A DNA stretch of 37,270 bases from a virus, in the IMG/VR virus record IMGVR_UViG_3300042691_033785, positions 1 to 37,270 of that record. One strand, 5' to 3'. Positions 1 to 37,270 of this stretch are shown here, one piece after another (the first letter of the stretch is position 1; each line of letters begins with the position of its first letter). Made by a program: the position numbers and the translations under genes. The notes beneath the pieces are model-generated. The model was not told the DNA's origin. It was given only the letters and a program-made list of their open reading frames with translations, and made no database searches.

Positions 1-799
1 CTGGCTGTCCACCTTTGATACAAATCCAACCCACTGGCATACCTGGCTCTGGTTGATCGTTCCATATTATACTGCCTGTTGGATAACTGCCTGTGGCAGG
101 TATTCCATTACCGGATGAAAACGTTTTTCCAGCAAATTTAATATTTCCTGCTACTTCTAGAGATTCTACAGGATTTTTTACACCAATACCTAATTTTTCG
201 TAAATCACTATTTCACCAGTTGCCTTACAAGTTAATCTAGCTGTGTTATCTGTGCCTATGCTAAAAGCTTCGTGTGCATACGTGCCTACAAAACCCGAAT
301 CATTTTGGAATGTGGTTACTATTTCGTGTCCTTTAGCATAAACAGAAAATTCTTGAGAAGGAGCCATTGTATTGACACCCACTCTACCATCATTGGCATA
401 AAAAGTTTCTTTAACTTCTAAATTGTCCAATATACCCAACTGTTGTAGATTACTTTTTTTAACACTTTTTCCTAATCGATCTTTCCATAATACTTCATTG
501 CTATCAATCATTATAGCTTCCATAGTATTAATTTTAGGTACTTGTGCGTGAATATATTGTAATTTGTCCGCTACAACTGTGCCTTTTATTCGTAAATCTT
601 TTTCTATTGTAACAGCTTCGTTCTCTATTATAAGCTGAACATTGTCAGCAAGATCTTTTATTCCAGAACTGCTAAAATTAGTAATCGTTCCACCATCAAC
701 AAGATCCCCACTGAGACAGTTTTTATCCAGTTTTATTTGATTTAAATCAATAGATCTATTAGATATTTTTGTGGGTTTATTAATTGGCGAAAGAGACAT
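1..799 (-). CDS. Tail fibre-like protein, partial (C-terminus outside window)
   Basis: A leftward reading frame is open from the ATG at 799 to the window edge (266 codons, no stop), so the 3' end is missing. The product starts MSLSPINKPTKIS and has the look of a phage fibre: short beta-strand motifs such as GRVGVNT and LGIGVKNPVESLEVAGNIKF, of the kind seen in the neighbouring fibres. Near the break it reads WNDQPEPGMPVGWIC, resembling the 'GWxC' segment common in phage fibre and tip proteins (family knowledge). It is divergent from the fibre gene at 860. A late promoter octamer (CATAAATA on the minus strand, 807-814) ends only 7 bases before the ATG, and no Shine-Dalgarno is visible. Fibre class is fairly secure; receptor and exact position in the tail are unknown. 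Confidence 0.75.
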   Translation of the reverse strand, partial: MSLSPINKPTKISNRSIDLNQIKLDKNCLSGDLVDGGTITNFSSSGIKDLADNVQLIIENEAVTIEKDLRIKGTVVADKLQYIHAQVPKINTMEAIMIDSNEVLWKDRLGKSVKKSNLQQLGILDNLEVKETFYANDGRVGVNTMAPSQEFSVYAKGHEIVTTFQNDSGFVGTYAHEAFSIGTDNTARLTCKATGEIVIYEKLGIGVKNPVESLEVAGNIKFAGKTFSSGNGIPATGSYPTGSIIWNDQPEPGMPVGWICIKGGQP

Positions 800-806
800 A
801 TGGCAG

Positions 807-814
807 TATTTATG
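807..814 (-). promoter_or_regulatory. T4-type late promoter octamer CATAAATA
   Basis: Minus-strand CATAAATA lies just upstream of the leftward gene starting at 799. With T4 spacing (five bases between octamer and +1) transcription would begin at 801, giving a 2-base leader. Confidence 0.55.
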
Positions 815-838
815 CGGATATAAAAATTAAAAAATACT

Positions 839-846
839 GGTAAATA
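839..846 (+). promoter_or_regulatory. Possible late promoter octamer GGTAAATA
   Basis: GGTAAATA precedes the fibre gene at 860. Predicted start at 852 gives an 8-base leader (TGTAAATT) without a Shine-Dalgarno. The first two bases differ from the TATAAATA consensus. Confidence 0.4.
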
Positions 847-859
847 CGAATTGTAAATT

Positions 860-1858
860 ATGGCTATTCAACGTATCGGTGGAAACATGCTCGAATCTAA
901 CCTTACAAGGGTTAGTGATCTAGCATTCCAAACAGACCTATTATATATTGATGTTGATAATACTCGTATCGGTATTAGAACAGCAGCACCAGGTAACTTT
1001 GCTTTGGATGTAAACGGTACAGCAAGATTTCAAGATTCAGTTCAAATCACAGGAGATTTAACAGTCACAGGACAGACCACAGTGGTTAACACCACTAACA
1101 TGGAAATAGAAGACAACATGTTGTTGTTAAACAGTGGTGCCAGCGCAGGCAACGATGCTGGTATAATGATTAAAAGACAAGGTGTAGGCAACAATGCAGT
1201 GTTTTATTGGGACGAAGGCTCAGACAAATTTAAAATAGTATTATCCACATCAGATGACAGCACTGTAACCAACATTGAAGACACAGCGTATGCAAGAATG
1301 GCAGGTGCTGATCCTGTGGATGCACAGGATTTTGTAACATTAAATTATTTAAATGCAGGCGGCACTGTAAATCTTGGAAACTTTTCTTTTTCTGGAAATA
1401 CTATAACACAAACTTCTAGCAATGCCGATTTTGAATTGGACAACAGTGGCACAGGAAAATTTGTATTATTAGGCACATCAGGATTAGTTTTACCATCAGG
1501 CTCCACAGCAGAGAGACCCACAGCACAGACCGGAATTATAAGATACAATACCGACACCAGCAAATATGAAGTATCACAGGACGGCAGTACATGGACTGCT
1601 CTAAGGACCGAACAAACTTCTCGAGAAGTTATTAAAGATGTGTTCACAGGAGACGGTTCTACTGTTACTTTTATATCTCCAAACGTGTCTACTGCTCCAG
1701 AAAATGTAATAGTTTATATCGATGGGGTGATGCAAGAACCCGATTACAATTATACCACTGATGGTTCTACCAGCTCAATCACTATCACAGGAGGAGATGC
1801 TCCTCATTTGGGTGCAAGAATAGTTGTTATTAGCGGATTTGCTGACGCACAAATTTAA
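860..1858 (+). CDS. Tail fibre protein (332 aa) with shared N-terminal tag
   Basis: A 332-residue modular fibre. Residues 1 to about 45 (MAIQRIGGNMLESNLTR onward, with DLAFQTDLLYIDV) match the N-termini of the fibres at 2869 and 6234, so this is probably the part that docks on the tail or baseplate (inference). A middle module starting GDLTVTGQTTVVNTT, then IEDNMLLLN and FYWDE, recurs in the fibres at 2869 and 5038. The C-terminal module (FTGDGSTVTF, VIVYIDGVMQEPDYNY, GARIVVISGF) recurs in the 2869 protein. No Shine-Dalgarno is evident. The stop overlaps the stop of the convergent gene at 1855. Host receptor is unknown. Confidence 0.8.
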   Translation: MAIQRIGGNMLESNLTRVSDLAFQTDLLYIDVDNTRIGIRTAAPGNFALDVNGTARFQDSVQITGDLTVTGQTTVVNTTNMEIEDNMLLLNSGASAGNDAGIMIKRQGVGNNAVFYWDEGSDKFKIVLSTSDDSTVTNIEDTAYARMAGADPVDAQDFVTLNYLNAGGTVNLGNFSFSGNTITQTSSNADFELDNSGTGKFVLLGTSGLVLPSGSTAERPTAQTGIIRYNTDTSKYEVSQDGSTWTALRTEQTSREVIKDVFTGDGSTVTFISPNVSTAPENVIVYIDGVMQEPDYNYTTDGSTSSITITGGDAPHLGARIVVISGFADAQI

Positions 1859-2220
1859 TAGACCAGTATACTATCTTTTTTATCTTTGGTTCCAAGTACT
1901 TGGAATTTAAACATTACTAATCTTTCAGACAACTGATTAATTACTCCAATCTCTGGAATAACTTGTAAATTGTTTTCTTTTTGAGTCATAAGAAAATGAT
2001 ATAATTCTTCTCCGTCTGCCCACCATGTTTTTATACCAATCATGTTATAATTTTGATCTATTTGAATAGGATTTTTATATTTTTTACAAATATCTATTAC
2101 TCGTGTAGTAAATTCATTTATTTTATGTACTAGATCCGGCCTTGCTTTTAATGTTTGTTCAGATCTATTGCGACAAGTAGAAGGCCATTCTATCATGATA
2201 TAATATTTTAATTTTTTCAT
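1855..2220 (-). CDS. Hypothetical protein (121 aa), second gene of a leftward pair
   Basis: Not recognised. The 121-residue product starts MKKLKYYIMIEW; a second possible start is the methionine nine residues in. It is a mixed charged and hydrophobic soluble protein without signal peptide or membrane segment; a WWADGEELYHFL stretch is its most distinctive part. Its start follows the stop of the 2222-2785 gene by one base, so the two are probably translated together from one leftward transcript. The stop overlaps that of the convergent fibre gene at 860. Lying between fibre genes, it may help fibre assembly or modification, but that rests on position alone. Confidence 0.65.
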   Translation of the reverse strand: MKKLKYYIMIEWPSTCRNRSEQTLKARPDLVHKINEFTTRVIDICKKYKNPIQIDQNYNMIGIKTWWADGEELYHFLMTQKENNLQVIPEIGVINQLSERLVMFKFQVLGTKDKKDSILVY

Positions 2221-2221
2221 A

Positions 2222-2785
2222 CTATTTTTTTTTAATATATTGATTATAAAAATTTAAAAATTCTTGCTCATCTATTTGTTTAAGATTTGCAGCATCATCA
2301 AACACTGTAATTTTATTACCTTTTTTAAGTCGAACAAAAAGAAATCCAGTATTAGGATATATTTTTAATATAGCTTTGAGAGCTGGAGTTTCTTTTTTGG
2401 GCTCTAACATAAAATCAAATAGAGCTATAATAGGACTGCCAACCCAACATGCTGTGGCTAATGCTAGTATTTGTTGCGAACAATCTAGAGGATCAAAATT
2501 ATAAGTTTTAAGATCTTCAAATACTGGAACACATTCTATTTTATTGTAGAATATATATTTGGCATATTGATCTCGAGGAGCAATTATTGTGGTTTTTTCT
2601 GCTCGTTCTTTCATGAGTTTATCCAGCTGTTCTGCATTGTTTACACAAGCATAATCGGCTTGTTTATGTAGAGCATGCTGTCCTGCAACAATTAAAGTAT
2701 CAAGTCTAGCTAATAGATTTGCAGGCAGGTTTTGCGGTGTTAATTCACCCAAATCGCCTGCAATTGATATAATTTTAGCTGACAT
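2222..2785 (-). CDS. Hypothetical protein (187 aa), first gene of a leftward pair
   Basis: Not firmly recognised. It starts MSAKIISIAGDLG and has alternating hydrophobic strands and helices suggesting an alpha/beta fold: DTLIVAGQHALHKQADYACV, then TTIIAPRDQYAKYIF, then QQILALATACWVGSPIIALFDFM. The order (a 'known position' strand, then a helix before GSPIIALFDF) weakly recalls DUF115/MptE-like Rossmann proteins, which act on sugar or pterin substrates; this is only a resemblance. It heads a two-gene leftward unit inserted between rightward fibres, with CTTAAATA at 2797-2804 (minus strand) as probable late promoter and no clear Shine-Dalgarno. A role in fibre maturation or glycan modification would fit but is unproven. 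Confidence 0.65.
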   Translation of the reverse strand: MSAKIISIAGDLGELTPQNLPANLLARLDTLIVAGQHALHKQADYACVNNAEQLDKLMKERAEKTTIIAPRDQYAKYIFYNKIECVPVFEDLKTYNFDPLDCSQQILALATACWVGSPIIALFDFMLEPKKETPALKAILKIYPNTGFLFVRLKKGNKITVFDDAANLKQIDEQEFLNFYNQYIKKK

Positions 2786-2796
2786 ATATACAAGGA

Positions 2797-2804
2797 TATT
2801 TAAG
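2797..2804 (-). promoter_or_regulatory. Late promoter octamer CTTAAATA for the leftward pair
   Basis: Minus-strand CTTAAATA, predicted +1 at 2791, leader about 6 bases before the ATG at 2785. A second AAATAAAT element lies farther upstream. Confidence 0.45.
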
Positions 2805-2825
2805 GATTTATTTTAGGACTTATAC

Positions 2826-2833
2826 AATAAATA
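2826..2833 (+). promoter_or_regulatory. Late promoter octamer AATAAATA
   Basis: AATAAATA upstream of the 2869 fibre. Predicted +1 at 2839 leaves a 30-base leader containing AAAGG at 2858-2862, a conventional ribosome binding site. Confidence 0.65.
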
Positions 2834-2868
2834 GTAGGTAAAAGTATGTAAAAAACCAAAGGTCAAGC

Positions 2869-4941
2869 ATGGCAATCGGACGTATATCGGGACAGATGTT
2901 AAGAGCCAACCTATTAAGGTCAGGCACAGATTTAGCATTCGAAACAAATTTATTAGTATTAGATGTAACCAACTCATACGTGGGTGTTGGAACAGCATCA
3001 CCAGCAAGAAAATTACACATTAGCGACACAGGAGCTCTAAGATTACCATCAGGAACAGATGCTCAAAGAGGAACAAGTGCTAACGGAGATATTCGATACA
3101 ACAGTGAACGCAGTATTCTAGAAGGTTATGTGGCAGGTGCATGGACCAACTTATCATCAGCATCATCATTGTTAGATGCAGATGAAAACACAGGTGTACA
3201 AGTAGAAAGAACCGCAGATGAAAATCAAATTCATTTCTTCGTAGAAGGACAAGGCGATGTTGCTCATATTCGAAGCGATGGTAACATAGAATTAAATAAT
3301 TTACAAATATCAAATCAAACTATCACCGGATTATCTACCAACACAGATATCACCATAACTCCAAACGGAACAGGACAAGTAGCAATGACTTCTGTGGACA
3401 TTGCAGGCGGAGAGATTGATGGTACTGTTATCGGTGCTAACTCAGCTGCCGCAGGTACATTCACTACTGTAGATACTTCAGGCAACGTAACAGTGGGTGG
3501 TAACTTAATAGTAAATGGTTCAACCACAACAATTGAATCTACAACATTGAGCATCGAAGATCCATTATTAATTCTAGCAAAAAATAATTCAGGTGGAAAT
3601 GCTAATACATATGACCAAGGTATATTATTCAACAGAGGATCATTCTCCAACGTTGCTTTCTTCTGGGATGAATCATTAGATGAGTTTGCATTTGCAACCA
3701 CGTCAGCAGAAACAGGAGCCACTGCAGGTAATATCACAATAGATGCATATCAAAAATTACATGCAGGTATTATAGTAGCAGGAACATCGTTAGACACAGG
3801 AGCAATCAAGGCACTAGACGGTACAGCAGCAATCACTATTGCTAACTCAACCGGTGTAATCACAGCTTCTACAAATTTAAATGCCAATGCAGGATTAGAC
3901 ATTGCTGCAGACTCACAATCATTCACAGTGGGTGCTTCTGCAGATTTTACTATTGCTCATGATGGCACAGACACAACATTAGATAACAATACCGGAATAT
4001 TAAAAATACAAGGTGCATCTGGTAGCTCAATACAAATTAATTCTGATGCTGCTTCTGTAGACACACAGATTTCAGGAGACAACACAGCAGCATTATTATT
4101 TGTTAAAGCTTCTACTGACAAAATTGGTATTGCTACAAATTCTCCATCATATATCTTAGATATCAATAGTACAGATGCTGTGAGATTACCTCAAGGTAAC
4201 ACAGCAGCTAGACCCACAGCTGCCACAGGTGTTATAAGATTCAACACACAAACTGGATCCTATGAAGGATCACAGGATGGATCTACATGGGTTAGTTTTG
4301 TAACCACAGATGGTACCACTCCAGCAATATCTAAATTATCAGCCACAGGTGATGGTTCTACTTCAATATTCTCAAGTTTCTTTGCTGCAACACCAGCATC
4401 GGCTGCCAACGTACTGGTATTCATTGACAACGTGCATCAAGAACCCACAGAAAACTACACAATTTCTGGCACAACTTTAACTTTTACATCAGCTCCACAC
4501 CCGGGTGCTAGAATATATGCACTGGTTGGATTTGATTACGGTGCAGGTGGATCTGGACCAACCAATATATTAACCACAGTAACCAAAGATGCTGGCAGCA
4601 GCACAGGCACCATTGCATTAGACCTAACGAAGTTAGTGAACAAAATTATTCCTCAAACTTCAGGAGATGATGATCAATATACACTGGCTGATGGTATCGA
4701 AGGCCAAATCATGTACATTGTTGCAGGTGGAGATTTATCAGCTGAATACACATCAATGAAATTTGCCAATGCTAGATGGAGAAACACATCAGGTAATATT
4801 GTGGAAGCCAGCAACGTGGCTTTCTGGTTACCCTTTGGTGGTTCACTTACTGGTGAATCTCAAAACACAGCATACAATACCTCTGTAACACTGATATTCA
4901 CAGACGGCTATTGGAATCTACCACACAGCATATTTGATTAA
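2869..4941 (+). CDS. Tail fibre protein (690 aa)
   Basis: A 690-residue modular fibre. Residues 1 to about 50 carry the tag shared with the 860 and 6234 proteins (MAIGRISGQMLRANLLR, DLAFETNLLVLDV). Then come beta modules: a GALRLPSGTDAQRGT segment (repeated later as AVRLPQGNTAARPT), a GNLIVNGSTTTIEST module with IEDPLLIL and FFWDES, and a C-terminal GDGSTSIF, VLVFIDNVHQEP, PHPGARIYALVGF module as in the 860 protein. About 130 further C-terminal residues, absent from the 860 protein, end in WNLPHSIFD. AAAGG at 2858-2862 fixes the ATG at 2869. Likely forms a long trimeric fibre (family knowledge); receptor unknown. No obvious terminator follows. Confidence 0.8.
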   Translation: MAIGRISGQMLRANLLRSGTDLAFETNLLVLDVTNSYVGVGTASPARKLHISDTGALRLPSGTDAQRGTSANGDIRYNSERSILEGYVAGAWTNLSSASSLLDADENTGVQVERTADENQIHFFVEGQGDVAHIRSDGNIELNNLQISNQTITGLSTNTDITITPNGTGQVAMTSVDIAGGEIDGTVIGANSAAAGTFTTVDTSGNVTVGGNLIVNGSTTTIESTTLSIEDPLLILAKNNSGGNANTYDQGILFNRGSFSNVAFFWDESLDEFAFATTSAETGATAGNITIDAYQKLHAGIIVAGTSLDTGAIKALDGTAAITIANSTGVITASTNLNANAGLDIAADSQSFTVGASADFTIAHDGTDTTLDNNTGILKIQGASGSSIQINSDAASVDTQISGDNTAALLFVKASTDKIGIATNSPSYILDINSTDAVRLPQGNTAARPTAATGVIRFNTQTGSYEGSQDGSTWVSFVTTDGTTPAISKLSATGDGSTSIFSSFFAATPASAANVLVFIDNVHQEPTENYTISGTTLTFTSAPHPGARIYALVGFDYGAGGSGPTNILTTVTKDAGSSTGTIALDLTKLVNKIIPQTSGDDDQYTLADGIEGQIMYIVAGGDLSAEYTSMKFANARWRNTSGNIVEASNVAFWLPFGGSLTGESQNTAYNTSVTLIFTDGYWNLPHSIFD

Positions 4942-4974
4942 TTGCTGACTAGTACCTTAAATTTGTGTATATTC

Positions 4975-4982
4975 AATAAATA
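4975..4982 (+). promoter_or_regulatory. Late promoter octamer AATAAATA
   Basis: AATAAATA upstream of the 5038 gene, predicted +1 at 4988, 50-base leader with GGGAGA at 5023-5028. Confidence 0.65.
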
Positions 4983-4987
4983 CTCAT

Positions 4988-5003
4988 GCAGTAGCAATAC
5001 TGC
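4988..5003 (+). promoter_or_regulatory. Predicted 5'-terminal mRNA hairpin with GCAA loop
   Basis: GCAGTA and TACTGC form a perfect 6-bp stem closed by GCAA. Its first base coincides with the predicted transcription start for the 5038 gene, so the mRNA would begin directly with this stem-loop. Confidence 0.5.
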
Positions 5004-5037
5004 TTAAAATTAACAATCATGCGGGAGATATGGAACC

Positions 5038-6090
5038 ATGACAACAAGAAACTTTAGAGTTAATAACGGACTATCAGTGGGTGATGTCGCTATTAGCGCT
5101 ACAACAAATAAAATAACAGGATTAACAACTGCTGCACCAACAGCAGACGGAGATTCAGCCAACAAAAAATACGTAGACGACTCGATTGCTGCTCTATCAT
5201 TTGCAACTATCGGTACAGGCAATACAAGTATCACAGTGACAGATTCAGGCACTGGATCAATTGCAACTGTAGTAGACGGTACCACAGTGCAAACGGCCAC
5301 AGCGTCTCAAACTACATTTGCTAGCGACGTTAGAATCAACGGTAACTTAACAGTATCTGGAACAAACACTATTATCAATACCACTACATTATCAGTAGAA
5401 GACAATATCATTGAAGTGAACAGAAACGTTTCTGGCAATGCAGGAATGCCTTCTATGTCTGGATTAAAAGTAAACAGAGGTGAAACATCATCTGCCACAG
5501 AACAAGATCTGTTTTGGGTTTGGGATGAAACATTTGCAGATGACGCTTCTACTATCTATGCAGCTGCCGCTGGTGGTGCATGGACTGCACTGAGAGCGAA
5601 TTCTACCAACGATCCAGGATTTATAAACTCGCAAGACGCGACTTTAGTGGACATACGATGCAGAATCGTTAACGCTACAGCAACTTCAGCTCAATACGCG
5701 GATATCGCGGAGAGATTTGCAGCAGATGCTCCAATGACTGAAGGCGCAGTGGTTATGTTGGGTGGAACACAAGAAATTACTGAAACTTCAGAAGAACTTT
5801 CTGAAAAAGTTTTTGGTGTTATTTCTTCAAAACCAGCTTACATGATGAACTCAAGTGCTGGTAACAACGAATCACATCCTTTTGTGGCTATGACTGGTAG
5901 AACTCCTGTGAGAGTTATCGGCGCAGTTAACAAAGGTGACAGAATAGTATCATCTAGCGTAAAAGGCACTGCTAGAGCTGCTAAAACTGGCGAATCAATC
6001 AACCCTTTCCACGTTATTGGAAGAGCTCTTGAGAGCAAATCTGATGCAGGTATTGGAATGGTAAATTGTTTCGTTCAAGCAAAGAACTAA
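5038..6090 (+). CDS. Tail fibre protein with Peptidase_G2-like C-terminal domain (350 aa)
   Basis: A 350-residue fibre with a different N-terminus (MTTRNFRVNNGLSVGDVAI) from its neighbours. 'ANKKYVDD' near residue 45 is a common fibre motif. Residues about 95-180 carry the GNLTVSGTNTIINTT, VEDNIIEVNRN and WVWDE module shared with 860 and 2869. Residues about 215-350 (QYADIAERFAADAPMTEGAV, GVISSKPAYMM, FVAMTGRTPVRVIGAVNKGD) resemble the Peptidase_G2 or intramolecular-chaperone type C-terminal domain of other phage fibres, which folds the trimer and may cut itself off (family knowledge; the cleavage site is not identified here). GGGAGA at 5023-5028 supports the ATG at 5038. A strong terminator follows. 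Confidence 0.8.
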   Translation: MTTRNFRVNNGLSVGDVAISATTNKITGLTTAAPTADGDSANKKYVDDSIAALSFATIGTGNTSITVTDSGTGSIATVVDGTTVQTATASQTTFASDVRINGNLTVSGTNTIINTTTLSVEDNIIEVNRNVSGNAGMPSMSGLKVNRGETSSATEQDLFWVWDETFADDASTIYAAAAGGAWTALRANSTNDPGFINSQDATLVDIRCRIVNATATSAQYADIAERFAADAPMTEGAVVMLGGTQEITETSEELSEKVFGVISSKPAYMMNSSAGNNESHPFVAMTGRTPVRVIGAVNKGDRIVSSSVKGTARAAKTGESINPFHVIGRALESKSDAGIGMVNCFVQAKN

Positions 6091-6115
6091 TAAGTAAAAC
6101 ACTTCCTAAGTAGTT

Positions 6116-6139
6116 GAAAAGGGCCGCAAGGCCCTTTTC
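6116..6139 (+). terminator. Rho-independent terminator
   Basis: GAAAAGGGCC, loop GCAA, GGCCCTTTTC: a perfect 10-bp stem ending in T-rich sequence, 26 bases after the 5038 gene. A late promoter follows 10 bases later, separating two transcription units. Confidence 0.9.
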
Positions 6140-6149
6140 TCGTTTATAG

Positions 6150-6157
6150 CATAAATA
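6150..6157 (+). promoter_or_regulatory. Late promoter octamer CATAAATA
   Basis: CATAAATA directly after the terminator. Predicted +1 at 6163 gives a 71-base leader, the longest in the window, to the giant fibre gene at 6234. Confidence 0.65.
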
Positions 6158-6194
6158 CCTATACTGCGGTCAGCCGGCAATGTAATCAGGCTGT

Positions 6195-6210
6195 GTGAGG
6201 ATATCCTCAC
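6195..6210 (+). promoter_or_regulatory. Perfect 16-base palindrome in the 5' leader
   Basis: GTGAGGATATCCTCAC is an exact inverted repeat inside the predicted leader of the 6234 gene, 23 bases before the ATG and just upstream of AGGGAG. It could be a protein-binding site or an RNA dimer or hairpin element; function unknown. Confidence 0.45.
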
Positions 6211-6233
6211 TAACATAGAACAGGGAGCTCGGT

Positions 6234-9200
6234 ATGGCTATAGGCCGTATATCTGGTTCAATGTTGAAATCTAACCTGACTAGAAACGGGGTAGATCTAG
6301 CATTTGAAACCAACATTCTTTATCTTGACGTTACTAACGCACGAGTTGGAATCGGGACTTCTTCTCCATCAACAGCATTACAAGTCGACGGCACAACCAC
6401 TACCACAGGGTTGGTAGCAGGTGGTCTAACCTATCCCACAGCAGATGGCAGCAACGGTCAAGTGCTGACTACAAATGGCACTGGTACATTAAGTTTCACA
6501 AATTTAAGTCCTTTTACAGGTATCACTTTCGTAGGCGATGATTCCTCAGGTTCTACAATCAACACAGCAGAGACCCTAAGATTTACAGGTGGCAACAACA
6601 TCACTACTGCAGTGGTGAACGATATAGTTACTATCACTGGCAGCACCAACATTAATGTCAATGAGATATCCAGCACCGACAGCTCGGCTATACAGATCAA
6701 CGACTCGATCAATGTTTCTGGCAACATCACGTTGCCCAAAGAAACCAATGCCAGCGTGATCGCTGACACATTCATCACTAGGAACGCACACATAGAGGCA
6801 GCTACTACTGCAGTAGTGAACCTAACCGTCACTGTGGGTTCTAAACCAGCAGACGGCAAGTGGTTCGGTCAGGGATCCACCGCATGTTACTACATCAACG
6901 GAGTGGCAGCACCCTACATAGACATACAGCAAGGCAAGATATATAGATTCAACCAATCAGCTGCCAGCAATTCCACTCATCCTATCAACATTTACTATGA
7001 TGAATACAAGAGCAGGGTATTTCCAGATTTTTCTGGCTCCAGCTCATATGTGACACAGGTGGGCACAGCCGGAACCAGTGGTGCCTACACCGAGTTGTAT
7101 ATAGATTTTCCAAGTAGAGGACGATTGTCATATCAGTGTCAAAACCACGCATTCATGGGATCTTTCATCGTAGTTAAAGGATCTGGAGACCCAATACAGT
7201 TTGTCAGTGACGACAGCTCAGGATTCTATGTGGGCGGCAATGAATCCGTTAGGATAGCAGGCGGCAACAGCATCGACACCACTGCCTCACAGGATTCCAC
7301 AGACACCATCACCATAGCTCTGTCAAATGCAATAACCATAAACGAGATATCATCCACAGATTCCACTGCCATACAGATCAACGACGGATTGAACGTATCA
7401 GGCACACTGACTGCTAACACCATACAAACCAATGAATTATCCAGCACTGAATCCACTGCTATACGAGTGAATGACAGTTTAAATGCCAGCGGCACTATCA
7501 CAGCCGCAAGTTTTGTCACTCACGGTACATCAGGCAGTATCACAGGTGTTAATAATATCGAAGTTAATCAGATTTCCAGCAATGATTCTACTGCTGTGCA
7601 AGTTGCAGATGGCATGAATGTGTCTGGCACTCTAACAGCGCCAACATTCGTTACCAACAACATCAGTTCCGGTGATTCTACTGCTATACAGGTCAATGAC
7701 GGATTGAATGTGTCAGGCACACTGAGTGCAGATGTGTTGGATGTGAATGAGATATCATCATCTGATTCATCTGCTATACAGATCAATGATGCTGTGAATG
7801 TATCTGGCACGTTCACTGCCAAAACCATTGTTACCAATGATTTAACATCAGAGGACTCCACAGCCATACAGATCAATGATGCTGTGAACATTAGTGGCAT
7901 ATTGAGTGTGAGTGGCAATGTCATTTCGAATGTGAGTGATCCAATCGCCAGTCAAGATGCAGCCACAAAAAATTATGTGGATTCTATAGTCGGTGGTAGC
8001 AATACATTAACTATCGCTGATGATACCAGCACAACCGGTTCCATTAATTTGGATAATACGCTGCAGGTTTTGGGTGGTAACAATATTACAACATCTATCA
8101 GTGGCAGTACGTTAACTATATCTGGAGACAAAATTATAGATGTTAATGAAATTAATTCTGGAGATTCATCTGCTATACAGATCAATGACGCTGTAAACAT
8201 ATCAGGCACACTTAATGCTAAAACTATTGTGACCAACGATTTAATATCTGAAGATTCTACTGCTATCAATGTGTTGGATGGCATGAATGTGTCAGGCACA
8301 CTGAGTGCAGATGTGTTGGATGTGAATGAGATATCATCATCTGATTCATCTGCTATACAGATCAACGACGCTGTGAACATATCAGGCACACTTAATGCTA
8401 AAACTATTGTGACCAATGACCTCGTATCAGAGGACTCAACGGCTATCAATGTGCTGGATGGATTAAATGTGACCGGCGATTTATCTATAAGTGGTGGTGA
8501 TATTACTGTTCCTTCAGGAAATTTAACAATTACAACTCCTGCAATTGGTACGCAATTAATATTAAATCCAAACGGAAGCGCAGTTGATATTGGAAACCTG
8601 TTTGGATTAGGTATAATAATTAATCGCGACCAAACATATTTTTATAAAGGTGTTGAAATAACAGGAAGTTTAACTGTAAATACGATATCATCCGCTGATT
8701 CATCGGCCATACAGATCAATGATTCGTTGAACCTTTCAGGCACGCTGACAGCCAACTCAGGCTTGGTAGCTAACGGTATCACTTATCCTACCACAGATGG
8801 CACCAGTGGTCAAGTGCTAATCACAAACGGTGCTGGTACATTAAGTTTTACAAGTATTAATTCATTCCCCGGAATCACATTCGTAGGTGATGACTCCACA
8901 GGCAGCACAATTAACACAGCAGAAACTCTAAAATTTTCAGGTGGCAACAATATTACCACTGCTGTTGTTGACGATATAGTTACTATCACTGGCAGCAAAA
9001 ACATCAATATTAATTCAATATCTTCTGAAGATTCATCTGCTATACAGATCAATAGTTCAGTGAATGTATCAGGCACTTTAAGCTCTAATTCCATAGATGT
9101 TAATGAGATCAATTCTGAAGATTCATCTGCTATACAGATCAATAGTTCAGTGAATGTATCAGGCACTTTAAGCTCTAATTCCATAGATGTTAATGAGATC

Positions 9201-11705
9201 AATTCTGAAGATTCATCTGCTATACAGATCAACGATGCTGTGAATGTATCCGGTACATTCCATGCTGCAACTATTGTGACCAATGATTTAATATCTGAAG
9301 ATTCTACTGCTATCAATGTGTTGGATGGCATGAATGTGTCAGGCACTTTAACAGCCAACACTGCTGTGATCAACAATATCAATACCTCAGACTCCAGCGA
9401 CATACACATCAATGGTGCTTTTGTGAATTTTGATGGAGGGGGAACAGTATTATTTGATAATCAAGCCACTCTCAACAATCTAGCCGATGTGGAGATAACC
9501 AATCCGCAGACCGACCAATTCCTAAGATACAACGGTGCATACTGGGTAAACGGTCAAGGAGCCACAGTGTCCGCAGGTGTGGGAGTGGGATTTTGGCTGA
9601 CAGCTCCTACCATATCTGGAGTGAATGCCAACAACGATAATCCTGTTGCTTCGTTGTCCATATCACCGGGTACCACCACAGAATTAACCATCACCAAAGC
9701 CATCAACAACACCACAGATATCATTGCTGCATTCGTATCCGGTGCTCTGAACAGAACCACATGGGACGGTGGTAACTATCTATTCTCTAATCACATGTAT
9801 GTGGACAGCAACGTGGGCACAACCACAGCCACAGATGCCATCTACACAGTGTTGCCTTTTGTAACCGGTACAGTGACCATCACAGGCACTGGCACATCGA
9901 GAACTGCCACAGCGTCAGCTGGCACCCCATTCGCTGCAGCTGCCATAGATGCTTCGGCCACTATCACAGATGCTTCATTCTTACAAACACCACAGGGACT
10001 GTATCAGATCACTGCTCGATCATCCGACACAGTGGTCACTATCACCACTCCATCAGGCTATACCAATGAGTCAGCTGTGGCTGGTACTGTGTGGAAGAAA
10101 TATTTTGTAGGCAATCCCACAGTGGAAATCAATTCCACCACAGTGGCAGAGTACGACACAAACACTACCAAAGGAGCACTGCCGGTAACCAACAACACTC
10201 GAATAGGTCTTATTGTATTTGGTACAACTACTTCCAACAGAACTGTTTCCATAGTGTATGATGCATCATTGAATGCCTCTAGCTTCACCACACCACTGGC
10301 AGCACAGCACAAGGATCTGGCAGGACTGCAGGGTGGACAATCGAATGAATTCTATCACTTGACAGCAGCAGAATACACTGGCACTGGCACAGGCGCCTTT
10401 GTGCGAACAATCGGTCCTGATCTAACCAATCCGCACATCACAGGATCACTGCATGTGACCACCATCGATTCTACCGACAGCACCACTATAGAAATAAATT
10501 CGGGCGTGGATGTTAACGGTACATTGTTGGCACCTACATTTATTACGAACAATATCAGCTCATCAGACTCCACTGCTATACAGATTGATGATGCTGTGAA
10601 TGTGGGTGGCACTCTAAATGTAAGCGGCACATTGAATGCTGCGACTATCGTTACCAACGATATCAGTTCCGGTGACAGCACTGCCGTGCAGATCAACGAC
10701 GGATTGAATGTGTCAGGCACACTGAGTGCAGATGTGTTGGATGTGAATGAGATATCATCATCTGATTCATCTGCTATACAGATCAATGATGGTATAAATG
10801 TTTCTGGTGTTATAACCGGTGGAAATCATGTTATTGCATCTCAGAATCTTATTAGTAGTAATAGTTCTGGAGATGAGGGTGGAGAAATACTATTGGCCAA
10901 ACCACAAACCAACACAACATTAATTGGTACTGGTGTTACTATAGATGCTTATCAAAATAGATTAAGATTTTTTGAACAAGGTGGTACTGCTAGAGGATAT
11001 TATGTTGATATTACCGAAGGAGATGCAGGTGCAAGTTCTAAACTAGCCACCAAAGCGTATGTAGATGGTCAAATTATTGCTGCTGGATCAGGCACTGTAA
11101 CATCTATCACAGCTGGCACAGGACTTACAGGTGGGACTATTACCACTACAGGCACAATAGCACTGGCCAAAATTATTGACGTTAATGAGATATCATCATC
11201 TGATTCATCTGCCATACAGATCAATGATGCTGTGAACATTAGTGGCATATTGAGTGTGAGTGGCAATGTCATTTCGAATGTGAGTGATCCAATCGCCAGT
11301 CAAGATGCAGCCACAAAAAATTATGTGGATAGTCAGCTTTCCAGTGTTTCATCTTCGTTCCTTGTAGCAGATGACACATCAACTATTGCCACAATAGATT
11401 CTGGAGACACTCTAAGAATCATAGGATCAGGCGGAATTACCACAGCAGTATCAGGAGATACCCTAACAATTGTAGGTTCAAATCCTGCACAGGGTATCAC
11501 ATTCTTTGATGAAGCTTCTACAAGCACAGCAATTCCTGATGGAGGAACCCTACAAATTACCAGCGGAGTGGGTATCAGCACTTCTATCCTAGGAAATGTG
11601 CTAACTATAACAAATACTTCAACGCAGTTGGAAATTGACGGCGGCAGTGCTTATTCAATATACAATGCCATTTCCGAAGCGTTGATTGACGGAGGAACTG
11701 CTTAA
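6234..11705 (+). CDS. Giant modular tail fibre with embedded cupredoxin-like domain (1823 aa)
   Basis: 1823 residues. Residues 1-45 are the tag shared with 860 and 2869. ITFVGDDSSGSTIN modules near 97 and about 880 recur in the 11707 and 13681 proteins. Residues about 195-316 look like a cupredoxin: YRFNQSAASNSTHPINIYY, GTSGAYTELYI, then SYQCQNHAFMG. The possible type-1 copper ligands H249, C302, H305 and M308 are present, with the C-x2-H-x2-M spacing of amicyanin. Most of the rest is about 21 copies of a 30-residue repeat around SAIQINDAVNVSGTL. Residues about 1053-1392 form a block also found in the 13681 protein, ending HKDLAGLQGG, EFYHLT, EYTGTGTG. Base composition changes sharply along the gene. 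AGGGAG at 6222-6227 supports the start. The stop precedes the next ATG by one base. Confidence 0.85.
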   Translation: MAIGRISGSMLKSNLTRNGVDLAFETNILYLDVTNARVGIGTSSPSTALQVDGTTTTTGLVAGGLTYPTADGSNGQVLTTNGTGTLSFTNLSPFTGITFVGDDSSGSTINTAETLRFTGGNNITTAVVNDIVTITGSTNINVNEISSTDSSAIQINDSINVSGNITLPKETNASVIADTFITRNAHIEAATTAVVNLTVTVGSKPADGKWFGQGSTACYYINGVAAPYIDIQQGKIYRFNQSAASNSTHPINIYYDEYKSRVFPDFSGSSSYVTQVGTAGTSGAYTELYIDFPSRGRLSYQCQNHAFMGSFIVVKGSGDPIQFVSDDSSGFYVGGNESVRIAGGNSIDTTASQDSTDTITIALSNAITINEISSTDSTAIQINDGLNVSGTLTANTIQTNELSSTESTAIRVNDSLNASGTITAASFVTHGTSGSITGVNNIEVNQISSNDSTAVQVADGMNVSGTLTAPTFVTNNISSGDSTAIQVNDGLNVSGTLSADVLDVNEISSSDSSAIQINDAVNVSGTFTAKTIVTNDLTSEDSTAIQINDAVNISGILSVSGNVISNVSDPIASQDAATKNYVDSIVGGSNTLTIADDTSTTGSINLDNTLQVLGGNNITTSISGSTLTISGDKIIDVNEINSGDSSAIQINDAVNISGTLNAKTIVTNDLISEDSTAINVLDGMNVSGTLSADVLDVNEISSSDSSAIQINDAVNISGTLNAKTIVTNDLVSEDSTAINVLDGLNVTGDLSISGGDITVPSGNLTITTPAIGTQLILNPNGSAVDIGNLFGLGIIINRDQTYFYKGVEITGSLTVNTISSADSSAIQINDSLNLSGTLTANSGLVANGITYPTTDGTSGQVLITNGAGTLSFTSINSFPGITFVGDDSTGSTINTAETLKFSGGNNITTAVVDDIVTITGSKNININSISSEDSSAIQINSSVNVSGTLSSNSIDVNEINSEDSSAIQINSSVNVSGTLSSNSIDVNEINSEDSSAIQINDAVNVSGTFHAATIVTNDLISEDSTAINVLDGMNVSGTLTANTAVINNINTSDSSDIHINGAFVNFDGGGTVLFDNQATLNNLADVEITNPQTDQFLRYNGAYWVNGQGATVSAGVGVGFWLTAPTISGVNANNDNPVASLSISPGTTTELTITKAINNTTDIIAAFVSGALNRTTWDGGNYLFSNHMYVDSNVGTTTATDAIYTVLPFVTGTVTITGTGTSRTATASAGTPFAAAAIDASATITDASFLQTPQGLYQITARSSDTVVTITTPSGYTNESAVAGTVWKKYFVGNPTVEINSTTVAEYDTNTTKGALPVTNNTRIGLIVFGTTTSNRTVSIVYDASLNASSFTTPLAAQHKDLAGLQGGQSNEFYHLTAAEYTGTGTGAFVRTIGPDLTNPHITGSLHVTTIDSTDSTTIEINSGVDVNGTLLAPTFITNNISSSDSTAIQIDDAVNVGGTLNVSGTLNAATIVTNDISSGDSTAVQINDGLNVSGTLSADVLDVNEISSSDSSAIQINDGINVSGVITGGNHVIASQNLISSNSSGDEGGEILLAKPQTNTTLIGTGVTIDAYQNRLRFFEQGGTARGYYVDITEGDAGASSKLATKAYVDGQIIAAGSGTVTSITAGTGLTGGTITTTGTIALAKIIDVNEISSSDSSAIQINDAVNISGILSVSGNVISNVSDPIASQDAATKNYVDSQLSSVSSSFLVADDTSTIATIDSGDTLRIIGSGGITTAVSGDTLTIVGSNPAQGITFFDEASTSTAIPDGGTLQITSGVGISTSILGNVLTITNTSTQLEIDGGSAYSIYNAISEALIDGGTA
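6816..7181 (+). other. Cupredoxin-like domain coding segment
   Basis: Codons about 195-316 of the giant fibre. H249 (6978-6980) lies in STHPI; C302 (7137-7139), H305 and M308 lie in CQNHAFM. This arrangement of one upstream His plus C-x2-H-x2-M is that of type-1 copper sites such as amicyanin. The fold assignment comes from reading motifs, not from a structure search. Confidence 0.6.
7863..7982 (+). repeat. 120-bp direct repeat, copy 1
   Basis: Identical base for base to 11211-11330, exactly 3348 bases (1116 codons) downstream, in the same frame. It encodes the SGILSVSGNVISNVSDPI and QDAATKNYVD segment. Confidence 0.85.
9031..9230 (+). repeat. Perfect 90-bp tandem duplication
   Basis: 9031-9120 and 9121-9210 are identical, and the first 20 bases of a third copy follow at 9211. 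The unit encodes exactly one 30-residue fibre repeat (SSAIQINSSVNVSGTL and flanks), so the duplication keeps the frame. Confidence 0.95.
9390..10410 (+). repeat. Paralogous ~340-codon fibre block, copy 1
   Basis: Encodes IHINGAFVNF through TGTGTGAFVR. The block at 14401-15414 in the other giant fibre matches along its whole length, most strongly in PFVTGTVTITGTGTSRTATA and QTPQGLYQITARSSDTVVTI. Confidence 0.85.
11211..11330 (+). repeat. 120-bp direct repeat, copy 2
   Basis: Identical to 7863-7982, in the same gene and frame. Confidence 0.85.
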
Positions 11706-11706
11706 A

Positions 11707-13314
11707 ATGGCACAGATTAGATTACGAAGAGACCAATCGGCAAACTGGGCATCAGCCAATCCTACACTGGCTGCTGGAGAAGCTGGTTTTGAATTAGACA
11801 CTCGTCGAATCAAAATTGGTGATGGTGCCACAGCATGGAACGATCTAGCCTACGTAAGAACAGAATTCACAATATCAGATGATGATTCTACCTCAGAATC
11901 ATTTTATTCCGGTCGAACACTTAATGTAAAAGGATCTGGAAATATCACTACATCTCTAGTAGATGACACATTAACAATTACAAGCACAGGAGCAGCACAA
12001 GGTATCACATTCGTAGGTGATGACTCAACTGGCATAAGAATTTCTGATGGTGAAACAATAAAAATTGCTGGTGGCACAGGTATCAGCACTTCAATGTCAT
12101 CAGATTCCACCGGTGACGTATTGGTTATCAGTGCTGACGGAACCACTGCAGTGGCCAATGTGCTGTATGTTTCCAAGAGTGGATCTGATTCCAACGATGG
12201 TCAAACTCTTGCCACATCATTCTTAACTATCAAAGCAGCTCTAGCAGTAGCCACCACAGGCACCACAGTGTTTGTCAAGAGCGGAGATTACACAGAAGTC
12301 AATCCAGTGACCATACCAGCTGGTGTGGCTCTAGTGGGAGACAATTTGAGAACCACCACAGTGAGACCACTCACTACCAATGCTGATTTATTCTATATGA
12401 ACAACAAAGTCTATGTAACAGGATTTACTTTCCGAAGCCACGTGAGTCCCGGAGCAGCATTTGCATACAACCCCAACGGTTCAGCAGGCACAATTGTGAC
12501 CAGTCCTTATGTGCAGAACTGTTCCAGTATCACAACCACCGGTACTGGTATGAGAATTGACGGTTCACATGCTGCAGGATTAAAATCCATGGTTGTGGAT
12601 GCCTACACACAGTTCAACTCAGGCGGACGAGGAGTACATATTTTAAATGATGGGTATGCACAATTGGTGAGCTTGTTCACTATCTGTTGCAATATCGGTG
12701 TGCTGTGCGAGAGTGGTGGACAGTGTTCTATCACAAACTCTAACACATCTTTCGGCACATATGGATTGAAAGCCGATGGAGTGGGCACTGCTTTATTCAC
12801 AGGATTGACCAATGGTGCCAACCAGAGCGGAACCACTATCATCATAGACGGTTTATCCTCTAGGCCAGCTGTCAATGATGTGGTAAAATTTGATGGAGAT
12901 GTGAATTATTATACCATAGTATCTTCTACTGCTGTGAACAGCAGTGGAGAATCCACAGTGACATTATTGGAAACTGTGAGAGACGCCATCGCCAACAACA
13001 CCACAGCAACATTCTATAAGAGATCATTAATATCTGCCAGCGGCCACACATTTGAATATGTGGGCTCAGGTGATGATTTAACCACTGCACTGCCATCAGG
13101 CGGCGGAGTGCCTGTACAAGAGAACGAGATCGTACAGGTCAACGATGGACAAGTTTACTACACCAGCACAGATCACAAGGGTGATTTTAGGATTGGTGAT
13201 GACCTGTTGTTCAACCGAGCAACAGGAACAATAACCGGAAGGACGTTCAGCCGAAGTTTATTTGCGGTTTTAACTCCTTACATATTAGCCCTAGAAGGCT
13301 CATTGAACAACTAA
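11707..13314 (+). CDS. Tail spike or fibre with Mtd-like N-terminus and beta-helix (535 aa)
   Basis: The ATG at 11707 is chosen because GGAGG (11691-11695) lies 11 bases upstream and MAQIRLRRDQSANWASANP is the classic start of this family. Residues 1-50 (ending TRRIKIGDGATAWNDLAYV) resemble the N-terminal domain of phage tropism-type and fibre proteins. An ITFVGDDSTG module lies near 100. From about 150, LYVSKSGSDSNDGQTLATSF and FVKSGDYTEVNPVTIPAGV indicate a right-handed beta-helix of the pectate-lyase or DUF1565 type. The C-terminus (FEYVGSGDDL, GDFRIGDDLLFNRATGTI, FSRSLFAVLTPYILALEG) is, from memory, shared with marine myovirus fibres. It is coupled to the upstream giant fibre (stop at 11703-11705). 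No active site could be assigned. Confidence 0.8.
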   Translation: MAQIRLRRDQSANWASANPTLAAGEAGFELDTRRIKIGDGATAWNDLAYVRTEFTISDDDSTSESFYSGRTLNVKGSGNITTSLVDDTLTITSTGAAQGITFVGDDSTGIRISDGETIKIAGGTGISTSMSSDSTGDVLVISADGTTAVANVLYVSKSGSDSNDGQTLATSFLTIKAALAVATTGTTVFVKSGDYTEVNPVTIPAGVALVGDNLRTTTVRPLTTNADLFYMNNKVYVTGFTFRSHVSPGAAFAYNPNGSAGTIVTSPYVQNCSSITTTGTGMRIDGSHAAGLKSMVVDAYTQFNSGGRGVHILNDGYAQLVSLFTICCNIGVLCESGGQCSITNSNTSFGTYGLKADGVGTALFTGLTNGANQSGTTIIIDGLSSRPAVNDVVKFDGDVNYYTIVSSTAVNSSGESTVTLLETVRDAIANNTTATFYKRSLISASGHTFEYVGSGDDLTTALPSGGGVPVQENEIVQVNDGQVYYTSTDHKGDFRIGDDLLFNRATGTITGRTFSRSLFAVLTPYILALEGSLNN

Positions 13315-13332
13315 AGGAGAGGAGGATAAAAA

Positions 13333-13668
13333 ATGGCATTGGCATTGAACGTATTCAGAACAGTAACAGCAGAATTTACAACTTCGACTACTACTGTTTA
13401 TACAGCACCAGTATCATACACAGGTATCGTTTTGTTGGCACAGATTACTAACGTGACAGGAACATCTGGCACAGTAACAGTCAGTGTAACAAACTCGGCA
13501 TCCACAGTAACAGAATTATTGAAAGATTTTGAAGTACCTGCAAATGATGCATTATCAGCAGTATCTGGAAAATTAGTTATTGAGACTGGTTGTGAATTAA
13601 AAATTTCAGCAAGTGCAAACAGTAAATTCAAACTTACTTTGAGTATACTAGAAAGCGCAAACGAGTAA
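13333..13668 (+). CDS. Small beta-rich fibre-associated protein (111 aa)
   Basis: A 111-residue Ser/Thr/Val-rich protein (MALALNVFRTVTAEF, then VLLAQITNVTGTSGTVTVSV) with no signal peptide or membrane segment. A very strong purine-rich Shine-Dalgarno (GGAGAGGAGG, 13316-13325) sits 7 bases before the ATG, one of the best in the window, suggesting high expression. It lies 18 bases after the beta-helix spike and 12 bases before the next giant fibre, in one apparent operon. The pattern of short strands with a hydrophobic core suggests a beta-sandwich accessory structural protein, for example a fibre connector or tip; this is inferred from position. No named family was recognised. Confidence 0.75.
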   Translation: MALALNVFRTVTAEFTTSTTTVYTAPVSYTGIVLLAQITNVTGTSGTVTVSVTNSASTVTELLKDFEVPANDALSAVSGKLVIETGCELKISASANSKFKLTLSILESANE

Positions 13669-13680
13669 TAAAGGCAAAGA

Positions 13681-16600
13681 ATGAGTAGTGGAAGAATAAA
13701 GAGCGGCAAGGTAAAAAAGATTGCACCTACAGCGGTATCCGCGGATAGGTATAATTTTATACAGTTGTCAGAAACAGAACCGGATTTAGGCGTACCTGCA
13801 TCAACAGGGTATGTACTAACCAGCGACACATCTGGAAACAGATCTTGGGTGTTGGCCGCTTCAACTCTGGAAACTTCTCCTATTACTTTCGTAGGCGATG
13901 ATTCCACAGGAACCGGTGTTAATCTTGGCGAAACATTTAAATTTAAAGGTGGAAATAATATCACCACTGCAGTAATTGGAGATGAAATAACCATCTCTGT
14001 CAGCAAAATTTTAGACGTTAACGAATTATCCAGTTCTGATAGCACAGCGATACAGATCAATGATGCAGTAAACATCAACGGTTTATTAACTGTAAGTAAT
14101 TCCATCAACGTTGATGGTTTATACATTTATAACAACAACATAACCACCACTCGTACCAATGACAACCTTGTTCTAAGTGCCAGCGCTTCCGGCAGAGTGT
14201 ACGTTGAAGATGATTTTGAAGTAACAGGCACAGCTTATCTAAACAATGTTACTGTGACAGGCACTGCTACATTGCCAGTAATAAAAACTAATTCAATATC
14301 CAGCGATGACTCAACCACAATATTAATTGATGATTCTGTAAGTGTTAGTGGAACATTAACAGTTGGTAATGCTGTTATCAACAGAATAGTAACCAATGAT
14401 TCTAGTGATATCAACATCAATGGTGCTCCGGTTAATTTTGCTGCTGGTGGAGAGGTACTGTACAAAAATACTGCTACCTTAGACAATCTAGCAGATGTAC
14501 ATATAGAAAATCCACAACTGGATCAATTCATAAGATACAATGGTGTAGAATGGGTGAACGGATCTGGCGCTGCAGTGTCCGCAGGTGTGGGAGTTTCTTT
14601 CTATCTCGCAGATCCCACAATCACTGCCACAGGCGCTAACAATGATAACGAGATTATCACCATGCAGAACTTTCCTGGCACTGCAGGAGAACAGACAGTT
14701 TCCAAAGCCATCAACAACACCACAGACATTATTGCCGCTTTTGAAACCGCTGCTCTGAACAGAACCGCCATTGATGCAGGTAACTGGTCATTCATTAACC
14801 ATGCTTATGTGGACACCAGCTCAGGCACAACCACCATTGCGAACTACATATACAAAGCAGTGCCTTTTGTGACCGGCACAGTGACCATCACAGGCACCGG
14901 CACATCAAGAACTGCCACAGCTTCAGCAGGCACACCATTTGCTACTTCAGCTATAGATGCTTCGGCTACCAACACCACAGCATCATTCTTACAAACACCA
15001 CAGGGTCTGTATCAAATCACTGCTCGCTCATCTGACACTGTGGTCACTATCACCACACCAACCACCTACACCAATGAGTCAGCAGTGGCAGGTACTGTGT
15101 GGAAAAAATTATTTGGCACTGCACAATCACCGGTGGTCAACTCCACAGTAACAGCGAATTACAATATAGATGCCACAGAACCACTATACTCTATCACTGC
15201 TGCCACAAAACTGGCCATGATAGTGTTTGGTACCACAACCACAGCTATAACACTGACCTATGTGTATGATGGTCAAAACAATGCTTCATTGGTGGTATCT
15301 CCTCTGTCACTGCGACACGATGATTTGGCAGGACTGCAGGGTGGTACAGTGGACGAATTCTATCACTTGACACAATCAGAATACACCGGCACAGGTACAG
15401 GCAACTTTGTGCGAGCATCTGCTCCTACTATTGCCAATCCTTCGGTTACAGGCACATTGAATGTAAATGAAATTGCATCATCTGACAGCACGGCGATACA
15501 GATCAACGACGGTGTAAACATATCTGGTACATTAAATGCCAAAACTCTAGTAACCACGAACATCAGTTCAGAAGACAGCACAGCTATACAGTTCAATGAC
15601 GGTATCAATGTTGTTGGTTCTGTGCGATTGAGCGGATTGCAATATCCTAACGTAATTGGAGAAAACGGACAGGTATTGAGCAGCGATGGTACAGGAAACG
15701 TAGAATGGGCAACACTAACTGGCGGTGGTGGATCCAACGTTGCAGCGGATTCAGTTACATTTACAGGATTTGGAAGTAATAATATTGTTATATCTGATCC
15801 TAACATATCTGTTGATCTAGCAGGAGTGGTACAGTATGGTTCAGTGGACGATTCACAAGCTATTGGATCCTCTCAAGGAACATTTGATACATGGAGTGCC
15901 AATGATTATGACAGTGCATTTTACATTGCGGCCACACTAAACAACGATGCTGTTGAATATGCCACAGCATCTATATCTGCTGCTACCGATGGTGAGGCTG
16001 CTTTTGTGGGGTCTGGAGGAGTAGTTAGCACTGGAGATCAAGGACAAATAACATTTTCAGCAGGATTTGCCAATCCTAACGTGACGATATACGGTACAGG
16101 ATCAACTTCTAACAATACAGCCAGCTATCTAAGAATAGCACTAGGTGATTCTACCACCACATCATCCACAACATCACAGGCGATGGCTGTGGTAAACACT
16201 ATCACTGTTTCTGCTACCATTGTCACAGCCAACATTTCTGTGGGAGATACTGTAGGTATTACAACAGCGCCTAAAATTGCAGATCAGTTCACTGGTACCA
16301 GTAACGACAGCACTGTGGCCTATGACAGTGCATTCTATCTAGCAGTTTCCAAAGATGAAGTTAGTGGAGAGGTAGGTACCTCTTTAGTTTCTTTAGTGCA
16401 AGATGGAACTGATGTATACACTTCTACATATGGTTTAACTGCTTCTGGAGACAACGACAATCAAATGAGTTATTCGGCTACTTTAGCAGACCTAGACGAG
16501 GATTCTACCTATGAAACTGTGAGATTATATGCTACAGGTACTACAAATTTAAACTCTTTAAAATATCACAGAATCAATCTTGGTCCTAGTACCGTAGAAT

Positions 16601-19254
16601 CTGGAACCAATCCAGCAATGAGTTTGTTAGCAGCCGAAGAATACAACAACACTGTGGTAAATTCAAATGTGCAAGTAGGGGAGATGGAGAACATTGGATT
16701 GAATGAAAAAGTTACCGACGTCTTCGCTACGTCAGCTTTAAAGAGCGCATTCTATTTTGCAGTTACACAAGAAGAGAATAGCGGAGAGATTGGCACTGCT
16801 GAGATTTCATTATTGCATAATGGTACCACAGCTTTTGTTGCTTCTGGTAACGTGTGTCAATCTGGCACAGAAGACCAGGTTGTTTTTGGAGCAGATATCA
16901 CTAACAACAAAGTGAGATTGACTAGTACCGGTTCAACCAATCTTAATTCTGTAAAATATTATCGAGTAGGATTAGGTACCAGCACCACTGCTGCATCATC
17001 TGGCAATGTTGCTACATTAGTATCCACAGGATTAGGATCTACAACTACTGTGCTGGACAGTTGGAGTAAGACCACTTACAGAGCAGCAAGATATTATATC
17101 AGTGCCACATCTGCTAATGGAGAAGTAAGCAACATTGAAGTGAGATTATTCCACGATGGCACACTGTCTTACATCAACACATTCAATGATATCTTTTCTG
17201 GCAACAACACTCTTATCACACTGACTACTGACATATCTGGAGGCAATGTGAGATTATTGGCTTCTTGTAATTTTAACACCACTGTGAGAAGCTATAGAAT
17301 AAGATTAAGTGACTCAGAGTCCGGATCTTCTGGTTCTTATATTAATATTATTGGTGCTACATCAATATCATCTACGACAGGCGAAACATTTGACTCATTT
17401 AATGCTACCACATACAATGGAGCACACTATATTGTTTCCGTTTCTAACAGCACTCTAAACACTGCTGCATTATATGACGTATTTGTAGTCAGCGATGGAA
17501 CCAATGCTTTTGTTTCTTCAAACTATGCATCTTCAGACAACACTGCTCACATAAATTTCACTGTATCACAGGCAGGCAACACAGTTACTCTTAAAGCTGC
17601 AACCTATGATGGTACCAGCTATACACTTAATGCTTATAGAACACATCTATTGAGGGACAATGGTGGTTACAGAGTGTTGGACTCATGGAGCAAGAGTACC
17701 TATAGAGGTGCCAAATACTATATTTCTGCCAGTGCTACCGACACAGGAGAGAAACAAAATATCGAAGTATTGGTTACACACGATGGCACAACTCCTTACG
17801 TAACCACTTACAATCCTTTATACACCGGTAACAGTGCTCTTATGGATTTTGATGTAGAGATAGTGTCTAGTACATTCAACTTATTGGCTAAAAATCCACG
17901 TGAGAAAAATTTTACTGTGAGAATGTATCGAGTAATGTTAACTGATTCTGAATCTAATTCAACCACAACATACAACAAAGTGGTAGGTACCACAAATGTG
18001 GGATCCAGCGAACAGGCCATAGACACATTCGCATCTAATGCTGTTACAGGAGCTCATTACATAGTGACTGCTTACAACGCCACAGAAGCAGTGGCCGAAG
18101 TATCAGAAGTATTTGTGGTTACAGATGGCGCAGATGCCTATGTATCCAGCCATGGTTTATCTACAAAAAATACTGCTAATCTAACATTTACCGCAGCATG
18201 GGCTGGAGGCACAGTGACTCTATCTGCTGCTAGCAGCAGTGGAGGTACCACAGTGGTAAATGCCTACAGAACCAATCTATTGAGAGAGACCAACACAGGA
18301 TTGAACACTATTGACAGCTGGAGCTCATCTTCATTCAGAGGAGCCAAATACTATATTTCTGCCAAAGATACTGATTCTGGAGAAGTCAGCAACGTTGAGG
18401 CTTTACTAGTACACGATGGCAGTGTGGCATATGTGATGCCATACAATCAAGTCAACACCAATATTAACGACACTCCTTTGATCACTCTAGCAGCGGATAT
18501 ATCTGGAGGCAATGTGAGATTATTAGCGAATGCTCCTACATCAGTGAACTACGATGTTAGAATGTACAGGATTAGATTGCAAGATTCGGAAACTGCTAAC
18601 GCAGGAACGTATACCAAAGTATTAAACAGTGTGACTGTAACATCGTCTGCCACAACAGTCGACGAGTGGAGTTCTGTTTCCAACGATGACAGCTCGCAGG
18701 CATATGTGGCTTGTAATTATTTTGTAACAGCTTATAACTCCACTGAAGGCACAGCATCAGCCTATGATGTGTATGTGTCCAGCGAAGGTGTGGTAGCAGC
18801 GGTAGCTAGCAGTTTTGTGTCTTCTAAAAATAATGAAATGTTAACATTTGATGTGATACACACCAACGGAGTGGTGACTCTAAGTGCTATCAGCAACAGC
18901 GGAGGAAATACTACAGTGAACGCCTACCGATGGAATATACCTAAACCTGCTACTGTGGATCCATTTAAAACACTAGACTCATGGAATAAAACCCTTTATC
19001 GTGGTGCCAAATACTTCATCACAGTGTCAGCTACCAACCTAGGAGAGTATGATGCTCAGGAAGTGGCAGTGGTACACAATGGCACAGATGCTTACAATAC
19101 TGTGTATAACCTTGTAACCACAGGTAATTCATACCCTACAGGACTGATAAGCATCACATCTGATGTGCAAGGTAGCTTGGTAAGATTAAAAGCCACATCA
19201 AATGGTGAATCTATACTGAAAGTTACCATGGTTAGACACAGAACTGTGGTATAA
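13681..19254 (+). CDS. Giant modular tail fibre with ten C-terminal tandem domains (1857 aa)
   Basis: 1857 residues. The start (MSSGRIKSGKVKKIAPTAV) is basic and unlike the other fibres. Residues about 75-115 carry ITFVGDDSTGTG. A few SSDSTAIQINDAVNI repeats follow, then a block at about 240-580 homologous to the 6234 protein (same HDDLAGLQGG, EFYHLT, EYTGTGTG ending). From about residue 735 to the end are ten tandem units of roughly 90-110 residues with the pattern D-x-W/F, Y-x-(G/S)A-x-Y, DGT, G-x-V-x-L, YR-x-x-L. The last seven alternate between a 'DSWSK..YRGAKYYIS' type and a 'GAHYIVTAYN' type. Such repeats suit a long elastic stalk or a multivalent receptor-binding end (inference). No strong Shine-Dalgarno; GGCAAAGA precedes the ATG. 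Confidence 0.8.
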   Translation: MSSGRIKSGKVKKIAPTAVSADRYNFIQLSETEPDLGVPASTGYVLTSDTSGNRSWVLAASTLETSPITFVGDDSTGTGVNLGETFKFKGGNNITTAVIGDEITISVSKILDVNELSSSDSTAIQINDAVNINGLLTVSNSINVDGLYIYNNNITTTRTNDNLVLSASASGRVYVEDDFEVTGTAYLNNVTVTGTATLPVIKTNSISSDDSTTILIDDSVSVSGTLTVGNAVINRIVTNDSSDININGAPVNFAAGGEVLYKNTATLDNLADVHIENPQLDQFIRYNGVEWVNGSGAAVSAGVGVSFYLADPTITATGANNDNEIITMQNFPGTAGEQTVSKAINNTTDIIAAFETAALNRTAIDAGNWSFINHAYVDTSSGTTTIANYIYKAVPFVTGTVTITGTGTSRTATASAGTPFATSAIDASATNTTASFLQTPQGLYQITARSSDTVVTITTPTTYTNESAVAGTVWKKLFGTAQSPVVNSTVTANYNIDATEPLYSITAATKLAMIVFGTTTTAITLTYVYDGQNNASLVVSPLSLRHDDLAGLQGGTVDEFYHLTQSEYTGTGTGNFVRASAPTIANPSVTGTLNVNEIASSDSTAIQINDGVNISGTLNAKTLVTTNISSEDSTAIQFNDGINVVGSVRLSGLQYPNVIGENGQVLSSDGTGNVEWATLTGGGGSNVAADSVTFTGFGSNNIVISDPNISVDLAGVVQYGSVDDSQAIGSSQGTFDTWSANDYDSAFYIAATLNNDAVEYATASISAATDGEAAFVGSGGVVSTGDQGQITFSAGFANPNVTIYGTGSTSNNTASYLRIALGDSTTTSSTTSQAMAVVNTITVSATIVTANISVGDTVGITTAPKIADQFTGTSNDSTVAYDSAFYLAVSKDEVSGEVGTSLVSLVQDGTDVYTSTYGLTASGDNDNQMSYSATLADLDEDSTYETVRLYATGTTNLNSLKYHRINLGPSTVESGTNPAMSLLAAEEYNNTVVNSNVQVGEMENIGLNEKVTDVFATSALKSAFYFAVTQEENSGEIGTAEISLLHNGTTAFVASGNVCQSGTEDQVVFGADITNNKVRLTSTGSTNLNSVKYYRVGLGTSTTAASSGNVATLVSTGLGSTTTVLDSWSKTTYRAARYYISATSANGEVSNIEVRLFHDGTLSYINTFNDIFSGNNTLITLTTDISGGNVRLLASCNFNTTVRSYRIRLSDSESGSSGSYINIIGATSISSTTGETFDSFNATTYNGAHYIVSVSNSTLNTAALYDVFVVSDGTNAFVSSNYASSDNTAHINFTVSQAGNTVTLKAATYDGTSYTLNAYRTHLLRDNGGYRVLDSWSKSTYRGAKYYISASATDTGEKQNIEVLVTHDGTTPYVTTYNPLYTGNSALMDFDVEIVSSTFNLLAKNPREKNFTVRMYRVMLTDSESNSTTTYNKVVGTTNVGSSEQAIDTFASNAVTGAHYIVTAYNATEAVAEVSEVFVVTDGADAYVSSHGLSTKNTANLTFTAAWAGGTVTLSAASSSGGTTVVNAYRTNLLRETNTGLNTIDSWSSSSFRGAKYYISAKDTDSGEVSNVEALLVHDGSVAYVMPYNQVNTNINDTPLITLAADISGGNVRLLANAPTSVNYDVRMYRIRLQDSETANAGTYTKVLNSVTVTSSATTVDEWSSVSNDDSSQAYVACNYFVTAYNSTEGTASAYDVYVSSEGVVAAVASSFVSSKNNEMLTFDVIHTNGVVTLSAISNSGGNTTVNAYRWNIPKPATVDPFKTLDSWNKTLYRGAKYFITVSATNLGEYDAQEVAVVHNGTDAYNTVYNLVTTGNSYPTGLISITSDVQGSLVRLKATSNGESILKVTMVRHRTVV
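14401..15414 (+). repeat. Paralogous ~340-codon fibre block, copy 2
   Basis: Encodes DININGAPVNF through TGTGTGNFVR, the counterpart of 9390-10410. Many stretches are near identical at DNA level. Confidence 0.85.
15881..19254 (+). repeat. Ten tandem ~100-residue coding repeats
   Basis: Units begin near TFDTWSANDY, ADQFTG, TDVFATS, VLDSWSKTTY, TFDSFNATTY, VLDSWSKSTY, AIDTFASN, TIDSWSSSSF, TVDEWSS and TLDSWNKTLY. The repetition is clear in protein and much weaker in DNA, so the array is old. Confidence 0.8.
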
Positions 19255-19290
19255 TTTTACCAAACAGTTGACAGATCTCTATTTTCGTGT

Positions 19291-19298
19291 TATAAATA
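19291..19298 (+). promoter_or_regulatory. Late promoter octamer TATAAATA (perfect)
   Basis: Exact TATAAATA. Predicted +1 at 19304 gives a 45-base, A/C-rich, apparently unstructured leader with AAAGGAG at 19334-19340. Confidence 0.8.
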
Positions 19299-19348
19299 TA
19301 GTCGACACAACAAAAACACAAACACACACACAGAAAGGAGTTTTTATT

Positions 19349-19738
19349 ATGTCAAACATTAAATCAAAAAGCGGCTACGAAATACGTGCCGATCTATTAG
19401 GACTTGCGAAACAAATCGCTGAGTTCAACTACACAATCAAACAAGCCGAGTACGAGTACAGCCTAAAAAAAGATGGTGACCAAGTGGTTGCTGAATTCAA
19501 GGCTCCAGTAGTGACTGCGGAAGACATCATTGATACAGCAAAGAAATTCAATGACTTTGTAACCAACGGTCAGAACTACAACGAACAAGCTCAAATCTTG
19601 GTTGAGAACGTGAAGAAGTTCAATGAAAGAGTTCAGGAAAGTTTTAAACCTGAAACCATTCAGAAGAATGTGAAAGAATTTCAAGACAATGTTCAGAAAT
19701 TCTATTCAGTTTTCACAAACGGTGTAGCTAAAAACTAA
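19349..19738 (+). CDS. Conserved phage protein of unknown function (129 aa)
   Basis: The ATG at 19349 is chosen over an upstream in-frame start because a perfect late promoter (19291) and AAAGGAG (19334-19340) lie between them. The 129-residue product begins MSNIKSKSGYEIRADLLGLA, a motif I associate with a conserved unknown protein of marine T4-like phages (memory, not searched). It is largely helical and charged: AKQIAEFNYTIKQAEYEYSL, then TAEDIIDTAKKFNDFV and a C-terminal region rich in VKKFNERVQ-like segments that could form coiled coils. Perfect promoter, strong ribosome binding site and its own terminator suggest an abundant, independently expressed product. Confidence 0.8.
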   Translation: MSNIKSKSGYEIRADLLGLAKQIAEFNYTIKQAEYEYSLKKDGDQVVAEFKAPVVTAEDIIDTAKKFNDFVTNGQNYNEQAQILVENVKKFNERVQESFKPETIQKNVKEFQDNVQKFYSVFTNGVAKN

Positions 19739-19753
19739 TACCCAAAAACGACT

Positions 19754-19783
19754 CACTGAGCTCGGCAACGGGCTCAGTGTTTA
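19754..19783 (+). terminator. Probable rho-independent terminator
   Basis: CACTGAGC and GCTCAGTG form a perfect 8-bp stem around a 10-base loop, followed by a short T-rich tail (TTTAATT). It follows the 19349 gene by 15 bases. Confidence 0.7.
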
Positions 19784-19798
19784 ATTAGGATTAAAAAA

Positions 19799-19975
19799 AT
19801 GCAACCGTATAATGAATGCGAAAATCGCTGGTTGAATAAAATTAAGAAAAAAGTAAAAGATCATTACGAGAAACACGAGCCTTTGTATGCAGCTCTGTCT
19901 GGTATCATGCTAGTGGCTCTATTAATTTTGGCCTTAATAACATCACTGGACAGTTTCTTTGAAATAGGCAACTAA
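19799..19975 (+). CDS. Small single-pass membrane protein (58 aa)
   Basis: A 58-residue frame starting MQPYNECENRWLNKIKKKVK and ending FFEIGN. The N-terminal half is strongly basic (KIKKKVKDHYEKHE) and is followed by one hydrophobic stretch of about 21 residues (ALSGIMLVALLILALITSL), typical of a transmembrane helix with the basic side in the cytoplasm. AGGA at 19787-19790 lies 8 bases upstream of the ATG. It lies just after the terminator of the 19349 gene, so it may depend on read-through. Small one-helix phage proteins include holins, antiholins and superinfection-exclusion proteins, but no family is recognised and there is no lysin gene next to it. Confidence 0.6.
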   Translation: MQPYNECENRWLNKIKKKVKDHYEKHEPLYAALSGIMLVALLILALITSLDSFFEIGN

Positions 19976-20005
19976 TATAGTTGAGCTATTTTAGATAATT
20001 ACAGT

Positions 20006-20245
20006 ATGTTCAATCCAATGGACTTCTTTCCTAGTTTCGTGTCCTCACAGACAGAACCTGTGCATGTATCCAACATAGAAATTGATCCTAACGCAGGCAA
20101 TTTTCAAGAATACACCTACGAATTAGAATGGATGGAAGCTCACTGGAATCATGTGTATAAGTGTATAGACATGGTTACTGCTTATTGGTATCCGTGGATA
20201 GATCGATCAGCTCTACAAAAAATGTATCCTGATCTAAACAATTAA
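20006..20245 (+). CDS. Hypothetical protein (79 aa)
   Basis: A 79-residue aromatic-rich protein (MFNPMDFFPSFVSS at the start; EWMEAHWNHVYKCIDMVTAYWYPWIDRS in two halves toward the end). Not recognised. No signal peptide; the aromatic stretch is too polar for a clear membrane helix. No clear Shine-Dalgarno; an AT-rich TTTTAGATAAT lies upstream of the ATG with spacing like the leaderless genes but poor match to the octamer. Its stop overlaps by 12 bases the 3' end of the convergent Nudix gene. Probably real given the compact layout, function unknown. Confidence 0.6.
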   Translation: MFNPMDFFPSFVSSQTEPVHVSNIEIDPNAGNFQEYTYELEWMEAHWNHVYKCIDMVTAYWYPWIDRSALQKMYPDLNN

Positions 20246-20662
20246 ATCTAATATAGTTTGTAATTTGCCTTTGATACTTTTATTATTAAGAGTATTTCTT
20301 AATCCTGCATGAAGATTTTTTGGCCAGCATTCAAACGCACACCAAGCATATGAGCTGTGTTCTTCATTTAATTGTGGCAAAAATTCTTCAGAGACGCAGA
20401 TTACGTATGTATTGAAAAAAAACTTTTGATCATTGCTGGTGAATAATTCTAATGGTATTACTTTTTTAAAGGCAGCAGTTAAGCCAATTTCTTCTAGAAT
20501 TTCTCTTTTTAGTCCTTCAAATGCACTCTCTGTGTATTTGTTTCTTCCTCCCACTAATCCCCACATGCCACGAGTTTTTTCATCATTGCGTTGTAGAAAT
20601 AGAAATCTTTTCGTATTTACTGCGTAAAACAACGCACCAGAACATATGATATTTTCTTGCAT
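20234..20662 (-). CDS. Nudix hydrolase (142 aa)
   Basis: A complete Nudix box fits G-x5-E-x7-REUxEExGU at residues 39-61: G39, E45, R53-E54, E57-E58, G60 (GGRNKYTES, then REILEEIGL). The three glutamates bind the metal that drives hydrolysis of nucleoside diphosphates linked to another group. RNDEKTRGMWGLVGGR upstream of the box is typical of MutT or dinucleotide-type members. Substrate cannot be set from sequence; T4-like phages carry Nudix enzymes for nucleotide clean-up or cap removal. It follows gp15 by 7 bases on the minus strand and probably shares its transcript, although AT-rich TATAATAATTAG just before the ATG might be a degenerate own promoter. Size is normal for the family. Confidence 0.9.
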   Translation of the reverse strand: MQENIICSGALFYAVNTKRFLFLQRNDEKTRGMWGLVGGRNKYTESAFEGLKREILEEIGLTAAFKKVIPLELFTSNDQKFFFNTYVICVSEEFLPQLNEEHSSYAWCAFECWPKNLHAGLRNTLNNKSIKGKLQTILDLIV

Positions 20663-20669
20663 CTAATTA

Positions 20670-22055
20670 TTATAGCACGAGTGTCCACTTGCCTGCAATA
20701 TAGATACCTTCGTAACTCTTAACCCAGTTTGTGCCGTTGTATTTGTATTGAATACCTGTGTTAAGATTGGTAACATATTCCACTGTGGAATCAAAATCTG
20801 CTGCCGACCATACCACACTCCATGTATCAGTAGCACTGTTATATTGTACAATATCATTGGCTTGAGCATTTAATCCGCCTTGCCAGTATTGTGTGCTGTC
20901 TCCAATATCTGCTGTAATAAGATATCTTGTACCATTAGTTGGAGCAACACTAGCATCAAATGTTAATGGATTTATAATTTTATTAACAGATGGTATAGTG
21001 TTGGCAGGTATTGTATCACTGTCAATATTCAATAGAAGAATAGTTTCATCTAGAGGAGATACTGATATGGTACCCACTACTTCATTGCCGTTTTCTTGTT
21101 CTAATTTAATTTGACTCAAACCGTTTGTAATTCTTCCATATTGATTTAATAATATGTTCCAGTTTATTGGAGGACCAAATTGTTCAAAAGGATCTAGCGT
21201 TGTTTCTGCTCGAGCGCCTGTGTAGAATCCATCTCCACCTGAACTTACATTGGTGCCTGTACTGCCTAATATTCTCAACTGATTACCTGTTAATAATAAA
21301 GCATAGTTGTTAGGAGTTACATAAGATTTTGATATTAGAGTACCATCTATTAATCCTTCAGAAATACCACCGTTGTCATCATATACACTCATAATAATTT
21401 TTTGTATTACTCCTAATTTGGAAACTTTAACTGGTGGTGACAACCATATAGGCATGCTGAAGCTAATCGACGCCACGTCTATCTCTGTATCAGCACCCAC
21501 CGGAATGGTTCTTGAACTGAATGTTATTCCTGTCAGCTCAATATAACTCAAGCTGGTCCAATCGATATAGTTGTCACTCTTTTGAATTTCAAAATCTGGA
21601 TTAAAAAGATACAGAATTTGTTCTAATATCTGTAATTTCATATCTGTATTTGTGGTATAGATATCAGCGTTAACATTTAATCTAAATGGACTTGGCATTA
21701 CTTTTTCTATAGTATATCCAGCTCCTAGAGTGTTGTCATATTCTCCAGTTGCTTCATTATAATTTCTTTCTTTGAGATGTTGTTTTTCTATATGATAAGG
21801 ATTTTGCATTCTTTCTCGGTCATATTCTAATGCTGTGATATATGCAGCAATTTTTGGTGCTGATTGTAGAGCATTTTCACTGTTATTTCTAATAATGTTG
21901 GCCACTTGACGAGTCATGTCACCATAGGTCACTGGCACTTGTCGTAATTGTACCACACCATCTTTGCCTTTGCCCAATTCAATAGAAAAATTACTCAATA
22001 CTCTAACGAATTGAGTCATAAATTTTCTAATCTGTCCGTCGTAAAAATGCAACAT
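20670..22055 (-). CDS. 15: Tail completion and sheath stabiliser protein gp15-like (461 aa)
   Basis: Residues 1 to about 260 resemble T4 gp15: an N-terminal YDGQIRKFMTQFVRVLSNFS segment, VPVTYGDMTRQ (T4: VPITYASK), a PSPFRLNVNADIYT strand and LEQILYLFNPDF (T4: VEQILPYFQPHF). gp15 forms the ring that ends the tail, locks sheath and tube, and contacts the neck. The protein is about 190 residues longer than T4 gp15 (272). The extra C-terminal part holds GTRYLITADIGDS, DIVQYNSATDTWSVV and YKYNGTNWVKSYEG, the same 'Y-N-G-x-x-W' beta modules seen inside the sheath insertion. The start overlaps the gp14 stop by one base (TAATG), implying coupled translation. Confidence 0.85.
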   Translation of the reverse strand: MLHFYDGQIRKFMTQFVRVLSNFSIELGKGKDGVVQLRQVPVTYGDMTRQVANIIRNNSENALQSAPKIAAYITALEYDRERMQNPYHIEKQHLKERNYNEATGEYDNTLGAGYTIEKVMPSPFRLNVNADIYTTNTDMKLQILEQILYLFNPDFEIQKSDNYIDWTSLSYIELTGITFSSRTIPVGADTEIDVASISFSMPIWLSPPVKVSKLGVIQKIIMSVYDDNGGISEGLIDGTLISKSYVTPNNYALLLTGNQLRILGSTGTNVSSGGDGFYTGARAETTLDPFEQFGPPINWNILLNQYGRITNGLSQIKLEQENGNEVVGTISVSPLDETILLLNIDSDTIPANTIPSVNKIINPLTFDASVAPTNGTRYLITADIGDSTQYWQGGLNAQANDIVQYNSATDTWSVVWSAADFDSTVEYVTNLNTGIQYKYNGTNWVKSYEGIYIAGKWTLVL

Positions 22056-23215
22056 TAGTTGTCAGCCTTTGGTTTTAGAGCATTCGTTAATGTTTGTCTC
22101 TGCTCCACAGTTAATCCATTAATTGTAGTAGTGTTACTGTTATTAACAAAACCAGTTTTAAATGTATTTCTAGTATTGTTGTTAGTTGTGGTTAATCTCA
22201 CACTGTCTTCCACTTTGATCCATCGTATACCATCGAATCGGAATAATCTATTAGGTAAGAAATCTAATCTTAAGAAATAATCACCTTTGTTGACATTTGA
22301 TGTTGGAAAACTGGTTCCTGCACCTGCAACATATCCATTAGGTGGTATGCCATCACCGTTATAATAGAATCCGTAGTGGCTGCTAGCTGGTGTGTCTATC
22401 ACAGCATTGATAGGTTGATCTGACGAAATAGATTCGTTAGAGTTTACTCCTTCTAATCGTATATTACCTCGCTCATCGATAGGCGTAACATAAAATTGTT
22501 TATAATTAAATCCTGATTTTGGAGCATCTGCCTCAGCTTGAGCAATAATAGCATCGTTGATTTCTTTTTCTTTGTTATAGGTACTCATGTAACTTGCAAG
22601 AGAACCCTCGGTGGTAGCATCTCCTATTATATCTCGGAATTCTTGACTGTCCACTATTGTTTTTAATTTTAATCTTAATAGGTGTGGCCAATATGTGGGA
22701 GAAAAACCTTCTGCTGATCTATTCACATCTTCAATAACATAGAATCTTTTTAGAGCTATAGGTATACTAGCATCTAAACTGTAATCATCTTTTAAATTAG
22801 GAAATTCTACCACATCACCTGACATGGGTTTTCTACCCAATCTTTCCACTACATCATTTAAATGCACTGTTAGGAATAGTGTATCGTTTTGTAAAAACAT
22901 ACCGAATTGACTGAGATTAAAATCCGTATCTTGCACGTTGTAGATACCTCTAATAACATATACGTCTGCATCGTATTTTCTGTCTCTATTTTCTAAGAAA
23001 AGTAGATCTTGTATGGTTCTTTCGCCCAGTGTGCTTTCGGCAGGTAATGTAGGACTAGCAGGTCCGTCTTTGTTAGTTGCTCCTTGATCGTATGTGCCTA
23101 TGTATTTGTGCAAAAAGATGTCCACTCCGCCCACTTGGAACATCTCATTTATATTGCGATCAAAGAACCTATAATCGTTGCCTTTTTCTGGCTTGTATAT
23201 TGATAAACGTGGCAT
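22055..23215 (-). CDS. 14: Neck protein gp14-like (386 aa)
   Basis: Start chosen at 23215 (MPRLSIYKPEKGNDYRFFDR): a perfect late promoter TATAAATA at 23224-23231 lies inside the longer alternative frame. The body (MFQVGGVDIFLHKYIG, FGMFLQNDTLFLTVHLND, GDVVEFPNLKDDY, FYVIEDVNRS) matches the T4 gp14 pattern seen in marine myoviruses; T4 gp14 has GVECYYVPREY and GDLIYFPM at the matching places. gp14 and gp13 form the neck that joins head and tail. A C-terminal GDYFLRLDFLPNRLFRFDGI module is extra relative to T4. Predicted mRNA leader is 3 bases. It is divergent from gp13 and coupled to gp15. Confidence 0.85.
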   Translation of the reverse strand: MPRLSIYKPEKGNDYRFFDRNINEMFQVGGVDIFLHKYIGTYDQGATNKDGPASPTLPAESTLGERTIQDLLFLENRDRKYDADVYVIRGIYNVQDTDFNLSQFGMFLQNDTLFLTVHLNDVVERLGRKPMSGDVVEFPNLKDDYSLDASIPIALKRFYVIEDVNRSAEGFSPTYWPHLLRLKLKTIVDSQEFRDIIGDATTEGSLASYMSTYNKEKEINDAIIAQAEADAPKSGFNYKQFYVTPIDERGNIRLEGVNSNESISSDQPINAVIDTPASSHYGFYYNGDGIPPNGYVAGAGTSFPTSNVNKGDYFLRLDFLPNRLFRFDGIRWIKVEDSVRLTTTNNNTRNTFKTGFVNNSNTTTINGLTVEQRQTLTNALKPKADN

Positions 23216-23223
23216 ACTAACCA

Positions 23224-23231
23224 TATTTATA
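23224..23231 (-). promoter_or_regulatory. Late promoter octamer TATAAATA (perfect), gp14 operon
   Basis: Minus-strand TATAAATA, predicted +1 at 23218, 3-base leader to ATG at 23215. It lies back to back with the gp13 promoter, 14 bases apart. Confidence 0.7.
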
Positions 23232-23245
23232 GAAAAGACAGCAGC

Positions 23246-23253
23246 CATAAATA
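23246..23253 (+). promoter_or_regulatory. Late promoter octamer CATAAATA, gp13
   Basis: CATAAATA followed by TCCAT and then the ATG at 23259. Predicted +1 is the A of the start codon. Confidence 0.65.
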
Positions 23254-23258
23254 TCCAT

Positions 23259-24017
23259 ATGTCAGAGTTACAAACAGCACAACAAGAAGTATTTGAATAC
23301 GTTAAAACTAACCTAGGCGACGGTATGATTGAGGTGGAATTAGACCCAAAACACTACCAAGTTGCACTGGAAAGAGCCATAAACCGTTTTAGACAAAGAT
23401 CTAATAATTCTGTAGAAGAGAGCTATTCTTTCTTAGATCTTAAAGAAAATCAAAACAAATACATTCTACCTGACGAAGTTATTAATGTTAGAGAAATGGC
23501 ACGAGCAACAGTAGGTACTCGAGGAGATGGTCAAGGAGGAACTCTTTTTGAACCATTTAATTTGGCCTACACTAATACCTATCTTATGCGAGCAGGTGCA
23601 GCTGGTGGTTTAGCGACTTATTATGCTTTTGCGTCTTATCAAGAATTAGTAGGAAAAATGTTTGGTTCATTTATTCAATTTCATTATGACAATGCAACAA
23701 AAACTTTAACTATAACACAGCGTCCAAGAATTGATACAGAAAGAGTTTTATTACATACAGATAATTTTAGACCAGACATAACTCTATTAAAAGATATCTA
23801 CAGCAAACCGTGGTTGAGAGATTATACTCTAGCAGTTTGTAAAGTTATGTTAGGTGAAGCAAGAAGTAAATTTGGAACTATCAATGGTCCACAGGGTGGA
23901 ACCACTTTAAATGGCGAAACATTAAAACAAGAAGGCATGGCACTAATGGAAAAATTAGATCAAGAAATTGTTCTGAATATGGATGGTGGTGCGGCAACTA
24001 GTTTTATTATCGGTTAA
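23259..24017 (+). CDS. 13: Neck protein gp13-like (252 aa)
   Basis: Start at 23259 (MSELQTAQQEVFEYVKTNLG); an upstream in-frame ATG would run through the gp14 coding region and the promoter. The sequence VELDPKHYQVALERAINRFR, SVEESYSFLDL and YILPDEVINVREM is characteristic of the gp13-type head-tail connector of marine T4-like phages. gp13 sits on the portal after packaging and, with gp14, makes the collar that accepts the finished tail. The C-terminal half contains the conserved WLRDYTLAVCKVMLGEARSK stretch, followed by FGTINGPQGG. No Shine-Dalgarno is visible. Length is close to T4 gp13 (about 309) minus terminal extensions. Confidence 0.85.
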   Translation: MSELQTAQQEVFEYVKTNLGDGMIEVELDPKHYQVALERAINRFRQRSNNSVEESYSFLDLKENQNKYILPDEVINVREMARATVGTRGDGQGGTLFEPFNLAYTNTYLMRAGAAGGLATYYAFASYQELVGKMFGSFIQFHYDNATKTLTITQRPRIDTERVLLHTDNFRPDITLLKDIYSKPWLRDYTLAVCKVMLGEARSKFGTINGPQGGTTLNGETLKQEGMALMEKLDQEIVLNMDGGAATSFIIG

Positions 24018-24053
24018 TTCTTTTTATTATCTTAGAATTCTTTAAAACTTCAG

Positions 24054-24061
24054 ATTAAATA
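24054..24061 (+). promoter_or_regulatory. Late promoter octamer ATTAAATA
   Basis: Predicted +1 at 24067, 4-base leader to ATG at 24071. Confidence 0.45.
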
Positions 24062-24070
24062 TATTTGATT

Positions 24071-24247
24071 ATGGCTAACACAGGCATTAAAAAAATTCAC
24101 GATCTAACACTCGAAGAGCTAGAAGATCTAGTAACCGCATTGGAAAATATGAGCAGAATCGCCGACAAACCTGCAATGCGAAAACAAATATTAAACACTG
24201 TTAAAAAAACTCAGCAAGAGATTGCAAAAAGATTAAAAAACCTGTAA
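24071..24247 (+). CDS. Small helical protein (58 aa)
   Basis: A 58-residue charged helical protein (MANTGIKKIHDLTLEELEDL, then MSRIADKPAMRKQILNTVKK and a KRLKNL end). A TTG two codons upstream is also in frame but the ATG is preferred. Not recognised. The amphipathic helical pattern suggests a small binding or assembly factor; basic C-terminus could contact nucleic acid. It lies between gp13 and a dNMP kinase, with an ATTAAATA late element just before it and no Shine-Dalgarno. Function unknown. Confidence 0.6.
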   Translation: MANTGIKKIHDLTLEELEDLVTALENMSRIADKPAMRKQILNTVKKTQQEIAKRLKNL

Positions 24248-24251
24248 TATA
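24244..24251 (+). promoter_or_regulatory. Degenerate late promoter-like GTAATATA
   Basis: Spacing to the ATG at 24257 is five bases, as for the leaderless genes, but the octamer departs from xxTAAATA. It overlaps the upstream stop codon. Confidence 0.25.
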
Positions 24252-24256
24252 TTTAC

Positions 24257-24838
24257 ATGCTTATAGGATTAGTAGGATTAATTGGATCTGGCAAAGACAC
24301 AGTAGCAGAATTCTTGGTTAAAGAACACGAATTTCAAAGAGACAGTTTTGCAAAATCATTAAAAGATGCTGTCAGTGCAATATTTGGATGGGATAGAGAA
24401 TTATTAGAAGGAGCCACACAAGAGAGCAGAATGTGGAGAGAAAGAATTGATCCTTATTGGAGTAATAAACTTGATAAAGCAGTAACACCAAGATATATTC
24501 TACAATATTGGGGCACCGAAGTTATGCGAGGACATTTTCATGACAGTATTTGGATAGACTCATTCACTGCTCGTTATAAAGGCGGAAAAATAGTACTCAG
24601 CGACACAAGATTTATCAATGAGATAGAAACTATTAGAGCATTAAAAGGCCGAGTTGTGCTGGTTAGACGAGGACCTATACCCACACAAAAAGAAATGCAA
24701 GAGAGAGCTGTGCATCAAAGCGAATGGGATTGGATAGGACAAAGATTTGATTATGAGATAGATAATTCAGGCAATTTAGAAGATTTAAAAATAAAAGTGG
24801 ATCATATGATTAAGCATCTACTTCAAGATCCCCAATAG
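24257..24838 (+). CDS. 1: Deoxynucleoside monophosphate kinase, T4 gp1-like (193 aa)
   Basis: A P-loop kinase: Walker A GLIGSGKDT at residues 7-15, with the GKD-T variant found in T4 gp1 (RSGKDT). Other matching parts are FAKSLKDAVSAIFGW, the ILQYWGTEVMRGHFHDSIW segment (T4: LMQALGTDLIVNNF), IVLSDTRFINE (T4: YIVPDTRQDHE) and DYEIDNSGNLEDLKIKV (T4: LVITNDGSLEELFSKI). The enzyme phosphorylates dNMPs to dNDPs for phage DNA synthesis in the cytoplasm. Slightly shorter than T4 gp1 (241). A nucleotide-metabolism gene inside the structural region is a common feature of T4-like gene 1. It overlaps the convergent HNH gene by 29 bases. Confidence 0.88.
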   Translation: MLIGLVGLIGSGKDTVAEFLVKEHEFQRDSFAKSLKDAVSAIFGWDRELLEGATQESRMWRERIDPYWSNKLDKAVTPRYILQYWGTEVMRGHFHDSIWIDSFTARYKGGKIVLSDTRFINEIETIRALKGRVVLVRRGPIPTQKEMQERAVHQSEWDWIGQRFDYEIDNSGNLEDLKIKVDHMIKHLLQDPQ

Positions 24839-25160
24839 ACCATCCTAAATCTTGCGTGCTTTTTAAACGCTGACAATTGGCACAGATAGTTTTTAAGTTA
24901 TAAACTGATGTGTTGTTTCTATTGCCATCCACATGAAACACATCCATTTGTTGCTCGTTCACTGCTTTGAATCCACACAACTCACAGCGTGTTTTTTTAC
25001 GATAGCCAGATTGGAACCAACGAGCAGGACCATTGGTTTTTAAATTCTTACTTTTGCGTATGCAAGTGTCGCACTGACTACGCCAATAGATTTTAGTGCC
25101 CTTACGATAGCCATATGCTCTGGGCTTGGATTTACAAGTGTTACACAAGGGTCGTTTCAT
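24810..25160 (-). CDS. HNH-type endonuclease with two zinc-binding cysteine sets (116 aa)
   Basis: Start chosen at 25160 (MKRPLCNTCKSKPRAYGYRK); upstream in-frame ATG would include the promoter-like CGTAAATA. Cysteines occur as CxxC pairs: C6/C9 with C30/C33 and C59/C62 with C93/C96. The HNH region reads D73-V-F-H76-V-D-G-N-R-N-N, then YNL with N88, then CANCQ. Compared with the usual family pattern (DVHH...N...NCH), the first histidine of the HH pair is F and the last is Q, so catalysis may be weakened. Such free-standing genes in marine T4-like phages often behave as mobile homing nucleases. It lies between the dNMP kinase and gp18, antisense to both. Confidence 0.75.
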   Translation of the reverse strand: MKRPLCNTCKSKPRAYGYRKGTKIYWRSQCDTCIRKSKNLKTNGPARWFQSGYRKKTRCELCGFKAVNEQQMDVFHVDGNRNNTSVYNLKTICANCQRLKSTQDLGWSIGDLEVDA

Positions 25161-25165
25161 ATGTG

Positions 25166-25173
25166 TATTTACG
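25166..25173 (-). promoter_or_regulatory. Late promoter octamer CGTAAATA, HNH gene
   Basis: Predicted +1 is the A of the ATG at 25160. First two bases differ from consensus. Confidence 0.45.
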
Positions 25174-25228
25174 TGCCCTATATAGGCACCAAAATTGTCA
25201 ATATAACGCCGCAAAAACCGTGCAGAAC

Positions 25229-25236
25229 AATAAATA
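25229..25236 (+). promoter_or_regulatory. Late promoter octamer AATAAATA, gp18
   Basis: Predicted +1 at 25242, 25-base leader holding AAGGAG (25253-25258). Confidence 0.7.
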
Positions 25237-25266
25237 CATCAGTTATACTTGCAAGGAGAACTAAAA

Positions 25267-28200
25267 ATGGCATTAACATCACCAGGCGTAGAAGTTACAG
25301 TAATAAACGAGAGTTTCTATGTACCATCAGATGCGGGAACAACACCACTAATAATTGTTGCTGCAGCACAAGACAAATTAAACGGCGCAGGATCAGCCGT
25401 AGCATCAGGCACTAAAACTGCTAATGCAAATTCAGTATATTTGATCTCTTCTCAGAGAGAATTAACAGAGACTTTTGGAGATCCAAAATTCTACACAGAT
25501 TCAGGAAACAATTCTTTGAATGGTTATGAGCTAAACGAATACGGCTTGCAAGCAGCTTATTCATTCTTAGGTATTGCTAACAGAGCTTTTATATTAAGAG
25601 CAAATATCAATCTTTCACAATTGATTGGTAGTGCAACTGCTCCATCAGCTGCTCCAACCAACGGCAGTTATTGGTTTGATTTATCATCAAACGTTCCAGG
25701 AATATTTGAGTGGTCATCAACAGATCAAACATTCACTGCTATCGATCCAATCTACATCACATCAACTAGCGATCTAGTTGGAGGTGTGTCTACAGGAACA
25801 CCAAAAACAGCAATTGGTTCACAAGGTGATTATGCAATCAATACAACAAACAATGCAAATAAAATTTATTACAAGAATAGTTCTAATGCTTGGGTACAAG
25901 TAGGAACTGCTTCTTGGTCAGGTGGAACTAAACTATTCCAAATATCTGCACACTCAAGCAGACCAGAATGGAAGACAGCAGAAAACAATGCTCCAACTGG
26001 ATCTGTGTGGTTTAAGACAACCACTCCAAATTCAGGAGCAGACATTATTATTAAAAAATATAATTCCAGCACAAGTGCTTGGTCAGTGGTAGATGCTCCA
26101 CTGTATGCTAACAACCACTCAGCGATCTATGGTATAGATCCTGTAAATGGTGGAACTGGTATATCAGCAGGAACACTTTACACACAATACAACGCAGCAG
26201 AGCAATCAACTTTAGGTGCTTTTGACACTACTCCTAAACTGGCTGACTTTACAGTTTTCAAATACGAAGGTGGTGTTACATCAATCACTTCTAAAAACAC
26301 AACTCCATCTTTCACTAATGGGCATGAAATTAAAATTCAAGAATCACTAAAAGCTCAATCTGCTCTAGACACAGCAAAAACTGTAACTCTAGGTGGAACT
26401 GGTGCTGATGATTTTGTTGCAGCAATTAGCGCAGCAGGATTTACAAATATTTCTGCAACTAAACTTTCAACTGGTGCTATTAAAATTACTCATGCACTAG
26501 GTGGAGAATTTAGAATGTGGAACGTTTCTTCAGGCACAGCTCTAGCTGATGCAGGATTTGGAACATCTAATGCACACGATTATGGTTCTTACACAGCAAA
26601 CTCTGCAACCAAAGTGGACAATTTATATGTTGCTCCAGCTGGTTACACAGAAGATTCTACACAACCAGCAGTGGTTGTTGCTACAAATTGGAAACGTTTA
26701 AGCTACACAGCTTCAACATCAGAGCCAAGCAACGAACCAAGCAACGGAACTTTATGGTACAACACTAATTTAGAAGCTGATATCATGGTTCACAATGGAA
26801 CTGCATGGAAAGGTTATGTACAAGTTTATGCTACAACTGATCCAAATGGTCCGCAATTTTCATCAACTAAACCTACCACACAATCAGATGGTACTGCTCT
26901 AGTTGCAAATGATTTATGGATTGATACTTCAGATTTAGAAAACTATCCAAAAATCTATAGATACGATACAACATTAACAGATGGTGCTGATTTCGTATTA
27001 CTTGATAACACAGATCAAACTACAGAAACTGGTATAGTTTTTGCAGATGCTAGATGGCAAACTGACACTGACAAAGATGATTCATTATCATCTGGTGGAG
27101 CAGGAACAGCAAGTTCAATTAAAGCTCTTTTAAGTGATGACTTTGTGGATCCAGATTGTCCAGATCCAGCTCTATATCCAAAATCAATCTTGTTATTCAA
27201 CACAAGAAGATCAGGATACAATGTTAAAGAATATAGAAACAGCTACGTAACTACAGCCACATATCCAGGTTCTGGATCATCAGGCAAAGGTAACATTAGA
27301 TACGGCAACGAATCAGTATCTGGTTACTATCCAGACAGATGGGTAACTAAAAATGCTAATAACGATAACGGATCTGGCACTTTTGGTAGAAAAGCTGTGA
27401 GAAAAGTAATTGTTCAACAATTAAAATCAGAAATTGATACTAATCAAGCAATCAGAGAAGATCAAAGAGGATTTAACATTATAGCATGTCCAGGATATCC
27501 TGAAGTAATTGCTAACTTGGTTAATCTTAATACCGACAGAAACAACACATCTTTTGTTGTTGGAGATTCTCCAATGAGATTAGCAGGCACATCAACAGCT
27601 ATCACTAACTGGGCTAATAACTCAGCAGGTGCTACTGATAACGGAGACGAAGGTCTTGTTACTTCAAGTGATTATCTTGGTGTGTTTTATCCATCAGGAA
27701 GAACCACAGACAACACTGGTAACACAATCGTTGTTCCACCAAGTCACATGATGCTAAGAGTATTAGCTAACAATGACAACGTGGCATTCCCATGGTTTGC
27801 TCCAGCTGGTACAAGAAGAGGTATCGTTGACAATGCAACCTCAGTAGGATACATTGACAGTGCTACAGGAGAATTTGAACAGATTGCTTTAACTGAATCT
27901 ATTAGAGACAGTATGCATTCTGCAAAAGTAAATCCAATTACATTCTTCTCAGGAACAGGAATATTGAACTTTGGTAACTTAACTAAAACTTCTGAAAGTT
28001 CAGCTCTAGATAGAATTAACGTTTCAAGATTAACTGTTTATCTAAGAACACAATTAGACAAGATAGCTAAACCGTTTATATTTGAACCAAATGATTCTTT
28101 AACAAGAAATGAAATCAAAGCAGCTATCGAATCATTCTTGTTAGAACTAGTAGGTCAAAGAGCATTATATGACTTCTTAGTGGTGTGTGATGAAACAAAT

Positions 28201-28332
28201 AACACTGCTACAAGGATCGACAGAAATGAACTGTATGTTGACATAGCAATTGAGCCTGTGAAATCAGTTGAGTTTATCTACATACCTTTAAGAATTAAAA
28301 ACACAGGAGAAATAGCTAACTTGGGAGTTTAA
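25267..28332 (+). CDS. 18: Tail sheath protein gp18-like with large insertion (1021 aa)
   Basis: The ATG at 25267 follows AAGGAG by 8 bases and gives MALTSPGVEVTVINES, the standard sheath N-terminus. The core is recognisable at both ends: residues about 1-125 (RELTETFGDP, GLQAAYSFLGIANRAFILRA) and from about 720 to the end (PWFAPAGTRRGIVDNA, VNPITFFSGTGILNFG, NVSRLTVYLRTQLDKIAKPF, FEPNDSLTRNEIKAAIESFL). The sheath contracts to drive the tube into the host. T4 gp18 has 659 residues; the surplus of about 360 lies in the middle. It includes repeated 'G-x-(L/Y/V)W-(F/Y)' modules (NGSYWFDLSS, TGSVWFKTTT, NGTLWYNTN, ANDLWIDTSD), each followed by a Y/W strand such as HNGTAWKGY. These probably form surface-exposed beta domains (inference). 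gp19 follows by 28 bases. Confidence 0.93.
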   Translation: MALTSPGVEVTVINESFYVPSDAGTTPLIIVAAAQDKLNGAGSAVASGTKTANANSVYLISSQRELTETFGDPKFYTDSGNNSLNGYELNEYGLQAAYSFLGIANRAFILRANINLSQLIGSATAPSAAPTNGSYWFDLSSNVPGIFEWSSTDQTFTAIDPIYITSTSDLVGGVSTGTPKTAIGSQGDYAINTTNNANKIYYKNSSNAWVQVGTASWSGGTKLFQISAHSSRPEWKTAENNAPTGSVWFKTTTPNSGADIIIKKYNSSTSAWSVVDAPLYANNHSAIYGIDPVNGGTGISAGTLYTQYNAAEQSTLGAFDTTPKLADFTVFKYEGGVTSITSKNTTPSFTNGHEIKIQESLKAQSALDTAKTVTLGGTGADDFVAAISAAGFTNISATKLSTGAIKITHALGGEFRMWNVSSGTALADAGFGTSNAHDYGSYTANSATKVDNLYVAPAGYTEDSTQPAVVVATNWKRLSYTASTSEPSNEPSNGTLWYNTNLEADIMVHNGTAWKGYVQVYATTDPNGPQFSSTKPTTQSDGTALVANDLWIDTSDLENYPKIYRYDTTLTDGADFVLLDNTDQTTETGIVFADARWQTDTDKDDSLSSGGAGTASSIKALLSDDFVDPDCPDPALYPKSILLFNTRRSGYNVKEYRNSYVTTATYPGSGSSGKGNIRYGNESVSGYYPDRWVTKNANNDNGSGTFGRKAVRKVIVQQLKSEIDTNQAIREDQRGFNIIACPGYPEVIANLVNLNTDRNNTSFVVGDSPMRLAGTSTAITNWANNSAGATDNGDEGLVTSSDYLGVFYPSGRTTDNTGNTIVVPPSHMMLRVLANNDNVAFPWFAPAGTRRGIVDNATSVGYIDSATGEFEQIALTESIRDSMHSAKVNPITFFSGTGILNFGNLTKTSESSALDRINVSRLTVYLRTQLDKIAKPFIFEPNDSLTRNEIKAAIESFLLELVGQRALYDFLVVCDETNNTATRIDRNELYVDIAIEPVKSVEFIYIPLRIKNTGEIANLGV

Positions 28333-28337
28333 TACCC

Positions 28338-28345
28338 GGTAAATA
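28338..28345 (+). promoter_or_regulatory. Possible late promoter octamer GGTAAATA, gp19
   Basis: Predicted +1 at 28351 would cut into the AAAGGA ribosome site (28348-28352), so gp19 may rely on read-through from gp18 or a start shifted upstream. Confidence 0.35.
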
Positions 28346-28360
28346 AAAAGGAACAAAAAT

Positions 28361-28987
28361 ATGGCAATCTCAACATTAAGTAAATTTACAGTACCATTAG
28401 CAAACGATCAGAGTTCAGCATCTCAAGGTTTATTGATGCCAAAACTTCAGTATCGTTTTAGAGTAGTTCTTGAAAACTTCGGTGTATCAACTCCAAGATC
28501 AGAATTAACTAAACAAGTTATTGATGTTACCCGACCTAATTTAACTTTTGATGATGTAACACTAGATGTTTACAACTCAAGAATTTATATGGCTGGAAAA
28601 CACACATGGGAAGCTATCACATTAAATTTAAGAGACGATGTTAATAATTCAGTTTCTAAATTAGTTGGTGAACAAGTTCAGAAACAATTTGATTTCTTTG
28701 AACAATCATCTGCTGCTTCAGGAATTGATTACAAATTCACTACTAGAATTGAAATGCTAGATGGTGGTAATGGCGCAACAGCACCAGGTGTATTAGAAAC
28801 TTGGGAACTTTACGGCTCTTACGTACAATCAGTAAACTACAACACATTGGCTTATGCTACATCTGATCCAGTTACAATCACTTTATCAATCAGATATGAC
28901 AACGCAGTACAAACTCCTCAAGGCACAGGAATTGGCACAGCATTGACAAGAACTATAGGTTCATTAGCAACAGGCGGCGGTATATAA
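28361..28987 (+). CDS. 19: Tail tube protein gp19-like (208 aa)
   Basis: A 208-residue tube monomer. LQYRFRVVLENFG, LTKQVIDVTRPNLTFDDVTL, YNSRIYMAGKHTWEAITLNL and LETWELYGSYVQSVNYNTLA match the gp19 fold shared with Hcp and other tube proteins. In the virion, hexamers stack to form the inner tube through which DNA passes; the sheath gp18 wraps around it, in line with the adjacent gene. A purine-rich AAAGGA (28348-28352) lies 8 bases before the ATG. A strong terminator after the gene ends the gp18-gp19 unit. Length is close to T4 gp19 (163) with extra C-terminal residues ending GSLATGGGI. Confidence 0.92.
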   Translation: MAISTLSKFTVPLANDQSSASQGLLMPKLQYRFRVVLENFGVSTPRSELTKQVIDVTRPNLTFDDVTLDVYNSRIYMAGKHTWEAITLNLRDDVNNSVSKLVGEQVQKQFDFFEQSSAASGIDYKFTTRIEMLDGGNGATAPGVLETWELYGSYVQSVNYNTLAYATSDPVTITLSIRYDNAVQTPQGTGIGTALTRTIGSLATGGGI

Positions 28988-29012
28988 TTTTACATTTCGT
29001 TTATAGCAAAAG

Positions 29013-29037
29013 AAGCGCCTTTAACGGCGCTTTTTTT
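29013..29037 (+). terminator. Rho-independent terminator after gp19
   Basis: AAGCGCC, loop TTTAAC, GGCGCTT with a run of seven T. It lies 25 bases after gp19; a perfect late promoter starts six bases later. Confidence 0.92.
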
Positions 29038-29042
29038 GTGAC

Positions 29043-29050
29043 TATAAATA
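29043..29050 (+). promoter_or_regulatory. Late promoter octamer TATAAATA (perfect)
   Basis: Exact consensus. Predicted +1 at 29056 leaves a 1-base leader before ATG 29057. Because a terminator lies directly upstream, this promoter is needed for the genes that follow. Confidence 0.75.
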
Positions 29051-29056
29051 TAGAGT

Positions 29057-30457
29057 ATGCCAAGCATTAATAATTTCTTAAAAGGATTCTCAGACGGTCT
29101 TCCAGGATTGAAAGATTATCAACACGCCAGTCGTTTGTATCTTGATGATAATTTTAAATTAGCACCAAAAAATAAATTTCTTTTCCATGTGGTATTCGAT
29201 ATCGACAATACTGTTATATCAAGACCATTCACAGATGGCGAAAAATTAGAACTTAATATGTTGGTTAAAACTTGTCAGTTGCCAAAATATAATTTAAATT
29301 ATGAAGAAAAATTGCAATACAATAAAAAGACTTTCGTAGCCACTAGAATACAATACCAACCAGTTAATATATCATTCCATGATGATCAAGCTGACACTGT
29401 GAATGCTTTTTGGAAATCCTACTATGAGTATAACATCGCAGATTCCGTTACGCTGGGTGGGGCCAACAACACTGTTACAAGTTTTGGCAAAGATACCATG
29501 TACGAATCTGGTGAAGGAATTCCTAGACAGTTTGGTATGGATAATGCCAAAGCAAGAAAAAAACCATTGTTAAGAAGTATACAGATATTTGTATTACATA
29601 GAAAAAAATTTACATCATTTACTCTCGTTAATCCTGTAATAACATCATTCAGTCATGATGATCTAGATCAAGCCGATGGTGGCGGAATCATGAGTAATAC
29701 CATGCAAGTGATGTATGAAACTGTGTTATACAGAGTAGGCAATGTAAACAAAGCCGATCCTAGAGGATTCGCAACACTACATTATGATAATGAACCATCA
29801 CCTCTGAGCGTACTAGGCAGAGGAACAAATTCAATATTTGGTCCTGGAGGAATTGTTGATGGTGTGGGATCTGTAATCAGTGATGTAGCTAATAATAATA
29901 TTAGTTTAGGTACCATACTTACAGGTATCAATACCTATAACAATGCAAAAAAAGTCAAAGCCAAAGATGTTAAAGAAGAATTAAAAGGTATTTCAAAAAC
30001 AGGAATTCAAGAAATAGGCAAGAAGAGCGGTACAATAACCAATCCAGTGGGAAGTTTTTCTGTAGGCACAGCAGCAGTGGTAGCAGCAGTGGGAGTGACA
30101 TTGGCTGGAGCCAAAGGCAACGTTGATGACAAAAATAAAACCAGCAGAGTCATTAATAATCCTATCATTGATACACAAAATTATTTGAGTCCAACAGAAG
30201 CATTTAATTTATTACAAACCAATTTATCTGCAAGAGATAGAGTTGCTGCAAGTATATATTATCAACGTAATGGTTCTAGAAAAGGATTATCTATAGCACA
30301 GAGTGATGTTGAGTTTGCTTCCTCGTCTGTCTCTGTCAAAAACATTTATAGAAATCGAGCTCTTTCTGATATAACTAAATTAGTTAATGAAGGATATATT
30401 AAAATTAATAGAACCACTAACGAAGTTTCTATAATAGCAGAAAAGGCAGTATTATAA
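29057..30457 (+). CDS. Tube-fold tail structural protein, probably baseplate-tube connector (466 aa)
   Basis: Residues about 35-230 look like the tail-tube fold: KNKFLFHVVFDID, LNMLVKTCQLPKYNLNYEEK, YQPVNISFHDDQADTVNAFW, RSIQIFVLHRKKFTSFTLVN and SNTMQVMYETVLYRVG. This order (tube strand, 'CQLP', 'I.FHDD', then a strand pair) is reminiscent of T4 gp54 or gp48, which start the tube on the baseplate. The later half is different: a Gly/Asn-rich linker, a hydrophobic stretch near residues 336-352 (VGTAAVVAAVGVTLAGA) and a charged C-terminus. Exact T4 counterpart is uncertain. The stop overlaps the next ATG by one base. No Shine-Dalgarno is seen. Confidence 0.7.
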   Translation: MPSINNFLKGFSDGLPGLKDYQHASRLYLDDNFKLAPKNKFLFHVVFDIDNTVISRPFTDGEKLELNMLVKTCQLPKYNLNYEEKLQYNKKTFVATRIQYQPVNISFHDDQADTVNAFWKSYYEYNIADSVTLGGANNTVTSFGKDTMYESGEGIPRQFGMDNAKARKKPLLRSIQIFVLHRKKFTSFTLVNPVITSFSHDDLDQADGGGIMSNTMQVMYETVLYRVGNVNKADPRGFATLHYDNEPSPLSVLGRGTNSIFGPGGIVDGVGSVISDVANNNISLGTILTGINTYNNAKKVKAKDVKEELKGISKTGIQEIGKKSGTITNPVGSFSVGTAAVVAAVGVTLAGAKGNVDDKNKTSRVINNPIIDTQNYLSPTEAFNLLQTNLSARDRVAASIYYQRNGSRKGLSIAQSDVEFASSSVSVKNIYRNRALSDITKLVNEGYIKINRTTNEVSIIAEKAVL

Positions 30458-30834
30458 TGGCTGAATTTTATACGAATCTACCACAAAAAGACAGAGACAG
30501 TTTACAAAAAACTATAGATTCTTTGACTACAGAACAATATGTAGAACCATTTCAATTCAATGCCAACGATTATGATGCCACTGTAGCATTCTTTGTCAAA
30601 AGAGGATTTGATCGTCAACCTGCTGAAGAGACTGCCTACGTAATATTACAACAAGCAAAAATTGATTCTGTTCCAGTAATGGAAATTCTAGACACACTAG
30701 GCAAAGCTAATCCTGTGCAAATGAGTGAGTTGATAACAATTATTCTTAACACTAACAGATTTAAATCTAGCCGATTGGGTGTGAGAAAAAACAGAGATAG
30801 TAAAGACCTAGTTTCAAGAAATATTGTAGCCTAA
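30457..30834 (+). CDS. Conserved hypothetical protein (125 aa)
   Basis: A 125-residue helical protein (MAEFYTNLPQKDRDSLQKTI, FQFNANDYDATVAFFVKRGF, AYVILQQAKIDSVPVMEILD, ending NRFKSSRLGVRKNRDSKDLVS). From memory this pattern (KRGF, QAK, TLG, ILNxNR, SxLGxR) recurs between tail and terminase genes of marine T4-like phages; I cannot name a family. Start and stop both overlap the neighbouring genes by one base (TAATG, TAATG), so it is translated as part of the 29057-31268 operon. An assembly or tail-to-head joining role is suggested by place only. Confidence 0.75.
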   Translation: MAEFYTNLPQKDRDSLQKTIDSLTTEQYVEPFQFNANDYDATVAFFVKRGFDRQPAEETAYVILQQAKIDSVPVMEILDTLGKANPVQMSELITIILNTNRFKSSRLGVRKNRDSKDLVSRNIVA

Positions 30835-31268
30835 TGAAATTCGCTAGAGGAAAATTCATAATGAAGAATCCTGCCAAGTATGTGGGTTTAAAATCTCCAA
30901 CCTATAGGAGTGGCTGGGAACACTCATTCATGAGATTGTGTGATGAACATCCAAACGTTTATCAGTGGGCCAGCGAGTCTATACAGATACCTTATCGTCA
31001 TCCACTTACTGGAAAATATACAATTTATGTGCCAGATTTTTTTATAGTTTATATGGATAAGGATGGCAGTAAACATGCAGAATTAATAGAAGTAAAACCC
31101 ATGAATCAAATTACCATGGCACGTGCTGGTAAAAGTTCTGGTAGACAAACACAGGTTATTATTAATAGAGCCAAATGGGAAGCTGCTACTGCTTATGCTC
31201 GACAGAATCGTATTACTTTTCGAGTATTGAGTGAAGAACAATTATTCCATCAGGGCAATCGCAAGTAA
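30834..31268 (+). CDS. 4: Head completion protein gp4-like, nuclease fold (144 aa)
   Basis: A gp4-type head completion protein with a TnsA or PD-(D/E)XK-like core: GWEHSFMRLCDEHP with E29, YTIYVPDFF with D68, and LIEVKP with E86 and K88. T4 gp4 has matching RSSWEIKYFMWCDKNPAVIKW and IEIKP segments. In T4, gp4 (with gp50 and gp65 in older naming) is needed to finish packaged heads so tails can attach; the fold hints that it may trim or bind DNA ends. The catalytic residues appear intact. It overlaps the upstream gene by one base, and the stop codon forms part of the promoter of the small terminase gene. Confidence 0.85.
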   Translation: MKFARGKFIMKNPAKYVGLKSPTYRSGWEHSFMRLCDEHPNVYQWASESIQIPYRHPLTGKYTIYVPDFFIVYMDKDGSKHAELIEVKPMNQITMARAGKSSGRQTQVIINRAKWEAATAYARQNRITFRVLSEEQLFHQGNRK

Positions 31269-31271
31269 ATA
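31264..31271 (+). promoter_or_regulatory. Late promoter octamer AGTAAATA
   Basis: Contains the gp4 stop codon (TAA 31266-31268). Predicted +1 at 31277, 1-base leader to ATG 31278. Confidence 0.5.
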
Positions 31272-31277
31272 TCAAAC

Positions 31278-31799
31278 ATGACACGCAAGTTAGAAGAGAT
31301 ACTCAATTTACCAAATGTTAAAGAAGCATTCTCCAAAGTAGATGCCAAAGAGAAATCTCGAGAAGAAAAAGACAAACCCGCTATACCCAAGAATGTAGAT
31401 CCTCAGACTGCCAAAGCATTAGAAAAAACTTATCAAGAGTTTGATAAGATAGCAGCAGCATTGCCTCAGGTTAAAGGCTTAGGAGAATTGAGTGATTTAG
31501 AGTTGGATAAACTGGCTATGGAAGCAGAAGAAAGTTATAAAAATCTTATGGATTTGGGTATGAATGTGGACAGCAGATATTCAGGACGTATTTTTGAAGT
31601 TGCCAGCTCCATGTTACGCAATGCTATTGATGCAAAATCACAAAAAATTGACAAAAAACTACAGATGGTAGAATTACAACTTAAAAAACTTAAAATCGAT
31701 AAAAGCGGCTCAGACGACACTAGCGAACCGGTTGAAAGTGAAGGCATGATCATTAGCGATCGTAACGAGTTAATGAAGAAACTGCTCAAGAAAGACTAA
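31278..31799 (+). CDS. 16: Small terminase subunit gp16-like (173 aa)
   Basis: A 173-residue, mostly helical protein. The centre (NLMDLGMNVDSRYSGRIFEV, then SSMLRNAIDAKSQKIDKKLQ and QLKKLKID) follows the T4 gp16 pattern ([20 protein letters not shown], then LKLHKDM), the two-helix hairpin that oligomerises into a ring. A C-terminal DRNELMKKLLK resembles the PTELMDEI end of T4 gp16, which contacts gp17. Length agrees with T4 gp16 (164). The N-terminal region carries a charged KEKSREEKDKPA linker. It regulates the packaging motor and recognises DNA. Four genes separate it from gp17 start to start, unlike T4 where they are adjacent. Confidence 0.75.
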   Translation: MTRKLEEILNLPNVKEAFSKVDAKEKSREEKDKPAIPKNVDPQTAKALEKTYQEFDKIAAALPQVKGLGELSDLELDKLAMEAEESYKNLMDLGMNVDSRYSGRIFEVASSMLRNAIDAKSQKIDKKLQMVELQLKKLKIDKSGSDDTSEPVESEGMIISDRNELMKKLLKKD

Positions 31800-31802
31800 A
31801 TA
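31795..31802 (+). promoter_or_regulatory. Late promoter octamer ACTAAATA
   Basis: Contains the gp16 stop codon (TAA 31797-31799). Predicted +1 at 31808, 2-base leader to ATG 31810. Confidence 0.5.
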
Positions 31803-31809
31803 CTGCATT

Positions 31810-32436
31810 ATGACAGACTTTAAACAATATCTAGCAGAATCGACTAAAGAATACAACTACAAAATCAAGGTAGCTGGCGATTTAAGCGAAGATTTTGGAT
31901 CTAAATTAGAGACAGTACTAAAAAAATACGAAGTTAAAACTTTGTCAAAAGGCAAAAAAACTCCTATACAGGAAATGCCATTAGATTTTCCACATTTAAA
32001 AAACGAAGCAGTAACAATATTTGAATTGACCACAATGTATCCAGCATCGGTATTTGAGATAAGAACATTGGTTGCTGACAGCATGAGATTGCATCCTAAT
32101 CAAATCGTTGTGAGAAAACCTGGAGAGCCCACAGAAGAGTATCAAGAAGAAATGAAGGCAAAAGCAGAAAAAAAATCAGAATTTAAATCTATGTTACAAG
32201 ACATAGAATACAAAGATGCTCCTAAAGTAAAAGCTGATGAAGTATATGGAGACAAAGCTAATCAAAGTTTATTAAAAGAATTATTAAAAGCTAGAAAAGA
32301 AATAGAATTTGCTGCTAAACCTAAAGTGGAACAAGAAATACAAAAAAACGAAGGTGATAAGAAAAATTCTAGCTCACCAATTAAACCAGCACACAAAGGT
32401 CCAGTAAAAGGTAACCCAGATCCAGCAGGAAAATAA
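31810..32436 (+). CDS. Conserved assembly-region protein (208 aa)
   Basis: A 208-residue protein with an ordered N-terminal half (MTDFKQYLAESTKEYNYKIK, DFPHLKNEAVTIFELTTMYP, SVFEIRTLVADSM) and a highly charged Lys/Glu-rich, probably disordered C-terminal half ending HKGPVKGNPDPAGK. The N-terminal part could be a small alpha/beta domain (KVAGDLSEDFGSKLETVLKK with a following strand). The MTDFxxYL start is, as far as I recall, found on several marine T4-like assembly proteins, perhaps as a shared targeting peptide; this is speculative. No named family. It has a late promoter element overlapping the gp16 stop and no Shine-Dalgarno. Confidence 0.7.
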   Translation: MTDFKQYLAESTKEYNYKIKVAGDLSEDFGSKLETVLKKYEVKTLSKGKKTPIQEMPLDFPHLKNEAVTIFELTTMYPASVFEIRTLVADSMRLHPNQIVVRKPGEPTEEYQEEMKAKAEKKSEFKSMLQDIEYKDAPKVKADEVYGDKANQSLLKELLKARKEIEFAAKPKVEQEIQKNEGDKKNSSSPIKPAHKGPVKGNPDPAGK

Positions 32437-32440
32437 TTTT

Positions 32441-33559
32441 ATGGAAATGATTGATATTTTATCTAGACTTAAACAAATTCAAGAAAACAATCCTAACGTG
32501 GATGTTAAAGATGCAATCGCTAGTGTTGCGAAAACCAACGGTACTGTGGATGAAAAAGCAAAAAATCCATATGCGATTGGAATGGCACAAGCTATGAAAT
32601 CCACAGGAGACACTCCTCCTCTTAAAAAATCTACAATCACTAAAGCTCATGATATTGCTAAAAGCGTTGAAAAAAACGAAGGCGAAATAGATGAGAATAT
32701 GACACGTCAACATTTTCAATATGTTGCAGATACATTAAAACAAATCGAAGATCCAATTAAGAGAGCAGAATATGCTAAACATCATTCAGCTATATTTCAA
32801 CATTTCAATCCAAATTTTGATAATGCAAAATTCATGAAAGCAGCAGGCGTAACTGAAGCGGAAATGGAAGAAGGCCGAGTAAAAAGTTGGTTAATGGATT
32901 TAGAATCAGATGCTGTGGATATGAGCAGAGAAGCATTTATTAAAAAACATGGACAATCACAAGCCCATGTATGGGATAGAGTACACAAACAAGAAAAAGA
33001 AAACGAATCAGTACAAGAAGCGAAACCAGACTTCTTAGACATGGATAAAGACGGCAACAAAAAGGAACCTATGAAAAAAGCTATCAAAGACAAAGAAAAG
33101 AAAATGAATGAATCAGTTGTTATTGCCACAGACAATCCAGAAGAAGCAGCAATGATGATGCAATTATTAAAATTAGCAGGAGTACAACCAGTTAGTCAAG
33201 ATATGATCAATCAACCTGCAGCATCAGACGATGTACAAGCAGATGAAAATTATGCTAACACTCCAAAAGAAAAATACAGTGACATCAAAGCAGCAATACC
33301 AAATGGAACAGATTTAAATCGTGAAAAAGGTGCTTATGTTAAAGCAGCTGGAGGAGACAATCCTATGGCAATCAAGATGGGAGAATCTGAAATCACAGAA
33401 GAAGAATTATCTAACAGTCTAAGAGCCCAATATGAGAGTTTCAAACAAACTTATCAAGAAGCTAAAGCTAAACCAGACTTTTTAGATATGGACAAAGATG
33501 GTAATAAAACAGAGCCGATGAAGAAAGCTCTCAAAGACAAAGAAAAGAAGGATAAATAA
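32441..33559 (+). CDS. Charged repeat protein with two DxDxDG motifs (372 aa)
   Basis: A 372-residue, very charged, mostly helical protein. Two near-identical segments (residues about 194-221 and 343-372) read AKPDFLDMDKDGNKKEPMKK and AKPDFLDMDKDGNKTEPMKK. D-x-D-x-D-G-N resembles the first half of an EF-hand or dockerin calcium loop, but the usual acidic twelfth residue is not evident. Another segment is SREAFIKKHGQSQAHVWDRV. Low complexity and position between terminase genes suggest a scaffold, internal head protein or assembly factor; unproven. AGGA (32427-32430) lies 10 bases before the ATG, and the gene starts 4 bases after the previous stop. A second ATG two codons in is possible. Confidence 0.7.
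   Translation: MEMIDILSRLKQIQENNPNVDVKDAIASVAKTNGTVDEKAKNPYAIGMAQAMKSTGDTPPLKKSTITKAHDIAKSVEKNEGEIDENMTRQHFQYVADTLKQIEDPIKRAEYAKHHSAIFQHFNPNFDNAKFMKAAGVTEAEMEEGRVKSWLMDLESDAVDMSREAFIKKHGQSQAHVWDRVHKQEKENESVQEAKPDFLDMDKDGNKKEPMKKAIKDKEKKMNESVVIATDNPEEAAMMMQLLKLAGVQPVSQDMINQPAASDDVQADENYANTPKEKYSDIKAAIPNGTDLNREKGAYVKAAGGDNPMAIKMGESEITEEELSNSLRAQYESFKQTYQEAKAKPDFLDMDKDGNKTEPMKKALKDKEKKDK
33021..33102 (+). repeat. DxDxDG coding repeat, copy 1
   Basis: Encodes KPDFLDMDKDGNKKEPMKKA and a following KDKEKK. Counterpart at 33467-33556. Confidence 0.8.
33467..33556 (+). repeat. DxDxDG coding repeat, copy 2
   Basis: Encodes KPDFLDMDKDGNKTEPMKKA and the last residues of the protein. DNA has diverged more than the protein, indicating selection on the peptide. 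Confidence 0.8.
33551..33558 (+). promoter_or_regulatory. Late promoter octamer GATAAATA
   Basis: Overlaps the last codons and stop of the preceding gene. Predicted +1 at 33564, 1-base leader to ATG 33565. Confidence 0.55.
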
Positions 33560-33564
33560 TTCAT

Positions 33565-33966
33565 ATGGCAACAGTAACAAGAGTATCTGGAGTAGAAGCA
33601 ACAGCAGGAACACTGTATCCTGTTAATTGTAATCTTTTTTTATTAACAGTTAAAAAAGCAGATGGTACTGCTATTGATTTAAGAACTGAAGACGAATCTA
33701 CTAACAACGGAATAGATGTATACATAGACGGTGTTGTAGAAATGATTTTAAAAGAACTTAATCCTCTTGCTTATCAAGTTGCAAACTCATCAGCAGGTAC
33801 AATTCATCTAGTAATGGATAAAAATGCCACCGCTGCAGATATGCAAACTAGAGTTAGAAGAGTTGGTTTAAATCCAAATGATGACTTTTCTACTGTGCTA
33901 GGTTCAAACTCTATTGATGTTAGTGGATCCACTGTTGCACTAGGTACATCATTAACAGTAGCTTAG
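33565..33966 (+). CDS. Small beta-rich protein, possible virion component (133 aa)
   Basis: A 133-residue protein with alternating hydrophobic strands (MATVTRVSGVEATAGTLYPV, NLFLLTVKKADG, DVYIDGVVEMILKEL) and a Ser/Val-rich C-terminus. It has no signal peptide or membrane segment. Not recognised; such small beta proteins near the packaging genes of myoviruses are often head decoration or head-tail proteins, but that is only a guess. The late octamer lies just upstream and no Shine-Dalgarno is present. A 62-base gap before gp17 holds the gp17 promoter and nothing else seen. Confidence 0.65.
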   Translation: MATVTRVSGVEATAGTLYPVNCNLFLLTVKKADGTAIDLRTEDESTNNGIDVYIDGVVEMILKELNPLAYQVANSSAGTIHLVMDKNATAADMQTRVRRVGLNPNDDFSTVLGSNSIDVSGSTVALGTSLTVA

Positions 33967-34014
33967 TTTTACCAAATACTCATTATCTATATACGAGCGG
34001 TGTGTTATTTTACA

Positions 34015-34022
34015 CTTAAATA
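34015..34022 (+). promoter_or_regulatory. Late promoter octamer CTTAAATA, gp17
   Basis: Predicted +1 at 34028, 1-base leader to ATG 34029. Confidence 0.5.
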
Positions 34023-34028
34023 ATAGTC

Positions 34029-35624
34029 ATGGCATACATATCGTTAGATTCAGACCAAATAAAAAAAGCTCATAAGAAGCACAAGTATACTGCTGATCAA
34101 GTATTAAAATTAGAGAAATGTATGGATCCAAAAACCGGTCCTCTTTTCTTCATGAAAGAATTTATTAAAATACAACATCCTACCAAAGGATCCATGGACT
34201 TTATTCCGTTTCCTTATCAAGAAAGATTAATTGAAAGTTACAATAATCATCGATTCAGTATTGCCATGCTACCACGACAAACAGGAAAGACTACCTGTGC
34301 TGCTGGATATCTTCTATGGTATGCTATGTTCAAACCTGATTCTCAAATACTAATTGCAGCACACAAATATCAAGGAGCATCAGACATTATGTCAAGAGTG
34401 CGTTATGGATATGAGATGTTGCCATCGTGGATCAAAGCAGGTGTTACACAATACAATAGAAACTCTATAGAATTTGATAATGGATCCAAAATTATGGCAA
34501 CCACCACTACTGAGAACACAGGTAGAGGTATGTCACTTTCTTTAATATATTGTGATGAGTTTGCATTCGTACAACCGCCCGAGAAAGCCAAAGAATTCTG
34601 GACTTCATTATCTCCTACATTGAGCACAGGAGGAAAATGTTTAATTACTTCAACACCAAACTCGGATGAAGATCAGTTCGCTTTGATTTGGAAAGAAGCC
34701 TTAAAAAGATATGATGACTACGGTAACGATAACACAGTAGGGACCAACGGTTTCTATGCTATGAAAGCTCACTGGTCCGAACATCCAGATCGAGATGAAA
34801 AATGGGCCGAGCAAGAAAAAAGTAGAATTGGGGAAGAAAGATTTCGTCGAGAGCACGAGTGCGAATTCTTAATCTTTGATGAAACATTAATCTCTAGTAT
34901 AAAATTAGTGGAGTTAGAAGGCAAAGATCCATTGATTAATATGGGACAAGTGCGTTGGTGGAAAACACCCACACCAGGCAATGCCTACATGGTGGCACTG
35001 GATCCTAGTTTGGGTACCGGAGGAGACTTTGCAGCTATACAGATATTTGAATTACCGAGTTTTGAACAAGTGGGGGAATGGCATAACAATACTACACCTG
35101 CTAATCAACAGGTTAGAATATTACAAGCAATCACAAAACACATCTATGATTCAATTGTAGAAAAAAATCCATCTGAAACTCCTGCAATATATTACAGTAT
35201 GGAGAACAATACTCTAGGAGAAGCAGTGTTATTGCGAGTAATGGATCTAGGAGAAGAAAATATACACGGACAGTTTTTAAGTGAACCTATAAGAAAAGGA
35301 CATCGTAGAAAATTTCGAAGAGGATTTAACACCACTGCTAAACACAAAATAGCAGCCTGTGCTAAATTTAAAGAATTAGTGGAATCAGGTAAAATGAAAA
35401 TTAACAGTAAACCACTGATATCAGAATTAAAAGACTTTGTAGCATCGGGTATTTCTTTCAAAGGAAAGCCTGGACAGCACGACGACCTTGTAAGTGCTTG
35501 TCTATTAATGACTCGTATGATGCAGGTTTTAGCTACATTTGACCCTAAAATATTTGAACGATGGACTGATAGAACCACCGAATGGACAGTACCAATGCCT
35601 ATATTTGCTAACCTAGGTACGTAA
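34029..35624 (+). CDS. 17: Large terminase subunit gp17-like (531 aa)
   Basis: The packaging motor. ATPase domain: Q64 in FPYQERL (adenine-sensing), Walker A LPRQTGKTT at 81-89, Walker B LIYCDE with D176 and catalytic E177, coupling motif TSTPNS at 208-212. Nuclease domain of RNase H fold: D325 in MVALDPSLGTGGDF, E392 in YSMENNTLGEA, D485/D486 in GQHDDLVSA. These correspond to the T4 gp17 catalytic acids, so both activities appear intact. It hydrolyses ATP to pump DNA through the portal and cuts the concatemer at head-full. Length is a little below T4 gp17 (610). The start follows a late octamer with almost no leader, and no Shine-Dalgarno is seen. Confidence 0.95.
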   Translation: MAYISLDSDQIKKAHKKHKYTADQVLKLEKCMDPKTGPLFFMKEFIKIQHPTKGSMDFIPFPYQERLIESYNNHRFSIAMLPRQTGKTTCAAGYLLWYAMFKPDSQILIAAHKYQGASDIMSRVRYGYEMLPSWIKAGVTQYNRNSIEFDNGSKIMATTTTENTGRGMSLSLIYCDEFAFVQPPEKAKEFWTSLSPTLSTGGKCLITSTPNSDEDQFALIWKEALKRYDDYGNDNTVGTNGFYAMKAHWSEHPDRDEKWAEQEKSRIGEERFRREHECEFLIFDETLISSIKLVELEGKDPLINMGQVRWWKTPTPGNAYMVALDPSLGTGGDFAAIQIFELPSFEQVGEWHNNTTPANQQVRILQAITKHIYDSIVEKNPSETPAIYYSMENNTLGEAVLLRVMDLGEENIHGQFLSEPIRKGHRRKFRRGFNTTAKHKIAACAKFKELVESGKMKINSKPLISELKDFVASGISFKGKPGQHDDLVSACLLMTRMMQVLATFDPKIFERWTDRTTEWTVPMPIFANLGT

Positions 35625-35630
35625 TAAATA
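35623..35630 (+). promoter_or_regulatory. Late promoter octamer AATAAATA
   Basis: Overlaps the gp17 stop codon (35622-35624). Only four bases separate it from the ATG at 35635, so strict T4 spacing puts +1 inside the start codon; a one-base shift would be needed. Confidence 0.5.
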
Positions 35631-35634
35631 TAGT

Positions 35635-37270
35635 ATGATCAAGCCCAAAACATCACAGGATTTATTCAATAAAATACGCAGCAAGTTTGCTAATATACAG
35701 TTAGGAGACAGTGCGGGTAATGTAACAGCAGATCCTAAATCAGCAGTATTTTTTGATTTTGAATTTAGCGAAAATTCAGACAATTTTGGACGAGTTAGCA
35801 TCAGCATAGCTGATGGAGAGAGCATGAAAGTGTTCTACAATCAAGGATTAGTAGAAAAAATTGACGATACTGCTAGAGCCAATTGGTACTCTTTCCTTAA
35901 AGAATTAAAAGATTTTGCAGTGGAACATCAAGTGGGTTTTGATGTAAGAGATATCACAAAAAGCAGCCTTACACAGCAGGATTTTAAGAATCTTGCAGAT
36001 GTGAATCAAACGGTAAATACAGACGATATGTCAGAAGAACTAAACCAATTAACACGATTAGCAGGCATTCCAGTAGCAGAAAGTCTTACAGGAACTAAAA
36101 AATCTTCTTACGAAAATTTAGACAAAACAAGATTAATTATAAGACATGCACAAGCAGTGGACGAATCAGTGCCAGGTGCTAGAAGCAGACAGATTAATAG
36201 CCTATATATTGAAAACGCACAAGGAGAAAGATTCAAATATCCAATGAAACATTTAGCAGGTGCGAGAGCAATGGCTCGACATGTTGCTAACGGTGGTGTA
36301 CCTCATGATGATTTTGGCAAACACATTATTAAAATGAGTGAACAAATTGCTCAACTTAATAGTTTTTCTCGATATGCTTCTAACAAAGATCAGTTAAACA
36401 ACTCAGTAGGCGACATTATAGAAAAAAGTCGACTTAAATTAGAAAACATGAGAAATTATGTAAAAAATTTAAGTAAGCAAGCACATTACACAAAAGCCAA
36501 AGAAAGTTTTCAACCTACCACTATTGCTGAATTAGATGATGCTACTAGAAATAGTTTAAGAGAAAAATTTACATTAAAACACCTTGATGACAAAGTAGAA
36601 TCAGCTCTACCATTGATTCATTCAATCATGAAAGAGTATGATGACCGAGATGGAGAGATATCTCCACCAGTGGATCATTCAGCAATGGTACAATCATTCC
36701 TAGCTAATCCAGAAAAGAAATTAGTATTAAGAGCAGATCCTGCTGCTGATAAGATGTTATCAGTAACAAAATTTAATAATAAGAATACTATGTTAAGTTC
36801 TATTCTATCAGATATCGCTTCAAGAATGTTAACTAGAAACGACGAAGAAGATAGAATTGCTAATTTTGCTAGCCAAGTAGCCGATGATATGGGCAACGAA
36901 GGAGCACCGTTCTTTAAACCAGATGAAAATTATACAAAAAATAAAAAGATTGCAATACAATTGGCAAAAAGATATATTGATGATTATAAAAAAATGCAAC
37001 AAAATCCAGCATACGCTGACGAAGTAAGACAAGATCCAAGTAAATTTGCTCCTAAAAAAGATCGTCAAGGCAAAGCCAAAGGCGAAGGAGAAGAATTTGA
37101 AAAATGGGCTAATAGAATAGAATCTAAAGTTACCGAAGGAATTCATTCTTTACCAGACGAAGATCATGCTGGTGAGAATTTTAGCAAATTAAAAGATGTA
37201 ATGAGCAAACATTTTCCTGTGGGCAACGAAGCAGTTAATGCTGTGTCAACTCTACAGGGATTAGGATTTG
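35635..37270 (+). CDS. Large conserved phage protein of unknown function, partial (545 codons, C-terminus outside)
   Basis: Open from ATG 35635 to the window end without a stop. It begins MIKPKTSQDLFNKIRSKFAN. Residues about 20-100 look like a small beta domain (AVFFDFEFSENSDNFGRVSI), followed by a long helical part: TRLIIRHAQAVDESVPGARS, RQINSLYIENAQGERFKYPM, KHLAGARAMARHVANGG. That middle segment is, from memory, conserved in marine T4-like phages without assigned function. The distal part is charged and helical (EFEKWANRIESKVTEG). It directly follows gp17 and precedes the expected portal and capsid genes, so a virion or assembly role is plausible. No nuclease or ATPase motif was seen. Confidence 0.75.
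   Translation, partial: MIKPKTSQDLFNKIRSKFANIQLGDSAGNVTADPKSAVFFDFEFSENSDNFGRVSISIADGESMKVFYNQGLVEKIDDTARANWYSFLKELKDFAVEHQVGFDVRDITKSSLTQQDFKNLADVNQTVNTDDMSEELNQLTRLAGIPVAESLTGTKKSSYENLDKTRLIIRHAQAVDESVPGARSRQINSLYIENAQGERFKYPMKHLAGARAMARHVANGGVPHDDFGKHIIKMSEQIAQLNSFSRYASNKDQLNNSVGDIIEKSRLKLENMRNYVKNLSKQAHYTKAKESFQPTTIAELDDATRNSLREKFTLKHLDDKVESALPLIHSIMKEYDDRDGEISPPVDHSAMVQSFLANPEKKLVLRADPAADKMLSVTKFNNKNTMLSSILSDIASRMLTRNDEEDRIANFASQVADDMGNEGAPFFKPDENYTKNKKIAIQLAKRYIDDYKKMQQNPAYADEVRQDPSKFAPKKDRQGKAKGEGEEFEKWANRIESKVTEGIHSLPDEDHAGENFSKLKDVMSKHFPVGNEAVNAVSTLQGLGF

Follow-up and report, generated by a model that had tools for sequence, protein, structure and literature searches.

The window, that is, the whole stretch of 37,270 nucleotides that was analysed, is a fragment of a T4-like phage. 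The open reading frame at 13681–19254 (plus strand, like every feature given below) sits in a block of fibre-like genes, and several other fibre-like genes are present in the window. It encodes a fibre protein of 1857 residues (P0001) with a shaft-like N-terminal part and, C-terminally, a nested array of ten domains, which makes up the far end of this long tail fibre. Downstream of the fibre block lie genes for tail sheath, tail tube, head closure and terminase, the terminase with a best identity of 55.7%, to Pseudomonas phage PA5oct and similar phages. Searches of P0001 against Pfam (E limit 0.1) and PHROGs (E limit 0.01) gave no family, a search of the PDB by sequence gave no chain up to E 1, and BLAST of the protein against itself returned the self hit alone; a profile of four A-type sequences retrieved from the PDB only a cystatin at E 0.1. 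Six relatives were also searched. With Pfam, only L071 was matched, at E 0.061, below the cut-off of the family. With PHROGs, phrog_5639 (function unknown) weakly matched two of the six, L029 and L071, over about 35 residues inside the array (E 2.8e-5 and 8.5e-5), L029 was also matched weakly by phrog_25363 inside the array (E 0.0019), L098 and L105 had matches of unknown function outside the array, and L036 and L045 had none.

Residues 733–1857 comprise ten homologous beta-sandwich domains of about 90 residues each (U1–U10), in the order S S S A B A B A B A. They start at residues 733, 865, 1010, 1123, 1235, 1331, 1445, 1542, 1658 and 1763, and together cover 15877–19251 of the window. Units were located with a profile made from 867 domain sequences of other architectures, with window-kind arrays excluded; all ten were recovered with i-Evalues of 4.6e-9 to 1.7e-29, the next best stretch had an i-Evalue of 35, and 200 shuffled copies of P0001 yielded zero matches up to E 10. 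Ten tandem domains at the end of a giant fibre had been proposed in a sequence-only reading of this DNA, and the profile search confirmed them, with a computed start (15877) at most 4 bases from the one proposed. The same reading had described two alternating types among the last seven units, and these were recovered by identity (39–48% within U4/6/8/10, 35–46% within U5/7/9 and 22–32% between both types) and in a tree built on 130 units (15 proteins), where alternate copies did group by type: A was one clade of 43 rows (99/93) and B one clade of 35 rows (100/98). U1–U3 belong to a third type, S, which was not a single clade in this tree. Both the A and the B clade took in units from quite different arrays, so the types predate the window array and do not derive from a recent pair duplication there. 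A10, together with its counterparts in seven related proteins, formed a clade of its own among the A domains (100/99).

Relatives were collected from IMG/VR and from named phages. A protein query with the last seven units led to seven IMG/VR loci. Homologues of the window kind had the same domain order as far as each reached; four with both ends measured 1857–1861 aa, and L015 measured at most 1675 aa, its N-terminal part being shorter. An A-type profile gave 332 relatives, of which the best 80 were kept, and a B-type profile 42, all of which were kept. The discovery set of 123 loci plus the window was reduced to 121 non-redundant ORFs with 563 domains, and two further scans, with the best 80 of each, supplied a test set of 110 new non-redundant ORFs. 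In bacterial and archaeal genomes, the A-type profile of A8, the only one used there, gave 15 pattern hits and 0 relatives. Named phages gave no match in the DNA search and few, weak matches in the protein searches. Proteins of S-SM2, DSL-LC02, S-SRM01 and C48C1 belong to the same sequence family and carry one domain instead of triads, in each case at the very C-terminal end (E about 1e-16 to 1e-23); annotations call the protein a baseplate wedge subunit in S-SRM01 and a tail fibre protein in the other three. No clear family domain was found in the stretch from P-SSM7, or in two 50-kb pieces of the 208-kb genome of S-SKS1, which was among the best viral structural matches.

Inter-domain gaps in the discovery set fell into sharp classes of 6–9, 23–28, 41–46 and more than 90 residues, apart from a single gap of 2, a boundary artefact in L015. 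Gaps of 20–29 aa were read as staying in the same module, gaps of 41–46 as opening a module and gaps of 5–10 as closing one. Along the last seven units of the window, linkers of 23–24 aa (A to B) alternate with linkers of 7–9 aa (B to A), and the whole array, with gaps, is S1-42-[S2-41-[S3-23-A4-24-B5]-7-A6-23-B7]-8-A8-23-B9-9-A10; by its bracket-like linker lengths it therefore parses as S1[S2[S3 A4 B5]A6 B7]A8 B9 followed by A10. The outermost triad (layer 1) consists of S1 (U1, 15877–16146), A8 (U8, 18304–18582) and B9 (U9, 18652–18939) in first, second and third position, the middle triad (layer 2) of S2 (U2, 16273–16584), A6 (U6, 17671–17943) and B7 (U7, 18013–18279), and the innermost triad (layer 3) of S3 (U3, 16708–16977), A4 (U4, 17047–17310) and B5 (U5, 17383–17649), while A10 (U10, 18967–19245) is a lone cap and the last domain of the protein.

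The same rule was applied to the relatives. Among discovery-set ORFs with at least three domains, 155 of 166 gap-parsed layers had three members (SAB 89, EDG 38, xAB 24, with an unclassified member 4). Where the first domain lay at least 100 residues into the ORF this was so for 133 of 135 layers, both misses coming from L015, in which one domain boundary had been drawn too early. Uncut capped arrays of this set had 4, 7, 10 or 13 domains. The test set was typed with profiles from the discovery set and slightly widened gap classes; 132 of the 133 layers in its untruncated multi-domain ORFs were exact triads (xAB 75, SAB 51, EDG 6), the sole exception being a lone domain in L205. L180 has a 16-domain array, SAxSAxAxABBBABBH, which resolves into five triads and the cap, S A[x[S A[x A[x A B]B]B]A B]B H, an order that pair duplication would not give. 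Counts of first-position, A and B domains were equal in 63 of 64 capped arrays from both sets (11 distinct orders), and the one unequal array, L156, ends at a contig edge. A module consisted of either one domain or three, the only three ORFs with two domains starting at a contig edge, and from two to five triads were found nested in one chain. The bracket rule fits nearly three hundred modules in related virus sequences. Many of the arrays are closely related, so these counts are not independent events; and because the class of a gap varies with the kinds of domain on either side of it, the parse from gaps is not wholly independent of the type order.

Insertion of a whole triad was seen in L019 and its near-twin contig L020, which read E-24-D-42-[S-23-A-23-B]-8-G: an SAB triad lies between D and G of an EDG triad. 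Elsewhere D and G are contiguous, with a gap of 23 aa in 40/40 cases. The 42-aa linker of the two contigs starts as the usual D-to-G linker (38.4 bits, vs at most 1.4 for other classes) and goes on with an extra segment. Opening linkers from A to x likewise start as A-to-B linkers (26.6 bits, or 22.4 with their own family left out; others at most 2.0), and those from x to x start as x-to-A or S-to-A linkers (16.3 and 12.8 bits). The S-to-S linkers of the window kind fit S-to-A best, by a margin of a few bits (5.5–7.3 vs at most 1.1). Since the preceding domain type is shared in each comparison, what the linker test alone shows is a normal linker plus an extra segment; at this level it would amount to an insertion right behind the normal linker.

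In the window, the first half of the S1–S2 opening linker (16147–16215) is S-to-A-like, weakly so at the bit scores just given, and is the proposed first strand of A8; it is followed by the pre-strand segment of S2 (16219–16272), with a strand at residues 14–22 of the two-triad model described below. The first half of the S2–S3 opening linker (16585–16650) is followed by the pre-strand segment of S3 (16651–16707, from the same model), and the pre-strand segment of S1 lies at 15808–15876. Further upstream, a putative first beta-strand of the cap domain A10, beginning DSVTFTGFGSNN..., was picked by eye at 15748–15795; it is suggestive, as segments like it precede S1 in 4-, 7- and 10-domain arrays of the window kind. 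A profile test for cap strands gave weak scores: across 45 arrays the median was 1.2 bits, and the range in 17 uncapped controls was −9.6 to 2.6.

For trees of layers, each position was treated separately, using 18 of 53 H-capped arrays with 42 triads. Nine of the 11 layer-2 A domains formed one clade (97/96), although they come from arrays of 2, 3, 4 and 5 triads and stand at array positions 4, 7, 10 and 13, their position depending on how much is nested inside. One clade held 7/11 layer-2 x domains (98/89), and nine layer-2 B domains shared a clade with layer 3 of four-triad arrays (94/90). The remaining two layer-2 triads (L157 and L165) clustered at each of the three positions with triads that are innermost in longer arrays (99/96, 100/99 and 100/91). 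From these groupings, triads have mostly been inherited as units even when split in sequence. The alternation had been taken to imply that the duplicated unit was a pair; this part of the sequence-only reading is not supported, the module being a triad (S or x, then A, then B), given the equal position counts in all capped arrays but one, the triad layers in ORFs outside the discovery set and the clade of most layer-2 A domains across inserted layers. Seven of the 10 four-domain SABH arrays were included: their S domains and 6 of 7 A grouped with the outermost layer, whereas every B fell among inner layers. When SABH and the outermost layer were held as one clade, AU p values were 0.47, 0.0098 and 0.0014 for positions 1, 2 and 3, so that the second and third positions spoke against simple orthology of SABH triads with outermost triads; there must also have been exchange from layer to layer. 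Within the window kind, the layers that pair differ by position (S, U2 with U3, 99/90; A, U6 with U8, 96/90; B, U5 with U7, 95/43), and units have therefore probably also been exchanged. No single order of duplications inside the window array emerged from the unit trees.

Two segments were modelled as monomers with AlphaFold2: A6-B7-A8 (103 rows; pLDDT 91.9, pTM 0.73) and S2[S3 A4 B5]A6 B7 (699 residues, 58 rows; pLDDT 90.4, pTM 0.69, which is not near 1). Every modelled domain had seven core strands, to which the linkers of 23–24 residues added one. Such first strands were predicted for A4 in the S3–A4 linker (16978–17046) and for B5 in the A4–B5 linker (17308–17379), both in the two-triad model, and for B7 in the A6–B7 linker (17941–18009) in the models; the A8–B9 linker (18580–18651) lies outside the models and is assigned the first strand of B9 by analogy. 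In the two-triad model, A6 was alone in lacking an adjacent first strand; a single surplus strand (model residues 141–147, window 16615–16635), proposed to complete A6, was found in the S2–S3 linker, about 345 residues upstream of A6. The first strand of A6 thus appears to lie across the inserted triad, and the host domain is predicted to be interrupted in sequence and completed in fold across the insert. Chain 9ma0_A of EBV gp350 aligned to residues 135–582 of this model (chain 2–126; 87 residues, rmsd 3.9, Z 3.3), and in the shorter model, which has no surplus strand, to the A core alone (1–93; chain 15–126); 8sm0_G aligned to 135–582 as well (93 residues, rmsd 3.3, Z 4.9). VIA-align ranges give only the first and last aligned residue and the Z of 3.3–4.9 is middling, so the alignments point indirectly to a split domain completed across the insertion in the model. 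EBV gp350 is a fold match only here.

The best structural match of a unit was that of B7 plus its linker strand to T4 gp9 residues 170–285 (VIA-align Z 12.2–12.7, rmsd 2.3–2.4, 106–108 residues). Foldseek placed gp9 at rank 2 with probability 1.00 and E 1.4e-3, rank 1 having a probability of 0.20. Like the units, the C-terminal domain of gp9 (PDB 1qex; 9f4a chain LA, from Klebsiella phage KP1 variant Lilla1) is an eight-stranded beta-sandwich; its residues 167–288 can be superposed on a unit with the linker strand as first strand, and the phage tail context is common to both. In PMC10253068 this eight-stranded domain is called a beta-barrel, is credited with trimerisation and is described as the site where the long fibre attaches; gp9 itself is described as a trimer and as the fibre socket of the baseplate (PMC3004832, PMC10253068). 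The two differ in that gp9 is a short baseplate protein with one such domain per chain, whereas up to 16 nested copies stand at a fibre C-terminus here; identity is 15%, and no sequence-profile link was found in the Pfam, PHROGs and PDB searches. The sequence-only reading had not recognised the family of the units: by sequence P0001 has indeed no Pfam or PHROGs family, but in fold the units match the C-terminal domain of T4 gp9.

A similar fold occurs near the C-terminus of the tailspikes or fibres Fri1 gp49 (6c72), vB_ApiP_P1 (6e1r) and Kp9 gp42 (7xy1), with Z of 9.8, 9.3 and 7.8 for the three-domain model and 5.5, 5.7 and 4.5 for the larger one; each chain had one matching stretch, and no nesting was seen in them. 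In BFVD, the A-B-A model had TMq values of 0.56–0.58 on three predicted phage proteins, vs about 0.24–0.30 for most other matches, as if two of the three modelled domains superposed at once. No predicted viral protein in BFVD matched the two-triad model as a whole (TMq 0.43, 0.29 and 0.16 on the same three), so the larger arrangement was not confirmed there.

The explanation that fits best, and that is held to be very probable, is a nest of S-A-B triads of gp9-like domains; the nesting of triads is well supported as far as sequence and models go. In this reading each unit is a T4-gp9-like beta-sandwich of seven core strands plus a first strand from the preceding linker, and further triads were inserted inside existing triads, parting the core of a domain from its first strand, which yields the nest parsed above with A10 last. 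The A/B alternation is then the run of closing halves of nested triads. Three chains would supply the three copies in single-domain proteins, and one chain three different copies in the arrays, each triad probably being a single-chain pseudo-trimer that stands in for a gp9-like homotrimer. By analogy with gp9, a triad is most likely a pseudo-trimer, because the gp9 domain trimerises and because modules in untruncated ORFs hold one domain or three, never two. Each nested triad would add one layer and lengthen the fibre tip, which most likely carries receptor-contacting surfaces; the earlier suggestion of domains stacked as a rod is plausible if the stacked elements are triads. The last domain, which is A10 here and H in the sister kind, may be a one-per-chain homotrimeric base. 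With such a platform the fibre would be a trimer with three single-chain columns and a branched tip, its length set by nesting depth. This full arrangement, with pseudo-trimer triads stacked as nested layers in one chain above a homotrimeric last domain, is put forward tentatively.

Three other readings were weighed. The nesting could be real and the triad an open row or wedge, three chains building nine-domain layers in a homotrimeric fibre, which is possible but somewhat doubtful. A homotrimer is the usual state of a long tail fibre, the modelled chain is a monomer (pTM 0.69) in which packing inside a layer is not seen, and the two-triad arrangement as a whole has no good match among predicted viral proteins. 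These points leave room for nine-domain layers; the modules of one or three domains, the trimerisation of the matching gp9 domain (PMC10253068) and the four named phage records with one such domain at the protein C-terminus argue for pseudo-trimers instead. An array that is chiefly a spacer, with layers that set the reach of the tip and a receptor bound by another fibre or by shaft loops, is rather unlikely. It would account for array sizes that differ between viruses by whole triads, from one to five, and would suit a window with several other fibre-like genes. Fibres usually bind at the C-terminal end, however, which is where the array lies. In the more distant orthologues L004–L007, moreover, A units were 79–87% conserved against 63–74% for B, a pattern that changing selection on some faces would produce; L002 and L003, which are nearer, were without such a difference (A 79–91%, B 84–89%). 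A linear tandem array, in which head-to-tail duplication acted on an A-B pair, S underwent a triplication of its own and the domains lie as beads or a rod, would explain the strict alternation of the last seven units, the higher identity within types and the single clades of A and of B, but is very improbable in view of the equal S/x, A and B counts in all capped arrays save one cut by a contig end, orders such as that of L180 and ED[SAB]G, opening linkers with an extra strand, and the grouping of most layer-2 A domains of short and long arrays across inserted layers. Head-to-tail duplication of the pair was accordingly rejected: units are not all contiguous (A6 has no adjacent first strand in the two-triad model), and the number of pairs is tied to the first-position count.

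Head-to-tail duplication is the normal reading of a repeat array in an adhesin or fibre; here a comparable alternation results from three-domain modules inserted recursively, a warning for the domain annotation of other 'alternating repeats'. The rule is simple, can be parsed from linker lengths alone and fits arrays outside the discovery set. If triads are single-chain pseudo-trimers, a homotrimeric tip would have become a one-chain stack of distinct layers, in which the three positions can specialise and the tip can lengthen without breaking symmetry, and, with pseudo-trimer columns, a protein sequence would obey a context-free, bracket-like grammar in its linker lengths. The relatives offer a natural series, from none to five inserted triads, for work on fibre growth, split-domain folding and host range.

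No description of nested triads in phage fibres was found among the listed titles and abstract beginnings of open-access papers. Both elements are already known separately: gp9-like folds at fibre ends and recursive insertion in an RNA polymerase. For the first, gp529 of Klebsiella phage RaK2 has a predicted C-terminal tail-fibre domain whose best Dali match is T4 gp9 (PMC10253068); it is one domain, residues 448–584, and its likeness to the array is by description. For the second, Si3 of the cyanobacterial RNA polymerase beta' subunit shows recursive domain-in-domain insertion at up to six levels, but it belongs to a cellular enzyme, and the accessible part of PMC13114784 describes no triad rule or bracket-like linker lengths; in the phage array, it is a module of three domains that is inserted, and arrays differ in size from virus to virus. 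The BACON domains of crAssphage are another case of domains repeated within a phage protein, called tandem repeats in the title of PMC6949934. In the sister kind, the H cap fell into one distance cluster with single-domain H fibres, which are often encoded beside the arrays.

Unit conservation in the C-terminal domain array of the fibre protein was compared over window positions 17047-19251 with the orthologues L002 to L007. Identity to the window was higher for the type A units (U4, U6, U8 and U10; 79-87%) than for the type B units (U5, U7 and U9; 63-74%) in L004-L007, whereas no such difference was seen in L002 and L003. In L004-L006 the start of U9 was divergent and 7 residues shorter. Immediately after the array gene, L002 (9079-9819) and L003 (5584-6324) carry an additional open frame of about 247 codons, which is absent from this position in the window.

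The neighbouring 1823-aa fibre-like protein (6234-11705) and the middle of the array protein (about 14461-15391) have a near-identical stretch in common (FVTGTVTITGTGTSRTATASAGTPFA...), and shaft repeats of about 30 residues (SSDSTAIQINDxVNVSGTL) were recognized in both proteins; at the DNA level, 90-base shaft repeats were found at 8162-8419 and 9023-9250 (all by eye). The product of 11686-13314, upstream of the array gene, matches Pfam PF18454 (Major tropism determinant N-terminal domain) at E 8.4e-15. In a small fibre-like protein encoded at 5038-6090, residues 209-274 match the Peptidase_G2 autoproteolytic chaperone domain with E 1.8e-6. The tail sheath protein (25249-28332; PHROG 10581, E 4.7e-221) is very long, at 1027 aa.

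In related loci (L041, L069, L071, L073, L075, L085 and others), single-domain fibre genes of type H, the cap domain type of the sister arrays, lie directly behind H-capped arrays, and single-domain fibres of type D are encoded upstream of arrays built of the three-domain modules EDG and SAB (EDG-SAB arrays).
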